64,000 bases of DNA from Jannaschia sp. CCS1. GTDB lineage: Bacteria; Pseudomonadota; Alphaproteobacteria; Rhodobacterales; Rhodobacteraceae. Location: positions 3,348,001 to 3,412,000 of the forward strand of contig NC_007802.1 of assembly GCF_000013565.1 (NCBI RefSeq), written 5' to 3'. Within the stretch, counting starts at the first letter, position 1, and each line of letters starts with the position of its first letter. Shown one piece after another: positions 1-64,000 of the stretch. Both the position numbers and the translations under genes were made by a program. The notes beneath the pieces are model-generated. The model made no database searches. It was not told the origin of the DNA and saw nothing but the letters and a program-made list of their open reading frames with translations.

Positions 1-279
1 AAAGTGGCCGAGCTGGCCCCGCGCGACGCGCTGTTCAGCGATCCGCTGCACCCCTACACCAAGGCGCTTCTGTCCGCCGTGCCCGAGCCCGATCCGGCGT
101 CCCACGACGTGGCGGAGCGGGTGATTTTGCAAGGCGATGTCCCGTCGCCGTCCAACCCACCCAAGGGTTGCAACTTCTGCACACGCTGCCCCGCAGTGAT
201 GGACGTGTGCCGCATTGAAGATCCCGAAATGAAAGAGGTGCGCCCGGGCCGTTTCGTCGCCTGCCACCTGCACAGTTAA
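1..279 (+). CDS. ABC transporter ATP-binding protein, C-terminal end (oligopeptide/dipeptide family)
   Basis: Only the last 92 codons are in the window; the reading frame is open from base 1 to the TAA at 277-279. The piece has the C-terminal signature of DppF/OppF-type ATPases: [21 protein letters not shown], then a cysteine-rich CNFCTRCP segment of the kind that in some members carries an iron-sulfur cluster. Known role of the family: ATP hydrolysis drives import of peptides or other solutes through a two-permease channel. A binding protein and two permeases follow on the same strand, so this is the ATPase of that importer. The Walker motifs lie outside the window. Confidence 0.9.
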
Positions 280-359
280 AAGCAACAAGATCGCCCCAAG
301 GCGGCACGAGCAAACTGACAAAGACCGACCACGACCAACAAGGAGTGAGAGACACAGTA

Positions 360-2081
360 ATGAAACGTACATCCATTCTTCTGGGGTGCGCCGCCGCGAT
401 GGCCTGCGCCCCCATGGCCGCGCTGGCCGACGGGCATCTGTCCCGCGGCGGTTCCGGCCACCTCAACATTATCTATTGGCAAGCGCCCTCAACGCTGAAC
501 CCGTATCTGTCGGGCGGCACGAAAGAGGTCGAATCCGCCTCGCTGATCCTGGAAAGCCTGGGTCGCTTTGACGACACCGGCGAGCTGGTCCCATGGCTGG
601 CCGCCGAGATTCCGACCGTTGAGAACGGCGGCATCTCCGAGGATCTGACGCAGATCACCTGGACGCTGCAGGAAGGCATCCTGTGGTCCGATGGCACGCC
701 CCTGACGGCGGCGGACGCCGTGTTCACGTGGGAGTATTGTACCGATTCCGAGAGTGGCTGCGCCCAGGCGTCCTACTTTGACGGCGTCGAAGCGGTTGAG
801 GCTGTGGACGACACGACGATCCAGATCACGTTCAACGCCCCCACACCATTCCCCTACACCGCGCTGGTCGGCTCCGAGAGCCCAATCATCCAGGCCGCAC
901 AATTTGCCGATTGCGTCGGCGCCCGCGCGCCTGAATGCACCGAGGCCAATTTCGGCCCCATCGGCACCGGTCCCTTCGTCGTCACGGACTTCCGTCCCAA
1001 CGACGTGATCGAGCTTGTGGCCAACGACAATTACCGTGTGCCCGAGCAGCCCCACTTCGCGTCCGTGACCTTCAAAGGCGGCGGCGATGCAACGGCGGCG
1101 GCGCGGTCCGTGCTGGAAACGGGCGAGTTTGACTACGCCTGGAACCTTCAGATCGACCCGACAATCCTGGCGCAAATGGAAGCGCAGGGGAACGGCACGG
1201 TCGTGACCGCCTTCGGCACGTCCGTTGAGCGTCTGCACCTGAACCAGACCAACCCCGATGCAGCGCTTGGCGACATGCGCTCCACCGTGGAAGGCGGGCC
1301 GCACCCGTTCCTGACCGATCCGATCGTGGGTCAGGCGATGTCCATGGCCATCGACCGCGCGCTGATCGTGGAAATCGGCTACGGGGCAGGCGGTCAGCCC
1401 ACCTGTAACGTCCTTCCCGCGCCCGAGGCCTATGCCTCCACCGCCAACGATGGCTGCCTTGTGCAGGACATCGCCGGTGCCAATGCGCTGCTGGATGAAG
1501 CGGGCCACGTCGACACCGACGGCGACGGCATCCGCGAATACAACGGTGTTCCGATGACGGTTCTTTATCAGACCTCGACCAACGCCGTCCGTCAGGACAC
1601 CCAAGCGCTGGTGAAGCAATGGTGGGAAGAAATCGGCATCGGGTCCGAGCTTCGCAACATCGACGCATCGGTCTTCTTCGGTGGTGATCCGGCATCGCCC
1701 GACACGTTCCAGAAGTTCTATGCCGACGTCGAAATGTACACCAACAACTTCTCGGGCGTTGACCCGCAGGCGTATATGGCCAACTGGCTCTGCTCGGACA
1801 TTCCTGGTCCGGACACCCAATGGCAGGGTGCGAACATCCAGCGCTTCTGTTCCGAGGACTATGACGCCCTCGTGGCGGAAATGGCCGGTACCGCAGACCT
1901 GGCCGAGCGGGGCCGTCTGGCGATGGCAATGAACGACATGATCATGCAGTCGTATTCCATCATCCCGCTGGTCCACCGTGGCGGCGTGTCGGCCCATGCC
2001 AACACTCTGGGCGGTGTGCGGATGTCCGATTGGGACACCGAATTGTGGAACATCGCCGAATGGCACCGCATCCCTGAGTGA
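360..2081 (+). CDS. ABC transporter substrate-binding protein, family 5 (peptide/nickel type)
   Basis: A 573-residue periplasmic solute-binding protein. The ATG at 360 is preferred because it opens a typical signal peptide (MKRTSILLGCAAAMACAPMAALA), with cleavage expected after ALA; an in-frame GTG at 345 overlaps the AAGGAG ribosome site. The mature part has the SBP_bac_5 pattern: YWQAPSTLNPYLSGGTKEVE near the start, TWTLQEGILWSDGTPLTAADAVFTWEY in the middle with GPIGTGPFVV, and a length usual for the family. It delivers substrate to the permeases at 2917 and 3933. The substrate cannot be read from sequence; peptides are the default guess. A strong hairpin follows 15 bases after the stop. 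Confidence 0.93.
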   Translation: MKRTSILLGCAAAMACAPMAALADGHLSRGGSGHLNIIYWQAPSTLNPYLSGGTKEVESASLILESLGRFDDTGELVPWLAAEIPTVENGGISEDLTQITWTLQEGILWSDGTPLTAADAVFTWEYCTDSESGCAQASYFDGVEAVEAVDDTTIQITFNAPTPFPYTALVGSESPIIQAAQFADCVGARAPECTEANFGPIGTGPFVVTDFRPNDVIELVANDNYRVPEQPHFASVTFKGGGDATAAARSVLETGEFDYAWNLQIDPTILAQMEAQGNGTVVTAFGTSVERLHLNQTNPDAALGDMRSTVEGGPHPFLTDPIVGQAMSMAIDRALIVEIGYGAGGQPTCNVLPAPEAYASTANDGCLVQDIAGANALLDEAGHVDTDGDGIREYNGVPMTVLYQTSTNAVRQDTQALVKQWWEEIGIGSELRNIDASVFFGGDPASPDTFQKFYADVEMYTNNFSGVDPQAYMANWLCSDIPGPDTQWQGANIQRFCSEDYDALVAEMAGTADLAERGRLAMAMNDMIMQSYSIIPLVHRGGVSAHANTLGGVRMSDWDTELWNIAEWHRIPE

Positions 2082-2095
2082 TGTGACCTGACTTC

Positions 2096-2131
2096 GGCCC
2101 GCCCCCCTTTGCCGGGGGGCGGGCCTTCCCC
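2096..2131 (+). terminator. Hairpin after the binding-protein gene
   Basis: A perfect 12-bp inverted repeat, GGCCCGCCCCCC at 2096-2107 and GGGGGGCGGGCC at 2114-2125, with a 6-base loop, followed by only two T residues. The weak T tract suggests an attenuator or mRNA 3'-stabilising hairpin rather than a full stop. That would keep binding-protein mRNA more abundant than permease mRNA, which is common in ABC operons (inference). Confidence 0.6.
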
Positions 2132-2159
2132 AGTTCGTGCGCAAGGTCACTTCGTTCCC

Positions 2160-2561
2160 ATGCCGTCCCAACCCCTCCTCGCTTCGCTCCTCGCAGTTGC
2201 TTTCTCAAGCAATGCCGGCGGCGCGGTCGCGTTTGAAGATCTGGACTGCATCGGTACCGAGTATTGCAATGATGAGGGCTGCACGCCCTCCGTAGACGTG
2301 TTTCCCGTGGCCTTCGACTGGACCACCGACAGCCTCACAATCGGCGTCGGTGGCAGCAACGTCCGCTTGATATCGCAAGTCTCCGACGTCTCACCCGAGG
2401 CGGCGTCTGGCCAAATGGTCTACGCCGGGCCTGATGGCATCGGGTTGTGGCTGACCTTTGTGGGCGAGGCCCTGTCCATGGAGCTGTTTCTGGACATGCC
2501 GGTTCATGATGCGCGCAGGGGCACGCACCATGCCCTGTGCGCCGCGCGGGAGGCGGCCTGA
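2160..2561 (+). CDS. Small secreted protein of unknown function
   Basis: A 133-residue protein with an N-terminal hydrophobic signal (PSQPLLASLLAVAFSSNAGGAVA) and a mature part starting FEDLDCIGTEYCNDEGC. The paired cysteines suggest a disulfide-stabilised periplasmic domain. It resembles in style the small Cys-containing secreted proteins common in Rhodobacterales, but no named family is assigned. The ATG at 2160 is chosen because the signal peptide starts there. It sits between the binding protein and the first permease, an odd place for an unrelated gene, and ends two bases before the next ORF. It may be real but accessory. Confidence 0.55.
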   Translation: MPSQPLLASLLAVAFSSNAGGAVAFEDLDCIGTEYCNDEGCTPSVDVFPVAFDWTTDSLTIGVGGSNVRLISQVSDVSPEAASGQMVYAGPDGIGLWLTFVGEALSMELFLDMPVHDARRGTHHALCAAREAA

Positions 2562-2562
2562 G

Positions 2563-2907
2563 ATGCGGACACCAAGCCATTCTGCCGGAGCGTCCCCCAT
2601 GGCCGATACTGCCACACTGCTGCCCTGCCGCGCGATGACGAGGTTCGACGGCGACGACATGACCGAGATCGACATGCCGGTGAAGATCGCGCTGTCGCCC
2701 GACAGAACGCGCGCCGAGGTCGCGACCCGGGACACCACATACACGCTGGTCGGAGGCTCGATCGGGTTCGGCGACAAAAGCGAAGACTTCGACTTTGCCG
2801 CCGATGCTGTGACGTTGGGCCTGTCGCTTGGCCGGGGCGGCATAGAAATTGACGGGACACTCACGGTGGACGGGGTGGCTTATGTCCTGTCCGGACCGCA
2901 GGGATAG
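2563..2907 (+). CDS. Small hypothetical protein
   Basis: A 114-residue ORF that starts at an ATG two bases after the previous stop; a second in-frame ATG at 2599 is possible. The C-terminal half (TTYTLVGGSIGFGDKSEDFD, then AADAVTLGLSLGRGG) is rich in beta-type residues and reads like a small all-beta domain. No signal peptide is obvious from either start. The residue LPC near the start could be what remains of an exported Cys-containing domain, so a frameshift from the preceding gene is conceivable. It lies directly upstream of the permease gene (9-base gap), so it is probably co-transcribed. No function can be given. Confidence 0.45.
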   Translation: MRTPSHSAGASPMADTATLLPCRAMTRFDGDDMTEIDMPVKIALSPDRTRAEVATRDTTYTLVGGSIGFGDKSEDFDFAADAVTLGLSLGRGGIEIDGTLTVDGVAYVLSGPQG

Positions 2908-2916
2908 GATGAACCC

Positions 2917-3924
2917 ATGCTGACCTTCACCATCCGCCGCCTGATCCTTGCGATCCCGACGCTGATCTTTATCAGCTTCATTATTTTCCTGATCGTGAAG
3001 CTCTCGCCCTCGGACCCTACGGCCGGGCTGCCTCTGACGATCCCGCCAGAGGTGCGCGAAGCGATCCGCGAAAGCCTGGGCGTCAATGATCCGGTCTTCG
3101 TGCAATACTTCAAGTGGCTCAAGCTGATGATGTGGGACGAGCCGCTGCACCTGATGGATGGCTGGTTCGGCACGGAAATGGCGCCGGACGGCCCCCGGAT
3201 CATCAGCTATCAGACCCGGTCCCCGGTGATGGATCTGATCATGCAGCGGATGCCGCAGACCCTTTGGGTTGTGGGCACGTCGTATATCGTCGGTATTCTG
3301 ATCGCCGTGCCGCTGGGGGTCATCTCGGCCTACCGGCAATATTCGTGGTTCGACCAGATCGGGACGTTTGTCTCGATGATCGGCTTTTCGGTGCCCACCT
3401 TCTTCACCGGCGTGTTGTTCATCGTCATCTTCGCAGTGAACCTGGGCTGGTTCCCGTCGGTCTATGACACCACGCTGGAGGTCACCAACTGGGAGACGTT
3501 CTGGACCCAGATCCGCCAGATGATCATGCCCGTCATGGTCCTAGGCCTGTTCAACGCCAGCCAGATCAGCCGCTATATGCGTGCCTCGATGCTCGACAAC
3601 CTCAATCAGGACTATGTGCGGACCGCGCGGGCCAAGGGTCTGGGCGAAAGCGTTGTCGTGCTGGTCCACGTGCTGCGCAACTCCATGATCCCGGTCGTGA
3701 CCGTCATCGCGCTGAACGTGCCTGCCGTCTTCGGCGGTGCGATCATCACCGAGCAGGTCTTCAAGGTGAACGGAATCGGCCAGCTGCTGATCATCGCCAT
3801 CCAGGCCGGGGACGTACCGGTGGTGCAGACCGTCAGCTTCATCTTCGCGATCCTGATCGTGCTCTTCAACCTGCTCGCCGATATTCTCTACGGCGTGCTG
3901 GACCCCCGCATTCGTTATGATTGA
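2917..3924 (+). CDS. ABC transporter permease, DppB family
   Basis: A 335-residue inner-membrane permease. It opens with the family hallmark MLTFTIRRLILAIPTLIFIS, one membrane helix, followed by a periplasmic loop and about five more helices. The BPD_transp_1 coupling region (YVRTARAKGLGESVVVLVHVLRNSMIPVVT) is intact; this is the EAA loop that docks to the ATPase. It ends LADILYGVLDPRIRYD, as DppB proteins do. An AGGATG site stands six bases before the ATG. It partners the permease at 3933 to form the channel of the importer. Confidence 0.95.
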   Translation: MLTFTIRRLILAIPTLIFISFIIFLIVKLSPSDPTAGLPLTIPPEVREAIRESLGVNDPVFVQYFKWLKLMMWDEPLHLMDGWFGTEMAPDGPRIISYQTRSPVMDLIMQRMPQTLWVVGTSYIVGILIAVPLGVISAYRQYSWFDQIGTFVSMIGFSVPTFFTGVLFIVIFAVNLGWFPSVYDTTLEVTNWETFWTQIRQMIMPVMVLGLFNASQISRYMRASMLDNLNQDYVRTARAKGLGESVVVLVHVLRNSMIPVVTVIALNVPAVFGGAIITEQVFKVNGIGQLLIIAIQAGDVPVVQTVSFIFAILIVLFNLLADILYGVLDPRIRYD

Positions 3925-3932
3925 GATCCGCC

Positions 3933-4982
3933 ATGACTGAGACCTCATCCGATATCCAAATCTCCCACGCGCCGCGCAACCAGTGGTGGGATGTCTGGGA
4001 CCAGTTCCGCACCCACAAGGGCGCGCTCTTCGGGTTGGCATTCTTCGTCTTCTCGCTGATGTTCGTCTATCTGGGGCCGCTGTTCTGGACACTCGACAGT
4101 CAGTATATCGACATCCGGGCGCGCAACACGAACCACATCCTCGCCTGCCTGGGCGTGGGCGGCGGCTGGTTCTCCCCCGAAGGATGGGCGGCGTGGTTCC
4201 GCGATATGCCCGCCTGTTTCGCCTCACCCGAGGAGTTCGGTCGCGCCAATCCGATCTATGCGCTGAAGGTGTCCTGGGCACACCCCCTTGGCGCGGACCA
4301 ACTGGGCCGCGATACGCTGTCGCGCATGATGGTCGGGGGGCAAACCTCCATCGCCGTCGGCCTGACCGCGATGCTTCTGGCGCTGTTTTTCGGCACGCTG
4401 ATCGGCGTCGTGGCGGGCTATTTCAAACGGGTCGACGGGTTGCTGATGCGCTTCACGGATCTGTTTCTCGCCATGCCCCTTCTGCCGCTGCTGCTGGTGA
4501 TCATCATGCTGTTCCGTGACACTCTGCGGAACGCGTTTGGCCCCGAGGGCGGGATCTTCGTGCTGATCGTGGTGGTCATTGGCCTGACGTCCTGGATGCA
4601 GACCGCGCGCGTGGTGCGCGGCGATGTGCTGGCCCTGAAAGAGCGGGAGTTCGTTCTGGCCGCACGCTCCATTGGCACACCACCCTGGCGGTTGATCCTG
4701 CGCCATGTGCTGCCCAACGTGATGTCGTCGATCATGGTGTCCGCCACGCTCGGGATCGCCAACGCGATCATCACCGAGTCCGCCCTGTCCTTTCTGGGCC
4801 TGGGCTTCCCGTCGGACTTCCCCACCTGGGGCCGGTTGCTGTTTGATGCCACCGATTGGCTGAGCCAGAACCCCGAGCGGGTGATCTGGCCGGGCCTGTT
4901 CATCTCGCTGACGGTGCTGTCGGTCAACTATATTGGCGACGGATTGCGCGATGCCCTCGATCCGCGGATACGCGGACGGTAG
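3933..4982 (+). CDS. ABC transporter permease, DppC family
   Basis: A 349-residue permease with the DppC layout: a cytoplasmic N-terminus, RTHKGALFGLAFFVFSLMFVY as helix 1, a large periplasmic loop, then a five-helix core with LGADQLGRDTLSRMMVGGQTS and the EAA loop (FVLAARSIGTPPWRLILRHVLPNV). It ends in the expected DALDPRIRGR. The ATG at 3933 is preferred to a TTG at 3921 that overlaps the upstream stop. The last codons, from 4961 on, are the first copy of a 30-bp tandem repeat that runs past the stop codon. Confidence 0.95.
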   Translation: MTETSSDIQISHAPRNQWWDVWDQFRTHKGALFGLAFFVFSLMFVYLGPLFWTLDSQYIDIRARNTNHILACLGVGGGWFSPEGWAAWFRDMPACFASPEEFGRANPIYALKVSWAHPLGADQLGRDTLSRMMVGGQTSIAVGLTAMLLALFFGTLIGVVAGYFKRVDGLLMRFTDLFLAMPLLPLLLVIIMLFRDTLRNAFGPEGGIFVLIVVVIGLTSWMQTARVVRGDVLALKEREFVLAARSIGTPPWRLILRHVLPNVMSSIMVSATLGIANAIITESALSFLGLGFPSDFPTWGRLLFDATDWLSQNPERVIWPGLFISLTVLSVNYIGDGLRDALDPRIRGR

Positions 4983-5040
4983 TTAGGTGTTCTGCGGATA
5001 CGCGGACGGTAATTGGGTGATCCGCGGATACGTGGACGGT
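4961..5040. repeat. 30-bp tandem repeat across the stop codon of the DppC-type gene
   Basis: Units start at 4961, 4991 and 5021 (the last is 20 bases). The core TCCGCGGATACGCGGACGGT is repeated with one or two changes per copy. Because 30 is a multiple of three, each copy encodes the same residues RIRGR in the gene's frame. The stop is TAG in copy 1 and TAA in copy 2; in copy 3 the equivalent codon is TCA. The repeat ends nine bases before the stop of the convergent TetR gene. Confidence 0.9.
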
Positions 5041-5048
5041 CAGCCGGG

Positions 5049-5663
5049 CTAAGAAACGGCCAGGGCGCGGGCATAGATCCGCGCCAGATGGCGGCGGGCG
5101 TCCAGATATGCGGGCCAGTCGCCCGACAGACCCTTGAGCCCGTCAAACCCCGCCAGCATCACCTGCGCCATGCGCAGGGAACTGCCCGCCACGGCATCCG
5201 GCGCGATCCGGCCCGCCAGAACCCCTTGGTCGATCCACCGCGCATAGATCTGGGCAAGGGTCAGCGTGCCCTCCGCCATGATTGCGGCGGCTTTTGCATG
5301 GGTGTCGGAGAACAACTCGGGCGCATGGGCGCTGCGCATCAGGCCCTCGGCCGCGTCGCCGATCTGCGCCTCAAACGCGGCCGAAAGCGCGCGGGCCGGA
5401 TCGGGGTCAGAGGCCAGTGCCTCCTCCACCGCTTCGGCAGCGGCGGCAAAATACCCCGCCATCATCGCGGCATAGATGTCATCTTTGTTGCGGAAATGCT
5501 GGTAGAGCGCGGCGCGGCTCATGCCCGCCCGATCCGCGATATCCTGCATCGCGGCGCGCTTGAGGCCAAATTGCAGGAACGTCTCGTATCCGGCCTTCAG
5601 GACAGCCGCCGCCTTGGGATCGGGCTGCGCTGCAAGGATACGGTCGGTCAGGCTTTGCGTCAT
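5049..5663 (-). CDS. TetR/AcrR family transcriptional regulator
   Basis: A 204-residue regulator. Residues about 20-65 form the TetR helix-turn-helix: MQDIADRAGMSRAALYQHFR followed by NKDDIYAAMM. The C-terminal ligand domain is all-helical and not similar enough to a characterised member to name a ligand. Known family role: a dimeric repressor released by a small molecule. It points away from xseA, whose end lies about 50 bases upstream, so its own target may lie elsewhere. It converges with the ABC operon. Confidence 0.92.
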   Translation of the reverse strand: MTQSLTDRILAAQPDPKAAAVLKAGYETFLQFGLKRAAMQDIADRAGMSRAALYQHFRNKDDIYAAMMAGYFAAAAEAVEEALASDPDPARALSAAFEAQIGDAAEGLMRSAHAPELFSDTHAKAAAIMAEGTLTLAQIYARWIDQGVLAGRIAPDAVAGSSLRMAQVMLAGFDGLKGLSGDWPAYLDARRHLARIYARALAVS

Positions 5664-5711
5664 GGGGCTGGTCTGACGGATCGGGCCTTTCGTGTCAATT
5701 TGTCTGGCCCC

Positions 5712-7271
5712 TCAGAACAGGCTGCCCTGATCTTTCGGCAGCTTTGCCTTGGGCGCTTTCTTGACCGCCTTCGGCGTGGCCCCCGTGGGCGTGACACCAA
5801 GACGGCCATCGGAAAACTGGATCTCCATCGCGGCATGGGCGCTGGCGGCGGCTTTGCTGGTCAGCACGTCCTCTCCGGCGCGGATCACGGCATAGCCGCG
5901 TCCGAGCGTTTCTGTGTAGCCAAGCGTCCGGCGCAGGCGGTCGAGGCTGTCCAGCGCCTCCCGGCGCTTCCGGACCGACAGATTGGCCGCTTGCGCAAAG
6001 CGCGCGCGGGCCTGACCCAGCCGCTCCTCCATCTTCGATGTCCTCGCCGTTAGTCTTTGCGGGTCAAGGCGCACGGTCAGGCGGTCAAGGTCACGGCGAC
6101 CCTGGCGCACCACATTGGCCAATCGCGCGGGCGTCAGGCCAGCGGCCCGTTCCCCCAACGCCAAGCGCTTGCGCGCCACCGCGCGGTCCAGGGCGGGATC
6201 AAGGCGTGCGGCCAGACGATCAAGCTGCGCCCGGGCATCTTTCGTGCGGCTGGCCAAGGCAGGCGCAAGGCGCAGCCCCGCAAGATCCAGACGTTGACGC
6301 GCCGGTTCCATCAGCGCGTCCGACCGGGGCAACGCGCGGCTGAGATCGGCCAGCCGCTGCGCGCGCATAGTCAACGCGCCGGTCATGGCGCGGGTCAGGA
6401 TCCCCTCCTGCTGGCGCAACCAGTTCAGCATGTCCATGCGCACCGGCACCGCCTTTTCCGCTGCCCCCGTGGGCGTCGGCGCGCGGTAGTCGGAGGCATA
6501 GTCGATCAGCGTCGTGTCGGTCTCATGGCCCACCGCAGAGATCAGCGGGATGGTGCTGTCCGCCGTCGCGCGCACCACCTCCTCCTCGTTGAAGCCCCAC
6601 AGATCCTCCAACGATCCCCCGCCCCGTGCCACGATCAACAGATCGGGCCGCGGCAAGGCCCCGCCGGGTGTCAGCGCGTTGAACCCCCGGATCGCGTTGG
6701 CCACGTCCGGCCCACATTTCGCGCCTTGCACGGCGACGGGCCAGATCAGCACTTTGCGGGGAAAGCGGTCGCGCAGCCGGTGCAGAATATCGCGGATCAC
6801 GGCGCCAGACGGCGAGGTCACGACGCCAATGACCTCGGGCAGGAACGGCAAGGGTTGCTTGCGTGCGTCGTCGAACAATCCTTCAGCCGCCAGCGCCTTG
6901 CGACGCTTCTCCAGCATCGCCATCAATGCGCCCGCACCCGCCGGTTGCAGGTCGTCGATCACCAGCTGGTACTTCGATTGCCCCGGGAAAGTCGTCAGGC
7001 GACCGGTGGCGATCACCTCCATCCCCTCTTCGGGGCGGTGGGTCAGGCGGTTTGCCACGCCCTTCCACACGACCGACGCCAGAACGCTGCGGTCATCCTT
7101 GAGATCCAGATAGATATGGCCCGAACGTGGCAGCGACAGCCGCCCGACCTCGCCCCGCACCCGGACATGGGCGAAGGCCCCCTCCACCGTACGCTTCACC
7201 GCGCCGGAGATTTCTGAGACGGTGAATTCAGGCGAATTGCCGGTGCCTTCGTCGTCGATCAGATCATCCAT
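5712..7271 (-). CDS. xseA: Exodeoxyribonuclease VII large subunit
   Basis: A 519-residue protein, slightly longer than the usual 400-460. It has the N-terminal OB-fold (FTVSEISGAVKRTVEGAF and VRGEVGRLS), the catalytic core with GVVTSPSGAVIRDILHRLRDRFP, ARGGGSLEDLWGFNEEEVVRA and SAVGHETDTTLIDYASDYRAPTPTGAAE, then a long coiled coil. The C-terminus adds a basic KAVKKAPKAKLPKDQ tail. With XseB (not in the window) it degrades single-stranded DNA to oligonucleotides in mismatch repair and damage processing. It starts three bases from the end of the upstream gene, suggesting co-transcription. Confidence 0.96.
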   Translation of the reverse strand: MDDLIDDEGTGNSPEFTVSEISGAVKRTVEGAFAHVRVRGEVGRLSLPRSGHIYLDLKDDRSVLASVVWKGVANRLTHRPEEGMEVIATGRLTTFPGQSKYQLVIDDLQPAGAGALMAMLEKRRKALAAEGLFDDARKQPLPFLPEVIGVVTSPSGAVIRDILHRLRDRFPRKVLIWPVAVQGAKCGPDVANAIRGFNALTPGGALPRPDLLIVARGGGSLEDLWGFNEEEVVRATADSTIPLISAVGHETDTTLIDYASDYRAPTPTGAAEKAVPVRMDMLNWLRQQEGILTRAMTGALTMRAQRLADLSRALPRSDALMEPARQRLDLAGLRLAPALASRTKDARAQLDRLAARLDPALDRAVARKRLALGERAAGLTPARLANVVRQGRRDLDRLTVRLDPQRLTARTSKMEERLGQARARFAQAANLSVRKRREALDSLDRLRRTLGYTETLGRGYAVIRAGEDVLTSKAAASAHAAMEIQFSDGRLGVTPTGATPKAVKKAPKAKLPKDQGSLF

Positions 7272-7274
7272 CGG

Positions 7275-8099
7275 CTAGTCTCCGCATCCGCCACAGCCAC
7301 CACCATCGGAGCCGCCGTCACTGTCGTTGTCGCCGAAGACGCCCGCGAAAAACCCGCGACCCGTACTTTCCTTGTCGCCTCTCGCCCGGTCGCCATCGTC
7401 GCCGGAGCGTCGGTTGCTCCGTCCCCCGGCGTCATCATCCACCCACATCTCATCGTCCCGCTCTCGCCTCCTGCGCCGTTTATTGCCACGCGGTCGGCGA
7501 CGTTGGCTTGGACCAAACAACACGACGAAGAACATGATGCCGGTCACGATAGTCAGAATAATCATCAGCGGTGACGGATCGGTGAGCGCGACATAGGCGC
7601 AGACCAGAAACGGGATCATGGCGATGAACACGGGCGACATCGTCCCGGCGCCAGTCTCATCGCGCACCAGCATCTGCGGCTTGCGCTGCACCGTCGCATC
7701 CTCCCGCCCCCAAATATCGGCTGGCGGCTCCGCGCTGAACTCCGCCTCGTAAAGCGCCTTGGTGGCGGCGAATTGGTCGCGGTAGCGCGGCATCTCTTCC
7801 TCGCCCGCGCAGGGCTGATGATGGACCGGCTTGCCGATCACGTCAGGGCACAACACGTCCCAATAGTCACGGGTATAAGTCAGATGCATGTGCCAGGCTG
7901 CGTCGACGATCTGCGATGGCGTGACCTGCCGCGCGCTGACTTGGGTGAGGTAGAGGAACCGGCGATATTCCTCGATGACGCGCGCTGTGAACGCGGGCGA
8001 CCAGCGCTCTGCCCGCGCCAGTTTGACCGAGAAGGGCGCGCTGCCCGGTCCATCGAAGCCGTGTGACTGAAGTCGTGCCCAAAGCTCTGGGTTGCGCAT
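7275..8099 (-). CDS. Glycine-rich-domain protein with membrane segment
   Basis: A 274-residue protein. The N-terminal half resembles the glycine-rich-domain-containing family (RVIEEYRRFLYLTQVS, then VDAAWHMHLTYTRDYW), whose conserved DxxWHxHL signature is present. Two hydrophobic stretches follow in the middle (MSPVFIAMIPFLVCAYVAL, then PLMIILTIVTGIMFFVVLF), then a very basic arginine run and a tail ending GGSDGGGCGGCGD. The basic stretch after the second helix suggests that end faces the cytoplasm. Function is unknown for the bacterial members. It is divergent from purD. Confidence 0.7.
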   Translation of the reverse strand: MRNPELWARLQSHGFDGPGSAPFSVKLARAERWSPAFTARVIEEYRRFLYLTQVSARQVTPSQIVDAAWHMHLTYTRDYWDVLCPDVIGKPVHHQPCAGEEEMPRYRDQFAATKALYEAEFSAEPPADIWGREDATVQRKPQMLVRDETGAGTMSPVFIAMIPFLVCAYVALTDPSPLMIILTIVTGIMFFVVLFGPSQRRRPRGNKRRRRRERDDEMWVDDDAGGRSNRRSGDDGDRARGDKESTGRGFFAGVFGDNDSDGGSDGGGCGGCGD

Positions 8100-8154
8100 G
8101 GTTGTGCCGTCCTCAACTGCTCTTTATGCCTACGGCCAAGATAGCAGAGGGGAC

Positions 8155-9423
8155 ATGCATTTGAACATCCTTATCCTTGGCTCCGGAGGGCGCGAACATA
8201 GCCTGGCCTGGGCCGTTCTGCAGAACCCCAAATGCGACCGCCTGATCGTTGCGCCCGGCAATGCGGGTATTGATCAGATCGCGGATTGTGCAAGCCTTGA
8301 TGTGGATAATCCAAGCGCTGTCTGTGACTTTGCCGTAGAGAATTTGATCGATTTCGTGATTGTAGGGCCCGAAGCTCCACTGGCTGCGGGCGTTGTGGAT
8401 ATGTTGAGGAATGCCGGAATACTGGTATTTGGACCGACCCAGGCAGCAGCGCAGCTGGAAGCTTCCAAGACCTTCACGAAGGAGGTCTGCGATGCGGCCG
8501 GCGCTCCGACCGCCGCCTGGACACGCTTCACCGAAGCCGCACCTGCACGCGACTACGTCCGCGAAAAGGGCGCGCCCGTCGTGGTCAAGGCCGACGGGCT
8601 GGCGGCGGGCAAAGGCGTGGTCGTCGCCATGACCGACGGCGACGCATTGGCCGCCATCGACCACATGTTCGACGGCGCGTTCGGGGCCGCCGGAGCGGAG
8701 GTGGTGATTGAAGAATTCATGGAGGGGGAGGAGGCGTCGTTCTTCGTGCTGTGTGACGGGGACACCTGCCTGCCGATTGGCACCGCCCAGGACCACAAGC
8801 GCGCCTATGACGGCGACGAAGGCCCCAATACCGGCGGCATGGGGGCCTATTCGCCGGCCCCGGTTCTGACCGATGCCATTGCGCAGGCGGCCCTTGATCA
8901 GATCATCCGCCCCACCATGGCCGAGATGAAGCGGCGCGGCACGCCCTATACGGGCGTTCTCTACGCCGGGTTGATGATCCACGACGGCAAGCCCCGGCTG
9001 GTGGAATACAACGCCCGTTTCGGCGACCCGGAATGTCAGGTCCTGATGATGCGCCTCGGCGGGCAGGCGCTGGACCTGATGCTGGCCTGCGCTGAGGGGC
9101 GGTTGGCGGATGCCCAGGTGAACTGGGCCAATGACCACGCGCTCACGGTCGTCATGGCGGCGCAGGGATATCCCGGTGGATATGAAAAAGGCAGCGCGAT
9201 CGCGGGCCTGGATGCCCTGCCCGAGACGTCCTCTCAAATGGTATTCCATGCGGGCACAACGGCCCGGGACGGACAGATTACGGCGACCGGGGGCCGGGTG
9301 CTGAACGTCACAGCGCGCGGTGCGACCCTGCAAGAGGCGCGCGATCAGGCCTATGCGATGGCAAGTCATATCGAGTGGCCGGAGGGCTTTTTCCGCACGG
9401 ATATCGGCTGGCGGGCGTTATAA
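8155..9423 (+). CDS. purD: Phosphoribosylamine--glycine ligase
   Basis: A 422-residue cytosolic enzyme of purine synthesis (PRA + glycine + ATP to GAR). The ATG at 8155 follows a GAGGGG site and gives MHLNILILGSGGREHSLAW, the usual start. It has the family motifs PEAPLAAGVVDMLRNAGI, the ATP-grasp lid VVKADGLAAGKGVVVA, EEFMEGEEASFFVLCDG, HKRAYDGDEGPNTGGMGAYSP and YNARFGDPECQ. The length is normal. No other pur gene is adjacent; purE and purK lie 47 kb away in the window. Confidence 0.97.
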   Translation: MHLNILILGSGGREHSLAWAVLQNPKCDRLIVAPGNAGIDQIADCASLDVDNPSAVCDFAVENLIDFVIVGPEAPLAAGVVDMLRNAGILVFGPTQAAAQLEASKTFTKEVCDAAGAPTAAWTRFTEAAPARDYVREKGAPVVVKADGLAAGKGVVVAMTDGDALAAIDHMFDGAFGAAGAEVVIEEFMEGEEASFFVLCDGDTCLPIGTAQDHKRAYDGDEGPNTGGMGAYSPAPVLTDAIAQAALDQIIRPTMAEMKRRGTPYTGVLYAGLMIHDGKPRLVEYNARFGDPECQVLMMRLGGQALDLMLACAEGRLADAQVNWANDHALTVVMAAQGYPGGYEKGSAIAGLDALPETSSQMVFHAGTTARDGQITATGGRVLNVTARGATLQEARDQAYAMASHIEWPEGFFRTDIGWRAL

Positions 9424-9496
9424 TAATCGACCTACGGCGCGGCGCGGACCTTGAGGCCGGGTCAGTCCAGACCCAAACGACGGGACAAGCCCCACC

Positions 9497-10180
9497 CTAC
9501 AGCCATGTCCCATAATCCGAGACCAGCAAATGCGTTGGCGCGACGTCTTCGTCCACCGCCGCAAAACGCCCGATCGGCTCCCGGAACCAATTGTCGGTGT
9601 CGTCATTGTTGACGGTCGAGACCTCCCCGATCAGCACGTCCCCACCCTCGCCCCAGAACTTGTGCCAATCGCCGGGCATCAGCGTCACGCTTTCCCCGGG
9701 CGCGAACAGCAGCACTTCACCGGCGCTGAACCGCCGCTCAATCCCGTCGCACATCACAACGCCGCCCGCATCCGGATCAAAGGAGCCGTCCGGGGCGGAC
9801 CCGTTCAGCTCGATGGCCATCGTCGCCCCGCCACGGTTGATGATATCTTCGGCTTTCAGCATATGACGGTGCATCGGGCTGATCTGATCCTGCTTTGAAA
9901 TCAACAGCTTCTCTGCGTAGCACATGCCGCCCCCGGCTTGCAGATCACTCAGGCGACCATTCCGCAGAGTGAACAGAAACAGGCCCAACTCGTCAAACTT
10001 GCCCTCACCATAATCGGTGATGTCCCAGCCCAGGCGCCCGTCGATCACGGCCTTTGCGACACTGGCATTGGCTCGCATCTCCTCGGGGGTCCAATAGGCG
10101 AAGGGTGGCAGAACGAACCCGAAGGAGCGCATGAACGTCTCCGCTTCGGCCATAATCTCATTGATCTGCGAACGTTTCAT
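9497..10180 (-). CDS. D-lyxose isomerase family cupin
   Basis: A 227-residue cupin-fold protein. Metal-ligand motifs fit the D-lyxose ketol-isomerase family: MHRHMLKAEDIINRGG (His, His, Glu) and LMPGDWHKFWGEGGDVLIGE (His). The ATG at 10178-10180 is preferred because AGGGGGA lies just upstream, although the frame is open further. Family members isomerise D-lyxose and D-xylulose or D-mannose and D-fructose; the true substrate here is not known. No sugar transporter or kinase lies beside it. Confidence 0.82.
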   Translation of the reverse strand: MKRSQINEIMAEAETFMRSFGFVLPPFAYWTPEEMRANASVAKAVIDGRLGWDITDYGEGKFDELGLFLFTLRNGRLSDLQAGGGMCYAEKLLISKQDQISPMHRHMLKAEDIINRGGATMAIELNGSAPDGSFDPDAGGVVMCDGIERRFSAGEVLLFAPGESVTLMPGDWHKFWGEGGDVLIGEVSTVNNDDTDNWFREPIGRFAAVDEDVAPTHLLVSDYGTWL

Positions 10181-10402
10181 CGGACAATCCCCCTTCGACA
10201 CCCCCTCCAAATCGCCCACTCCACCGCCTGACACAAGGGCACTCTGCGCTAAAACGGGCCGAAACCTGCATTCTTGGCTCAAAGATATTTCCGCCGTGGG
10301 CACGGCCCCCAACTTACGGCCAGCGCCCGCGCAATGCCCCTAACGCCGCGCCGCAACACCCGCTACACTCGCCGCACTCCCACCCCAAACCGGAACAGGT
10401 CC

Positions 10403-12373
10403 ATGGACGAAGCCCTTCTCCAGATCACCATCTACCTGACCGCCATGCTGATCGCTGTCCCGATCTCCATTCGCTTTGGTCTGGGCTCTGTCCTTGGCTA
10501 CCTGCTGGCGGGCATCGCCATCGGTCCGGTTCTGGGCCTTGTCGGATCGGAAACGCAAGACCTTCAGCATTACGCGGAATTCGGCGTTGTCCTGATGCTG
10601 TTTCTCATCGGGCTGGAGTTGGACCCCCGGACGCTGTGGGACATGCGCAAGCGGCTGGTCGGGCTTGGGGGCAGTCAGATTCTGCTGTCGACCGCCATCC
10701 TGACCGGCGGCGCGATGATCCTGGGCCTTTCCACGTCGCTTTCTCTGGCCATCGGGATCACGCTGGCGCTCAGCTCGACGGCTATCGTGCTGACAACATT
10801 GTCGGAAAAAGGGCTGATGGGAACGACCGGCGGGCGGGGGGCGTTCTCGGTTCTGCTCACCCAGGACATCGCCGTGATCCCGGCGCTGGCCCTTCTTCCG
10901 CTGCTGGCGACGGGCGCGGGCATACGCTTCACGGAAGACGGCGCGATTGAGCGGACGGCGGAGGACGCGCATCATTCGCTGTCCCTGGTCGAGGGGTTGC
11001 CCGCATGGGGTGTCACGCTGGTCACCATTGCGGCTGTGATCGCGGTGATTCTGGCGGGGCGCTACCTCTCGCCCTTCGTGTTCCGCGTGATCCACAACGC
11101 GAAACTGAAGGAACTCTATACCGTCGCCGCCCTCGCCTTTGTGGTGGGCATCGCAGAGCTGATGATCCTCGTGGGTCTCTCGCCCGCGCTCGGCGCATTC
11201 CTTGCGGGTGTGGTTCTGGCCAATTCCGAGTTCAAGCATGAGCTGGAGGCGGATATCGAGCCGTTCAAGGGCCTTCTCCTTGGCCTCTTTTTCATCACGG
11301 TCGGTGCGGGCATCAACTTTGCCACGCTGTTTGCCAACCCGTTCCTGATCATCGGCCTGACCCTTGCCATCATGGTGATCAAAGGTGTCGTTCTCTATGC
11401 CATCGCGCGGGTCACGCGGATGGAGGGGCGGGACCGCTGGCTCTTTACCCTCAGCCTCGCGCAGGCCGGGGAGTTCGGCTTCGTGCTGGTGGCGTTCGGC
11501 GTCAGCCAAGCGGTTTTCCCGACTTATATCGCCCAGATCCTTTTGCTGGTCGTGGCGCTGTCGATGTTGTTGACCCCGCTCAGTTTTATTCTCTACGAGG
11601 CCATTGGGGCGCGGCTCGGCACCGGCGTGGAGGACGCGCCCGAGCATGATGAAATTGATGAGGAGGCCCCCGTCATCATCGCCGGTATCGGGCGGTTCGG
11701 GCAGTCGGTCCACCGGATGGTGCGGGCGTCGGGCTTCAAGACGGTGGTGCTTGATTCGAACCTGGAGACGATCCAGCTGATGCGCCGGTTCGGCCTCAAG
11801 AGCTTCTTTGGCGACCCCACCCGGCCCGAACTTCTGAAAGCCGCGGGCCTCGACAAGGCGCGGGTCCTTGTCGTCTGCGTCGATAACAAACAGGCCGCCG
11901 TCAAGCTGGTGCGCTATGCCAAACGGACGCGGCCTGACATCTCGGTCGTGGCCCGCGCCCATGATCTGCTCCACGTCTATGAGCTGTACGCAGCCGGCGC
12001 TGACCACATCATCCGAGAGGTCTTCGACAGTTCCCTACGCGCCGCGCGCTATGTGCTGGAGGATATGGGCCTGTCGGATTACGAGGCCCACGCGATGGAA
12101 ATCGCCTTTTATCGCCATGATCGCCACAACCTGCGCGCCCTGGCCGAGGTCTGGAAGCCCGGCATTCCGGTGACCGAGAATGAAGACTACATGCGCCTGA
12201 CCCGCGAGATGGCGGACAACCTTGAAAGCGCGGTGATGACCCATCTCGACGCGATGGAGGATGAAGGGGGAGGCTCGACGGCCCATACCCGTGGCGATGT
12301 CGGCGCGCTCAGCGGGATCAGCCGCACGCCGGGCGGCACACCGCGCCGCCCCGATGGCAAGGCAGACGGCTAG
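10403..12373 (+). CDS. Monovalent cation:proton antiporter, KefB/KefC type
   Basis: A 656-residue CPA2 antiporter. About twelve helices come first, with [53 protein letters not shown] and the core [20 protein letters not shown] cytosolic RCK/TrkA-N domain starts near residue 425 ([20 protein letters not shown], a GxGxxG nucleotide fold). Known role: potassium or sodium efflux in exchange for protons, gated by the nucleotide domain. A Ser/Gly/Pro-rich tail closes the protein. The ATG at 10403 is the first matching the family start. It overlaps the convergent cobT by four bases. Confidence 0.93.
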
Positions 12374-13383
12374 CCGCCCGCCACGCCCGCCTCCGCGAAG
12401 GTCGCCATGCCGGAATGGCAGGCAATCGCGCCGCGTAGGATCTGGATCGCAAGCGCCCCGCCCGAGCCTTCGCCCAACCGCAGCCCCAGTTGGAGAAGCG
12501 GCGTCTTGCCCAGATGGTGCAACATCCGGGCATGGGCTTGCTCGGCGGAACCGTGACCGGCGATTGCGTGGTCCAGCGCGCCACTGACGGCACATTCCAG
12601 CACGGCGGCGGCGGCGGTGCAGATGAACCCGTCCAGGATCACCGGGATGTGCAGGATGCGGGCATGGGCGATCGCCCCGGCCATGGCGGCAAGCTCCCGC
12701 CCGCCGAGGCACCGGAGCGCTTGCAGCGGGTCGGTCGCCGCCTCCGGGTTGACCGCAAGCCCCTCGGCCACAATTCTGGATTTCAGCGCGATGCCTGCCT
12801 CATCCACGCCCGTGCCCCGTCCGGTCCAATCCTCGGGCGCGCCACCGTAAAGTGCGTTGGCCACCGCAGCCGCAGAGGTCGTGTTGCCGATGCCCATTTC
12901 CCCCACGACGAGCAGGTCCGCGTCGGTGTCCACGGCCTCCCACCCGACCGCGATGGCGGCCATGACCCCGGCCTCGGACATGGCGGGGCCTTGGGTGAAA
13001 TCGGCGGTCGGCGTCTCAAGGTCAATCGGGTGGACCGACATCGTGGCCCCCGCCAGGTCACTCAGCTGGTTGATCGCCGCGCCGCCATGGGCGAAATTGG
13101 CGACCATCTGCACCGTCACCTCCGGCGGGAACGCGCTGACGCCGCGCGCTGCAACCCCATGATTTCCCGCGAAAACCAGCACCTGCGGCGCGGTGATCCG
13201 GGGCCGCGCATCGCCACGCCAGCCCGCGTACCAGATCGCCAGATCCTCCAGTAGCCCCAAGGCCCCCGGGGGCTTGGTCAGCTGGCCATTGCGCTCTGCC
13301 GCACCGGCGCGGGCCGCGTCATCGGGGCCGGTGGCAGCGGCAAGCGCTGTTTGGAACTCTACGAGGGTGGTGGGTGTGGTCAT
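12370..13383 (-). CDS. cobT: Nicotinate-nucleotide--dimethylbenzimidazole phosphoribosyltransferase
   Basis: A 337-residue enzyme of the lower-ligand branch of cobalamin synthesis, making alpha-ribazole phosphate. Motifs: [40 protein letters not shown], the signature [20 protein letters not shown], and the C-terminal [14 protein letters not shown] and [14 protein letters not shown] with the conserved catalytic Glu. It is called cobU in the Pseudomonas denitrificans scheme. It is divergent from cobS with a 98-base gap, so the two share a control region. No cobalamin riboswitch could be recognised in that short gap. Confidence 0.97.
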
Positions 13384-13481
13384 GGATCTGCCTCTCTTGC
13401 GTGCCCGGACTTGTGTGACCCGGTTGGGTTGATATGTACCGGATTACGTCGCGTGCGCCCTGCGGCAGAAAGGTCTTTTTC

Positions 13482-14255
13482 ATGCCTGAAACCGACACCA
13501 CCCCATCGCGGCCGCGCCCACAGCTTCGCGACCTGATCCGCGCGGTTCATTTGCTGACCCGCCTGCCCCTGCCCGGCGGCGACGCAACCCGTGGGGCCGC
13601 CGCAGCCTGGGCCTGGCCCCTGGTGGGCCTGATCGTCGGTCTGGGACAGGTGGCGGCTGGCCTTTTGGCCCTGTGGCTTGGCGTGTCGGAAGCTGTGGCC
13701 GCAGGGGTGGCGATTGCGGCGGGGCTGTTGATCACCGGCGGATTGCATGAGGATGGACTGGCCGATTGCGCCGACGGGTTCTGGGGCGGAATGACCCCCG
13801 CGCGCCGGTTGGAAATCCTGAAAGACAGCCGCATCGGCGCCTACGGCGTCCTTGCGTTGATCGTGACCATCGGCTTTCGGTGGGCCTTGTTCGCGTCCCT
13901 CCTCGCAATCGCTCCGCTCACGCTCCTCGCAGCCGCGATGATCAGCCGGGCGGGGATCGCGGTGGTGATGGCGCGCCTGCCTTTTGCGCGTGAGGGTGGC
14001 TTGGCCGCGCATGTGGGGCGCCCTCCGGCCTGGGCGGTCGGTCTGGGCGGTATCATTGCGGGATTGGGGGCTATCGTGTTTGCCGGGATCGGCGCGGGGC
14101 TCGCGGCGCTGGGTGTCGCAACCGTCGCGATCCTGATCGTCGCCGCCCTCGCACGCGCCAAAATTGGCGGGCAAACCGGGGACGTTCTGGGTGCGACGCA
14201 GGTGGTGGCAGAGCTTGCTGCGCTGGCCACCTGCGCCGCGTTTTTATCTACTTAG
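13482..14255 (+). CDS. cobS: Adenosylcobinamide-GDP ribazoletransferase
   Basis: A 257-residue inner-membrane enzyme that joins adenosylcobinamide-GDP and alpha-ribazole in the last steps of cobalamin assembly. Diagnostic motifs: LLTRLPLPGG, AAWAWPLVGLIVG, GGLHEDGLADCADGFWGG and LEILKDSRIGAYGV, with several hydrophobic helices after them. The ATG at 13482 follows an AGAAAGG site; an upstream in-frame ATG at 13434 would add a hydrophilic lead and is less likely. It is paired with divergent cobT and converges by four bases with the lipoprotein gene. Confidence 0.96.
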   Translation: MPETDTTPSRPRPQLRDLIRAVHLLTRLPLPGGDATRGAAAAWAWPLVGLIVGLGQVAAGLLALWLGVSEAVAAGVAIAAGLLITGGLHEDGLADCADGFWGGMTPARRLEILKDSRIGAYGVLALIVTIGFRWALFASLLAIAPLTLLAAAMISRAGIAVVMARLPFAREGGLAAHVGRPPAWAVGLGGIIAGLGAIVFAGIGAGLAALGVATVAILIVAALARAKIGGQTGDVLGATQVVAELAALATCAAFLST

Positions 14256-14524
14256 CAAGGCGCGACGTAGTAGGTGCCATTGCCGTTGGAATAGGCGCAT
14301 TGGCCGGTCTGCGTGTTGCGGGCAACCTGTGTGCCGATGGCCGCACCGGCAAGCGTTGCGCCGACGGTCCAGGCGGGGTTGGCGTCAAATGCGCTGGCGA
14401 CCAGAAGGCCTGCGCCTGCGCCGCCGACGAGACCGAGGTTGGAGCGGTCCTGGGGCGACAGCGGCTGGCACGCGGTGATGGCAGTGGCTGCAACGAGCAG
14501 GACGGGGGCGATGAACTTCTTCAT
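14252..14524 (-). CDS. Small glycine-zipper lipoprotein
   Basis: A 90-residue protein starting MKKFIAPVLLVAATAITACQ, a lipoprotein signal with cysteine in the lipobox position (ITAC). A glycine-zipper segment follows (LGLVGGAGAGLLVASAFDAN, then GATLAGAAIGTQVA), typical of outer-membrane 17-kDa-antigen/2TM proteins. The two C-terminal cysteines (GQC and APC) may form a disulfide. A GGAAG site lies 10 bases ahead of the ATG. Its role is unknown; related proteins affect envelope integrity. Confidence 0.75.
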   Translation of the reverse strand: MKKFIAPVLLVAATAITACQPLSPQDRSNLGLVGGAGAGLLVASAFDANPAWTVGATLAGAAIGTQVARNTQTGQCAYSNGNGTYYVAPC

Positions 14525-14600
14525 AAGGGGTCTTCCTTTCAAGTGACGGTCTACGACCGATGTATAACGCAAAACGTTTCCCATGAGTTCCTCTTAACAC

Positions 14601-14631
14601 AAAGAAAAACCCGCCGCGAGGGAGCGGCGGG
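14601..14631 (-). terminator. Rho-independent terminator of carD
   Basis: On the minus strand an 8-bp stem, CCCGCCGC pairing with GCGGCGGG (14610-14617 and 14624-14631) with a 6-base loop, is followed by TTTTTCTTT. It stands about 57 bases after the carD stop. Confidence 0.88.
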
Positions 14632-14688
14632 TCAGGATTTCCGTATCGCGTTTCTGAGCAATCTTCCGCCCGTAACGGCCCGTTTTGC

Positions 14689-15207
14689 TTAGGCGGCGGC
14701 CACGCGCTTGGACAGAACGTCGACCAATTGTGCGCCGGCACCCGCCTCGTCGATGCCTTTGACGACGGCCAATTCGCGGGTCAGACGCTCCAGAGCGGCT
14801 TCATACAGCTGCCGTTCCGAATAGCTCTGTTCCCGCTGATCGTCGGCGCGGTGCAGGTCGCGCACGACCTCTGCGATGGAGATCAGATCACCTGAGTTGA
14901 TCTTTTGCTCATATTCCTGTGCGCGGCGCGACCACATCGCCCGCTTCACGCGCGCCTTGCCTTTCAGCGTGTCCAGCGCCTTGGACACAACCGTCGGATC
15001 ACTCAGCGGACGCATGCCCACTTCGGTCGCCTTGGCGGTCGGAACGCGCAGCGTCATCTTGTCCTTCTCGAACGAGATCACGAACAGCTCCAGGTTTAGC
15101 CCCGCGACTTCCTGCTCCTCGATCGTGATGATCTGACCCACGCCATGGGCGGGGTAGACAACGTAATCATTGGGGCTGAAGTCGAGCGTTTTACGGGCTT
15201 TGGTCAT
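14689..15207 (-). CDS. carD: CarD/CdnL-family transcription factor
   Basis: A 172-residue RNA-polymerase-binding protein. The N-terminal Tudor-like RNAP-interaction domain is clear (LDFSPNDYVVYPAHGVGQI, then FVISFEKDKMTLRVPTAKA), followed by a helical DNA-binding half (KARVKRAMWSRRAQEYEQKI, then SGDLISIAEVVRDLHR). Known role: contacts the RNAP beta subunit and stabilises open complexes at rRNA and growth-related promoters. It is a single gene with its own terminator; the 300 bases upstream must hold its promoter. Confidence 0.95.
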   Translation of the reverse strand: MTKARKTLDFSPNDYVVYPAHGVGQIITIEEQEVAGLNLELFVISFEKDKMTLRVPTAKATEVGMRPLSDPTVVSKALDTLKGKARVKRAMWSRRAQEYEQKINSGDLISIAEVVRDLHRADDQREQSYSERQLYEAALERLTRELAVVKGIDEAGAGAQLVDVLSKRVAAA

Positions 15208-15507
15208 GCGATATTCCTTACACTGCGCCCGGGCCGGGCTTCCACGTCGAGAAGACGGGTGTCGTCAAAAAATCCAGCGGAAGGCAAAGGAGCTTTCCGT
15301 TGGGTCAGGTATGGTCCGTTTGGGAAAACGGCGGGCTCTTGTGTCCCCAAATGTGTCAGACACGTCTTCTCATTGGGTGAGACCATAGCACGAATCGCAC
15401 CTCTTTTAAAGCGCGCCGCACCGCAGCGTTAATAAAGCCCTTAAAATTTGAGGGGTTCCGGGAGGGTCAGCACCTCTCACCCATCGCCGAACTTACCCGA
15501 ATCAGGC
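15208..15507. other. Intergenic gap between fdxA and carD
   Basis: About 300 bases with no convincing gene. It must contain the carD promoter (minus strand). An AT-richer stretch with TTTAAA and TTAATAAA lies at 15404-15445. No clear -35/-10 pair, terminator or RNA gene could be assigned. Confidence 0.4.
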
Positions 15508-15843
15508 TTAGCCGCCCTCGCCCGCCGCCTCCGAGAACAGCTCCATCTTGCCCGGCTTGCCGTCCATATCGTCGGCCGTGGGCAGCGGGTCTTTCTTGGT
15601 GATGATCACCGGCCACATCTCGGAATACTTGCGGTTGAACTCCACCCATTTGTCCATGTCCGGTTCCGTATCCGGGCGGATTGCGTCAGCGGGGCACTCG
15701 GGCTCGCACACGCCGCAATCGATGCATTCATCGGGATGGATGACCAGCATGTTCTCGCCCTCATAGAAGCAATCCACGGGGCAGACTTCCACGCAATCGG
15801 TGTATTTGCAGGCGATGCAGGCATCGTTGACGATGTAGGTCAT
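15508..15843 (-). CDS. fdxA: 7Fe ferredoxin
   Basis: A 111-residue ferredoxin of the FdxA type. Cysteine motifs for one 3Fe-4S and one 4Fe-4S cluster lie in the first half: [20 protein letters not shown] and [14 protein letters not shown] long C-terminal tail ([17 protein letters not shown]) is characteristic of this subgroup. It carries electrons in the cytosol; the partners are unknown. The order helicase, S4 protein, FdxA, CarD is a familiar one in this group of bacteria, but the gaps suggest separate transcripts. Confidence 0.96.
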
Positions 15844-15990
15844 GGAGGGGCTTTCAGTCGATATCTGACGGTCTGCTATGGCAGAGTTCGGGGGGATGCA
15901 ACGCGGCGGGATGCCACCTCACAAAGTTGTTCGGATGTGTAAGGCATGCCTGACAGATTGCCAAGATCAGCGGGCCGGGGCGGGGCGGAA

Positions 15991-16317
15991 TTAGTCCTCT
16001 CGGAAGGCATCCAGGTCGCGGCGGTCTTTCTTGGTGGGGCGCGGACCGACCCGGGGCGATTGCGGCGCGGCCTCGGGCGTCATGTCGATATAGAGGGTTT
16101 GCGCCTCCGGGGCCGGGCCACGGCGCTTGGCCAAAGCGTCGATCTTCACGACGCGAATGGTATTGCCCTGGGGAAATGTCAGCACATCTCCGGGGCTGAT
16201 CTGCGTGGAGGCCTTGGTGATTTTGGTCGCGTTGACCCGCACATGCCCGGCGGACACCTGACGGGCGGCGAGGCTGCGGGTCTTGAAGAACCGCGCCTGC
16301 CACAGCCATTTGTCCAC
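15991..16317 (-). CDS. S4-domain RNA-binding protein, HslR type
   Basis: A 108-residue protein starting at GTG (MDKWLWQARFFKTRSLAAR). Residues 1-60 form an S4 fold (ARQVSAGHVRVNATKITKAS), followed by the family's short beta domain and a basic tail. E. coli HslR (Hsp15) binds stalled 50S subunits that carry a nascent chain and helps recycle them. No ATG is available near the conserved start, so GTG is accepted; the homologous stretch seems to extend a few residues upstream. It lies 41 bases after the helicase stop, probably in one transcript. Confidence 0.88.
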   Translation of the reverse strand: MDKWLWQARFFKTRSLAARQVSAGHVRVNATKITKASTQISPGDVLTFPQGNTIRVVKIDALAKRRGPAPEAQTLYIDMTPEAAPQSPRVGPRPTKKDRRDLDAFRED

Positions 16318-16358
16318 CCGGTCCTTGGCGGGCCCGGGGGCCGTATCGGGCGCGTCGG

Positions 16359-19295
16359 TTATGACTTGTCTTTCAGGGCCGCGAGGACCGCGAAGGGGTT
16401 GTCGGGATCGACTTTTTTCGACGTCTCGGGCCGGGACGAATAGGTCTTGGGCTTGGTGTCGCGCTTGTCGGAGGTCTGCGGACGATTGCCGCCTTTGCCC
16501 TGACCGCGATGCTTGCCCGGTGCGCCTTTGCCGGACGGGCGTCTGCCGCCCTTGTCGCTGCGCTTGCCGTGCTCACCGTCGGCGCGGGCGCCACCCTGCG
16601 CGCCGTCCTGGCGGCGGGGACGGGCGCTTCCGCGTCCGCGCGGCGCCCAGGTGAAGGTATAGTAGACCTCCATTTCGGCTGGCCCCTCGGGCGCGGGTGG
16701 CTCAGATGGCGGTGCCTCGGCGTCGGCCTCCGGCGTGACCTCGGCAGGGGCCTCGGGTGCCGGGGCCTCGCTCGCGCCCTCGGCGGGCGCTGGCTCGGCC
16801 AATGCGCCTTCGGCGGGGGCTTCCTCGGCTGACGCCTCCTCAGCGGGCGCGGCCTCCTCGGGCTTCGCCTCCTCCTCGGCCTTTGCCGCCTCGGCCACCT
16901 TGGCCGCCTTCACCTTGGGCCGCTCCGCCTTTTCGCCCTTATAGCCCAATCCGCCCATCAGATCGGCGAATTGCTCCAGTGTCAGGCCGGAAATCGACAG
17001 CATGTCGGGGGACGCTTCAAACCCGCTGCGGCTGTTCTCACCGCGCAGCATGTCGGCCAGACGTTCCAGCATATCGACGCGGATCGCGCGGGTGCCCGCT
17101 TCGCGGTACCCGGCCATCGTAGCGTGGCCCGCAGGCGCGCCTTCTTCGGTGGGAATGGTGACGAGGCCCGGGGGCGGGCTGTCGGGGAAGGTGTCGAAAT
17201 CCTGTGCCAGCCCCCAAAGCACCAACCGCAGTCGCGTCGGCGCGGGCTTCAGCAGCAGCGGCAGAAAGATCGTATATTGCCCGAACCGCACGCCGTGTTT
17301 GCGCAACAACCCGCGCGCATCCTGATCCAGGGCCTTGATATCATCGGCAATCTCGCCGCGTGGCACGATGCCGAAGCCTTCCAGCAGCTGGAATGCCACA
17401 CCGCGCGCCAGGCCGGTGACAGCCTCATCGCGCGACATCGCCAAAAGCGGCTCGAACTGGGCGGCGATGCGGCGGTCGATGAAATGCTGCAACCGGCGCT
17501 GCACCTTTTGCACCACTTCCGCACCCGCATCGGCATCGACGAAGGCCTCGGCCAGCGGTTTCAGCGCCTCCGGCCCCTTCACCAGCTTGCCCACGGCCAT
17601 GTCACCCCACATCAGGCCACCTTGTTCCGTCAGGTCGAATTCGGTGTCGGGCGCATTATACATGCGGTCCGCGCGCAGGTGGAACTCAGGCCGCAGGGCC
17701 GCCATCGCCGCGCTTTGCAGCGTCTTGGCCTCATCGGCGGTCGCAGATTCGTCCATGCGGAAGCGAAAGCCCTCGATCCGACCCAGGACCTGACCCTCTA
17801 CGCTGACTTCGCCATTCTCGTTCACTTCGGCCACAAGGCTCTCCCTCTGCTTCAACCGGCGAAGGAGAACACTCGTCCGCCGGTCGACAAATCTCAACGT
17901 CAGCGCCTGGTGAAGCGCGTCTGACAGGCGGTCTTCTACGGCACGCGTCGCGCCGCGCCAATGGCTTTCGTCATCGACCCACCCCGTGCGTTGCGCGACA
18001 TACGTCCAGGTACGGATATAGGCGAGGCGTTTGGACAGCGTGTCGATGTCCCCCTCGGGCCGGTCGATACGTTTGACCTGCCGCGCGAGCCAATCGTCGG
18101 GGACGCGGCGATGCTCATGGAGGAACTCGAAGATCCGGCCCAACAGATCCGCATGTTCCGCGTGGCTGATGCCGCGAAAGTCCGGGATGTTGCAGACGTC
18201 CCACAGCAGCTTGACGGCGCGCGCATCGCCCAGTCGTGCGGCAACCTCTGGCCGGGCGATCAGCGCTTTCAGCGCCTGCACATCATCGGCCTCCCGCGCG
18301 CGGGTCAGCCATTCATCATCGGTGCGCATCTCCAGGCTGGCGATCAACCGCTCCGCGCTGCCAAACTCCAGCGCGGAATTCCGCCACATCAACTTGCGCA
18401 CCGGCGCGAAGCGGTGGTTGACGATGGCATCGGCGAGGCCGTCATCGAAGGGCTCCGCCTCTCCGGTCACACCGAAGCTGCCGTCTTGGGTGTGCCGCCC
18501 GGCGCGCCCTGCGATCTGGGCCAACTCGTTGGGCCACAACTCGCGCATCTTGCGCCCGTCGAACTTGCGCGTGCCCGAAAACGCGACATGCTTGATGTCG
18601 AGGTTCAGGCCCATCCCGATGGCGTCCGTGGCGACCAGGATGTCCACGTCGCCGTTCTGGTATAGCTCCACCTGAGCGTTCCGCGTGCGGGGGCTGAGCG
18701 CGCCCATGACCACCGCAGCACCTCCTTTGGTGCGCCGCAACAACTCAGCGGTGGCATATAGATTTTCGACCGAAAACCCCACGATTGCCGAGCGTCCGGG
18801 TATCCGGCTCATCTTTTTCGAACCTGCATACACAAGCTGTGAAAAACGGTCCCGGTGCATGAATTCGCAATGGGGCACGAGTTCGGCAATGGCATTGCGC
18901 ATGGTCGAGGCACCCATGAACAGCGTCTCGTGCAGGCCACGCGCGTGCAGCAGGCGGTCGGTGAACACATGGCCGCGCTCTGGATCGGCACACAACTGGA
19001 TCTCATCCACCGCCAGAAAATCCGCGCCCGAGGCGGTGGGCATCGCCTCCACCGTGCAGACCCAATAGGCGGCGCGGGGTGGCACGATCCGCTCCTCGCC
19101 CGTGACCAGGGCCACGACGGACGGGCCCTTGATGGCCACGACCTTATCGTAGACCTCCCGCGCCAGAAGGCGCAGGGGCAGGCCAATGACGCCCGTCCGA
19201 TGCGCCAGCATCCGCTCAATGGCATAGTGGGTTTTGCCGGTATTGGTCGGGCCAAGAATGGCCGCAACCCGTCCACCGGTGCGAGTGTCGCGCAT
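16359..19295 (-). CDS. SUV3-like DEAD/DEAH-box RNA helicase with low-complexity tail
   Basis: A 978-residue helicase. Numbering from the ATG at 19293-19295: Walker A GPTNTGKT near residue 16, DEIQ near 97 (motif II), GALSPRTRNAQ near 198, DAIGMGLNLDI near 224 and motif VI QIAGRAGRHTQ near 260. This order matches the mitochondrial SUV3 family, which unwinds RNA for degradation. After the helicase core, about residues 760-860 are an Ala/Glu/Pro-rich acidic linker with PAEEA-like units, and the last 120 residues are Arg/Lys/Gly-rich, likely RNA-binding. The preceding TTG in frame is not needed. Confidence 0.93.
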   Translation of the reverse strand: MRDTRTGGRVAAILGPTNTGKTHYAIERMLAHRTGVIGLPLRLLAREVYDKVVAIKGPSVVALVTGEERIVPPRAAYWVCTVEAMPTASGADFLAVDEIQLCADPERGHVFTDRLLHARGLHETLFMGASTMRNAIAELVPHCEFMHRDRFSQLVYAGSKKMSRIPGRSAIVGFSVENLYATAELLRRTKGGAAVVMGALSPRTRNAQVELYQNGDVDILVATDAIGMGLNLDIKHVAFSGTRKFDGRKMRELWPNELAQIAGRAGRHTQDGSFGVTGEAEPFDDGLADAIVNHRFAPVRKLMWRNSALEFGSAERLIASLEMRTDDEWLTRAREADDVQALKALIARPEVAARLGDARAVKLLWDVCNIPDFRGISHAEHADLLGRIFEFLHEHRRVPDDWLARQVKRIDRPEGDIDTLSKRLAYIRTWTYVAQRTGWVDDESHWRGATRAVEDRLSDALHQALTLRFVDRRTSVLLRRLKQRESLVAEVNENGEVSVEGQVLGRIEGFRFRMDESATADEAKTLQSAAMAALRPEFHLRADRMYNAPDTEFDLTEQGGLMWGDMAVGKLVKGPEALKPLAEAFVDADAGAEVVQKVQRRLQHFIDRRIAAQFEPLLAMSRDEAVTGLARGVAFQLLEGFGIVPRGEIADDIKALDQDARGLLRKHGVRFGQYTIFLPLLLKPAPTRLRLVLWGLAQDFDTFPDSPPPGLVTIPTEEGAPAGHATMAGYREAGTRAIRVDMLERLADMLRGENSRSGFEASPDMLSISGLTLEQFADLMGGLGYKGEKAERPKVKAAKVAEAAKAEEEAKPEEAAPAEEASAEEAPAEGALAEPAPAEGASEAPAPEAPAEVTPEADAEAPPSEPPAPEGPAEMEVYYTFTWAPRGRGSARPRRQDGAQGGARADGEHGKRSDKGGRRPSGKGAPGKHRGQGKGGNRPQTSDKRDTKPKTYSSRPETSKKVDPDNPFAVLAALKDKS

Positions 19296-19325
19296 CAAAA
19301 TGGCCTCCCGACCCGCCAGCGTCGA

Positions 19326-19886
19326 TTACAGCGCCTCGCCCTCAAGCTGCACACGCAGCCCGTCAAGGAGCCGCCGGATATCGGGTTGATTGGGGTGGAT
19401 GGCGTGGGCGGCCTCATAGGCGGCCAGTGCACCGTCGATGTTGCCCATATCCTCCAGCATCACACCCAGGCCCGTCAGCGCACCAAAGTGGCGCGGCTCC
19501 AGCGCAAGCACACGCTGGATATCGGCAATCGCGGGGCCATACATCTGTTGCTCGAAGAACAGGGTCGCGCGGGCGTTCCAGCCCTCGGCGAATTCCGGCG
19601 CATGGTCGGTCAGCGCGGTGAGGTGATCGTAGGCGGCCGCATAATCCTCAGACGCCATCGCCTCCATCCCGCGCCGCAACAGGTAATCGGCAGCGGCGGA
19701 CCCTGAAATCTGCCAGCGTTGATACACGTCGGCCTCCACCACGTCCCAGTTGCGCAGTTCGGGGTCGGCCAGCCGATCCAGGAAGTCGTCTGCCGTGGAT
19801 TGGGCCGAGACCGGCACCGCAAGTAAGGGAATCCCGCAGAAGACTGCCGCCACGAGAGCGTTGATGATGGGTCGCTGAATCGTCAT
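19326..19886 (-). CDS. Secreted tetratricopeptide-repeat protein
   Basis: A 186-residue protein with a signal peptide (MTIQRPIINALVAAVFCG, then LLAVPVSAQS) and TPR-type helices from about residue 60: AMASEDYAAAYDHLTALTDH, FAEGWNARATLFFEQQMYG, ALEPRHFGALTGLGVML and GALAAYEAAHAIHPN. TPR units mediate protein contacts; it probably acts in the periplasm. The ATG at 19884-19886 is chosen over an upstream TTG. It ends 30 bases before the helicase start. Confidence 0.85.
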   Translation of the reverse strand: MTIQRPIINALVAAVFCGIPLLAVPVSAQSTADDFLDRLADPELRNWDVVEADVYQRWQISGSAAADYLLRRGMEAMASEDYAAAYDHLTALTDHAPEFAEGWNARATLFFEQQMYGPAIADIQRVLALEPRHFGALTGLGVMLEDMGNIDGALAAYEAAHAIHPNQPDIRRLLDGLRVQLEGEAL

Positions 19887-19971
19887 GGTCAAAACGTAGC
19901 ATTCCCTGCGCGCAATACTAGATCAAGTGAACGGTTTCGTGCAGGGTCAGGGAAATGAAGGGGACACCACC

Positions 19972-20271
19972 ATGAGCAATCCAGTCATCGACGCCGCAGT
20001 GGCCGCGTTGAGCGAAAAGATGTCCGGGGCCGATTTTGACGGCACCGCGAAATTTGTGATCGAAGGCGAAGGGGCCGTGATCGTGGACGGCACAGGCGTG
20101 CGCGCCGCCGATGACAGCGACCATGCCGACGTGACCATGTCCGCCGACGCCGATGTCTTTCAGGAGATCATGGCAGGCGATCTGAACCCTACGGCGGCCT
20201 TCATGGGCGGCAAGCTGACGCTGGATGGCGACATGGGCACGGCGATGAAGCTCGGGTCTGCCCTGAGCTGA
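19972..20271 (+). CDS. SCP2 sterol-binding domain protein
   Basis: A 99-residue single-domain SCP2-like protein. The fold pattern is visible: KFVIEGEGAVIVDGTGV, VTMSADADVFQEIMAGDLNP and the end FMGGKLTLDGDMGTAMKLGS. Such proteins bind lipids or acyl groups in a hydrophobic tunnel. The start at 19972 follows an AAGGGG site. Its stop overlaps the ATG of the lysophospholipase gene by one base, so the two are translationally coupled, and a shared role in lipid handling is plausible. Confidence 0.92.
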   Translation: MSNPVIDAAVAALSEKMSGADFDGTAKFVIEGEGAVIVDGTGVRAADDSDHADVTMSADADVFQEIMAGDLNPTAAFMGGKLTLDGDMGTAMKLGSALS

Positions 20272-21233
20272 TGTTGATGACCGCTGACATCACCGAGCCC
20301 GCACCGTTCTACGAGGCTGTCGCCGAGGGGCCGGCCAATGTCGCGGCCTCCTGGGTGCGGGCGGCAGATGGCACGCGCCTGCGCATGGCGGTCTGGCCCA
20401 CCCCAAATCAAGAAGGCGGGTCCAACGGCACCGTACTGATGTTTCCGGGCCGCACGGAATATGTCGAGAAATATGGCCGCGTTGCCAGTGATCTGGCAGA
20501 AAACGGCTACGGCATGGTGGCGTTCGACTGGCGCGGTCAGGGTCTGGCGGATCGCCCGCCGCATCGCCGCGACATGGGCCATGTGCTCACCTTCGATGAA
20601 TATAGACAGGACGTGACGGCATTCCTCAAGGCGATGGAGCCGATGAACCTGCCCAAGCCGTGGTTCCTGATCGGCCATTCCATGGGCGGCTGCATCGGGT
20701 TGCGCGCGCTCTATGATGGTCTGGACGTGGAGGCTGCGACCTTTACCGGCCCGATGTGGGGCCTGCAGATGAGCAACCTCCTCCGCACGCTCCAGCCCGC
20801 GATCACCAAGCTCGCCGGGCCAATGGGCTTTGGCAAGACCTTCGCGCCCACCACCGGCCCGTGGGAGCCGCTGGAATTCGAGGACAATTCCCTGACCACT
20901 GACCGCGACCAGTTTGACTACATGTTCCGCCAGACCGATGTGCATCCGGAACTGGCCCTGGGCGGCCCTTCGCTCAGCTGGGTCAAGGCCGCGCTTTGGG
21001 AAACGGAGGATCTGATGGAGAAGACACCGCTCGACCTGCCCGCCCTGGCCATCGTCGGCACCGGAGAGCAGATCGTGGACGTCGACGCCGCCAGGACCCG
21101 CATGGCCAGCTGGCCCAAAGGCAGCTACCTCAGCATCGAAGGCGGGCGCCATGAGGTGTTGATGGAGGCGGATCCACTCCGTGACCAGTCCCTGGACGCC
21201 ATTCTCGCACTATTCCGGAAAGCCGCGCGTTAA
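20271..21233 (+). CDS. Alpha/beta hydrolase, lysophospholipase type
   Basis: A 320-residue serine hydrolase of the PldB/monoglyceride-lipase group. VLMFPGRTEYVEKYGRVASD precedes the strand-3 region VAFDWRGQGLADRP. The nucleophile elbow is GHSMGG (IGHSMGGCIGLRAL), and the C-terminal part has the acid-histidine region IVDVDAARTRMASWPKG and IEGGRHEVLMEAD. A second in-frame ATG at 20277 is also possible. It probably splits lysophospholipids in the cytosol or inner membrane; the substrate is inferred from the family only. Confidence 0.9.
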   Translation: MLMTADITEPAPFYEAVAEGPANVAASWVRAADGTRLRMAVWPTPNQEGGSNGTVLMFPGRTEYVEKYGRVASDLAENGYGMVAFDWRGQGLADRPPHRRDMGHVLTFDEYRQDVTAFLKAMEPMNLPKPWFLIGHSMGGCIGLRALYDGLDVEAATFTGPMWGLQMSNLLRTLQPAITKLAGPMGFGKTFAPTTGPWEPLEFEDNSLTTDRDQFDYMFRQTDVHPELALGGPSLSWVKAALWETEDLMEKTPLDLPALAIVGTGEQIVDVDAARTRMASWPKGSYLSIEGGRHEVLMEADPLRDQSLDAILALFRKAAR

Positions 21234-21580
21234 CACATCACCGCGCGCATCTCCGTCCAATCGCGCAACACCCGGTGCCACCGCCCTATAACCTGTCCCC
21301 GATAGCTATCGCCGCGTTTGGTCCCAACAGGCCAAACGCATCTACCACAGGCATGGGTCCGCGCCGCCCCAGACCGCCCCTTCATTGGGCGCAGGTGGCA
21401 CGGACAAGACCAGTGCGCATTGATCTGCCATCCGGGTGACGCCGGACGGGTCCTCGCTGCCGTCTCCAAGCGGCGCCGCTTTTCTGACGTGTCCCTTGAA
21501 AGCACCAACGCGCTCCACAGCGCTCTCCAAGGCTCACAACGCCGCCCGAGGCTCCGCAACACGCCCTCCGCCGCCGCCAT
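21230..21580 (-). CDS. Possible small Cys/Trp-containing protein, doubtful
   Basis: A 116-codon frame that starts at an ATG (MAAAEGVLRSLGRRC) and stops four bases into the end of the convergent lysophospholipase gene. It contains CPC and CGRC pairs (WSCPCHLRPMKGRSG, then HACGRCVWPVGTKRG) that could bind metal, and a Trp/Arg-rich end (GRWHRVLRDWTEMRA). Third-base GC is high but below that of neighbours. There is no clear ribosome site and no recognised family. It may be real, a gene remnant, or chance; it is the best candidate in this gap. Confidence 0.25.
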   Translation of the reverse strand: MAAAEGVLRSLGRRCEPWRALWSALVLSRDTSEKRRRLETAARTRPASPGWQINAHWSCPCHLRPMKGRSGAARTHACGRCVWPVGTKRGDSYRGQVIGRWHRVLRDWTEMRAVMC

Positions 21581-21619
21581 ACCCGCGCGCGGGATCAATT
21601 CTCCGTTTCTAAAACTCCC
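21234..21619. other. 386-base gap between lysophospholipase and lolD
   Basis: No established gene. The gap holds a doubtful minus-strand ORF (21230-21580), a perfect 10-bp palindrome GATAGCTATC at 21301-21310, and directly after it an 8-bp inverted repeat GCGTTTGG/CCAAACGC (21314-21339). No T tract follows, so neither looks like a terminator. A structured RNA is possible but not supported further. Confidence 0.4.
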
Positions 21620-22303
21620 TCACGCCGAGACCAGCACACCCTCATCCAGACGCAAGACCCGATCCATCCGCGCGGCCAGCTCGTGGTTGTGGGTGGCGAT
21701 CAGCGCCGACAGGCCCGTCCCCCGCACCAGCTCCATCAGCACATCAAACACCGTATCCGACGTCGCGGGATCAAGGTTGCCCGTCGGCTCATCGGCCAGC
21801 ATCAGGGCAGGCGCATTGGCCAGCGACCGGCAAAACGCCACGCGCTGCTGCTCCCCGCCCGACAATTCTCCGGGGCGGTGCGTTGCGCGGGCGGCCATGC
21901 CGACGCGGCCCAACAGGTCCAGCGCCCGCGCCTCCGCTTCGCCTGCCGCCACGCCGTGGGCCAGTTGCGGCAGCACGATATTCTCCACGGCTGAGAACTC
22001 GGGCAGCAAGTGGTGGAACTGATAGACGAAGCCCACCTTGCCGCGCCGCGCCGCCGTGCGGGCGCGGTCGGTGGCGCCCGTCACCAACTCTCCACCAATC
22101 TCGACCCGACCCGCATCGGCGGTGTCCAGCAGCCCGGCAATCTGCAAAAGCGTCGACTTTCCCGCGCCCGATGGCGCGATCAGGCCGACGATCTCTCCGC
22201 GCGCGATCCGTGTGGAGGCCCCGCGCAGCACGTTGATCTCATTGGCTTTGCCGTGGTTGTAGGACTTTTGGATATCGTCCAGCACCAGCGAAAATTCACT
22301 CAT
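21620..22303 (-). CDS. lolD: Lipoprotein-releasing system ATP-binding protein
   Basis: A 227-residue ABC ATPase. Walker A is LIAPSGAGKSTLLQIAGLLD (near residue 40), the ABC signature is HRPGELSGGEQQRVAFCRSL, Walker B is ALMLADEPTGNLD, and the H-loop is LIATHNHELAA. The LolD-type linker KVGFVYQFHHLLPEFSAVEN is present. With the LolC/E permease it extracts lipoproteins from the inner membrane and hands them to LolA. Its start overlaps the permease end by eight bases, so this is a coupled pair. Confidence 0.95.
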   Translation of the reverse strand: MSEFSLVLDDIQKSYNHGKANEINVLRGASTRIARGEIVGLIAPSGAGKSTLLQIAGLLDTADAGRVEIGGELVTGATDRARTAARRGKVGFVYQFHHLLPEFSAVENIVLPQLAHGVAAGEAEARALDLLGRVGMAARATHRPGELSGGEQQRVAFCRSLANAPALMLADEPTGNLDPATSDTVFDVLMELVRGTGLSALIATHNHELAARMDRVLRLDEGVLVSA

Positions 22304-23642
22304 ACCGCAACGCCTCCACCGGGTTCATCCGTGCCGCGCGCCGGGCCGGGAAGATCGTCACCACGAAGCTCAGCCCCAGCGACAGGGCCATCGCAGTCAG
22401 CACATCCGCGCCCTCCAACCGCGCGGGCAACGCGCTGATCATCCGCACTGACGGATCCCAAACGCCGCCGCCTGCCACATAGTTCACAAAGCTGAAGATC
22501 GGATCGATCCAGATCGCAAACGCGCATCCCAGGGCCACGCCCGCCAGCGTCCCCGCCACCCCGATGGCCGAGCCGCAGATGAAGAACACCCGCAGAATGC
22601 TCCCCTCACTCAGCCCGATCGTGCGCAAAATCCCGATATCGCGGGACTTGTTTTTCACCAGCATGATCAGGCCCGACACGATGTTCATCGTCGCGATCAG
22701 CACCAGGATCGACAGGATGATGAACATGATGTTGTCCTCCATCTGGAGCGCGGTCAGGAACGCGCCGGAGCTGTCTTCCCACGTCCAGATCTGCACATCA
22801 CCGCCCGCCTGCAACAGGGGCAGGACATATTGCGCGATCTGTTCCGGCTCGGCCACCGTCACCTGCACCTCATCGGCCACGCCGTCGCGGTTGAAGTAGG
22901 TCTGCGCCTCGCCGAAGGGAATGTAGACGCGCGTGCGGTCGATGTCCCAGCGGCCCACCTGAAAGATATAGACGACCTCATAGGTGCTGACGCGCGGAGA
23001 CGTCCCGAACGGCGTGCGTGCGCCATCGGGGCTGACCAGCCGGATCCGGTCGCCCACGCTGGCCCCCAATTCCCGCGCCACGCCGGACCCGATCGCGATG
23101 CCCGGCCCGCCCGGAATGGGGAACGCGCCGTCGACCTCCGGCGTGATTTCCGTGGGCGCGCCAAACGCGCTCAGCAGGCCCTGCCGCCACTCCGGCTCCG
23201 CCACCAGGGGCACATTCGACAGATCCTCGGGCGTGATGCCGATCACCTCCACGGCGGAATTCCGCCCGCGATAGCTGCTGAGCACCTGACCCCGGATCAC
23301 CGCCGCCGCATGGGTCACGCCATTCACGCCGCGCACGGCCTCGGCCACCGCGTCATAGCCCTCCAACGCGCGCTCCAACTGACCCGCATCGTTCAGTTCC
23401 GCGATGTCGTAGACCGCCACATGGGGGTTCGCGCCCAGGATCGTGCCGACAAATTCGTGCCGGAACCCCGCCCGCACGGCCAGCACGGCGATCAAGGCCA
23501 TAACGGCCAGCGCGATGCCGATGAAGCTGATCCAGGTCATCGCCGACACGCCGCCTTCGGTGCGTCGCGCGCGCAGATAGCGCCAGGCGATGAGGAATTC
23601 GAACCGCGCGAAGGGCGCAGGTGCGGGGGGTGCGGAGGTCAT
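22296..23642 (-). CDS. lolC: Lipoprotein-releasing ABC transporter permease
   Basis: A 448-residue LolC/LolE-type permease. The cytoplasmic start FARFEFLIAWRYLRARRTEG leads into helix 1 (SFIGIALAVMALIAVLAVRA), a large periplasmic domain and three C-terminal helices (FIILSILVLIATMNIVSGLI and onward), ending in FPARRAARMNPVEALRYE, the FtsX-type signature. Only one permease gene is present, as in organisms with a LolF-type homodimer; lolC or lolE cannot be distinguished. The ATG at 23640-23642 has AAGGTTGAG upstream. Confidence 0.94.
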   Translation of the reverse strand: MTSAPPAPAPFARFEFLIAWRYLRARRTEGGVSAMTWISFIGIALAVMALIAVLAVRAGFRHEFVGTILGANPHVAVYDIAELNDAGQLERALEGYDAVAEAVRGVNGVTHAAAVIRGQVLSSYRGRNSAVEVIGITPEDLSNVPLVAEPEWRQGLLSAFGAPTEITPEVDGAFPIPGGPGIAIGSGVARELGASVGDRIRLVSPDGARTPFGTSPRVSTYEVVYIFQVGRWDIDRTRVYIPFGEAQTYFNRDGVADEVQVTVAEPEQIAQYVLPLLQAGGDVQIWTWEDSSGAFLTALQMEDNIMFIILSILVLIATMNIVSGLIMLVKNKSRDIGILRTIGLSEGSILRVFFICGSAIGVAGTLAGVALGCAFAIWIDPIFSFVNYVAGGGVWDPSVRMISALPARLEGADVLTAMALSLGLSFVVTIFPARRAARMNPVEALRYE

Positions 23643-23785
23643 GCTGCTCAACCTTATCTCGTTGCCGCTCAAACTGGCCATTCCAGCCCCCAAGTCAACC
23701 GCAGCCACGTGTCTTCGGGACGCTCGCCCTTTGGCATCCAAGGATTTCCTTTGCACGGGTCAACACGGCACGCTAGGAAATGGGT

Positions 23786-24298
23786 ATGGCAAAGATGTCA
23801 CGATCAGACGACGTATGCGACGGCGATGCGATGGCAGCCTACCAGAGCTTCCTCGACCAGTCCGACGCCGCGTTGGAGCATGATGATTTTGACACGTTCA
23901 TCTCCCGCATTCTGTTGCCGCAACTTATTATACAGGGTTCTGAACGGCTTATCGTCACGTCGACCGATGAAATTCGGCACGTGTTCCACGCCACCCGGCA
24001 TATGCTGGCGACCCGCAATATCCGGCGGCGGACGCGCCTGTGTACGAATGCCCGTCTGACCGGGGATGGCACGTTGATCGGACACCACACCACGTGGCTC
24101 GTGACCACGGACAACACCATCGATGAAAGTTATCGTGTGGAAAGCCACCTGCGGCAGCGCGATGGAGTCTGGTGTATCCTGGCGTCCAGTTTCGCGGGGC
24201 CCTCAGACGCTCTGCCGGGTCGGATGCATCAAGCCAGCCTGGCAGCCCAACGCAACACTGCGGCCCACTTGGCCCATCGAGAGGACAGCCATGATTGA
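23786..24298 (+). CDS. NTF2/SnoaL-like domain protein
   Basis: A 170-residue protein with the shape of an NTF2-like cone: an N-terminal helix (MAAYQSFLDQSDAALEHDDF), a basic middle part (TDEIRHVFHATRHMLATR, then IRRRTRLCTNARLTGDGTL) and a strand-rich C-terminal part (TTWLVTTDNTIDESYRVESH, then GVWCILASSF). Members are often catalytically silent or bind small ligands. ATG 23786 is preferred over 23780 because of the spacing from AGGA. It overlaps the next gene by eight bases. No specific function can be given. Confidence 0.65.
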   Translation: MAKMSRSDDVCDGDAMAAYQSFLDQSDAALEHDDFDTFISRILLPQLIIQGSERLIVTSTDEIRHVFHATRHMLATRNIRRRTRLCTNARLTGDGTLIGHHTTWLVTTDNTIDESYRVESHLRQRDGVWCILASSFAGPSDALPGRMHQASLAAQRNTAAHLAHREDSHD

Positions 24299-24680
24299 CC
24301 ATTCCGGCCTCAGCGTCTCGGATTTCGCGGCCGCCAAAGCGTTCTACTCTGCGGCCCTCGCGCCTCTTGGGTCGTCCTACCTGTTCACGGTCCCGCCCGA
24401 GCATACGGACGGCGACGCGGTGGGGGGCTTCGGGCAGGACCGCCCGCAATTCTGGATCTGGGAAGGCCCGGCGCAGGTCCCGCCGGTGCATTTCGCCTTC
24501 TCCGCTGCCACACGGGCGCAGGTGGATGCCTTCTACGCCGCAGCCCTCGCCGCCGGGGGCACGGATAACGGCGCGCCCGGCCTCCGCCCGCATTACCATG
24601 CCGATTATTACGGCGCGTTTGTGCGCGACCCCGATGGCAATAATATCGAGGCCGTCTGCCACGCGCCCGCCGCCCCATGA
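24291..24680 (+). CDS. VOC superfamily (glyoxalase-fold) protein
   Basis: A 129-residue single VOC domain: IDHSGLSVSDFAAAKAFYSA at the start (His in the metal site), FAFSAATRAQVDAFYAAALA in the middle and the end FVRDPDGNNIEAVCH, with the usual DPDGN turn and Glu. Members include glyoxalases, dioxygenases and antibiotic-binding proteins; the substrate is unknown. It is translationally coupled at both ends: eight bases of overlap upstream and an ATGA overlap with the GT51-like gene downstream. A VOC paralog lies at 32797. Confidence 0.88.
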   Translation: MIDHSGLSVSDFAAAKAFYSAALAPLGSSYLFTVPPEHTDGDAVGGFGQDRPQFWIWEGPAQVPPVHFAFSAATRAQVDAFYAAALAAGGTDNGAPGLRPHYHADYYGAFVRDPDGNNIEAVCHAPAAP

Positions 24681-25333
24681 GGCGTGTTGGCAAACTGCTG
24701 GTCGCGGCCTTTATCCTGACCCTCGGCGTCGCCATTGCCATCGGTGCGGTGGGCTTTTTCAACGCGCGCGCGGATGCTGATGCGCTGATCGCCCGGGCCG
24801 ATGCCCTGATCGCGCAAGGGCGGGACGGCGAGGCGTTGGGTGCCACGCGGCTGGCCATGCTGATCCGCGTGCAGGACCCGGGCTTTGCCGATCACAACGG
24901 GCTGGACCTTTGGACGCCCGGCGCAGGCATCACGACGATCACCCAATCGCTCGCCAAGCGGGTGGCGTTTGATGACTTCCAGCCCGGCATCGCGAAACTG
25001 CGCCAGACCACCTATGCGATGGGGCTGGAAACGCGGCTCAGCAAGACGCAGATCCTGGCGCTGTGGCTTGATACCGTGGAAATGGGGCGCGGCCCGGACG
25101 GCTGGATCACCGGGTTTTTCGCAGCAAGCGAGGCGATCTTCGGCGCGCCCCCGGACCAGATATCAGAGGCCGAGTTCCTTCACCTGATTGCTGTGCTGAT
25201 CGCGCCCGGCCGCTATGATCTGATGGGCGAGGACCCGGCGCTTGACGCCCGCGTGGCGCGGATTGAGCGGTTGATCGCGGGCACCTGCACGCCGCAGGGC
25301 AACGGCGACGTGCGCCTGGACGGCTGCGCCTGA
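24677..25333 (+). CDS. GT51-like (peptidoglycan glycosyltransferase fold) protein, probably inactive
   Basis: A 218-residue protein with an N-terminal membrane anchor (LLVAAFILTLGVAIAIGAVG). It follows the order of monofunctional transglycosylases: DPGFADHNGLD, then GITTITQSLAKR, LETRLSKTQILALWLDTVEM and GWITGFFAASEAIFG. In active enzymes the first motif is EDxxFxxHxG and a later RKxxE supplies a second Glu; here the aligned residues appear to be Gln66 and Gln110. It is therefore likely a pseudoenzyme that binds glycan or lipid II but does not polymerise it (inference). It is coupled by ATGA to the VOC gene. Confidence 0.75.
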   Translation: MRRVGKLLVAAFILTLGVAIAIGAVGFFNARADADALIARADALIAQGRDGEALGATRLAMLIRVQDPGFADHNGLDLWTPGAGITTITQSLAKRVAFDDFQPGIAKLRQTTYAMGLETRLSKTQILALWLDTVEMGRGPDGWITGFFAASEAIFGAPPDQISEAEFLHLIAVLIAPGRYDLMGEDPALDARVARIERLIAGTCTPQGNGDVRLDGCA

Positions 25334-25413
25334 CGCCGCGGAATTGACCGGCCCACACCTTGACGCGGCTGCCCTTTCCCGCGCAAGAAAACAGACCGGA
25401 CCCGGAGAGCGAC

Positions 25414-26538
25414 ATGTTTGAGCCAGCCATCACCGGATCAGGCGTTTTCACGCCCGATCAGAGCATTTCCAACGATGAACTTGTGGTGGCCTTCAACGCC
25501 TATGCCGACCGCTGGAACGCCGAGAATGCCGCCGCGATCAAGGCCGGTGACGTCGACGCCATGGCCCATTCTTCCTCTGAATTCATCGTTGCGGCCTCGG
25601 GCATCGAGTCGCGCTATGTGCTGGATAAGACGGGTCTTCTGGACCCCGATATCATGCATCCCCTGCTGCCGGAGCGCGCCATGGATCAGCCCGGCGTCAT
25701 GGCCGAGATGGGCGTGGATGCCTGCCGCAAGGCGCTTGATATGGCGGGGGTGGCAGCGGGCGACGTTGATGCGGTGATCTGTGCGGCCTCCAACCTGGAA
25801 CGCGCCTACCCGGCCATCGCCATCGAGATCCAGGAGGCGCTTGGCACCCGTGGCTTCGGGTTTGACATGAACGTCGCGTGTTCCTCGGCCACGTTCGGGA
25901 TACAGGCCGCCGCTGACATGATCCGGTCAGGCTCCATTCAACGGGCCCTGGTGGTGAACCCGGAGATCTGTTCCGCCCATCTGGAATGGCGCGACCGTGA
26001 TTGTCATTTCATTTTCGGCGACGTGGCCACGGCTGTTCTGATTGAGCGCAGCGATCTGGCCAAGGGCGAGAAATTCATCATCAAATCCACCCGCTGCGCC
26101 ACCAAATTCTCCAACAATATCCGTAACAACAACGGCTTCCTGCGCCGCACGCGGGACGGTCACATGGACGACCGGCGCGACATGCTGTTCATGCAAAACG
26201 GGCGCAAGGTGTTCAAGGAAGTGCTGCCGCTGGTCTCCAGACACATCGCCGAGCATATGGAGGATGCGGGCGTTCAGGCCGATGACCTCAAGCGCCTCTG
26301 GCTGCATCAGGCCAACAAGACGATGAACGACTACATCGGAAAGAAGGTGCTGGGACGGGTGCCGGAGGCGGGCGAACAGCCCAATATCCTGCAGGATTAT
26401 GCCAACACCTCCTCTGCCGGGTCTATCATCGCATTCGCGAAATATTCCAATGACTTGGCCCCCGGCGATACGGGGCTGATCTGTTCATTCGGGGCCGGGT
26501 ATTCGGTGGGGTCCGTGATCCTGGAAAAGACCGCTTAG
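25414..26538 (+). CDS. fabH: 3-oxoacyl-ACP synthase III (long KAS III form)
   Basis: A 374-residue thiolase-fold enzyme. The catalytic triad is visible: Cys in MNVACSSATFGIQAAADMI, His in RLWLHQANKTMNDYIGKK and Asn in DYANTSSAGSIIAFA. It is longer than standard FabH (about 320), because of inserts (ADRWNAENAAAIKAGDVDAM), and fits the beta-ketodecanoyl-ACP synthase type that accepts medium-chain acyl-CoA, by general resemblance. It starts fatty acid chains from acyl-CoA and malonyl-ACP. A CGGAGAG site precedes ATG 25414. A separate canonical FabH would be expected elsewhere in the genome. Confidence 0.88.
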   Translation: MFEPAITGSGVFTPDQSISNDELVVAFNAYADRWNAENAAAIKAGDVDAMAHSSSEFIVAASGIESRYVLDKTGLLDPDIMHPLLPERAMDQPGVMAEMGVDACRKALDMAGVAAGDVDAVICAASNLERAYPAIAIEIQEALGTRGFGFDMNVACSSATFGIQAAADMIRSGSIQRALVVNPEICSAHLEWRDRDCHFIFGDVATAVLIERSDLAKGEKFIIKSTRCATKFSNNIRNNNGFLRRTRDGHMDDRRDMLFMQNGRKVFKEVLPLVSRHIAEHMEDAGVQADDLKRLWLHQANKTMNDYIGKKVLGRVPEAGEQPNILQDYANTSSAGSIIAFAKYSNDLAPGDTGLICSFGAGYSVGSVILEKTA

Positions 26539-26593
26539 AAATTGCGGCCACTTGCGCTAACGTGCGCGCGCATCACTACCGGAGCCGCCGCCC

Positions 26594-27001
26594 ATGGCCG
26601 ACCTGTCTCACCTCATCTATTCCTCCACGCCCTTCGGATATGCCGCCTCTGACCTCAACGGCATTCTCGCAACTGCGCGCCGCTGCAATCCCGCCCTCGA
26701 CATCACCGGGGCCCTGATCTGCCGGCAGGATGTCTACCTGCAATACCTTGAAGGGCCGGAAGACGCGCTGACCGGGCTATATGACAAGATCAAGCGCGAT
26801 GATCGTCATGTCGACGTGATCCTGCGCGCCAAGGGCGCAATGGACCAACGCCTGTTCGCCGATTGGGCGATGCTCCATGATCCGTCGGATTCGCTGATCT
26901 GGACGATGCACGAGGTGGATCAAGGCCTGATGGATGACGCCAGCCCGCTTGAATATCTGACAACGTTTCAGACCATCGCCGCCAAGTCGCGGGCCGCCTA
27001 A
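26594..27001 (+). CDS. BLUF-domain blue-light photoreceptor
   Basis: A 135-residue single-domain BLUF protein. Flavin-site residues agree with the family: Tyr9 (LIYSST), Asn32 (RRCNPALDITG), Gln50 (YLQYLEGPED), and the Trp-x-Met pair at 91-93 (FADWAMLHD). It binds FAD and switches hydrogen bonding around Tyr and Gln on blue light. With no output domain attached, it must act through a partner protein; none is identifiable next door. It ends in a convergent overlap with the secreted protein gene. Confidence 0.94.
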   Translation: MADLSHLIYSSTPFGYAASDLNGILATARRCNPALDITGALICRQDVYLQYLEGPEDALTGLYDKIKRDDRHVDVILRAKGAMDQRLFADWAMLHDPSDSLIWTMHEVDQGLMDDASPLEYLTTFQTIAAKSRAA

Positions 27002-28518
27002 CCGCCGCAATCCAGCGAGAATTGGTTGGGCGTCAGCGCGATCCCCGGCAGCCCGTCGACGGATGCGCGCACGTCTGCCGCAAGCGTCACGGGGCCATCG
27101 GGCAAATCTTCCGCCGGGATCCTGAACGCGTGACGCCCGTCATCGCCCAACGCCCCCGGCAGGTCGGCACGGTAGGCATCCGCTAGCACGCTGAGCACGA
27201 TCTCACCGGTGCCCAGATCGCGCAGATCCACCATCATCGGCACGTCGGGCGCGTCGGGGTCCCACGCCCATCCCGCCACCTCATCGCACCCGACATAATC
27301 GACAAACCCCCACCCCGGCGTGACGTCCACGGGATGCAGCGCGGCCAGCTCCACCATCGACGCGCGCACCTGCTCCAGCGTCCCGATTACGGCGAATGCG
27401 CGGTAGCTGTAGGGACCTGCGGGCGCGGGCACATGGCCCACGAGGATGTTCCATTTATTGTTGGCGTCATAGGGGTTTGGCACGTCGTAATGCAGCAATT
27501 CATAGGAGGCGCCGGGAATGGCGGTGTAGGCCCCCAGCGCGAATTGCCCATCTTCGGTGGCCAGGACGGCGGGCAGGTTGGAGACGTGGACAAAGGAGAA
27601 CGGGGGATAAAGGTCCATGCTCTCTTCGCGCGGGATCAGGGTGCCGTCGCGGGGATCAAAGCTGTAGCGCGCGGTGAAATCATGGGTCAGATAGGCGGTC
27701 GGCATCTCCGTCCGCAGGGATTGGTAATCACGCTCCAGCGTGATGGTCGCATCGAACAGGATCACGTTCTCGATCCCGCGATACCCGATCTGGATCACCT
27801 TCTCGAACAGGTTCTCCGATACCAGCGTCGTGTTCACCCCTCCGGTCGTGCCATTGTCGCAGAAGGCGGCCTCCCCCGGCGCGGTCCAATAGGCCGGGTT
27901 GATCCGCGTCGACAGCCGGTTGGGCGCCTCACCACAGATTTGCAGAACGCGCGTGGTGGAGGATTGCAGGAAGTAGTCCTGCGCCGATCCGGGCTCCGTC
28001 GGGTTAAGGCATTCGCCGTGGCCATCCAGGTGCCAGGCATAGCTGATCTGGCGGCCATGGTCGTAGATGTTCAGGAACTGCCGCCCCCGCCATGTCAGCC
28101 CACCCACCGCGCCACCGAACCGGGCCGAGACGCGCAGCTCCACCGGGTCGCCGTCGACCATGCCGGTGATGATCCGCGCATAGCCGTCGGGCGGGGCTTC
28201 GACGCAGCCCAGGGCATCGGGTCCATCAGTCAGCGCCGGATCCTGTGGCTGACCGGCACCGCGCTGCGCCGCAGGCAAGGCCACGCACCAATCCGCCACG
28301 GTGGAGGCCGACAGCGCAGGCAAATCCAACCGCCAGTCCCGCGCGAAATCCGTTGCGATCTGGCGGGTTCGGGGGCCGAGGTGCCCGTCAATCGGGCCGG
28401 GATCATAGCCGTGGATGGCAAGGACCTCCTGGACGCAGAGCTCATCGGGGCCAGCGACCGCTGCGCCTGCCGTGCTGATCAAAGCCGCGGCCAAAACGGG
28501 TATGAAACGATATGCCAT
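26998..28518 (-). CDS. Large secreted protein with N-terminal peptidoglycan-binding-like domain
   Basis: A 506-residue protein. Signal peptide: MAYRFIPVLAAALISTAGAA. Residues about 25-75 resemble a peptidoglycan-binding (PGBD) fold: VLAIHGYDPGPIDGHLGPRT. The central part is a long beta-rich unknown region with several cysteines. The C-terminal about 80 residues (VDYVGCDEVAGWAWDPDAP, then ADAYRADLPGALGDDGRHAF) match a repeat seen in glycan-related proteins of this order. The start at 28518 is chosen by a GGAGG site six bases upstream. It probably acts at the cell wall; no enzyme motif is seen. Confidence 0.6.
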   Translation of the reverse strand: MAYRFIPVLAAALISTAGAAVAGPDELCVQEVLAIHGYDPGPIDGHLGPRTRQIATDFARDWRLDLPALSASTVADWCVALPAAQRGAGQPQDPALTDGPDALGCVEAPPDGYARIITGMVDGDPVELRVSARFGGAVGGLTWRGRQFLNIYDHGRQISYAWHLDGHGECLNPTEPGSAQDYFLQSSTTRVLQICGEAPNRLSTRINPAYWTAPGEAAFCDNGTTGGVNTTLVSENLFEKVIQIGYRGIENVILFDATITLERDYQSLRTEMPTAYLTHDFTARYSFDPRDGTLIPREESMDLYPPFSFVHVSNLPAVLATEDGQFALGAYTAIPGASYELLHYDVPNPYDANNKWNILVGHVPAPAGPYSYRAFAVIGTLEQVRASMVELAALHPVDVTPGWGFVDYVGCDEVAGWAWDPDAPDVPMMVDLRDLGTGEIVLSVLADAYRADLPGALGDDGRHAFRIPAEDLPDGPVTLAADVRASVDGLPGIALTPNQFSLDCGG

Positions 28519-28569
28519 CGGCACCCTCCCGTGGCGCAGAGGCTACCCGATGCCAGGCCCCGCGTCACG

Positions 28570-29055
28570 TCAGCTGCGGCTGTCGGCCTCCAAACGCAGC
28601 TTCATGTCCACCAGAACCTTCTGTAATTCCAGCGTTTCCTCCAACAGGCGGCGGGATTCATTGACCGAGATCACGCCGTCTTCGATCGACATGTGATACT
28701 CCGCCATCAGGATCGCAAAGCGCTGGCTGAGTGCGATGACGTTGGTGTTCACGCTGCCCTGATTGTCGCCGCGCACGGCATTGCGCCGCTCGGACCCATA
28801 GGACATCTGGCCCCCGTTCAGCTCTGCCAAGGCCGCCGTGACATGGGGAAAGCTCGACGCGGCCTCCAGCGCGGCAACGGCGTCCACCGGCATGAAGCGG
28901 TCCGCATGTTCATCAGCCTCCGAGAAATAGCGCCCCAGGGTGGCCTTGGACCGCCCCGTCAACTCGCAGGCCGCCGCATAGCCCACGTCCTTGATCAAGC
29001 GTTCCGTGTGGCGCTTGAGGTATCCGCGCGCTGTCATGCTGTCCGTGTCGCTCAT
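28570..29055 (-). CDS. Small HTH-like protein, conserved in Rhodobacterales
   Basis: A 161-residue protein starting MSDTDSMTARGYLKRHTERL. Residues 25-50 (VGYAAACELTGRSKATLGRY) form a helix-turn-helix like those of phage-derived regulators; the rest is a helical tail (ESRRLLEETLELQKVLVDMK) suited to dimerisation. No ligand or target is known. It is divergent from tdk (94-base gap), which could be a target. Confidence 0.6.
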   Translation of the reverse strand: MSDTDSMTARGYLKRHTERLIKDVGYAAACELTGRSKATLGRYFSEADEHADRFMPVDAVAALEAASSFPHVTAALAELNGGQMSYGSERRNAVRGDNQGSVNTNVIALSQRFAILMAEYHMSIEDGVISVNESRRLLEETLELQKVLVDMKLRLEADSRS

Positions 29056-29148
29056 CGGGTAAAATCCTTTGTCTGCACCCAGCAAAGCCGCTTTGTCATG
29101 GGCCGTCAACGTCTTGCCAGTATGGCCCACTTGCGGCAAAACCCGCCC

Positions 29149-29736
29149 ATGGCCAAGCTCTATTTCAACTACTCCACCATGAATGCGGGCAAATCGACCC
29201 TGCTGTTGCAAGCCTCCTACAATTATATCGAACGGGGGATGCAGACCTATCTGCTGACCGCGAATTTCGATGATCGTGCGGGCATGGGACGGATCGGGTC
29301 GCGCATCGGGATCGAGGCGGAGGCCGATACCTACACCCAATCCGATGATCTGTTTGCCAAGATTGACGCGCGGCTGAAGGCCGGCCCCTGCGCCTGCGTG
29401 CTGGTGGATGAGGCCCAATGGATGACCCGCGATCAGGTCTGGCAACTGGCCCGTGCCGTGGATGATCTGGGCGTGCCGGTGATGTGCTACGGGCTGCGGG
29501 TGGATTTCCGCGGAGAGCTGTTCCCCGGCTCCGCCGCCCTTCTGGCGCTGGCCGATGAGATGCGGGAGGTGCGCACGATCTGCCATTGCGGGCGCAAGGC
29601 CACGATGGTGATCCGCGTGGGCGAAGATGGCAACGCCCTGGCCGAAGGCGCGCAGATCGAGGTTGGCGGCAACGACCGCTATATCAGCCTGTGCCGCAAG
29701 CATTTCCGCGAAGCCGTGGGCGACGTCCCCGTCTGA
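29149..29736 (+). CDS. tdk: Thymidine kinase
   Basis: A 195-residue cytosolic enzyme of pyrimidine salvage. P-loop FNYSTMNAGKSTLLLQASYN, the Walker B-like VLVDEAQWMTRDQVWQ, the lasso/thymidine region CYGLRVDFRGELFPGSAALL, and zinc-ribbon cysteines (ICHCGRKATM and SLCRKHF) place it in the type II bacterial group. It follows the HTH gene divergently and is followed 29 bases later by a GNAT gene. Confidence 0.97.
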   Translation: MAKLYFNYSTMNAGKSTLLLQASYNYIERGMQTYLLTANFDDRAGMGRIGSRIGIEAEADTYTQSDDLFAKIDARLKAGPCACVLVDEAQWMTRDQVWQLARAVDDLGVPVMCYGLRVDFRGELFPGSAALLALADEMREVRTICHCGRKATMVIRVGEDGNALAEGAQIEVGGNDRYISLCRKHFREAVGDVPV

Positions 29737-29765
29737 CCCTTCCGATCCACGCCACCGCACCCCAT

Positions 29766-30374
29766 ATGTCGGATATGGATCTCGCCCCGATACAAACCGG
29801 TTTCCCCGAGGATCAACGCCACGCCGCGGCCAAGCTGTTCTGGCAGGCATTCGGTGGCAAACTCGGCAAATTGCTGGGGCCGGAGCCCCGCGCGCTGGCG
29901 TTTCTGACACCGGTCCTGGACCCGAACCATTGCCTCAGCCAATGCGACACGGACGGGGTGCTTGTGGGGCTCGCGGGGTTCAAAACGGCGCAGGGATCTT
30001 TCGTGGGCGGCCGTTTCCGGGACCTGGTCCGCGTTTACGGAACCGGTGGCGCGCTCTGGCGGGCCCCGCTTCTGGCGATGGTGGAACGGCCCGTGGAGGA
30101 AGGCACGTTATTGATGGACGGGATCGCCGTCACGCCCAGGGCAAGGGGCCTGGGTATCGGTACGACCTTGCTGGACGGCATCGCCGCAGAGGCCGCGCGC
30201 CGGGGCAACACGCACGTGCGGCTGGATGTGATCGACACCAACCCAAGGGCCAGGGCGCTGTATGAGCGGCGCGGGTTCAAGCCGTTGAAGGACGAAGATA
30301 TTTTCCCGTTCCGCTGGCTGTTCGGCTTTTCCAGAGCCACCCAGATGGCGTATTCCGTGACCCCGTCAAACTGA
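29766..30374 (+). CDS. GNAT family N-acetyltransferase
   Basis: A 202-residue GNAT protein. The acetyl-CoA motif A is MDGIAVTPRARGLGIGTTLL (the R/QxxGxG/A loop is RGLGIG) followed by IAAEAARRGNTHVRLDVIDT; motif B NPRARALYERRGFKPLKDED closes the fold. The N-terminal 90 residues are a less conserved acceptor-binding part. The acceptor is unknown. It is close behind tdk and probably co-transcribed. Confidence 0.88.
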   Translation: MSDMDLAPIQTGFPEDQRHAAAKLFWQAFGGKLGKLLGPEPRALAFLTPVLDPNHCLSQCDTDGVLVGLAGFKTAQGSFVGGRFRDLVRVYGTGGALWRAPLLAMVERPVEEGTLLMDGIAVTPRARGLGIGTTLLDGIAAEAARRGNTHVRLDVIDTNPRARALYERRGFKPLKDEDIFPFRWLFGFSRATQMAYSVTPSN

Positions 30375-30431
30375 CCGCTGCGAGGAGATCCCGCAGGGAT
30401 CGAGGAGAGGCGGACCTCAAAGCGGCGCGGA

Positions 30432-31382
30432 CTACACCGCGTTGGGCGCAGCGCGCCCCTCCGCCACGGCAATGACATTTTCCAGCGCCATGCGCCCCAT
30501 GTCTTCGCGCACGTCCAGCGCCGCCGTGCCCAGATGCGGCAGCAGCGTCACATGCTCCATCGCTTTCAACTCGGACGGGATCACCGGCTCGAACTCATAG
30601 ACGTCAAGGCCCGCGCCTGCGATGCGCCGCGCGCCCAAGGCCGCCACCAGCGACGCCTCATCCACCACATCCCCGCGAGAGATATTGATGAAAATCGCCG
30701 AGGGTTTCATGCCCGCGAACTCATCGGCTCCCATCAGGTGATGCGTGTCGGGCCCGCCGGGCGTCGCCAGAACCACCACATCCGCCCCCATCAAAGCCGT
30801 CTTCATCGGCAGTTGTTCTGCAGGGAAATCCACCGATTTCGGCGACCGGTTCACATAGACAATCCGGCAGCCAAACCCGAAATGGCAGCGCCGCGCGATG
30901 GCCTGCCCGATGCGGCCCATACCGATGATGCACACGGTCTTGCCGGAAAAATGCATCCCCAGCATCTGCGTCGGGTGCCAGCCGTCCCACGCGCCCGCGC
31001 GCAGCATCCGCTCCCCCTCGCCTGCGCGCCGCGCGGTCATCAGGATCAGCGTCATGGCGATGTCGGCAGTGGCATCGGTCACGGCCCCCGGCGTGTTGGA
31101 GACGACCACCCCCGCCGCCCGCGCGGCGTCCACGTCGATGTGATTATAGCCCACGCCGAAATTGGCCAGCACTTTTGCCTTGGGCGGCCCGGCTTCGGCG
31201 AAGGCGTCGGCGGTGAATTTATCGCCCAGAGACGGCAGGATCAGGTTATGATCGCGAAGGGCCGCGACGCATTCGGCGTGATCCATGGGCTGCGTCGTCG
31301 GACGGCAGGTGACGTCAAAGCGCGCCTCCGCGGCGGTCATGACGCTGTCGGGCAAGCGGCGGGACATCAACAGGCTCAGCAC
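30432..31382 (-). CDS. D-2-hydroxyacid dehydrogenase (glyoxylate/hydroxypyruvate reductase type)
   Basis: A 316-residue NAD(P)-dependent enzyme. The Rossmann motif is KTVCIIGMGRIGQAIARRCH near residue 150 (GxGxxG); catalytic Arg in INISRGDVVDEASLVAAL, Glu in LDVYEFEPVIPSEL and His in TLLPHLGTAALDV. It reduces glyoxylate or hydroxypyruvate by family analogy. The GTG start at 31380-31382 overlaps the csaA end and has GGAG seven bases ahead, supporting translational coupling to csaA. Confidence 0.9.
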   Translation of the reverse strand: MLSLLMSRRLPDSVMTAAEARFDVTCRPTTQPMDHAECVAALRDHNLILPSLGDKFTADAFAEAGPPKAKVLANFGVGYNHIDVDAARAAGVVVSNTPGAVTDATADIAMTLILMTARRAGEGERMLRAGAWDGWHPTQMLGMHFSGKTVCIIGMGRIGQAIARRCHFGFGCRIVYVNRSPKSVDFPAEQLPMKTALMGADVVVLATPGGPDTHHLMGADEFAGMKPSAIFINISRGDVVDEASLVAALGARRIAGAGLDVYEFEPVIPSELKAMEHVTLLPHLGTAALDVREDMGRMALENVIAVAEGRAAPNAV

Positions 31383-31714
31383 ATGCGTTCTCCATTCCTG
31401 ACGGCCTGATCAGGACCGATCAGCACGACACCGCCATCGGCGTCATGGAGGCCCAGGATCAGCACCTCGGACCGCACCGGCCCGATCTGGCGGGGCGGAA
31501 AGTTTACCACACCCAGGACCTGTTTGCCGACAAGAGTTTCCGGTGCGTAATGGGCGGTGATCTGGGCGGAGCTTTTCTTCTCGCCAATCTCCCCCCCGAA
31601 ATCGACCCATAGCTTGATCGCGGGCTTGCGGGCTTCGGGAAAATCCTCGGCGCGGGTGATGGTGCCGACGCGGATATCGACGGCCATGAAATCATCGAAG
31701 GTGATGTCGGTCAT
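31376..31714 (-). CDS. csaA: tRNA-binding (EMAP/CsaA-type) protein
   Basis: A 112-residue single OB-fold protein of the CsaA family: FMAVDIRVGTITRAEDFPEA, then PAIKLWVDFGGEIGEKKSSA, LVGKQVLGVVNFPPRQIGP and SEVLILGLHDADGGVVLIGP. B. subtilis CsaA binds tRNA and has chaperone-like activity in protein export. It lies between proC (28-base gap) and the hydroxyacid dehydrogenase (overlap). Confidence 0.94.
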   Translation of the reverse strand: MTDITFDDFMAVDIRVGTITRAEDFPEARKPAIKLWVDFGGEIGEKKSSAQITAHYAPETLVGKQVLGVVNFPPRQIGPVRSEVLILGLHDADGGVVLIGPDQAVRNGERMC

Positions 31715-31742
31715 GGGCGTCCCCCGTGCACCGTATACGCGA

Positions 31743-32552
31743 TCATTTGCGCAGCTCTCGCGACCGGTGGGTGGCCGCCGCGACCGTCTTTCGCATCAGG
31801 GGGGCCAGACCGCCCTCGCCCATCAAGACCTCCAACCCCGCCTGCGTTGTGCCGTTGGGGGAGGTGACGTTGACGCGCAATTGCTCCGGCGTCTCCGGCG
31901 CTTGTTCGGCCAGGGCGCCTGCCCCCGCGACGGTGGCCTTGGCCAATTGCATCGCCATCTCGGCCGGCAGGCCCTCGGCACGGGCGGCGGCGGCCAGCGC
32001 ATCAATCATGTAGAAGATATAGGCGGGGCCAGAGCCGGAGATGCCCGTGACCGCATCGATCTGACTTTCCGCCGTCAACCGCACGACCTGCCCGATGGCC
32101 AGAAGCATCCCCTCGGCGAGATTGAGGTCCTCTTCGGTGGCCTCCGCATTGCCCACAATCGCGGTGATCGCCTTGCCCACGGCGGCGGGCGTATTGGGCA
32201 TGGACCGCACGACGCGGGTGCCGGGGCCGAACGCCGCCTCATAGATCTGGATCGGCGTGCCCGCCGCGATCGACAGGATCAGCGTGCCGCCGCCGCCAAA
32301 GCCTTCGACTTGGGGCAAAGCCTCCTGCATCATCTGGGGTTTCACGGCGATCATCAGGACGGCGGGATCCTCGGGCAGATCGCCATTGATCGACACGCCC
32401 GCGCCCTGCACCCAGTCCGAGGGGTTGGGGTCAATGATATGCACCATCTCCGGCGAAAGCCCCTCGGCCAGCCAGCCCTGCAACATCGCCGAGCCCATTT
32501 TGCCACAACCCAGCATCACCAGCCCACGGCTGTTCACCAGCGTCATATCCAT
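31743..32552 (-). CDS. proC: Pyrroline-5-carboxylate reductase
   Basis: A 269-residue enzyme for the last step of proline synthesis. N-terminal dinucleotide fold GLVMLGCGKMGSAMLQGWLA, then VLMIAVKPQMMQEALPQV, TRVVRSMPNTPAAVGKAITA, and the dimer signature DAVTGISGSGPAYIFYMIDA with the end SPNGTTQAGLEVLMGEGGL. The ATG at 32550-32552 opens MDMTLVNSRG. It forms a compact minus-strand group with csaA and the hydroxyacid dehydrogenase. Confidence 0.97.
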   Translation of the reverse strand: MDMTLVNSRGLVMLGCGKMGSAMLQGWLAEGLSPEMVHIIDPNPSDWVQGAGVSINGDLPEDPAVLMIAVKPQMMQEALPQVEGFGGGGTLILSIAAGTPIQIYEAAFGPGTRVVRSMPNTPAAVGKAITAIVGNAEATEEDLNLAEGMLLAIGQVVRLTAESQIDAVTGISGSGPAYIFYMIDALAAAARAEGLPAEMAMQLAKATVAGAGALAEQAPETPEQLRVNVTSPNGTTQAGLEVLMGEGGLAPLMRKTVAAATHRSRELRK

Positions 32553-32796
32553 CGTTAAAGCCCCCAAGGCGTACACACGGCCGCAGCAGCCGCGAGGGAC
32601 AGAATGCCAGTGTCGCCGAAGGGGCGAAAGGGGCGCGCGGGATTGCGCTGTGGAGGTGTTGCCCCCGGGCCAACGGGACGTGACCAGTGGTGTGCGGGCC
32701 TGGATCGGGGCGCACGCGTTGCGCCGCCGCATCCGGTGGCTGTCACGGGTCGGGTAAAGCCGCTAGATTGGCCAAAAGATCGGGGAGAACGACAAA

Positions 32797-33213
32797 ATGA
32801 TTGCCTATGTCACCGTCGGTGCCGACGACATAGCCTGCGCCAAACGCTTCTACCGCGCGTTTCTGCCTGCCCTGGGCTACGGCCTGACGGAAGGGGCGGA
32901 GGGCCTGAGCTTCACGCTTCCGGTGGCGCCGGGGCAAACGCCCGTGCTGCCGGACTTCTACGTCAAACCGACCTTCGATGGGCGTCCGGCCTCGGCTGGG
33001 AACGGGTCCATGGTGGCGTTTGAGGCGCGCAGTCAGGCACAGGTCCGCGATTTGCACGCCGCAGCCCTTGCAGCGGGCGGAAGGGACGAGGGCCAGCCGG
33101 GGTTCCGCGCCGCCTACGGGCCGCACTTTTATGTCGGCTACCTGCGTGACCCGCAGGGCAACAAGATTGCGCTCTTCTCCAGCGATGCCAGCGAACCGGG
33201 ACGGGATGGGTAA
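32797..33213 (+). CDS. VOC superfamily protein (glyoxalase fold)
   Basis: A 138-residue VOC domain: MIAYVTVGADDIACAKRFYR at the start, VAFEARSQAQVRDLHAAALA in the middle, and GYLRDPQGNKIALFS at the end. It is similar in layout to the VOC protein at 24291. The ATG is preceded by GGGGAG. It is an isolated plus-strand gene between minus-strand proC and the YbjN gene, so it probably has its own promoter. The substrate is unknown. Confidence 0.87.
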   Translation: MIAYVTVGADDIACAKRFYRAFLPALGYGLTEGAEGLSFTLPVAPGQTPVLPDFYVKPTFDGRPASAGNGSMVAFEARSQAQVRDLHAAALAAGGRDEGQPGFRAAYGPHFYVGYLRDPQGNKIALFSSDASEPGRDG

Positions 33214-33276
33214 GGCTGTGGGCCATAGACTGGGTGCCTTGGACGGGATTGTGGCGCGCAGAGCTAGCGCCGTCCC

Positions 33277-33780
33277 CTAAGCCCGTCCGTAGCCTTCAGA
33301 GATCGCCACCGACATCGCCTGATCGGGCGTCTGCTCGGACCAAAGCGCCAGTTGGAACGCCGGGTAATAGCGCTCCGACGCGATAACGGCAGCTTCCACC
33401 ATGCAGGCGATCTGATCGGGAGAGGCCAGTTGCTCTCCGGCCAGCACCAGACCATAGCGATACACCATCAGCTTTTGCGAGGCCCAATAGGTGAAGGCCC
33501 CGGCCCAACACCGATCATTCACCAGATTGAGCATCTCGTAGAGCTTGGGCATCGTGCCCTCGGGCGGCTCCATGTCGAAGGTGCAGATCATCCGCAACGT
33601 TTCATCATAGGCGGACCAGGCCAGCGTGATGGAGTAGGTGCGCCACTGCCCGTCGATCGCCATGGCAATCTGGTCGTCAGCGATGCGATCGAAGTCCCAC
33701 GCGTGATGCGCGGCGAGCGTTTCCACGATATCGATTGGATGCAGCTCTTCGATATCGAAATATTCTTCTGCGTGCGACAT
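33277..33780 (-). CDS. YbjN domain-containing protein
   Basis: A 167-residue protein of the YbjN/sensory-transduction regulator family: IDIVETLAAHHAWDFDRIA, ITLAWSAYDETLRMICTFDM, and a C-terminal half LVNDRCWAGAFTYWASQKLM. The fold resembles type III secretion chaperones (family knowledge); E. coli YbjN affects many stress traits. The start at 33778-33780 (MSHAEEYFDIEEL) lies just below the AT-richer gap with DnaA-like boxes. Confidence 0.88.
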   Translation of the reverse strand: MSHAEEYFDIEELHPIDIVETLAAHHAWDFDRIADDQIAMAIDGQWRTYSITLAWSAYDETLRMICTFDMEPPEGTMPKLYEMLNLVNDRCWAGAFTYWASQKLMVYRYGLVLAGEQLASPDQIACMVEAAVIASERYYPAFQLALWSEQTPDQAMSVAISEGYGRA

Positions 33781-34078
33781 AGCCCCAAGTCCCTCAGGTT
33801 GGCAGCCCGCGAGGTCTTGGTGGTTCAATCCCAAGACTCCCACGACGACTGGGTGTCTTTCCTAGGGCTTGGCTGCTCGGCCTCAATCCCTACGAAATAT
33901 GGTGGTCCTTTGGTGAGTCGCTGTAAAGAACTATTTTTGTTGAGGAAACAGGAGCGAGTCGCGAATTTCGCGGATACCCACAACATATTGTGATTTTGTC
34001 AAGACCATCCACAAGACGATGAGTTATCCACAGGTTTTTGTGAATGAGCCTTGGGGAAGCTGTGGATATCAGCCCCGG
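33781..34078. other. AT-richer gap with DnaA-box cluster, candidate origin or DnaA-controlled region
   Basis: No gene. DnaA-box-like 9-mers: a perfect TTATCCACA at 34024-34032; TGTGGATAT at 34061-34069 (one mismatch, opposite strand); CCATCCACA at 34005-34013 and ATACCCACA at 33974-33982 (two mismatches each). Between 33930 and 34000 the DNA is distinctly AT-rich for this chromosome and has short inverted repeats (CGCGAATTTCGCG at 33960-33972; CACAA and TTGTG arms at 33979-33992). DnaA binds such boxes at oriC and at some promoters. Confidence 0.4.
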
Positions 34079-34663
34079 TCACTCTGCGGCGACGGTGCCC
34101 ATCCCGTAGAGCACGCCCGCCAAATCATTGATCTGCTCATCCGTAAGACCGCTTTTCGCGACCTCCATGAACACGATGCCAGACCGGGCGCAAACCGCCC
34201 GCTTGATCGCATCCCGCGTCCGGGCATTGCCCTGAAAATGGCCTGCCCCGTGGTATTCGATCACGATGCATGGCTGCCAATCCGCATCTACGATCAGGAA
34301 ATCGACGCGCTTGGCGTTGAAGGCATTGAAAACTCTCTGACGGTCAGACGCAGCGTGCGGTTTGCCGTCAACGCGCAGGAACTCTCCCATCGAGACTTGC
34401 GCCAGGAGGGTATGCGTGCGGCTTGCCCTGACAATCCCAGAGAGCTGCCGGTGCAGTTTCCGTTCGGGCCGATTGAGCACGGGCGCGGCGCGCAGGGGCG
34501 CGCGACCAATCAGGCGCAGCATCCGTCGGTGCGAGGGCGACCTGCCGACACGCCCGAAGGCTTTGAGCAGACCCACAACGATCAATGACCCAACGCCAAG
34601 CCCAACCATTGCGGGGAGGCCTGTCACATCCATGAGACCGAAAAGATGTGAAACAAGATCCAT
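34079..34663 (-). CDS. DUF2726 domain protein with membrane anchor
   Basis: A 194-residue protein. One N-terminal membrane segment (VTGLPAMVGLGVGSLIVVGLL) precedes the DUF2726 domain: LLAQVSMGEFLRVDG, FNAFNAKRVDFLIVDADWQP and CIVIEYHGAGHFQGNARTRD. The D-x-x and E-x-x pattern is that of the PD-(D/E)XK nuclease-like fold, but activity is not established for the family. It ends 298 bases from the YbjN gene start. Confidence 0.82.
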   Translation of the reverse strand: MDLVSHLFGLMDVTGLPAMVGLGVGSLIVVGLLKAFGRVGRSPSHRRMLRLIGRAPLRAAPVLNRPERKLHRQLSGIVRASRTHTLLAQVSMGEFLRVDGKPHAASDRQRVFNAFNAKRVDFLIVDADWQPCIVIEYHGAGHFQGNARTRDAIKRAVCARSGIVFMEVAKSGLTDEQINDLAGVLYGMGTVAAE

Positions 34664-34721
34664 ACTGCGCTGATGTCAGAGCGTGGCGGCAAAAATTAGG
34701 CATCCACAGGGCACAGACAAG

Positions 34722-34746
34722 AAAAAACCGCCCCGACCGGAGCGGC
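34722..34746 (-). terminator. Rho-independent terminator of ubiK
   Basis: On the minus strand a 7-bp stem (CCGCTCC and GGGGCGG with one G-T pair, 34728-34745) with a 4-base loop is followed by TTTTTTC (34721-34727). It stands 27 bases downstream of the ubiK stop. Confidence 0.87.
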
Positions 34747-34772
34747 TTTCATGCATTGCACTGACTGGCGCT

Positions 34773-35012
34773 TTACTTGGCTTCCAGCGCCTCGATCCGC
34801 GCTTTCAGCGCTTCGTTCTCTTCCCGGGCCTTCTGGGCCATGGCGCGCACTGCGTCGAATTCTTCGCGGGTCACAAGGTTCCGGTTCGCCAGCCAGCGAT
34901 CCATCATGGAATTCATCGCCGTCTCGGCCTCATCCTTCGCGCCCTGGGCCACGCCCATCGCGTTGGTCATCAGCTGGCTGAGGTCGTCCATTACTTTGTT
35001 ACGCGTCTGCAT
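34773..35012 (-). CDS. ubiK: Ubiquinone biosynthesis accessory factor (BMFP coiled-coil protein)
   Basis: A 79-residue protein: MDDLSQLMTNAMGVAQGAKD, then NSMMDRWLANRNLVTREEFD and a coiled coil (RAMAQKAREENEALKARIEA). This is the UbiK/YqiC pattern: an amphipathic N-terminal half that binds lipid and a trimeric coiled coil that helps UbiJ in aerobic ubiquinone synthesis. It is divergent from lgt and ends in a clear terminator. Confidence 0.9.
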   Translation of the reverse strand: MQTRNKVMDDLSQLMTNAMGVAQGAKDEAETAMNSMMDRWLANRNLVTREEFDAVRAMAQKAREENEALKARIEALEAK

Positions 35013-35140
35013 CGTGTGGCTCCTGTTCTGTTGAATATGATATGGGCGCGGATGGGGGTGGGATCAAGCCCGCACAGAGGTTGACAACGCCGCAGCCGCC
35101 CCGCACCCAAGGGGGAATTTCGTGACCAAAGGCCCCGTCG

Positions 35141-36070
35141 ATGCTGAGCGCTGCCATCCCCTTCCCGCCGCTGTCGCCCGAGATCTTCACGATCTCTCTG
35201 GGCAGCTTCACCTTCGCGCTGCGCTGGTATGCGCTGGCTTATCTGGTCGGGCTGGGTCTGGGCTGGTGGGTGATCCAGCGCGCCTGTGCAAGGCCCGGCT
35301 TGTGGCCGGACGACACGCCCCCAATCGCACCCACCAAGGTAGAGGGGCTTTTGACGGCGGTGGTTCTGGGCGTGATCCTAGGCGGGCGGCTGGGATATGT
35401 GGTGTTCTATCAACCGGCCTTCTACCTGGAAAACCCCGGCCTGATCCTTCAGGTCTGGCAAGGTGGCATGTCATTTCACGGCGGGCTACTTGGGGTGACG
35501 GTGGCGGCGCTGATCTTCTGCCGCATCAACAAGGCCCCGCCTTTGCAAATCGCCGATGCGATGGCGATGGTGGTGGGGTTCGGATTGCTGCTGGGACGGT
35601 CGGCGAATTTCATCAACGCCGAGCTGTGGGGCCGCGCGTCAGACGTGCCTTGGGCGGTGATCTTCCCCGGCGCGGCGGCCCAGGATTGCCCGGGGCCGGA
35701 GGGGTTGGTGACCTATCTTGGCGCGACGGTCTGCGCACGCCACCCATCCCAATTGTATGAGGCGGCGCTGGAAGGCGCGTTGCTGCTGGCGGTTGTCCTC
35801 TATCTGGGGTTCAAGGCGGGATGGCTGAAGCGGCCCGGCGCGATCACGGGCGTGTTCCTGCTGATCTACGGCGCCTCTCGCTACGTTGTGGAATTCTTCC
35901 GCCAGCCCGACGCGCAATTTGTCGGGCCGGACAATCCCATCGGCTACGCTGTGGCGCTGTCGCCCAATGTGGGGCTGACGATGGGGCAAATTCTGTGTGT
36001 GCCAATGGTGATTGCCGGATTCTGGTTGGTGGTACGGGCCCACCGTGTCTGGAAGAACCGTGTCGCTTAA
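35141..36070 (+). CDS. lgt: Prolipoprotein diacylglyceryl transferase
   Basis: A 309-residue inner-membrane enzyme that moves diacylglycerol from phosphatidylglycerol to the lipobox cysteine. Signature: GGRLGYVVFYQPAFYLENPG, then QGGMSFHGGLLGV, and LGRSANFINAELWGR; the end SQLYEAALEGALL holds further conserved residues. About seven helices. Upstream, AAAGG is the only ribosome-site-like sequence. Lgt overlaps the following methyltransferase gene by 11 bases. Confidence 0.97.
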   Translation: MLSAAIPFPPLSPEIFTISLGSFTFALRWYALAYLVGLGLGWWVIQRACARPGLWPDDTPPIAPTKVEGLLTAVVLGVILGGRLGYVVFYQPAFYLENPGLILQVWQGGMSFHGGLLGVTVAALIFCRINKAPPLQIADAMAMVVGFGLLLGRSANFINAELWGRASDVPWAVIFPGAAAQDCPGPEGLVTYLGATVCARHPSQLYEAALEGALLLAVVLYLGFKAGWLKRPGAITGVFLLIYGASRYVVEFFRQPDAQFVGPDNPIGYAVALSPNVGLTMGQILCVPMVIAGFWLVVRAHRVWKNRVA

Positions 36071-37160
36071 GGCCCGCCTGCTGGCGCGGATCGCGCGGTT
36101 GGGGCCGATATCGCTGGCCGATTACATGGCCGAATGCCTGCACGACCCGCAATTTGGCTATTACGCCACCCGCGATCCCCTGGGGCGGGGGGGCGATTTC
36201 ATCACCGCGCCCGAGATATCTCAGATGTTCGGAGAGCTGATCGGCCTATGGCTGGCGCAGGTCTGGATGGATCAGGGCGGCGGGGCGGCCGCACTGGTGG
36301 AGTTGGGCCCGGGGCGGGGCACGTTGATGGCCGACGTGATGCGCGCCACGCGCGGCGTGCCGGGCTTCCACGACGCGGTCACGGTGCATCTGGTGGAGGC
36401 GTCCCCGGTGTTGCGCGCCATGCAGACAGAGGCATTGGCGGCATACGCGCCGAGGTTCCACGACAATCTGGCTGACGTGCCGGAAGGGCCAATCCTGCTG
36501 GTGGCCAACGAGTTCTTCGACGCGCTGCCGATCCGGCAATTCCAGATGAGCGATGCAGGCGATTGGCAGGAGCGGCAGATTGGGGCATCCGACGGCGCGC
36601 TGATCTGGGGCCTCGCACCCCCGGCCCCGCTGGATGTCCGTGACGGATTTGCGCCCGGTATGCCCGGCATGATCGTGGAGACCTGCGCCCCGGCAGAGGC
36701 GATTGCCGCCGAGATCGGGCGACGCGTGGCCCAGGGCGGCGCGGCGCTGATCGTGGATTACGGCGATTGGCACAGCGCGGGCGATACGTTTCAGGCGCTT
36801 GCCAAGCACGCCTACACGGACCCGTTGGACGCGCCGGGAGAGGCCGATTTGACCGCCCATGTGGCGTTTGCCCCCATCGCGCGCGCGGCCCGGGCGGCGT
36901 CTGGCGTGGTCGCCTCGGGGCTGACACGGCAGGGGATGTTCCTAGAGCGGCTTGGCATCACGGCACGGGCACAGGCGCTGGCGCGGGGCCTGGACGGCAC
37001 GGCGCTTGACACCCACATCGCCGCCCACCGCCGCTTGACGCATGGGGATGAAATGGGAACTCTGTTCAAGGTGCTGGCGCTGACCCCGGAGGGCGCGCCG
37101 CCACCGCCCGCCATAGACCCAGCCCCTGCCCCATCCGCTGACCCGGAGCCCGCCCGATGA
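36060..37160 (+). CDS. SAM-dependent methyltransferase, MidA/NDUFAF7 type
   Basis: A 366-residue methyltransferase (DUF185 family). Motifs: GPISLADYMAECLHDPQFGY, GRGGDFITAPEISQMFGELI, VELGPGRGTLMADVMRATRG (SAM loop) and LVANEFFDALPIRQFQ. The human homolog methylates an arginine of a complex I subunit (family knowledge). The GTG at 36060 is chosen because GGAAG lies seven bases ahead; an earlier GTG at 36045 is possible. It is coupled to lgt (overlap) and to pgeF (ATGA overlap). The tail is Pro/Ala-rich. Confidence 0.92.
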   Translation: MSLKARLLARIARLGPISLADYMAECLHDPQFGYYATRDPLGRGGDFITAPEISQMFGELIGLWLAQVWMDQGGGAAALVELGPGRGTLMADVMRATRGVPGFHDAVTVHLVEASPVLRAMQTEALAAYAPRFHDNLADVPEGPILLVANEFFDALPIRQFQMSDAGDWQERQIGASDGALIWGLAPPAPLDVRDGFAPGMPGMIVETCAPAEAIAAEIGRRVAQGGAALIVDYGDWHSAGDTFQALAKHAYTDPLDAPGEADLTAHVAFAPIARAARAASGVVASGLTRQGMFLERLGITARAQALARGLDGTALDTHIAAHRRLTHGDEMGTLFKVLALTPEGAPPPPAIDPAPAPSADPEPAR

Positions 37161-37903
37161 CCCTCTCGCCCCTGACATCCCCGCTTCTGGAGGGCGTGAC
37201 CCATGGGTTTTTCACCCGTGCGGGAGGGGCATCGACGGGGATCTACGAGGGGTTGAACTGCGGCACCGGATCCTCGGACCAGCGGGAGGTCGTGGCGATG
37301 AACCGCGCGCGGGTGGCCGACATTATGGGCGTGGAGGCTTTGGCGGGCGTACATCAGGTGCATTCAGCGACGGCTATCGTCGTGGAGGATGTGGCGGCGC
37401 GACCCCGGGCCGACGCGCTGGTCACGGACCGGCCCGGCGTGGCTCTGACAATCCTGACCGCCGATTGCCAGCCGGTGCTGTTTGCGGACCGCGCGGCGGG
37501 CGTGATCGGGGCGGCGCATGCGGGTTGGAAAGGGGCGCTGGACGGGGTGCTGGAGGCGACACTGGACGCGATGGAGGGTCTGGGCGCAGACAGGGGCCGG
37601 GTGCGCGCGGTCATCGGCCCGTCGATCAGCCAGCGCGCCTATGAGGTGGGCCAGGAGTTTCTGGACCGCTTCCTGGACGCAGAATCCGACAATGGGCGTT
37701 TTTTCGCAAACGGCGTGGACGGCAAGTATCAGTTTGACCTGACAGGCTTTGGTTTGGCGCGCCTGCGCGCGGCGGGCGTCGCCGAGGCGGAATGGACCGG
37801 CCATTGCACCTACACGGATGCGGAGCGGTTTTATTCCTACCGGCGCGCGACCCACCGGGGTGAGGCTGACTATGGCCGGTTGATTGCGGCGATCCGGCTG
37901 TAG
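37157..37903 (+). CDS. pgeF: Peptidoglycan editing factor / multicopper-oxidase-like purine nucleosidase family
   Basis: A 248-residue YfiH/PgeF family protein. Zinc-ligand motifs: GVHQVHSATAIVVED (His), LTILTADCQPVLFADRAAG (Cys) and GAAHAGWKGALDGVLEATL (His). E. coli PgeF removes misincorporated amino acids from UDP-MurNAc precursors, and other members act as purine nucleosidases (family knowledge). It follows midA with an ATGA overlap as the last gene of the lgt operon. Confidence 0.94.
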   Translation: MTLSPLTSPLLEGVTHGFFTRAGGASTGIYEGLNCGTGSSDQREVVAMNRARVADIMGVEALAGVHQVHSATAIVVEDVAARPRADALVTDRPGVALTILTADCQPVLFADRAAGVIGAAHAGWKGALDGVLEATLDAMEGLGADRGRVRAVIGPSISQRAYEVGQEFLDRFLDAESDNGRFFANGVDGKYQFDLTGFGLARLRAAGVAEAEWTGHCTYTDAERFYSYRRATHRGEADYGRLIAAIRL

Positions 37904-38151
37904 GCCGTCGGCGCTGATCTGGACCCAATCGCGGCGGGACCTGCCACACAATGCGCACAATTCGGGGAGCATTTTCCGAAAATTCTAATGAAATAGGCGC
38001 GTCGCGCGCCGCGGCCTGCCCCAAAATTGCCCAAATGATTTACGGTGTCTTAGCATTTATGCCTCAAGACTGTCCCAAAGCCGGGCCAGATTGTAGGCAA
38101 CTTAGATGGAGATGCAGCGCGATCTGAGCGCTCGGCAAAAGGATGAGGCAC

Positions 38152-38283
38152 ATGAAAACGCGTCGCTGGATGGAAAAGGTCTTGGTCGAAGCGAAAGAGG
38201 AGCAGGTTGAGTTGCCGTGGTCACGCAAACTGCGTGAAGAGCGGCGCGCGGAGAAACCGCAAGTGCTCACCGCCGCAGAATAG
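38152..38283 (+). CDS. 43-residue conserved small basic protein
   Basis: MKTRRWMEKVLVEAKEEQ is the start, and the middle (VELPWSRKLREERRAEKPQV) is strongly basic, ending LTAAE. An AAAGGATGAGG ribosome site precedes the ATG. Small proteins of this pattern, MKTRRW near the start followed by a short basic helix, occur widely in Rhodobacteraceae (from general knowledge). A strong terminator lies 80 bases after the stop, showing a real transcription unit. The function is unknown. Confidence 0.75.
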   Translation: MKTRRWMEKVLVEAKEEQVELPWSRKLREERRAEKPQVLTAAE

Positions 38284-38362
38284 CGGCCCACCCCGGACAA
38301 GCGGCCTCGACCGAGAGTTCCCGGGACCCCAAATTGCAAAAGTTGCACCACAACTTGAGCGG

Positions 38363-38394
38363 AGGCGGCCAGAACGGCCGCCTTTTGTTTGTTT
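38363..38394 (+). terminator. Rho-independent terminator after the 43-residue gene
   Basis: An 8-bp stem AGGCGGCC/GGCCGCCT (38363-38370 and 38376-38383) with a 5-base loop, followed by TTTTGTTTGTTT. Confidence 0.9.
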
Positions 38395-38556
38395 GGGCAC
38401 CGGACGGCGGGCGTGGCCCGGGACCGATAGCGTCAGGATCCTGGGCCCGGTGCGCTGTCTGCGGGTCGGAGGATTGAGTTGTATTTACCAAGATGAAAGC
38501 CGGAGCCTGCGCGATGGCGACCGTAGCGCCATAACGGCACGGTATGGGAGCTTGCG

Positions 38557-40569
38557 CTAGGGCGCGAGATCCACGTCGGTGTCCAACGCCTGGATCAGGG
38601 GCTGCAACTCTGCCTCGTGCCGCCGCCACCCGGCAACCGCACCGGTACCGATGGGCTGGCGGGCCTGGGCAAAGCTGAGGGTCTGGATGCGGCGGGCGCT
38701 CGCCTCGGGCGCAAGACAGGCAGGATCCCAGGGCAGGTTTGCGGCCTCCAGAAGCGCGCGGATCTGCGGCTCGGGGTCGGCGGTCAGCGCTTCATAATCA
38801 ACGACTTGGACCCGCTCCGGCAGCGCGTCTTTCCAAAAGTTCGTCACCGCGTCGTGAAGGCGGATGTAGCGCCCCATCGCCTGCAAATCATAGGCGTAGC
38901 GGTGCAGACCTTCGGGGAACATATTGCGATAGAGCGACAGGCCCGTGTCGCGCGGGTCCCGTTTGACGAGGATGAAGCGGGCCCCGGGAAGGGCGCGGGC
39001 CGCGTGGCCGATGCGCGAGAAGGTGGCGATGGCCTTGTCGGCGATGACCTGCGGCGCGCCGGTGCGACGCTGTGCGGCGGTGAGGTAGCGCGCGCCTGCG
39101 GTGGACAGAATATCGGGCGTGAGCGTGCCGTGGCGCAGTGCTTCGAGAACCGGCGATAGGGCACGGCCCAGGAATGGCATCTCTCCACCCGCGGTGACCT
39201 GTGCGTGGGCGGCCAGAATGGTCTCGATCAGCGTGGTGCCGGAGCGCGGCAGACCGGTGACGAAAAGAACCGGATCATCGGGACCGTCAGAGGGGAGATC
39301 CTTGAGGGTTTTCCATTCGGATGTGAGGGTGCGGGCCTCGGCCAGATCGGCCTCAAAGCTATAGGGATAGGCCTTTGCCATCAGACGGTTGGCGACGTCC
39401 AGATGCGGAAAGACAGCGCCATGGTCCTTCAGGTCCCAGCGCGCCTTGGCGGCGGCGAAATGAAGGGCGGCGCGGTCATGGGGTTTGAGATCCGCGCGGG
39501 CCAGAGCCGCATCCAGGCGCGGCAGAAGCGGATCATCGGGCGTGAGTTTGCGCCCGTTCATGTAGGCGCGGAAGGCCTCTCCATCCATCGGATTGGCCTC
39601 GATGGCGGCGGTCAGGGCCGTGTCGGCGGCTGAAAAATCACCTGCCGATTGGTGCAATTGCGCGCGGTGGGTCAGGACGTCTGCGGTGGGGTCGGACAAG
39701 GCGTGATCCATGGCGGCTTCGGCCCCGCTGATATCGCCCGCCTCTTCACAGGCCAGCGCGAGGGTTCGCAGGAGGGGCACGCGCGGCGCGCCTGCGGCGA
39801 TGGCGGTTTTCGCCGCCTCCAAAGCGCGGTCGCCCTGCCCCGTTTGAGCGAGCGACAGGGCCAGCTCTGCCGGGCCGCGCGGGGGCTTGGGGGGATGTGC
39901 GTCCAACGTGGCCACGGCCTCCTCGGGCCTGCCGGTATCGCGGTAGAGGCGGGCGCGGATCAAACTGGAATCGGGTGAGGTGAGGTCGTCCAGCACCGCC
40001 TCCGCCGCGATGGGCCTGCCAGCAGCGGCATAGGCGCGAGCCAGCGCGAGGCGGGCCGGCGCGTGGTTGGGATCGCGGGCGGTCGCGGCCTCCAGCGGAG
40101 CAACGGCGGGTTTGGACAGTGCAAGCCGCGCTTCGCCCAACAGATACGCGGGCCAGAACGCGGCGGGCGCCAGTTTGCCAAGCGCCATGGCCCCCGCCTC
40201 CGCCTGGTCGGCGCGGCCTTTCGCGAGGGCCTGCTGGATGGGGCGCGCGTCCAACTCGGACCCCAGCGGCACCTTGGCGCGCTGCGCGTCTTTCTCCAAC
40301 TTTACACGGGCCCCGCCGCGCAGGACAGAGTGGAGACCCTGCCAGATCGCGGCTTCCTTTGGCTTAAGCTTAAGGGCCGCGCGGAAGGCTATTTCTGCCT
40401 GTTTCGGATCACGATCCGCCAGGCACCGGGCGCATTGGAACAGCACCTCGGGGATGTCGGATTTGACGGCCAGGATCTGGTCATAGAGCGCGAGCGCGGC
40501 GGCGGTGTCACCCGCCTGCTGCGCGGCCAGCCCCTGCTGGTAGAGGGCGGTCAAATCCAGAGGAGCCAT
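38557..40569 (-). CDS. TPR-sulfotransferase fusion protein
   Basis: A 670-residue protein. Residues 1-400 are TPR-like repeats (DTAAALALYDQILAVKSDIP, ALARAYAAAGRPIAAEAVLD and others). From about residue 425 there is a P-loop sulfotransferase domain: the 5'-PAPS loop is DPVLFVTGLPRSGTTLIETI, and the 3'-phosphate motif is FILVKRDPRDTGLSLYRNMF. Such proteins transfer sulfate from PAPS to a sugar, lipid or protein acceptor. The ATP sulfurylase/APS kinase that makes PAPS lies 3 kb downstream. It is almost adjacent to the Lrp regulator gene (three-base gap). Confidence 0.88.
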   Translation of the reverse strand: MAPLDLTALYQQGLAAQQAGDTAAALALYDQILAVKSDIPEVLFQCARCLADRDPKQAEIAFRAALKLKPKEAAIWQGLHSVLRGGARVKLEKDAQRAKVPLGSELDARPIQQALAKGRADQAEAGAMALGKLAPAAFWPAYLLGEARLALSKPAVAPLEAATARDPNHAPARLALARAYAAAGRPIAAEAVLDDLTSPDSSLIRARLYRDTGRPEEAVATLDAHPPKPPRGPAELALSLAQTGQGDRALEAAKTAIAAGAPRVPLLRTLALACEEAGDISGAEAAMDHALSDPTADVLTHRAQLHQSAGDFSAADTALTAAIEANPMDGEAFRAYMNGRKLTPDDPLLPRLDAALARADLKPHDRAALHFAAAKARWDLKDHGAVFPHLDVANRLMAKAYPYSFEADLAEARTLTSEWKTLKDLPSDGPDDPVLFVTGLPRSGTTLIETILAAHAQVTAGGEMPFLGRALSPVLEALRHGTLTPDILSTAGARYLTAAQRRTGAPQVIADKAIATFSRIGHAARALPGARFILVKRDPRDTGLSLYRNMFPEGLHRYAYDLQAMGRYIRLHDAVTNFWKDALPERVQVVDYEALTADPEPQIRALLEAANLPWDPACLAPEASARRIQTLSFAQARQPIGTGAVAGWRRHEAELQPLIQALDTDVDLAP

Positions 40570-40572
40570 GGG

Positions 40573-41073
40573 TCAGGCGATCTGCGACAGGCGGTCTTCC
40601 ATCACGTCAAACGGCACGCCGGGGGTGTCCTTGGCCCCGCGGATCACCAGCGACGTGCGGACGGAGGCGACGTTGGGGGCCGATGTCAATTCTCCGGTCA
40701 GGAAGCTCTGGAACGACGACAGATCGGGCGCAACGCACTTGAGAATAAAGTCAATTTCGCCGTTGAGCATGTGGCACTCACGGACCAGCGGCCAGGCATT
40801 GCAGCGATCCTCAAAGGCGGTCAGGTCCGCCTCGGCCTGACTGGCGAGGGAAATCATGGCGAAGACCTGCACTTCAAATCCAAGCTGCCGCGCGTCAACT
40901 TCAGCGTGGTAGCCCTTGATATATCCGGCCTCCTCCAGCGTGCGCACACGGCGCAGGCAGGGCGGCGCAGAGATGCCGACGCGTTTGGCCAGCTCCACAT
41001 TGGTCATGCGACCATCACCTTGCAGCTCGGCCAGAATCTTCCGGTCGATCTCGTCGAGTTTGGTTTGCGGCAT
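40573..41073 (-). CDS. Lrp/AsnC family transcriptional regulator
   Basis: A 166-residue Lrp-type regulator. HTH: LDEIDRKILAELQGDGRMTN, then VELAKRVGISAPPCLRRVRT; RAM/AsnC domain: GYHAEVDARQLGFEVQVFAM and onward. The ATG at 41071-41073 has a CAGGGA site nine bases upstream, so the earlier in-frame ATG at 41091 is less likely. It is divergent from trxB. Effectors of this family are amino acids; the exact one is unknown. Confidence 0.92.
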   Translation of the reverse strand: MPQTKLDEIDRKILAELQGDGRMTNVELAKRVGISAPPCLRRVRTLEEAGYIKGYHAEVDARQLGFEVQVFAMISLASQAEADLTAFEDRCNAWPLVRECHMLNGEIDFILKCVAPDLSSFQSFLTGELTSAPNVASVRTSLVIRGAKDTPGVPFDVMEDRLSQIA

Positions 41074-41108
41074 TGGCGTCGTTCCCTGCATGTGCGATTT
41101 TCAGATGA

Positions 41109-42260
<1,152 letters not shown>

Positions 42261-42271
42261 GGGGCGGTGCA

Positions 42272-43297
42272 TCACCGACGGCGGTCACGGACAGTGCGTT
42301 TGTGCCAGTCATCCAGGCGCTGAAACCGATCGGTGCCGACCAACCGTTTTAGGGTTGATTTGCTGCCCACCTCTAACCGGTGGGCCAACGTGTGCAGCGG
42401 ACGGCGTGTGGTGGCACGGGTCCCGCCCTTGCCCATCGCCACCGCCACATCGCGCAGCAGATTTTTCCGGCGAGCGTAGAAAGCGGCGGTCTCGGTGACA
42501 CTTGGCTGCACCGGCTTGCGCAGATGGATAAAGAATTCGAGGCCCTGTGTCGGCTCCACCGCGATCACCTCCAGATCCAGCAGGCCAAGGAAAATAAGGT
42601 CCGCAAGCATCAAACGCATCGTCTCGGGGAAGACCACGGAGCAGTGGGCGTCGCGGTAATCCGCACCGGGCTGCCGCGCACCATGGTAGAGGTCAAGCGC
42701 GCCTTGCACGTTCTCTTGCGGGGCGAACTTACATGGATCATCCACCTCCCACACGCACCCGACCGCAGGCTGCCCGTCGCGCATGTAGGCGGCATGGAAC
42801 GCGTGATAATCAAAGAGCGTCCCGGCGGAGGGTTGGGTGCGATCTTCGTGGAACGCATCCAGCCAATCGGACAGGCGCGTGGGCATGCGGAAATGGTCGA
42901 AACAGGCCCGTCCGTCCGGCACAGCCATGCTGAGCACGCCGCCGGGGGACAGCAGGTCTGCACAGCCACGCAGGAACTTGAGGGGGTTGGGCAGATGTTC
43001 AAAATTATGGGATGACACGATGTAATGGATGTTGCCCGCATGGGGCGAGGCGCTGACAAGATCAGCGATAGAGGACGCGTCACCGACAAGATCCACCGGT
43101 TCGATCCGCGCTACGCCATCGTCGGAAATACCGGCGTCCTGTCTTGCATTTTCCCGCAGGCGGTCGGTGTCGAACACGTCCAGTGTCAGCACCTTGAACC
43201 CGTCAGCTTTGGGCACCAGGGGCGTGAAATAGGGCGCAACTTCGATGCCCATCTTGTCGCGGTCGATGTATTGAAGCAGTCGCTGTCGGCGGTTCAT
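42272..43297 (-). CDS. SAM-dependent methyltransferase (class I), possibly surface-glycan related
   Basis: A 341-residue protein of the Methyltransf_11/23 type. It begins with a stretch common in glycan-cluster methyltransferases (MGIEVAPYFTPLVPKADGFK), then IHYIVSSHNFEHLPNPLKFL and GCADLLSPGGVLSMAVPDGR. The C-terminal third is basic (RRPLHTLAHRLEVGSKSTLK). The acceptor is unknown. Its start is divergent from the MarR/Sat-CysC gene, with 224 bases between them that hold two operator-like palindromes. Confidence 0.8.
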   Translation of the reverse strand: MNRRQRLLQYIDRDKMGIEVAPYFTPLVPKADGFKVLTLDVFDTDRLRENARQDAGISDDGVARIEPVDLVGDASSIADLVSASPHAGNIHYIVSSHNFEHLPNPLKFLRGCADLLSPGGVLSMAVPDGRACFDHFRMPTRLSDWLDAFHEDRTQPSAGTLFDYHAFHAAYMRDGQPAVGCVWEVDDPCKFAPQENVQGALDLYHGARQPGADYRDAHCSVVFPETMRLMLADLIFLGLLDLEVIAVEPTQGLEFFIHLRKPVQPSVTETAAFYARRKNLLRDVAVAMGKGGTRATTRRPLHTLAHRLEVGSKSTLKRLVGTDRFQRLDDWHKRTVRDRRR

Positions 43298-43441
43298 GGG
43301 ACGCGGTGCTTCCTATGCTTGATTTGCAAGCGCAGTGTGTCCGACGCCGGGGAAAAAGGGAACCGGTGACGTGCTGGTGCACCCATCCCGCGCACGCCCC
43401 CGCCGCCCCCGGATTGGCCAACGTCATCCAGATCGAAACAG

Positions 43442-43461
43442 TTTGTTCAAATTTGAACAAA
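43442..43461. promoter_or_regulatory. Perfect 20-bp palindrome, candidate operator 1
   Basis: TTTGTTCAAATTTGAACAAA is its own reverse complement. It lies between the divergent methyltransferase and the MarR-sat-cysC gene, 60 bases upstream of the latter's ATG. A 16-bp-core symmetric site of this form is the usual target of a dimeric winged-helix regulator. Confidence 0.7.
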
Positions 43462-43490
43462 GGGGTTTCTTTTGAGACCGGCCTGTGGCA

Positions 43491-43510
43491 AGCGTTCAGA
43501 ATTGAACAAA
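43491..43510. promoter_or_regulatory. Second copy of the palindrome, candidate operator 2
   Basis: AGCGTTCAGAATTGAACAAA matches operator 1 at 15 of 20 positions and keeps the GTTCA-N4-TGAAC core, 49 bases centre to centre from it. It lies just 11 bases before the ATG at 43522, where a bound protein would block transcription or initiation. Confidence 0.65.
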
Positions 43511-43521
43511 CCTGGATTCCC

Positions 43522-45594
43522 ATGACCGCCCTTGCCCCCACCCTCCCCGATGACGACCAGCTGTTTGTGCTGTTGCGTCAACTTGATGCCGCGCCGGATG
43601 CGCCGCAGCGGGCAACGGCGCAGGCCCTTGGGATCAGCCTTGGGCGGCTGAACAGCCAGTTGCGCGCCGTGACGGAAGCGGGCCTTGTGCAACGCGCGGG
43701 CCGGGACGGACCGGACAAACGCCACCGCATGGCCTATGCTCTCACCGCGCGCGGTGCGGCCGTGAAAGCCCGGCTGGTGGATCAGTTTCTCGCCCGAAAA
43801 TTCAATGAATACAACGCGCTCCACGCCGAATTGACCGGCCACGCGCTTTCCTCCACCCCGATGAAAAATAGGACCATGACCATGGCAGCCCCTCTCCACG
43901 CTCCGATCCAAGAGCTCTACGTCTCTTATGATAGCGCCCAGAAACTGAAGGTAGAGGCAGGCGAGTTGCCGTCCTGGGACCTGACCGCGCGGCAGGTCTG
44001 TGACCTGGAGCTGTTGATGAACGGCGGCTTCAACCCGCTAAAGGGGTTCATGGGCGAAGACGATTACAACAGCGTCGTCGAAAACATGCGGATGGAAGAC
44101 GGCACGCTTTGGCCGATGCCAATCACGCTGGACGTGTCCGAGGCGTTCGCAGGCGACGTGGAGCCCGGCCAGGACATCGCGCTGCGCGATGCGGAGGGGG
44201 TCATTCTGGCGATCCTGTCCATCAGCGACAAGTGGACACCCAACAAGGCCGTCGAGGCCGCGAAGGTCTACGGCGCCGATGACATTGCGCATCCGGCGGT
44301 GAATTACCTGCACAACATCGCCGGGCCGATCTATCTCGGCGGCGCGATCACCGGCATTCAACAGCCGATCCATTACGATTTCCGCGCCCGCCGGGACACG
44401 CCCAACGAACTGCGCGCCTATTTCCGCAAGCTGGGTTGGCGCAAGATCGTGGCGTTCCAGACCCGCAACCCGCTGCACCGCGCGCATCAGGAACTGACGT
44501 TCCGCGCCGCCAAGGAAGCGCAGGCCAACCTGCTGATCCACCCGGTCGTGGGCCTGACCAAGCCCGGAGACGTGGACCATTTCACCCGCGTGCGCTGCTA
44601 TGAGGCGGTGCTGGACCAATACCCGGCGGCGACGACCACAATGTCGCTGCTAAACCTTGCGATGCGGATGGCAGGCCCGCGAGAGGCCGTCTGGCACGGG
44701 TTGATCCGCAAGAACCACGGCTGCACGCATTTCATCGTTGGCCGCGACCATGCGGGCCCCGGCAAGAACTCCGCCGGTGAGGATTTCTACGGCCCCTATG
44801 ACGCGCAGGACCTGTTCCGCCAGCATCAGGACGAGATGGGCATCGAAATGGTCGACTTCAAACACATGGTCTATGTGCAGGAGCGTGCCCAGTACGAGCC
44901 GAATGACGAGATTGCGGATCGCGAAAACGTCACGATCCTGAACATCTCGGGCACGGAGCTGCGCCGCCGTCTGCGCGAGGGGCTGGAGATCCCCGAATGG
45001 TTCAGTTTCCCGCAGGTCGTGCAGGAATTGCGCCGGACGTCACCGCCCCGCGCGAACCAGGGGTTCACGGTGTTTTTCACCGGCCTGTCGGGCTCGGGCA
45101 AATCCACGATCGCCAATGCGATGATGGTGAAGCTGATGGAACAGGGCGGGCGACCGGTGACGCTGTTGGATGGCGACGTGGTGCGCAAGAACCTGTCCTC
45201 GGAGCTTGGCTTCTCCAAGGAGCACCGCGATCTGAACATCCGCCGCATCGGTTATGTGGCAAGTGAGATCACCAAGAACGGCGGCATCGCGATCTGTGCG
45301 CCCATCGCCCCCTACACCGCCACCCGCCGCGCCGTGCGCGAAGAGATCGAGCAGTTCGGCGCGCTTGTCGAAGTCCATGTGGCGACCTCTCTGGAGGAAT
45401 GCGAACGCCGCGACCGCAAGGGCCTCTACAAGCTGGCGCGGGAGGGGAAGATCAAGGAATTCACCGGGATCTCGGACCCCTATGAAGCGCCCACGCAGGC
45501 CGAACTGGTTGTCGACACAGAAGGCATGGACGTGGATTACTGCGCACAGCAGGTGTTGCTGAAGCTGGAGAGCATGGGGCTGATCAAGGCGTGA
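43522..45594 (+). CDS. sat-cysC: MarR-type HTH domain joined in frame to bifunctional ATP sulfurylase/APS kinase
   Basis: A single 690-codon frame with no stop. Residues 1-110: winged helix of the MarR/EPS-associated type (APQRATAQALGISLGRLNSQ, MAYALTARGAAVKARLVDQF). Residues from about 121: ATP sulfurylase (SWDLTARQVCDLELLMNGGF, TRNPLHRAHQEL, GRDHAGPGKNSA), and from about 515 APS kinase (FFTGLSGSGKSTIANAMMVK, LLDGDVVRKNLSSELGFSKE). The bifunctional part alone (ATG 43882, preceded by TAGGA eight bases ahead) has normal length, so it may be translated separately as well as fused. It makes PAPS from sulfate and ATP. Two operators lie directly upstream. Confidence 0.85.
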   Translation: MTALAPTLPDDDQLFVLLRQLDAAPDAPQRATAQALGISLGRLNSQLRAVTEAGLVQRAGRDGPDKRHRMAYALTARGAAVKARLVDQFLARKFNEYNALHAELTGHALSSTPMKNRTMTMAAPLHAPIQELYVSYDSAQKLKVEAGELPSWDLTARQVCDLELLMNGGFNPLKGFMGEDDYNSVVENMRMEDGTLWPMPITLDVSEAFAGDVEPGQDIALRDAEGVILAILSISDKWTPNKAVEAAKVYGADDIAHPAVNYLHNIAGPIYLGGAITGIQQPIHYDFRARRDTPNELRAYFRKLGWRKIVAFQTRNPLHRAHQELTFRAAKEAQANLLIHPVVGLTKPGDVDHFTRVRCYEAVLDQYPAATTTMSLLNLAMRMAGPREAVWHGLIRKNHGCTHFIVGRDHAGPGKNSAGEDFYGPYDAQDLFRQHQDEMGIEMVDFKHMVYVQERAQYEPNDEIADRENVTILNISGTELRRRLREGLEIPEWFSFPQVVQELRRTSPPRANQGFTVFFTGLSGSGKSTIANAMMVKLMEQGGRPVTLLDGDVVRKNLSSELGFSKEHRDLNIRRIGYVASEITKNGGIAICAPIAPYTATRRAVREEIEQFGALVEVHVATSLEECERRDRKGLYKLAREGKIKEFTGISDPYEAPTQAELVVDTEGMDVDYCAQQVLLKLESMGLIKA

Positions 45595-45950
45595 TCGCCC
45601 GCGCGATGATCCTCGGCGTGGCCCTTGCGGGGGCCGCGTCGGCACAGGAGGCCGATCTGAGCGACGGCCGCTTCGTTATGTTCGCCAATCATTGGAGCGA
45701 CACGGCGGAGGCCTTCGTCCAGGGCCCGCCCCCCGGATCCGAGACCGCGTGTTTCCGGGTGGGCCGCACGACGGAGGAGGGCGTGCGCTTGGTGCTGACC
45801 TCCGGCATCTACTACGTCTGGTGGTCGGATGAGAGCGTCTCGGACTACGACGACATCTGGTTTTCATCGGACCGGTTTCGGAGCGACTATCCCGGCAGTG
45901 ATCTATTGGCAGAGCTGCGCATCCTGTTTCGCAACGTGGCCGGGTGCTGA
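45591..45950 (+). CDS. Small secreted protein, unknown function
   Basis: A 119-residue protein starting at GTG (GTGA overlap with the sat-cysC stop), with signal peptide MIARAMILGVALAGAASAQ. The mature part has one Cys near the middle (GSETACFRVG) and a C-terminal Cys, with Trp/Tyr-rich IYYVWWSDESVSDYDDIWFS. Probably exported; perhaps translationally coupled to PAPS synthesis. No family is recognised. Confidence 0.6.
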   Translation: MIARAMILGVALAGAASAQEADLSDGRFVMFANHWSDTAEAFVQGPPPGSETACFRVGRTTEEGVRLVLTSGIYYVWWSDESVSDYDDIWFSSDRFRSDYPGSDLLAELRILFRNVAGC

Positions 45951-46055
45951 CCGCGCGTTGACGTCTGCTCTGCCAGCTCCATCTTGTGCAACGTTGCCCT
46001 GCACCGGGCCACCCCGTTAGGATAGGGGCACCTGATCCCGTTGGAGACTATGACA

Positions 46056-46811
46056 ATGGCCGGCGCGCGTGCCCATCCTGGTGCGATCACAGAGCTTGCG
46101 GCACATCTGCTTGCGGCGGACGGGTTTGATGAGCGTGCTGTCATCCTGGACCGTGCCCTGGGGGCTTTGGGCGGCGACTGGATCAACATCGCCGAAGGGT
46201 CCGGCGACACGATGATCCCCCATTGGTTCTACAGCACCCTTCCCGCCGACACGCTGACCGCATACGCCAGCGATGCCCATTGGCGCCGCGACACGATTTA
46301 CCGCACCGCGATGCAATCCACGCCCCAGGTCATCTGGAGCCAGACAGGCCCGCGGCCCGGCTCCGGCGCTGGCGAGGACGCCACGTTTGACACGTTCATC
46401 GGGGACGCGGGGACGAAGGCGATCGTCACCTACACCCTGCAAAGCACCCCTGTCGGGGATACGCGGGCGATCTCTCTGATCTCGTCGCTGCCCACCAAAG
46501 AGGTGTTTCAGCCCGCAAACCTCAGGGACATCGCGGATACCATCCGGCTGATGTTGCCCTGGATGGATGCCAGCGCAACGCGTGAGACCGGGCGGTTGGT
46601 GCCCTACCCGGTGCGCCAGCTGTCGCAGCGGGAACGGGAGGCCGTCACCCTTCTGGCGGGCGGTTTGCAGACTGCGCGCATATCGGACGCGATGGGGGTG
46701 GCAGAGGTCACCGTTCACAAACACATCCGCAATGCCCGCCACAAACTAGGCGCGCGAACACGGGAACATCTGGTCGCCGCGGCGATCCGCAGGCGTCACA
46801 TCGCGGTCTGA
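46056..46811 (+). CDS. LuxR family transcriptional regulator (orphan solo)
   Basis: A 251-residue regulator. The N-terminal 170 residues resemble the autoinducer-binding domain family in size and style (WINIAEGSGDTMIPHWFYST, AYASDAHWRRDTIYRTAM), and the C-terminal LuxR HTH is clear: LSQREREAVTLLAGGLQTAR, then ISDAMGVAEVTVHKHIRNAR. No luxI lies nearby. ATG 46056 has GGAG nine bases ahead; 46050 is possible. A palindrome GCAACGTTGC stands upstream at 45988-45997, and an inverted repeat AGGTATC-N6-GATACCT lies just after the stop. Confidence 0.85.
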   Translation: MAGARAHPGAITELAAHLLAADGFDERAVILDRALGALGGDWINIAEGSGDTMIPHWFYSTLPADTLTAYASDAHWRRDTIYRTAMQSTPQVIWSQTGPRPGSGAGEDATFDTFIGDAGTKAIVTYTLQSTPVGDTRAISLISSLPTKEVFQPANLRDIADTIRLMLPWMDASATRETGRLVPYPVRQLSQREREAVTLLAGGLQTARISDAMGVAEVTVHKHIRNARHKLGARTREHLVAAAIRRRHIAV

Positions 46812-46812
46812 G

Positions 46813-46832
46813 AGGTATCGAATGTGATACCT
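46813..46832. promoter_or_regulatory. 20-bp inverted repeat between LuxR solo and VPLPA-CTERM gene
   Basis: AGGTATCGAATGTGATACCT: two perfect 7-bp arms around 6 bases, the same overall length and symmetry as a lux box. It starts one base after the luxR stop and 66 bases before the next gene. A weak terminator is the alternative reading, because TTTGCC follows. Confidence 0.5.
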
Positions 46833-46898
46833 TTGCCGCGCCGGAACCTGCGGGCACGATCAGGGCTGTTTTTCGCGGTCCCGTGCAAAGGATAGTCC

Positions 46899-47765
46899 AT
46901 GCCCCGTCCCTTTCGTATCAACCTCGCCCCAATGGTGATGGTCCTCGCCCTGTCTGCGCCGGCGCAGGCCTCTCCTATCCAGCTTCTCCTGACCAGCGGC
47001 GTCACCCGTGGCAGCAGTGGAACGGTGGAACGGGACAGCGTCTTCATCAGTGAGGACGGCGTGACTGCATCGGGCACCGCGTCGGCTGATCAGACCTTTG
47101 GCGTGGAATTTTCCAACTCGGCTGAGTCCACCGGCAGCGTTGATGCCAGCACCGGACAGTTGCGGTTTTCACTGGACGGCACATATACGTGCAACGCCGA
47201 AGTGTGTGGCGCGGGGTACAGTGCATCGGCCCTGGCCACGGTGGCGGAGACTTTTTTGGTTTCGGGAACCGGAACGTTGACGTCGGTCATGTTGGTCGAG
47301 GCCGCCTGGGACTCGCCGCGCTACAATTTCACATCGACGATGTCTTTGTCATCCGGTGGCAACCGCGACGGAGATCAGGTGGCGTTCACCTACGAGCCGA
47401 GCCAGAATATGACCGGCTCTGGCGTCAGTCAGCTTTTGATGACGGAGCTGTCGTTTAACGGAGCGCTGAACCAGGCTGTCTCCGCCCAGTGGCGTTTGCA
47501 GGGGGACATCAGCGCCACGGATTCAGAGGATGGCCAGAGCACCACCGGCTTCATGAACGCCGCCAACACGGCCACGTTCTTCGTGTTTGCCAGCGAGGGG
47601 CTGACCTTCTCGGCCAATGATGAGAATTTCCTGTCCAACGCGGCGTATCCTAATCTCGACAATCCCGCGCCGGTTCCCCTGCCTGCCGGTCTGCCGCTGT
47701 TGCTGGCGGGCCTTGGCGTGTTCGGCGTCATGGGCGGGCGCCGCAAACGGCTGGCAGCGGCCTGA
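46899..47765 (+). CDS. VPLPA-CTERM sorting domain protein
   Basis: A 288-residue exported protein. Signal peptide: PFRINLAPMVMVLALSAPAQ. The middle is Ser/Thr/Gly-rich and beta-type. The C-terminus has the sorting signal: VPLPAGLPLLLAGLGVFGVM followed by GGRRKRL, i.e. VPLPA motif, hydrophobic segment and basic end. In this class an exosortase (XrtD for VPLPA) is expected to cut and anchor the protein; none is in the window. AAAGGATAG precedes the ATG. A terminator follows. Confidence 0.88.
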   Translation: MPRPFRINLAPMVMVLALSAPAQASPIQLLLTSGVTRGSSGTVERDSVFISEDGVTASGTASADQTFGVEFSNSAESTGSVDASTGQLRFSLDGTYTCNAEVCGAGYSASALATVAETFLVSGTGTLTSVMLVEAAWDSPRYNFTSTMSLSSGGNRDGDQVAFTYEPSQNMTGSGVSQLLMTELSFNGALNQAVSAQWRLQGDISATDSEDGQSTTGFMNAANTATFFVFASEGLTFSANDENFLSNAAYPNLDNPAPVPLPAGLPLLLAGLGVFGVMGGRRKRLAAA

Positions 47766-47803
47766 GCCACCGATCCCCGGGCATACGCGGAACATCCAGG
47801 ATG

Positions 47804-47836
47804 AACGGCCCCAAGTCAGGGGCCGTTTGATTTTGC
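47804..47836 (+). terminator. Rho-independent terminator of the VPLPA-CTERM gene
   Basis: Stem AACGGCCCC/GGGGCCGTT (47804-47812 and 47819-47827), 6-base loop, then TGATTTTG. It is 39 bases downstream of the stop. Confidence 0.87.
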
Positions 47837-47937
47837 ACCGTCGCCAATGCGACAGCGCGCGCGCCGATGCAGCTCTGCGGCGAAGTAGCGTGTTTACGTG
47901 TTTTTGGCGCAGCATTCCGCGCGCCGCTTAGGCCGGG

Positions 47938-48441
47938 TCAGAAGCGGACGGCCAACGACAGGTTGAGCCCGCCGATCCCCTCATCCCCCGGAAGGACAGT
48001 CAAACGGTAGTCGAACCGGTCATCCCCCTCGTGGCGCAGAGACAAAGATGGCAGGAGCAGGGGAATGAAGCCGTCGATATTGGGGATGTTATAGTCACGC
48101 TCCAGGCGCGGGGCGAGTTCGCCGTAATACGCCGTGCCGAAGCTGAGCCCGCCGCGCACTTCCACCGGACCGATCGTGGTCAACCGCTGCGAGATCCCGC
48201 CCATCACGATGGGAGAAACCTCGTCATAGGAATTGTAGACGACGCCGCCTTCCAGGTGAAATTCGAGGCCGTCGCGTGCACCATGCCAACGTCTTCCAAC
48301 CATAAGACCCGGATTGAAATCGTTCAGATCGGCCCCGAAATGGGCGGTGCCGAAAACAAAGGTTACATAGCGCTCGGCCTCTTGCGCGGCGGCCATTGCG
48401 GGCCAGACAAGGGCAAGCACGAAGGGCAGTATCCTGCGCAT
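47938..48441 (-). CDS. Outer-membrane beta-barrel-type protein
   Basis: A 167-residue protein. Signal peptide: MRRILPFVLALVWPAMAAAQ. The mature part alternates polar and nonpolar residues (RYVTFVFGTAHFGAD, then EFHLEGGVVYNSYDEVSPIV) and ends with an aromatic Phe (LNLSLAVRF), the C-terminal rule for outer-membrane barrels. It is in the size range of PagL-like lipid A deacylases, but the known His-Ser catalytic motif was not found, so no enzyme role is claimed. GGAAGGA lies ahead of the ATG. Confidence 0.72.
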   Translation of the reverse strand: MRRILPFVLALVWPAMAAAQEAERYVTFVFGTAHFGADLNDFNPGLMVGRRWHGARDGLEFHLEGGVVYNSYDEVSPIVMGGISQRLTTIGPVEVRGGLSFGTAYYGELAPRLERDYNIPNIDGFIPLLLPSLSLRHEGDDRFDYRLTVLPGDEGIGGLNLSLAVRF

Positions 48442-48522
48442 CAGTCCGGATCCTTCCATGTTGCACGATAAAGGATTGCAGTCACGGGCGGGCAGAGCTG
48501 ACCGCCAGATGCTGGATACGGC

Positions 48523-50046
48523 TTACTCATCGGTCGCCACAGGGGTATCAGCCCCCGGCTCCACCTCCGTCACATCGGGTGTCTCGGCGGGCGCTGGCGC
48601 ATCGGCCTCGGTGGGCAGACCGTTCTCCCACTGACCTTCCAGCACCTCGCCCGTGGCATAGGTCATCGTGCCATCGCCCTGACGGCGGCCGTTGACGAAG
48701 GTGCCGACATAGACGTCGCCGTTGGAATAGGTGGCGGTGCCTGCGCCGTTGATCTCTCCGTCATCCCATTGGCCTGCATAGGTGAAGCCATCGGGCATTG
48801 TCAGCGTGCCCTCCCCCTCGCGCTGGCCGGCGGCGAAGGTGCCTTCATAGATCGTACCATCGGCATAAGTCGCGCGGCCCTGTCCGTGGCGGAGGCCATC
48901 TTCCCACTGGCCCTGATACTGGTAGCCGTCCGGGTGGCTCATCGTGCCTTGCCCGTGCTGGCGCGCGTTGAGGAACTGGCCGTCATAGACCAGACCGTTG
49001 GCATAGGTCGCAACGCCCGCGCCCTGGATCACACCGTCGACCCATTCGCCCACATAGGACGCGCCGTCAGGATAGGTGATGGTGCCCGTTCCATGGGCGA
49101 GGTCGTTGCGGAACGTGCCCACATAGACGGAGCCATCGGGATAGGTGACGGTGCCTTCCCCCTCAATCCGGCCCTCGGTCCATTCGCCCACATAAAGGTA
49201 GCCGTCGGTGCCGGTAAACGTGCCGGTCCCGTCGCGGCGGTCGGCGGCGAACGCGCCTTCATAGACATCGCCGTTCTCATAGGTCACGCGACCCTGGCCC
49301 TGCCGCTGGCCGTTCACCAGCGTGCCGACATAGACGTCGCCGTTGGGTTGGGTCAGCGTGCCCTGGCCGTTGATCTGCCCCTCGGACCACGCGCCGTCGT
49401 AGATGACGCCATCTGCCATCTCCAACCGTCCGGTGCCCGAGCGCACGCCGCCCGCGAACTGGCCTGTATACGTCGCGCCATCGGGGTAGGTGATCGTGCC
49501 GGTGCCCTGTTTCACGCCGTCGGTCCATTCGCCTTCATACCGATAGCCGTTCGGCCCGGTCATCAGGCCCGTGCCGTGGTGCAGCGCGTTGCGGAACTGG
49601 CCCGTATAGGTGACGCCGTTGGAATAGATCGCGGTGCCCTGCCCCTCAATCCGGCCCTCGACCCAATCCCCTTCATAGGTGGAGCCGTCGGCGAAGGTGA
49701 TCATCCCCGTGCCCTGGGGCCGCCCGGCCACGAATGCGCCTTCATAGATGGATTGGTCGGGGAAGACCGCACGCCCCTGGCCACGGATTTCGCCATCCAC
49801 CCATGTGCCGGTGTATTCATACCCGTTGGGCAGGCGGTAGGTGCCAGTGCCATGCTGGACGCCGTTGCGGAATTCGCCCTCATAAATCCCGCCATTGTCG
49901 TATTGCTGGATATCGGTCGTCGTCTCGTCGGCGGTCTGGGCGCTTGCGCTGCCCGCGATCATGATTGGCGCCGCCGCCGCGATGAAAATCGCTGTGGCCC
50001 CCGCGACGAAGGTTGCAGTGCCTGTGGCCAAAATCCGTGACGTCAT
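48523..50046 (-). CDS. MORN-repeat exported protein (18 repeats)
   Basis: A 507-residue protein with a signal peptide (ATAIFIAAAAPIMIAGSASAQ) followed by 18 consecutive 23-residue MORN units and a partial 19th, of pattern YxGxxxxGxxxGxGxxxxxDG. Units alternate between F-type (YEGEFRNGVQHGTGT) and W-type (YTGTWVDGEIRGQGRA) through nearly the whole array. A Pro/Ala/Asp tail (APAPAETPDVTEVEPGADT) ends the protein. MORN arrays form long beta-hairpin ribbons that bind membranes or proteins. Unusually large for a bacterial exported protein; function unknown. Confidence 0.9.
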   Translation of the reverse strand: MTSRILATGTATFVAGATAIFIAAAAPIMIAGSASAQTADETTTDIQQYDNGGIYEGEFRNGVQHGTGTYRLPNGYEYTGTWVDGEIRGQGRAVFPDQSIYEGAFVAGRPQGTGMITFADGSTYEGDWVEGRIEGQGTAIYSNGVTYTGQFRNALHHGTGLMTGPNGYRYEGEWTDGVKQGTGTITYPDGATYTGQFAGGVRSGTGRLEMADGVIYDGAWSEGQINGQGTLTQPNGDVYVGTLVNGQRQGQGRVTYENGDVYEGAFAADRRDGTGTFTGTDGYLYVGEWTEGRIEGEGTVTYPDGSVYVGTFRNDLAHGTGTITYPDGASYVGEWVDGVIQGAGVATYANGLVYDGQFLNARQHGQGTMSHPDGYQYQGQWEDGLRHGQGRATYADGTIYEGTFAAGQREGEGTLTMPDGFTYAGQWDDGEINGAGTATYSNGDVYVGTFVNGRRQGDGTMTYATGEVLEGQWENGLPTEADAPAPAETPDVTEVEPGADTPVATDE

Positions 50047-50206
50047 TGCTCGCCCCCCTCAACCGGAGATGTTGTTCGCATTTGGCATAAAACTAGGTGA
50101 GCGAGGGCGTACACGCAACGTCTTTAACCCCTGGGCGGCGGTGCTTGGCGCTTGGACGCGCGCGCCAACCTGATATGACGGGCGGGATACAGAATTTGGA
50201 GTCCCC

Positions 50207-51865
50207 ATGGCCGATACGTTTCGCCTGACGCTGGCACAGCTGAACCCAACCCTTGGCGACCTGGGCGGCAACGCAAAACTGGTGCGCGAAGCCTTTGCCG
50301 AGGCCAAGGCCGAGGACAGCGATTTCCTGGCCTTCCCCGAGATGTTCATCACCGGCTACCAACTGCTGGATCTGGTGATGAAACAGGCCTTCGCCGAAGA
50401 TGTGCAGCGGGTGATCGCGGACCTGGCCGCGGAATTGCACGACGGCCCCGCCTTCGGGATCGGCGGGCCGATGTGGGGCGGCGACAAGCCCTACAACGCC
50501 TATTACATCTGCGAAGGTGGCAAGATCGCGGCCACGATCCTGAAGCACCATCTGCCAAACTACGCGGTCTTTGATGAGGTGCGTTATTATCACAGCGCCG
50601 ACCCGCAAGGCCCGGTGAACATCAACGGTGTGCGCATCGGCTTTCCGATTTGCGAGGATGCCTGGTTTGAGGATGTCTGCGAGACGCTGGAAGAATCCGG
50701 CGCGGAGATCCTGATTTCCCCCAACGGATCGCCCTATCATCGCGGCAAGATGGAGCTGCGGCAATCCGTGGTCGTGTCCCGTGTGGTCGAGACGGGCCTG
50801 CCGATGGCCTATCTGAACCTTCTGGGCGGGCAGGACGATCAGGTTTTCGACGGCGGATCCTTTGTGCTGAACCGGGGCGGCGCGCTGGCCGTGCAGATGC
50901 CGCAATTCGAGGCCGGTCTGGAACAGGTCGATTTCGCCCGTGGCGATGACGGCTGGGTGGCGAAAGACGGCGTGAAAGCCCGTCTCCCCGAGGCGTATGA
51001 GGCTGACTACCGCGTCATGGTCATGGCTTTGGGCGATTATCTGCGCAAGACGGGGTTCACGTCGGTCGTTCTAGGCCTGTCGGGCGGGATCGACTCCGCC
51101 ATCGTGGCCTGCATCGCCGCGGACGCCATCGGGCCCGAGAACGTCCACTGCGTGATGCTGCCCTCTCGCTTCACGTCCGAGGTATCGCTGGACGACGCCC
51201 GCGATGTGGCCGCGCGGTTGGGGTGCCGCCTGGACACCATCCCGATCACCCCCGCGCGCGAGGCGGTGACGGCGTCCCTTGCGCCACTTTTCGAGGGGCT
51301 GGAAGAGGATGTGACGGAGGAGAATATCCAGTCCCGCCTGCGCGGTGTCATGCTGATGGCGCTGAGCAACAAGTTCGGCTCCATGCTGTTGACCACGGGC
51401 AACAAATCCGAGGTCGCGGTGGGCTATGCCACGATCTATGGCGACATGGCCGGGGGCTATAACCCGATCAAGGACCTCTACAAGACCCGCGTGTTCGAGA
51501 CCTGCCGCTGGCGCAACCGCGAGCACCGCGACTGGATGCTGGCCCCGGCGGGCGAAATCATCCCGCCCCGGGTTATCGACAAGCCCCCCACCGCCGAATT
51601 GCGAGAGGACCAGAAGGACGAGGACAGCCTGCCCCCTTATGCCGAGTTGGACGTGATGCTGGAGATGCTGATCGACAAGGACCTGTCGGTCGCCGAAGTG
51701 GTGGCGGCAGGGTACGATCCTGAGTGGGTTCGGAAGATAGAGCGACTGATTTACCTGAGCGAATACAAACGGTTCCAGGCCGCCCCCGGCGCGCGCCTCA
51801 CACAAAAGGCATTCTGGCTGGACCGCCGATACCCGGTGGCAAATCGCTGGCGGGATGGCGGCTGA
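50207..51865 (+). CDS. nadE: NAD+ synthase (glutamine-hydrolysing)
   Basis: A 552-residue two-domain enzyme. The nitrilase domain has the Glu-Lys-Cys triad: LAFPEMFITGY, ILKHHLPNYAVFDEVR and IGFPICEDAWFEDVC. The synthetase domain has VVLGLSGGIDSAIVACIAAD (P-loop-like SGG) and LLTTGNKSEVAVGYATIYGD. It makes NAD from nicotinate adenine dinucleotide, ATP and glutamine. ATG 50207 follows TTTGGAGTCCCC. It is a stand-alone gene. Confidence 0.96.
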   Translation: MADTFRLTLAQLNPTLGDLGGNAKLVREAFAEAKAEDSDFLAFPEMFITGYQLLDLVMKQAFAEDVQRVIADLAAELHDGPAFGIGGPMWGGDKPYNAYYICEGGKIAATILKHHLPNYAVFDEVRYYHSADPQGPVNINGVRIGFPICEDAWFEDVCETLEESGAEILISPNGSPYHRGKMELRQSVVVSRVVETGLPMAYLNLLGGQDDQVFDGGSFVLNRGGALAVQMPQFEAGLEQVDFARGDDGWVAKDGVKARLPEAYEADYRVMVMALGDYLRKTGFTSVVLGLSGGIDSAIVACIAADAIGPENVHCVMLPSRFTSEVSLDDARDVAARLGCRLDTIPITPAREAVTASLAPLFEGLEEDVTEENIQSRLRGVMLMALSNKFGSMLLTTGNKSEVAVGYATIYGDMAGGYNPIKDLYKTRVFETCRWRNREHRDWMLAPAGEIIPPRVIDKPPTAELREDQKDEDSLPPYAELDVMLEMLIDKDLSVAEVVAAGYDPEWVRKIERLIYLSEYKRFQAAPGARLTQKAFWLDRRYPVANRWRDGG

Positions 51866-52097
51866 GGCGGCGGGACATGGCAGAACATAACGACTATGCC
51901 TTTTCCGCAAACCCGTGGCTTGAAACATGTAATTGCAACCACGATCTTCTCACCAAGCGACCAAAATCGCAACGACATAGTCGGAGCCGCCGGGCATCTC
52001 CACGCCACTATTTAACAGGCAAATCCCGGTAGCTGGTTCCATCGCGTCTTAGACCGACTACTCTAAGGGCCTAGCGCGATAGAATGGGAGGACTGCC

Positions 52098-52208
52098 ATG
52101 AAAATTGGTGTCTCTTTCCAAGCCAGTAAGTTGAACGGCGATGAATATCGCTGCGAGATCGTTCTGAGCCTTTCGGCTTTGATCTGGCTTGCGAGCTTCT
52201 TCGTCTGA
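52098..52208 (+). CDS. 36-residue small protein
   Basis: MKIGVSFQASKLNGDEYRC, then EIVLSLSALIWLASFFV: a polar start and a hydrophobic C-terminal half that could insert in a membrane. A strong GGGAGGA ribosome site is five bases before the ATG, and a strong terminator begins ten bases after the stop, so the small transcript looks complete. No family is known. Confidence 0.6.
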   Translation: MKIGVSFQASKLNGDEYRCEIVLSLSALIWLASFFV

Positions 52209-52217
52209 GGCGAGAGA

Positions 52218-52247
52218 AAGGGATTGCCATTGGCGATCCCTTTTTTG
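52218..52247 (+). terminator. Rho-independent terminator of the 36-residue gene
   Basis: Stem AAGGGATTGCC/GGCGATCCCTT (52218-52228 and 52232-52242, one G-T pair) with a 3-base loop, then a run of six T residues. Confidence 0.92.
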
Positions 52248-52280
52248 TCTGCCGCTTATTTGCCGCGACGACTGAGCAGC

Positions 52281-53216
52281 TCACCCCAGCTGATAACTCA
52301 CCGGCACCCAGTTGAACCCGTCGCCCCGTGTTTCGACGAACCCGGCGGCGGGGAAGGGCATGTGGTAGCCCAACATCGGCACGCGGTCGGCGGCGAGCAT
52401 GCCGAGGATGCGGCGGCGGGCTGCGGCGGCAGCCTCCTTGTCGGCGTCAAAGCGCACTTCCCAATCGGGATAGGCCAGCGACCAGACATGATGGTTCGCC
52501 AGATCGGCGGCCAGCAGGATCTGCGCGCCGTTGCTTTCAATCATATAGGCCATGTGACCGGGGGTGTGGCCGGACGCATCAACTGCGGTGATGCCGGAGC
52601 GCGGGCTGTCGCCGTCTGACAGGAAGCTCATCCGCTCCGCCAGGGGCACGACCTCGGCCCCGATGCGCCGACCCAGATCGTTGTCCGCGCCGGGGCCGGT
52701 CCAGAAATCATACTCCGCCTGGCCGGTGATGTAGGCGGCATTGGTGAAGACCTCCGCCCCGTCGCGGACCAGCCCGCCGATGTGATCGGGGTGCATGTGG
52801 GTCAGCACGACATGGGTGATGTCCGCGGGCGACCGGCCCACCTCGGCCAATGCCGTCTCGATCCCGCCCTGACCAAGACCGGTGTCAAAGAGGATGACGT
52901 CATCGCCCGCCTCCACCAGCACCGGGGTGAAATAACCTTGAAACCTGTCAGCGGGGATAAAATTCTGGGCGGAGACGTCGGCGAATTCATCGGCGGGGAC
53001 ATTCATCCCGAAGATGCCTTGCGGATTGTCCTGCGCGCCGGTGCCATCAAGCAGCGTCGTGACAGTGAAGTCGCCGACCTGAAATTGCCGGGCGCGGGGC
53101 ATGGGGGCGGCCGCCGCATGACCGTCGGCCCGGGCGATACCGGCCATGGCGGGCAGGAGGGGGGTTGCAGCGGCGGTGGCCAGCAGGTGGCGGCGGGACA
53201 GGTTTGGGGCGCGCAT
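52281..53216 (-). CDS. Tat-exported MBL-fold metallohydrolase
   Basis: A 311-residue protein. Twin-arginine signal: LSRRHLLATAAATPLLPAMA. Metallo-beta-lactamase metal motif THMHPDHIGGL (HxHxDH), with a further His in DASGHTPGHMAYMIES and Asp in AADLANHHVWSLAYPDWEV. The fold covers lactonases, hydrolases and others; the substrate is unknown. AAAGGAGAT precedes the ATG at 53214-53216. It is divergent from the second KefB-type gene. Confidence 0.9.
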   Translation of the reverse strand: MRAPNLSRRHLLATAAATPLLPAMAGIARADGHAAAAPMPRARQFQVGDFTVTTLLDGTGAQDNPQGIFGMNVPADEFADVSAQNFIPADRFQGYFTPVLVEAGDDVILFDTGLGQGGIETALAEVGRSPADITHVVLTHMHPDHIGGLVRDGAEVFTNAAYITGQAEYDFWTGPGADNDLGRRIGAEVVPLAERMSFLSDGDSPRSGITAVDASGHTPGHMAYMIESNGAQILLAADLANHHVWSLAYPDWEVRFDADKEAAAAARRRILGMLAADRVPMLGYHMPFPAAGFVETRGDGFNWVPVSYQLG

Positions 53217-53271
53217 GTCAATCTCCTTTGAATTTTGGACATAATCGTAGCGCGCGGGCCCCGACACAAGG

Positions 53272-53304
53272 CAATTGACGAAGATGTGAGCCTGGCGTCA
53301 ATTG
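53272..53304. promoter_or_regulatory. Perfect 9-bp inverted repeat in the MBL/KefB-type divergent gap
   Basis: CAATTGACG (53272-53280) and CGTCAATTG (53296-53304) with 15 bases between. It lies in the 114-base gap between two divergent genes, so it is placed to act as an operator or a shared promoter element. The regulator is unknown. Confidence 0.45.
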
Positions 53305-53330
53305 AACCCCGGACCTACGGAGCGCGCGCC

Positions 53331-55281
53331 ATGACTGACTTCCTCCTCCTTTCCTTCATCTTCCTGATCGCGGGCGTGATTGCGGTGCCGATTGCCAGCC
53401 GTCTGGGATTGGGGTCGGTGCTGGGATACCTGATCGCGGGGATCGTGATATCGCCGGTGCTGCGCGTTCTGGGGGTCGACGTGATCTCCATCCAACATTT
53501 CGCGGAATTCGGCGTGGTGATGATGCTGTTTCTGGTGGGGTTGGAGCTGCAACCCAAAGCACTGTGGGAAATGCGCGCGCGGTTGATCGGGCTTGGCGGC
53601 GGGCAGGTCGTGCTGACGATACTTGCGGTCCTGGGCGTGGCGATTGCGCTGGGGCAAAGCTGGCAAATCGGGCTGGCCGTGGGTTTCATTTTCGCGCTGT
53701 CATCGACGGCGATCGTGCTGCAAACCCTTGGCGAAAAAGGCCTTCTGAGGTCCGACGGTGGGCAGGGCAGCTTTTCGGTCCTGCTGACCCAAGACATTGC
53801 GGTGATCCCGATGCTGGCAATCTTGCCGCTTCTGGCCATGGCGCCGGATATGGCGCCGGACTTGGCTGACATGGGGGCGGATGCCAGCCATGGGGCGGCA
53901 GGTCACGACAGTGCTGACGCGTCGCACGGCGCGCAGGAGCATGCCGGTGACGGCCACGGTGACGCGATGAGCCTCGTCTCCGGCCTGAATGGATGGCAAA
54001 CCGCGCTGGTGACACTCGGCGCGGTGGGCTTTGTGGTTGTCGGTGGATCGCTCCTGACGGGGCCGCTGTTCCGCTTCATCGCCGCGGCCAACCTGCGCGA
54101 ATTGTTCACGGCCACCGCGCTGATGATGGTGATCGGCATCGCACTTCTGATGTCGCTTGTGGGCCTCTCCCCTGCCCTTGGAACGTTCCTTGCGGGCGTC
54201 GTTCTGGCAAATTCCGCCTACCGGCACGAGTTGGAATCGGACATTGACCCCTTTCGCGGCCTCCTTCTGGGCCTCTTTTTCATGACCGTGGGCGCGGGCG
54301 TGAACTTCACGCTTCTGGGGGAGAACCTCGGCACGGTTCTGGGTTTGACGCTTGGCTTGATGGTTCTGAAAGCGGTGGTCCTCATCGCGCTCGCCTATGT
54401 GTTCCGGATCAAGGGCGCGGACAAATGGTTGATGGCGCTGAGCCTGGCGCAGGCCGGTGAGTTCGGCTTCGTCCTGTTGTCCTTCACGGTGGCTAACAAC
54501 GTCTTGCCTGCCGCCCTGTCAGATCTGCTTTTGCTGGTCGTGGCCCTGTCGATGTTGCTGACGCCCGCGCTTTTCATCCTGTATGACCGGGTCATCGCAC
54601 CCCGCTATGCTGCAGGCGAGGCACGGGAGGCGGATGCCATGCCCGACGAGGCGAAGATCATCATCGCAGGCGCAGGCCGGGTGGGTGGGCTGATCGACCG
54701 GGTTCTGCGCGGGGCGGGTCACGAGACGACGGTGATTGACTATAACTCGCGCCGCCTGGATATCATGGCGAAATTCGGGGTGAAGAACTACTTCGGCGAC
54801 GCCACGCGCCCCGACCTTCTGGCCGCCGCCGGTCTCGCCGAAGCCAGCGTGCTGATCGTCGCGATAGACGACCGCGACAGCATCACCCAGATCGTGGATT
54901 ACGCCCACAAGACATATCCCAACCTGCACGTCATTGCCCGGGCGACAGACCGCGATCACGTCTATGACCTGTGGTTCCACGGCTGCCGGGACATCATCCG
55001 GGAGACCTACGACAGCACCCTGCGCATGGGTCGCTCGGCGTTTGAGGCATTGGGTATTGAGGCCGAGACCGCCCAGGAGATGGTTGATGCGTTCAACGCC
55101 CATGACCGTGAGATCATGTTGGCCATTGCATCGGTCCACAAGGTGGGCGTGGCCCCCCATGAGAACCCCGGATTATGTAGCGAAAGTGGCAGAGCTGCGC
55201 GACGATTTTGACCGCGCCGTGCGCGCGGATATGGATGCGATCCGCGAAGGCCGCCCCCGGCCCGAGCCGGAGGTGGGTTAA
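53331..55281 (+). CDS. Monovalent cation:proton antiporter, KefB/KefC type, with 3' frameshift
   Basis: A second CPA2 antiporter, paralogous to that at 10403. It has the same motifs ([58 protein letters not shown]) and a C-terminal RCK domain (KIIIAGAGRVGGLIDRVLR). A His-rich loop (SHGAAGHDSADASHGAQEHA) sits between helices. The frame as read stops at 55211 after odd codons; the expected end (PDYVAKVAELRDDFDRAV to PEPEVG) is in another frame, ending 55281. The slip is at a C run, 55153-55158 or 55166-55169. The coordinates join both frames. Confidence 0.85.
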
Positions 55282-55357
55282 GTAAGTAAGCGTGCCGGAG
55301 GTGGGTTGAGTAGATAGGCTTGCCGGAGGCGAGTTAAGTAAATAGACGTGCCGGAGG
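55266..55357. repeat. 28-bp tandem repeat starting at the antiporter stop codon
   Basis: Units begin at 55266, 55294, 55322 and 55350 (partial), each with the core GCCGGAGG. Copies 1-3 each contain TAA, TGA or TAG triplets in all three reading frames: copy 1 at 55279, 55283 and 55287; copy 2 at 55307, 55311 and 55315; copy 3 at 55335, 55339 and 55343. The first copy includes the last codons of the antiporter. Confidence 0.92.
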
Positions 55358-55369
55358 CGCGCGAAGGCG

Positions 55370-55597
55370 TCAGTGAACGCTGAGGGGCTGCATGTCGTTC
55401 TGGCGTGCCACAACGAAGGCCAACTCGCGATTGCGCACGAGGGCCAGCTGCTCCCCGTCGGGGCCGCCGATGGCAAACAAGGTCTTGAGGCCCTGCGCCT
55501 GCTCCTGCACCTCTTGCGGCAAGTCGTCCACAGCCACCTCGCGGATGTAGACGATCTTGCGATCAGAGGTCTGGGTTGTGCTGTCCGCGTCGGTCAT
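55370..55597 (-). CDS. DUF1150 family protein
   Basis: A 75-residue protein of the DUF1150 pattern: VAVDDLPQEVQEQAQGLKTL, then FAIGGPDGEQLALVRNRELA. Family members stand next to Hsp20 genes in alphaproteobacteria. It overlaps the hsp20 stop by four bases (ATGA), so the two are translationally coupled, and it shares the sigma32-type promoter upstream of hsp20. Function unknown; a heat-stress role is inferred from context. Confidence 0.92.
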   Translation of the reverse strand: MTDADSTTQTSDRKIVYIREVAVDDLPQEVQEQAQGLKTLFAIGGPDGEQLALVRNRELAFVVARQNDMQPLSVH

Positions 55598-56079
55598 TGG
55601 CTGTCTCCTCTGGCTTTGGGATTGGTGGCTTCGGAATTGGCGGTCTCGAGTTTGGTGGTGGCCGACTGGCCCGTCTGGATCTTGATGGTCTGCACAACGC
55701 TGTCCGGCACCACGCGCGTAAGATCGACGTGGAGAAGCCCGTTCTCCATCTCGGCGCCCGCCACATCGACCCCGTCGGCCAGCACGAAGCTGCGCTGGAA
55801 TTGGCGGGTTGCGATGCCCCGGTGCAGGAAGACACGATCCTGATCGGCGTCGATCTGCTTTCCCCGGATCACCAGCTGACGGTCTTCGACGGTGATCGAA
55901 AAATCATCCTCGGCAAAGCCCGCAACGGCCAGGGTGATGCGGTAGGCGTTCTCGCCCCGCTGTTCGATATTATAGGGCGGATAGCCCTCATTTCCGGATT
56001 TGGCGGTGCGCTCAACCAGCCGTTCCAACTGGTCAAACCCCAGAAGATAGGGGTGGGAGGCAAGGGTCAGTTTCGTCAT
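55594..56079 (-). CDS. Hsp20/alpha-crystallin small heat-shock protein
   Basis: A 161-residue sHSP. The alpha-crystallin domain runs from about residue 35: NIEQRGENAYRITLAVAGFA, EDDFSITVEDRQLVIRGKQI and the end GLLHVDLTRVVPD; a short IbpA-like N-terminus (LGFDQLERLVERTAKSGNEG) precedes it. It holds unfolded proteins for refolding by DnaK and ClpB. A sigma32-type promoter lies 77 bases upstream. The start ATG is at 56077-56079. Confidence 0.94.
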   Translation of the reverse strand: MTKLTLASHPYLLGFDQLERLVERTAKSGNEGYPPYNIEQRGENAYRITLAVAGFAEDDFSITVEDRQLVIRGKQIDADQDRVFLHRGIATRQFQRSFVLADGVDVAGAEMENGLLHVDLTRVVPDSVVQTIKIQTGQSATTKLETANSEATNPKARGDSQ

Positions 56080-56155
56080 CTGCGGCACATCCTCAAGGCA
56101 AGCGATCTGCATGGGCGGTCAGCCCCCCGCATTCGGCAGGACCCCGCTATTGAAA

Positions 56156-56184
56156 ATATGGGGATGATGGCCACGTCCTACAAG
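56156..56184 (-). promoter_or_regulatory. Sigma32 (RpoH)-type promoter of hsp20-DUF1150
   Basis: On the minus strand the -35 CTTGTA (56179-56184) and -10 CCCCATAT (56156-56163) are 15 bases apart. This matches the heat-shock consensus CTTGAA-N13-17-CCCCATnT except for one base in the -35. The 5' leader would be about 70 bases. Confidence 0.75.
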
Positions 56185-56251
56185 GCCGAGAGGCTTGGAG
56201 TGCGGCGGCGAAGGCGCTAGGCTCAAGTTCGGAATCGGGGAAAAGCTGACC

Positions 56252-56470
56252 ATGAATGCGCCATCTGAGCTGAACCACGAGGACGTTTTGCGCGTGAAGC
56301 TGGAGGTTTTGCGCCAGGAGCATCGCGATCTGGACGATGCGATTGCCGCGCTGCAGCAGGCCGTCAACCCCGATCAACTGACGCTCAAGCGGCTGAAAAC
56401 CCAGAAATTGAAGCTGAAAGACCGCATTGCCCGTGTCGAGGATGAGCTGACCCCCGATATCATTGCTTGA
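56252..56470 (+). CDS. DUF465 family protein (YdcH-like)
   Basis: A 72-residue helical protein: NHEDVLRVKLEVLRQEHRDL, then DDAIAALQQAVNPDQLTLKR and LKTQKLKLKDRIARVEDEL, i.e. two charged helices forming a coiled coil. This is the DUF465 pattern. Function unknown. It lies 56 bases ahead of purE and is probably the first gene of that transcript. Confidence 0.87.
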   Translation: MNAPSELNHEDVLRVKLEVLRQEHRDLDDAIAALQQAVNPDQLTLKRLKTQKLKLKDRIARVEDELTPDIIA

Positions 56471-56526
56471 GGCCGCCTGCATCGCACGTATAGTGCGCGT
56501 TCGTTTTACGCAAAGGACGGACGCCA

Positions 56527-57009
56527 ATGGTTCAGGTCGCGATCATCATGGGCTCTCAATCGGATTGGCCCACCCTGCGGGAAGCGGCCGACATTCTCGA
56601 TACGCTGGGGGTGGCCTATGACGCGAAGATCGTTTCGGCTCACCGCACACCGGACCGCTTGTGGGACTTCGGCAAAGGCGCGGTGGATGCGGGCCTGAAA
56701 GTGATCATCGCAGGTGCAGGCGGGGCGGCGCATTTGCCTGGCATGGTGGCGTCGAAAACCCGCGTGCCGGTGATCGGCGTACCGGTCCAGACCAAGGCAC
56801 TTGGCGGCGTCGATAGCCTGTATTCCATCGTGCAGATGCCCAAAGGCTACCCCGTGGCAACCATGGCGATCGGTGCGGCGGGGGCGGCAAATGCGGGCTT
56901 GATGGCGGCAGCGATCCTGGCCAATGAAGACCCCGCCCTCGCCGCACGACTGGACCAGTGGCGCGCCGATCTGAGCGCCTCAATCCCGGAGGCCCCCAGC
57001 GATGAGTGA
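56527..57009 (+). CDS. purE: N5-carboxyaminoimidazole ribonucleotide mutase
   Basis: A 160-residue class I PurE. Signature: [20 protein letters not shown], then [40 protein letters not shown] and [20 protein letters not shown] with the catalytic His in SAHRTP. It converts N5-CAIR to CAIR in purine synthesis. It is coupled to purK by an eight-base overlap. Confidence 0.97.
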
Positions 57010-58066
57010 TCCGTTACCGGCTGGCAGCACCGTCGGCATTCTGGGTGGCGGTCAGTTGGGCCGCATGTTGGCTATGGCCGCTGCGAACCTCGGCTACCGG
57101 GCCCACATCTTTGAGCCCGGCCCCGCCCCCGCCGCCGATGTGGCCCATGCCTGGACGCAAGCCGGCTACGATGACCTCGACGCCCTGCGCAGCTTCGCGC
57201 AGGCCTGCGATGTCATCACCTTCGAGTTTGAGAATATCCCCGCCGACGCCCTCCACGTCATCGCCAGCACCACACCCCTGTTCCCGGACCGCCGCGCGTT
57301 GGAAACCAGCCAGGACCGCCTGATTGAGAAGGCCTTTCTCCGCGATATCGGCCTGAAAACAGCGCCCTATGCGCCGGTCAGCGGTGACATTCACGATGTG
57401 CTGACCACGACGGGCACCCCCGCGATCCTGAAGACCCGCAGGTTCGGCTATGATGGCAAGGGACAGGCGCGCGTCATGGACATGGGCGAGGCCGGGGCCG
57501 CCTTGGCCGCACTGGAAGGCGCGCCCGCGATTGCAGAGGGGTTCGTCGATTTCTCCACAGAGATCAGCGTCATCGCGGCGCGCGGTCAAGATGGGTCCGT
57601 CGCGGCGTTTGACCCCGGCGAGAACGTCCATAAGGATGGCATCCTCGATACGACCACAGTGCCCGCCGCGATTCCGGCGTCCCTGCGCACCGACGCGGTG
57701 CTGATCGCATCGCAGATCCTCACTGCCCTCGACTATGTGGGCGTTCTGGGGGTGGAGTTGTTCGTCACGCCCGCAGGTCTGATCGTCAATGAAATCGCCC
57801 CGCGCGTGCACAATTCCGGCCATTGGACCCAAGCGGGCTGCGCCGTGGACCAGTTTGAGCAACACATGCGGGCCGTCACCGGCTGGCCGCTCGGGGACGG
57901 CAGCCGTCATGCCAACGTTGTGATGGAAAACCTCATCGGCGAGGACATCGCGCGCGCGTCAAACCTGGCCAGTGAACCCGGCGTGCAGATCCACCTTTAC
58001 GGCAAGGCTGAGACGCGGCAGGGGCGCAAGATGGGCCATATCAACCGCGTGACAGGTCCGGCGTAA
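57002..58066 (+). CDS. purK: N5-carboxyaminoimidazole ribonucleotide synthase
   Basis: A 354-residue ATP-grasp enzyme that makes N5-CAIR from AIR, ATP and bicarbonate, the step before PurE. Motifs: [20 protein letters not shown] at the start, [36 protein letters not shown] (ATP-grasp loop) and the end [20 protein letters not shown]. It overlaps purE by eight bases. Confidence 0.97.
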
Positions 58067-58225
58067 TCCCGTGACAGCGCCAAGATGGCCCTTTCATCTT
58101 GCCAAAAACGCGATTCCACCCTCTCCCCGCGCACCACCCACACAGATGAAGTGCATCTTGGGGGAGCGCGAGGAGGCCTGCCCCCTCGCCCCGGCGTCGG
58201 GCGCGGCACGCGCACGGCGCCATAC

Positions 58226-58951
58226 CTATTCGATCAGATCGCCAATCGCCTCGATCACGCTCAGGTCGTGGTCGAACGCCCCGCGCTCCAGAAACGCTTC
58301 AACCTGCGCCATCACCAACGGATTGTTCATCATGAAGGTATGGGTCACCGGCAACACGATGTGATCGGCCATCCCCACCACCTCCGTGCGGTCCACGCCC
58401 ACTTTGCCGTCGTCAGGCCCCGGGATCAGGGCGGAGTAGATCGGGTTCAACGTCCGGTTCCCGGCGATCACCCCCAGCTCAAACTCCACATCCCCCAGCC
58501 GGTTCACCAGATCCCCCGGGGCCGTCCCCAATTGCTGCCCTGCCGGACCATTGAGCCACTCAAACGGCTCCAGCGGTCCCAACACATCGACCAGCTCCGA
58601 CCCGCCATTGGGCGGGGCCAGCATCACCACGCGCCCCAGAAGCGGCATGTCAAAGCGATCAAGCCAGTAGCGCACCAGGATCCCGCCCATGGAGTGGGTG
58701 ACGAAATGCACCTCCTGTAGGCCGCAGCCCGCAAGCGCGGGGGGGATCGTGTCTTCCGCAAGGTCCGCAATCGTCGCGCGGGTCGAGGGGTAGCTGCGGT
58801 TCTCGACCTGATAGCCCAACGCCTCCAGCCGTTCTTCCAGCACCAGCAGGGAGGTTCCGCTGCGGGCCAGCCCGTGCAGCAATACCACGCAATCCGCCCG
58901 GACCGGGGCCGCACTCATCACCAACAACAGGCAGGTCATCAAAATACGCAT
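58226..58951 (-). CDS. Secreted alpha/beta hydrolase (lipase-like)
   Basis: A 241-residue protein with a signal peptide ([15 protein letters not shown]) and a serine-hydrolase fold. The oxyanion region is [20 protein letters not shown] and the nucleophile elbow is [20 protein letters not shown] (HSMGG). The conserved late His (VTHTFMM) may complete the triad. It is similar to periplasmic acyltransferase/lipase proteins (PGAP1-like) with no specific substrate assigned. Confidence 0.85.
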
Positions 58952-59026
58952 ACCCCATAGATAGGCGATCACGCGTCCCCAGACGAGGGCCTTGCCCTCG
59001 CCGCGCCGTAACGTCAGGGTCGCCCC

Positions 59027-59482
59027 ATGACCGCCCCTCCATCCCGCCCGATCCGTACCGCCGTCCGTGGCATCCTCATGGTCGAGAACCGTCTGCTTCT
59101 GGTCAACGCCTGGCCCGAGGCCAAGTCCGATCTGATGTGCGCCCCCGGTGGCGGAGCAGAGCCACACAGCTCGCTGGAAGACAATCTAAAGCGAGAATTT
59201 CATGAGGAGACCGGCCTTGTCATCGCCGTGGGCGCGCCCTGCCTGATCAACGAATTCCACGATCCACGACGCGATTTCCACCAGGTAGACGTGTATTTCC
59301 GGGTGACCCTGGTCTCGGGCGATCCGTTGCAGGACTGGACGGATCCTGAAGGGATCGTGACCCAGCGACGCCTTGTGGCACGGGAGGAGATGGCCTCGAT
59401 CCGGGTGAAACCCGACAGTCTGGAACGCATCGCCTGGGACGGCGGCATCTTCTATGACGTGCTGGAGCCGACGTTACGCTGA
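59027..59482 (+). CDS. Nudix hydrolase
   Basis: A 151-residue Nudix protein. The box is [20 protein letters not shown] followed by HEETGL. The metal-binding REFHEE core is intact; the first conserved Glu of the box (GxxxxxE) is Ser here, which occurs in some active members. The N-terminal strand set ([20 protein letters not shown]) is typical. It is divergent from the lipase gene (75-base gap). The substrate is unknown. Confidence 0.88.
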
Positions 59483-60337
59483 CGCAGATTTGCGGTGAAA
59501 CAGGCCCAGCCCATAGGCGATCCCCCCTAGCGTGATCGCCGCTGCCCCGATCATGCGCCAGGTGATGATCTCATCCAGCAGCAGGACCCCAGCCACCATC
59601 GCGATAATCGGCACGGTCAGTTGCAACAGCGCCGATACGGATCCGCCCAGGCGCGGCAACACGCTATACCACAGCGCGTAGCCGAGGCCCGACGTGATCG
59701 CGCCTGCCACAACCGCAAGGATCAAGCCGGTGGGTGTCGTCACAACGCCGTCGATCTGCACGGGCCGCATCATCGTCAACACGACCAGCGGCGGCACTGA
59801 CCAGATAAAATTCGCCCCCGTCTCGGCCATCGGATCGGTCGCGGAGCGACCCGCGAGGCTGTAGATCCCCCAGCCCAGGGCGGCCAATAACATGGCGATG
59901 ACGGCGACAGCCGGAAGAGCGGCCGGCCCGGAGGGCCAGCTGAGCCAGGCAAGGCCCGCCAGGGCCAGGCCGGCCCCGATCCAGCGCCGCGCGGGCGGTC
60001 GCTCGCCCGCCACCAGGCTGCCCGCAAACATCGTCACCTGCACGCCGCCGAACAGGATCAACGCCCCAAGGCCCGCATCCATCTGCACGTAAGCGATTGA
60101 AAATCCGATCAGATAGACCGTCAGGCTGCCTGCCCCGACAAATCGCGCCGTGTGAAACACCGGTAAGCCTCGGCGTTGGATCAAGACCAGAACCGTCAGC
60201 ATCACTGCGCCCGCAAATGCCCGCACCAACGCAAAGAGGATCGCATCAATCTCCTCGCCTCCAACGGCCATGCGGTTCAGGATCGAGTTGGAGGCGAAGG
60301 CCAGCAGAACAAGGCAGATCAGGACGACAAACCGCAT
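59474..60337 (-). CDS. EamA/DMT-family transporter
   Basis: A 287-residue inner-membrane protein with two EamA repeats, about ten helices: MRFVVLICLVLLAFASNSIL, NRMAVGGEEIDAILFALVRA, then in the second half FIWSVPPLVVLTMM and ALLQLTVPIIAMVAGVLLLD. The family moves small metabolites or amino acids, usually outward. Its stop overlaps the Nudix gene end (convergent), and its start touches phnM, so the two may be co-transcribed. Confidence 0.9.
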   Translation of the reverse strand: MRFVVLICLVLLAFASNSILNRMAVGGEEIDAILFALVRAFAGAVMLTVLVLIQRRGLPVFHTARFVGAGSLTVYLIGFSIAYVQMDAGLGALILFGGVQVTMFAGSLVAGERPPARRWIGAGLALAGLAWLSWPSGPAALPAVAVIAMLLAALGWGIYSLAGRSATDPMAETGANFIWSVPPLVVLTMMRPVQIDGVVTTPTGLILAVVAGAITSGLGYALWYSVLPRLGGSVSALLQLTVPIIAMVAGVLLLDEIITWRMIGAAAITLGGIAYGLGLFHRKSASA

Positions 60338-60338
60338 T

Positions 60339-61481
60339 CTATCCCACCATCCGTGCTGCAAGATTTCCGGTCAGGTGCGTGACGCGACCGGCACAGATCA
60401 CGCCCTCAATCGCGCGCGTCCGGGCATCCATCACGACCAGATCCGCCCGCGCACGGCTGCTCAGGCGGCCTCGGTCGGCCCATCCCATCACGGTCGCGGG
60501 CCCCTTGGAAATCAACGCCCACGCCTCCGACAGCGCCATTCCATCGTCCCACAGCATCAAGGCCGCCCGGTGCAGCGACGGGTAGTGATAATCCGACACC
60601 AGAGCCGTCACGAGGCCATCGGCGATCAGATCGCGCGCCGCGATTTTCCTGTCGTGGGAGCCGCCGCGCACCACGTTTGGCGCGCCCATGATCACCGGCT
60701 CGCCCGCCCCGTGGGCCGCCTCCGCCGCCGCGCGGGTTTCCGGAAACTCGGCGATATCCGCGCCCAATGCCCGGCCCCGTGCACGATCATCCGCCGTGCG
60801 GTCGTCATGGCTGCCAATGCGCACGCCCTGCCCACGCAAGTCCTGCGTGAGGGGTGCGAGCGCATGCAACGCCTCCGGCATCCCGTCATGGAGCCGCTGC
60901 AACAGCCGATGATGCGCCTCCGGCGAGCGTCCGGATTTCAGCGCCTGCCCTGTCAGGCGGGGCGGACGCTTTCGCGCCTCCAACGCGCCATGGGGCAGGT
61001 GATCGTTGAGGACAACATATCGGATATGTTCACGCTCAATCAGGGCCTTGGCGCGGAGGAAGTCATCGGTGATCGAGATCTCCAGCCGAAGCTGAATGTG
61101 CAGATCCGTGGTGGCGTCATAGGTTGCGACGGCGCGTGCAAGCGTTTCCGCAAAGGCAGGCCCCCGCATACCCCCTTCCCACGAGAAGAACTGCGCCAGC
61201 ATCGCGGTCGTGATGCCATTGGCGGCCAGCTCCGCCTCCACGGCACGCAGGCCAAGGGCAGGATCGGTCTGCGCCCCACGGCGCGGGGCCATGTGATGCT
61301 CGAACCCATCGCCATGCAAATCGATGATCCCCGGCAGGATCAGGTAGCCCGTGGCGTCAACGGTGCGGGATGTCGTGTCGGTGATCAGCCCGTCGGACAT
61401 GGCTACATCGGCCTGTGCAAGACCGTCTGGCAAGAGGACCTGAGCGCCATGAAAGCGAAGAGACAGCGGCGGAGACGACAT
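60339..61481 (-). CDS. phnM: Alpha-D-ribose 1-methylphosphonate 5-triphosphate diphosphatase
   Basis: A 380-residue amidohydrolase-fold enzyme. Metal site: LPGIIDLHGDGFEHHMAPRR (DxHxD-type with HH), SHDDRTADD, and late His/Asp in ALVSDYHYPSLHRAAL. It converts the ribose methylphosphonate triphosphate to the diphosphate-cleaved product in the C-P lyase pathway. No other phn gene lies in the window: it is paired only with a DMT transporter. That makes it a solo PhnM, or a member of the wider amidohydrolase group. Confidence 0.85.
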   Translation of the reverse strand: MSSPPLSLRFHGAQVLLPDGLAQADVAMSDGLITDTTSRTVDATGYLILPGIIDLHGDGFEHHMAPRRGAQTDPALGLRAVEAELAANGITTAMLAQFFSWEGGMRGPAFAETLARAVATYDATTDLHIQLRLEISITDDFLRAKALIEREHIRYVVLNDHLPHGALEARKRPPRLTGQALKSGRSPEAHHRLLQRLHDGMPEALHALAPLTQDLRGQGVRIGSHDDRTADDRARGRALGADIAEFPETRAAAEAAHGAGEPVIMGAPNVVRGGSHDRKIAARDLIADGLVTALVSDYHYPSLHRAALMLWDDGMALSEAWALISKGPATVMGWADRGRLSSRARADLVVMDARTRAIEGVICAGRVTHLTGNLAARMVG

Positions 61482-61507
61482 GGGCGATGTGTGTCAGGCG
61501 CGCCTTC

Positions 61508-61539
61508 AAAAAGAAAGGGGCACCACAACGGTGCCCCTT
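61508..61539 (-). terminator. Rho-independent terminator of groESL
   Basis: On the minus strand the stem AAGGGGCACC/GGTGCCCCTT (61515-61539) has a 5-base loop and is followed by TTTCTTTTT. It stands 32 bases after the groEL stop and just downstream of the phnM start. Confidence 0.92.
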
Positions 61540-61570
61540 CCAATCGTTACAAATTCCGGATGGAACTGGC

Positions 61571-63223
<1,653 letters not shown>

Positions 63224-63267
63224 TTAAAATTCTTGGGTCTTTTCAGGGATCGAATGGGATCGTGGGA

Positions 63268-63555
63268 TCAGGTGATGATGCCCAGAATGTCCGATTCCTT
63301 CATCATCAGAAGCTCTTCGCCGTCGAGCGTGACTTCCGTGCCGGACCATTTGCCGAACAGGATGCGGTCGCCGGTTTTGACGGTCATCTCGATCAGCTCG
63401 CCGGAATCCTTGCGCGCGCCATCGCCGCAGGAAACGACTTCACCCTCTGAGGGCTTTTCTTTCGCGCTTTCAGGGATGATCAGACCACCAGCGGTCTTTT
63501 CCTCGGATTCAACACGGCGCACCAACACGCGGTCTTGCAGCGGTTTCAATGCCAT
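63268..63555 (-). CDS. groES: Co-chaperonin GroES (10 kDa)
   Basis: A 95-residue co-chaperonin: [20 protein letters not shown], mobile loop [19 protein letters not shown], then [20 protein letters not shown]. It caps the GroEL ring. Start at 63553-63555. The operon is controlled by CIRCE and a sigma70-type promoter just upstream. Confidence 0.99.
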
Positions 63556-63600
63556 TTTTGGCCTCTCCTCTATCCGGTTAGGGACTGTCTCTCTGTTGCG

Positions 63601-63627
63601 TTAGCACTCACCGAACGCGAGTGCCAA
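63601..63627. promoter_or_regulatory. CIRCE operator (HrcA binding site)
   Basis: TTAGCACTC-N9-GAGTGCCAA; the consensus is TTAGCACTC-N9-GAGTGCTAA, with one mismatch. It lies 45 bases upstream of groES and immediately downstream of the promoter's -10, so HrcA would block initiation. Confidence 0.95.
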
Positions 63628-63634
63628 CGGTGCG

Positions 63635-63663
63635 GAATTAGGCATTGTCAGCGCAGGTGTCAA
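63635..63663 (-). promoter_or_regulatory. Sigma70-type promoter of groESL
   Basis: On the minus strand TTGACA (63658-63663), 17 bases, then TAATTC (63635-63640). The spacing and -35 are ideal. The expected start point falls at the edge of the CIRCE element. CTTGAC also resembles a sigma32 -35, but no matching CCCCAT -10 is seen. Confidence 0.85.
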
Positions 63664-63767
63664 GGCGCTCACGAGGGCTCAATCTTGATCTTTGGACGGG
63701 TAACCGGCTGTTCATTGTTTGGGTCTAAACCGAGCCGGAACCACATGATGAGCAAGGGTGATTGATC

Positions 63768-64000
63768 ATGTTCCTCGCCAATATGACATTGAAGACCAAA
63801 CTGATCGTCACGATAGCTGCGATGCTGATCCTCCTTGCTGGCGTGCTCGGGTATCTGGGGACGCAAAAAATCCAGGCCGCACTGAATGAGTCGATTTCCG
63901 CGGAGGAACGCGCCGGTATCCGGGCGTTGGTCTATACCTTGCAAACGTCCCATGCAGCGCTGACGCAGCACGCGGGCGCCGATGCCGGGGGCTTTGAAAT
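63768..64000 (+). CDS. N-terminal part of a membrane signalling protein (chemoreceptor-like)
   Basis: The first 77 codons of a gene that runs out of the window. MTLKTKLIVTIAAMLILLAG leads into a hydrophobic helix, then a periplasmic-type helical region (SISAEERAGIRALVYTLQTS). This is the start typical of methyl-accepting chemotaxis proteins and some sensor kinases. The signalling part is not in the window, so the class remains open. Confidence 0.7.
   Translation, partial: MFLANMTLKTKLIVTIAAMLILLAGVLGYLGTQKIQAALNESISAEERAGIRALVYTLQTSHAALTQHAGADAGGFE

Follow-up and report, generated by a model that had tools for sequence, protein, structure and literature searches.

A single gene of Jannaschia sp. 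CCS1 encodes a predicted MarR-like DNA-binding domain and a complete ATP sulfurylase/APS kinase in one chain. We think it probable, at roughly three chances in four, that this protein is a trigger enzyme that represses its own gene, that it is made both as a long DNA-binding product and as a short enzyme-only product, and that the ligand state of the enzyme alters DNA binding. Comparison of related genomes establishes the fusion, an operator strictly tied to it, and constraint acting on an internal ribosome site and start codon; the link of the operator to the fusion and the constrained ribosome site go beyond an earlier first-pass annotation of this DNA. The gene lies in a stretch of 64,000 nucleotides that was analysed as a whole (the window), and all coordinates refer to it (Table 1).

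As the first-pass annotation had read it, the regulator region runs into ATP sulfurylase/APS kinase without a stop. The translated frame is open for 690 residues with no internal stops, and in it Pfam recognizes HTH_24 (residues 11-57), PUA_2 (124-280), ATP-sulfurylase (291-505) and APS_kinase (513-665). The enzyme part matches NCBIfam PRK05537, the bifunctional enzyme, over profile positions 3-571 of 572 with 1036.6 bits, above the cut-off of 669. Across 46 fused sequences the catalytic-region residues are invariant, as are P-loop residues G524-T529; by these comparisons the protein contains a complete enzyme carrying its catalytic motifs. Among solved enzymes, fungal ATP sulfurylases come closest. 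Likeness to the known PRK05537 bifunctional enzymes (Aquifex 2gks, Penicillium 1i2d) covers the whole enzyme part, whereas the present protein adds a predicted N-terminal DNA-binding domain, an operator of its own and an internal start.

The N-terminal domain had been described as being of the EPS-associated MarR type. Kinship to that family (TIGR04176, MarR_EPS) holds up, but curated membership does not: the domain scores 70.2 bits within the whole protein and 74.9 bits alone, and the label is used here for kinship only because both scores fall below the curated cut-off of 88. In the AlphaFold2 model of the domain there are helices at residues 11-23, 29-36 and 40-52, a wing at 56-59/71-74 and a long helix at 76-105; helix 40-52 would, by its position, be the recognition helix. 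Structural matches to the model are best for MarR proteins, with PadR proteins almost tied, and a phmmer search of the domain against solved structures gave no match better than E 0.18. A full-length AlphaFold model was poor in the ATP sulfurylase part (mean pLDDT 64.8) and was kept for the N-terminal domain only. The HTH_24 match, the confident winged-helix model and a frame that is continuous in 100 of 100 fused loci place a predicted DNA-binding domain in the same chain as the enzyme.

Table 1. Features of the fused gene, its promoter region and a neighbouring gene, in window coordinates
Feature	Position	Strand	Basis or remark
TPR-repeat sulfotransferase	38557-40569	-	PF13469
Distal operator GTTCAAATTTGAAC	43445..43458	.	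Exact palindrome
Promoter-like stretch: -35-like TTT at about -28, -10-like ATGY at -4 to -1 (relative to the proximal operator)	43465..43493	+	Column conservation
Proximal operator GTTCAGAATTGAAC	43494..43507	.	Exact palindrome directly after the promoter-like elements, 14 nt upstream of the ATG at 43522
Long product, MarR-like domain plus ATP sulfurylase/APS kinase	43522..45594	+	690 aa; domain matches, kept in relatives
Winged-helix domain, residues 11-105	43552..43836	+	AlphaFold2 model, mean pLDDT 87.3; MarR-like structural matches
Variable linker holding the internal ribosome site	43837..43881	+	Sequence comparison
AGGA, internal Shine-Dalgarno core	43870..43873	+	8 nt before the ATG at 43882; same layout in 97/100 loci
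Short product (inferred), ATP sulfurylase/APS kinase alone, 570 aa	43882..45594	+	Conserved internal start
PUA-like and ATP sulfurylase catalytic domains	43891..45036	+	Pfam; Foldseek and sequence matches to 1i2d/1m8p
APS kinase domain, P-loop GLSGSGKST intact	45058..45516	+	Pfam and translation

The same fusion was sought in other genomes and found. A first survey of 60 relatives and the own genome revealed it in all 12 other genomes of the genus and in 4 further family members, with a continuous frame of about 690-710 residues; outside the family, the N-domain matches of at least 60 residues among those seen in this survey are free-standing frames of about 190-240 residues. Among 394 sampled family genomes, the enzyme itself was found in 329 and some N-domain match in at least 173, the N-domain count covering at most 11 scored candidates per genome and the stronger matches. 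Reading of the DNA confirmed the fusion in at least 89 of the 394, and 2 more genomes hold fused genes cut by contig ends; fused genes are a minority, at about 28% of family genomes with the enzyme. Among the matches listed, the fusion occurs for example in Phaeobacter italicus, Leisingera aquimarina, Shimia marina, Maritimibacter alkaliphilus HTCC2654 and Roseicyclus, as well as Roseovarius. The loci that were read, genus included, number 112: 100 with the N-domain and 12 without it, the latter picked mostly as unfused. Two unfused genomes (G080, G424) have long frames, and a search of these for the N-domain found none. Plasmid copies are unfused (10 records cover at least 80% of the query, and in the ten best rows no match begins before residue 98). 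The upstream DNA of one such copy, from Paracoccus saliphilus (match from residue 98), was inspected by eye for the remnant of a lost MarR domain; it held nothing recognizable, and that idea was dropped.

In all 100 loci holding the N-domain, the reading frame passes from the domain into the enzyme without meeting a stop. The junction thus proves free of the missing base or stop that might have undone the first-pass annotation, and regulator and enzyme, rather than being always separate genes in close relatives, are fused in 12 of 12. That a sequencing or assembly error joined two adjacent genes is ruled out by these fused relatives of the genus and by an open frame in 100 independent genomes; we assign this explanation a practically negligible probability.

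The fused gene had also been credited with its own operator pair, and both palindromes are indeed exact. Their significance rests on conservation in relatives, because the count in the window is no more than chance: a search for motif enrichment in the window gave 3 matches at one mismatch or fewer, a number reached by 12 of 100 shuffles. Conservation is extensive. GTTC-N6-GAAC is present within 200 bp upstream of 99 of the 100 fused genes, in 98 of them as GTTCA-N4-TGAAC, and at the remaining locus (L053) the contig ends inside the operator site. The 21 unfused genomes compared with them are mostly high-scoring relatives and not a random draw; they were covered by 25 loci, 4 of which are second readings, and none has the motif within 500 bp upstream of the enzyme gene. 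This difference, 99/100 against 0/21, points to a specific operator at a target gene. A second, overlapping set of loci (the best 80 of 449 matches listed) contains the operator in 78 of 80, and one more is cut by a contig end. The last of these 80, L204, is a metagenome-assembled genome labelled Hyphomicrobiales with a fused gene without the operator; its upstream DNA resembles another gene, and it is perhaps a binning or assembly chimera.

The operator also has an extended form, GTTCANNNNTGAACAMA, whose distribution bears on the number of targets. Of 43 whole genomes, 39 have it at the fused-gene promoter, and only 3 of 67 match rows lie elsewhere; the genus accounts for 13 of 13 genomes and 30 of 32 match rows, the other fused genomes for 26 of 30 and 34 of 35. 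In the four genomes with no match, the sequence after the core differs in the loci read, or the extension fails to match. Since the extended operator occurs almost only at the own promoter, the fused protein seems, by motif, to be an autoregulator with a single target, itself. For the own genome, a wider regulon was considered and rejected: the operator core occurs at 7 sites (about 4 are expected by chance, an estimate assuming equal base frequencies), 2 of them at the fused gene, and the 5 others, several of which fall within unrelated open frames or at their beginnings, all lack the extension.

To the TIGR04176 regulators the fused domain is related by a homologous, predicted winged helix and by a shared operator, and it differs from them in its score below the curated cut-off and in its attachment to an enzyme. 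Among 45 free-standing MarR_EPS-like genes (loci L019-L021, L030, L031 and L283-L322), a perfect GTTCA-N4-TGAAC core lies within 300 bp upstream of 21, rising to 27 when one mismatch is allowed, and 18 have no site within one mismatch in those 300 bp. Because the core site is common to free-standing relatives, domain and site appear to belong together whether or not an enzyme is attached, and GTTCA-N4-TGAAC is a candidate operator for MarR_EPS regulators in general. The free-standing relatives looked at by eye adjoin nucleotide-sugar genes; the fused gene, judged by the neighbours it keeps in relatives, does not lie in an exopolysaccharide gene cluster. A tree of the domain, built from few columns and including one very long row (L189), splits fused from free-standing domains by one branch with support 93. 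L189, from genome G332, is an odd fused copy with a diverged N-domain (E 5e-15), a very long branch and a ribosome site spaced 7 nt from its start; it is perhaps a separate fusion event.

What the operator does can be approached through its position. Outside the site itself, two sets of columns are conserved across 99 upstream regions: TTT at -28 to -26 and AT at -4/-3, counted from the proximal operator. We read these as putative -35 and -10 elements, which in this genome are weak matches. On that reading the operator would lie over the start of transcription, which suggests that the proximal site acts in repression. The fused protein might instead activate its own promoter, or switch between activation and repression by way of the distal and proximal sites. 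Two sites are present in 29 fused loci, and in 17 of these they are 47-49 bp apart (49 bp in 14), as in this genome, with the distal one placed ahead of the -35-like columns, an arrangement that such a switch could use. However, 70 of the 100 fused loci have one site only in the searched region, and the site that is kept nearly everywhere sits at the presumed transcription start, the usual position for repression; we regard activation or switching as unlikely, though worth keeping in mind. It is also conceivable that the domain anchors the enzyme on DNA or has a part in assembly, and that the operator serves another regulator, such as a free-standing MarR protein of the same family. The same motif often precedes the free-standing relatives, and some genomes have both fused and free-standing copies, which speaks for this; yet the own genome has one domain match, among the matches listed, and nevertheless carries both operators, and the operator accompanies the fusion and is absent from the 21 unfused genomes. 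We consider a tethering or assembly role quite unlikely.

The conserved operator is joined by a second conserved feature, located inside the gene. The first-pass annotation had proposed that fused and free enzyme could both be made, and the window does contain a TAGGA (43869-43873) ahead of an internal ATG at 43882. Comparison of the fused loci supports the proposal: in 97 of 100, an in-frame AGG followed by A lies exactly 8 nt before an in-frame ATG (92), GTG (4) or TTG (1), a count that leaves out the two fused genes cut by contig ends (G068, G416). The exceptions are L050 (CGG), L184 (AGG then T) and L189, whose start is in another frame. The second set of loci has the same layout in 80 of 80, with ATG in 71 and GTG in 9. 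Elsewhere in the same genes AGG makes up 35 of 5,003 arginine codons (0.7%), and AGGA precedes none of 3,733 other in-frame ATG, GTG or TTG codons at this distance. At 14 other arginine columns of these proteins (with R19 and R30 out of register in some loci), the codon drifts among CGC, CGT, CGG and CGA, and AGG appears once; because arginine codons drift in this way, common descent alone cannot explain the kept AGG. Predicted pairing with the 16S tail has a mean of -4.58 at the internal start; the best candidate first start gives -2.45 and random positions -2.31, and in 91 of 96 loci the internal start pairs more strongly than the first. The own genome differs little between the two starts (-3.9 at the internal and -3.1 at the first). 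Together, these patterns show that the internal ribosome site and start codon are under strong constraint. One could propose that AGG is kept so that ribosomes pause at the domain boundary and that the long protein is the only product, AGG being a rare arginine codon here and the linker that contains it being variable. Pausing fails to explain the A that follows and the fixed spacing of 8 nt, and the residue at that distance is always encoded by an initiator codon (ATG, GTG or TTG). We give the pausing explanation very little credence, and take the conserved layout as the probable mark of a second product.

The genomic surroundings speak to the role of the gene. The own genome has one match to the enzyme and one PF01507 protein (L323), which adjoins a sulfite-reductase-like frame and which, by its cysteine pattern, is presumably an APS reductase of the CysH type and not CysD. 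The fused protein thus appears to be the only sulfate-activating enzyme of this genome and, being the sole one, would be the product of a housekeeping gene; if L323 is of the CysH type, APS would feed cysteine synthesis and the kinase half would make PAPS for sulfation. Divergent genes for an Lrp-type regulator (lrp) and a trxB-like protein (window 40573-42260) lie upstream of the fused gene and are kept in 16 of 16 relatives (L032-L047). The sulfotransferase that the first-pass annotation placed about 3 kb away is there, and is syntenic within 8 kb in 13 of the 16 (all 12 of the genus and one other). The local control of sulfated glycan production that the annotation drew from it is not borne out: across the 43 genomes the extended operator is almost confined to the own promoter, a housekeeping role is indicated, and the neighbours kept in every relative are lrp and the trxB-like gene, against 13/16 for the sulfotransferase. 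On the other side of the fused gene, window 46041-47765 holds a LuxR-type frame with a weak autoinducer-binding match and, after it, a protein whose PEP-CTERM motif scores at its cut-off, and window 48523-50046 (minus strand) encodes a protein with ten MORN repeats.

Several known systems resemble parts of this arrangement. Trigger enzymes known from E. coli include PutA, BirA and NadR (PMC8249747), which like the present protein combine a metabolic enzyme and a DNA-binding domain in one chain; further likenesses are the probable control of a gene of the own pathway and, judged by motif distribution, regulation of a single target. In contrast, sulfate activation is not among the five E. coli examples listed there, and the present gene has a conserved internal start that would free the enzyme from its DNA-binding domain. 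Long and short isoforms made through an internal start within a regulatory gene are described for AerR of Rhodobacter capsulatus, a member of the same bacterial order (PMC6199135); AerR, however, is a photoreceptor that acts with CrtJ and has no enzyme attached, and its start is a CTG preceded by an extension of 41 residues. As for ligands, PAPS is an allosteric ligand of a fungal ATP sulfurylase, acting through its kinase-like domain (PMC4220642). By analogy with this control of a fungal enzyme, PAPS or APS is a natural candidate signal here.

We propose that the long product would bind as a dimer, through its MarR-like domain, to one or two GTTCA-N4-TGAAC operators that adjoin and overlap the start of its promoter, and that once bound it would repress transcription of its own gene. 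DNA binding would change with the ligand state of the ATP sulfurylase/APS kinase part, APS or PAPS being the most plausible ligand, although the identity of the sensed metabolite is a guess. From the same mRNA, a second and better ribosome site would yield enzyme without the DNA-binding domain, so that most of the enzyme would be free and a minor part would be repressor. Binding by this particular domain, repression rather than activation, and the ratio of long to short product are what we infer from the conserved patterns.

In an enzyme tree of the 100 fused and 21 unfused sequences the labels are mixed, with 15 changes, and 3 of 118 inner branches are well supported; because the tree is poorly resolved, independent losses of fusion and operator cannot be firmly counted. 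An independent-pairs test of fusion against operator, the latter trait taken from the upstream count in these fused and unfused loci, found 2 pairs only on supported branches and has no power. One old fusion with repeated losses is possible, as is transfer between lineages. More tentatively, and as an idea that we would not yet favour, the gene could be a one-gene homeostat of sulfate activation in which long and short products co-assemble, operator affinity is set by PAPS or APS bound to the enzyme core, and the number of DNA-binding subunits per oligomer is fixed by the internal start, making the gene responsive to metabolite level and enzyme dose at once; on this view the fusion is old in Rhodobacteraceae and has been lost repeatedly along with its operator.

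In the open-licence literature searched we found no description of this fusion; terms sought for it are absent from the main text of a Ruegeria proteogenomics study (PMC3305630), and passages of PMC5343134 do not mention it. Control of sulfate activation seems undescribed there for the marine Rhodobacteraceae that carry the fusion, among them Phaeobacter, Leisingera, Shimia and Roseovarius. With regulator, operator, target and probable sensor in one gene, a single purified protein and a single promoter would suffice to test the proposal. The operator also supplies a candidate recognition motif for the little-studied MarR_EPS family, and the gene offers a comparative case in which selection keeps a ribosome site inside a fusion, such that the enzyme could be made with or without its DNA-binding domain.
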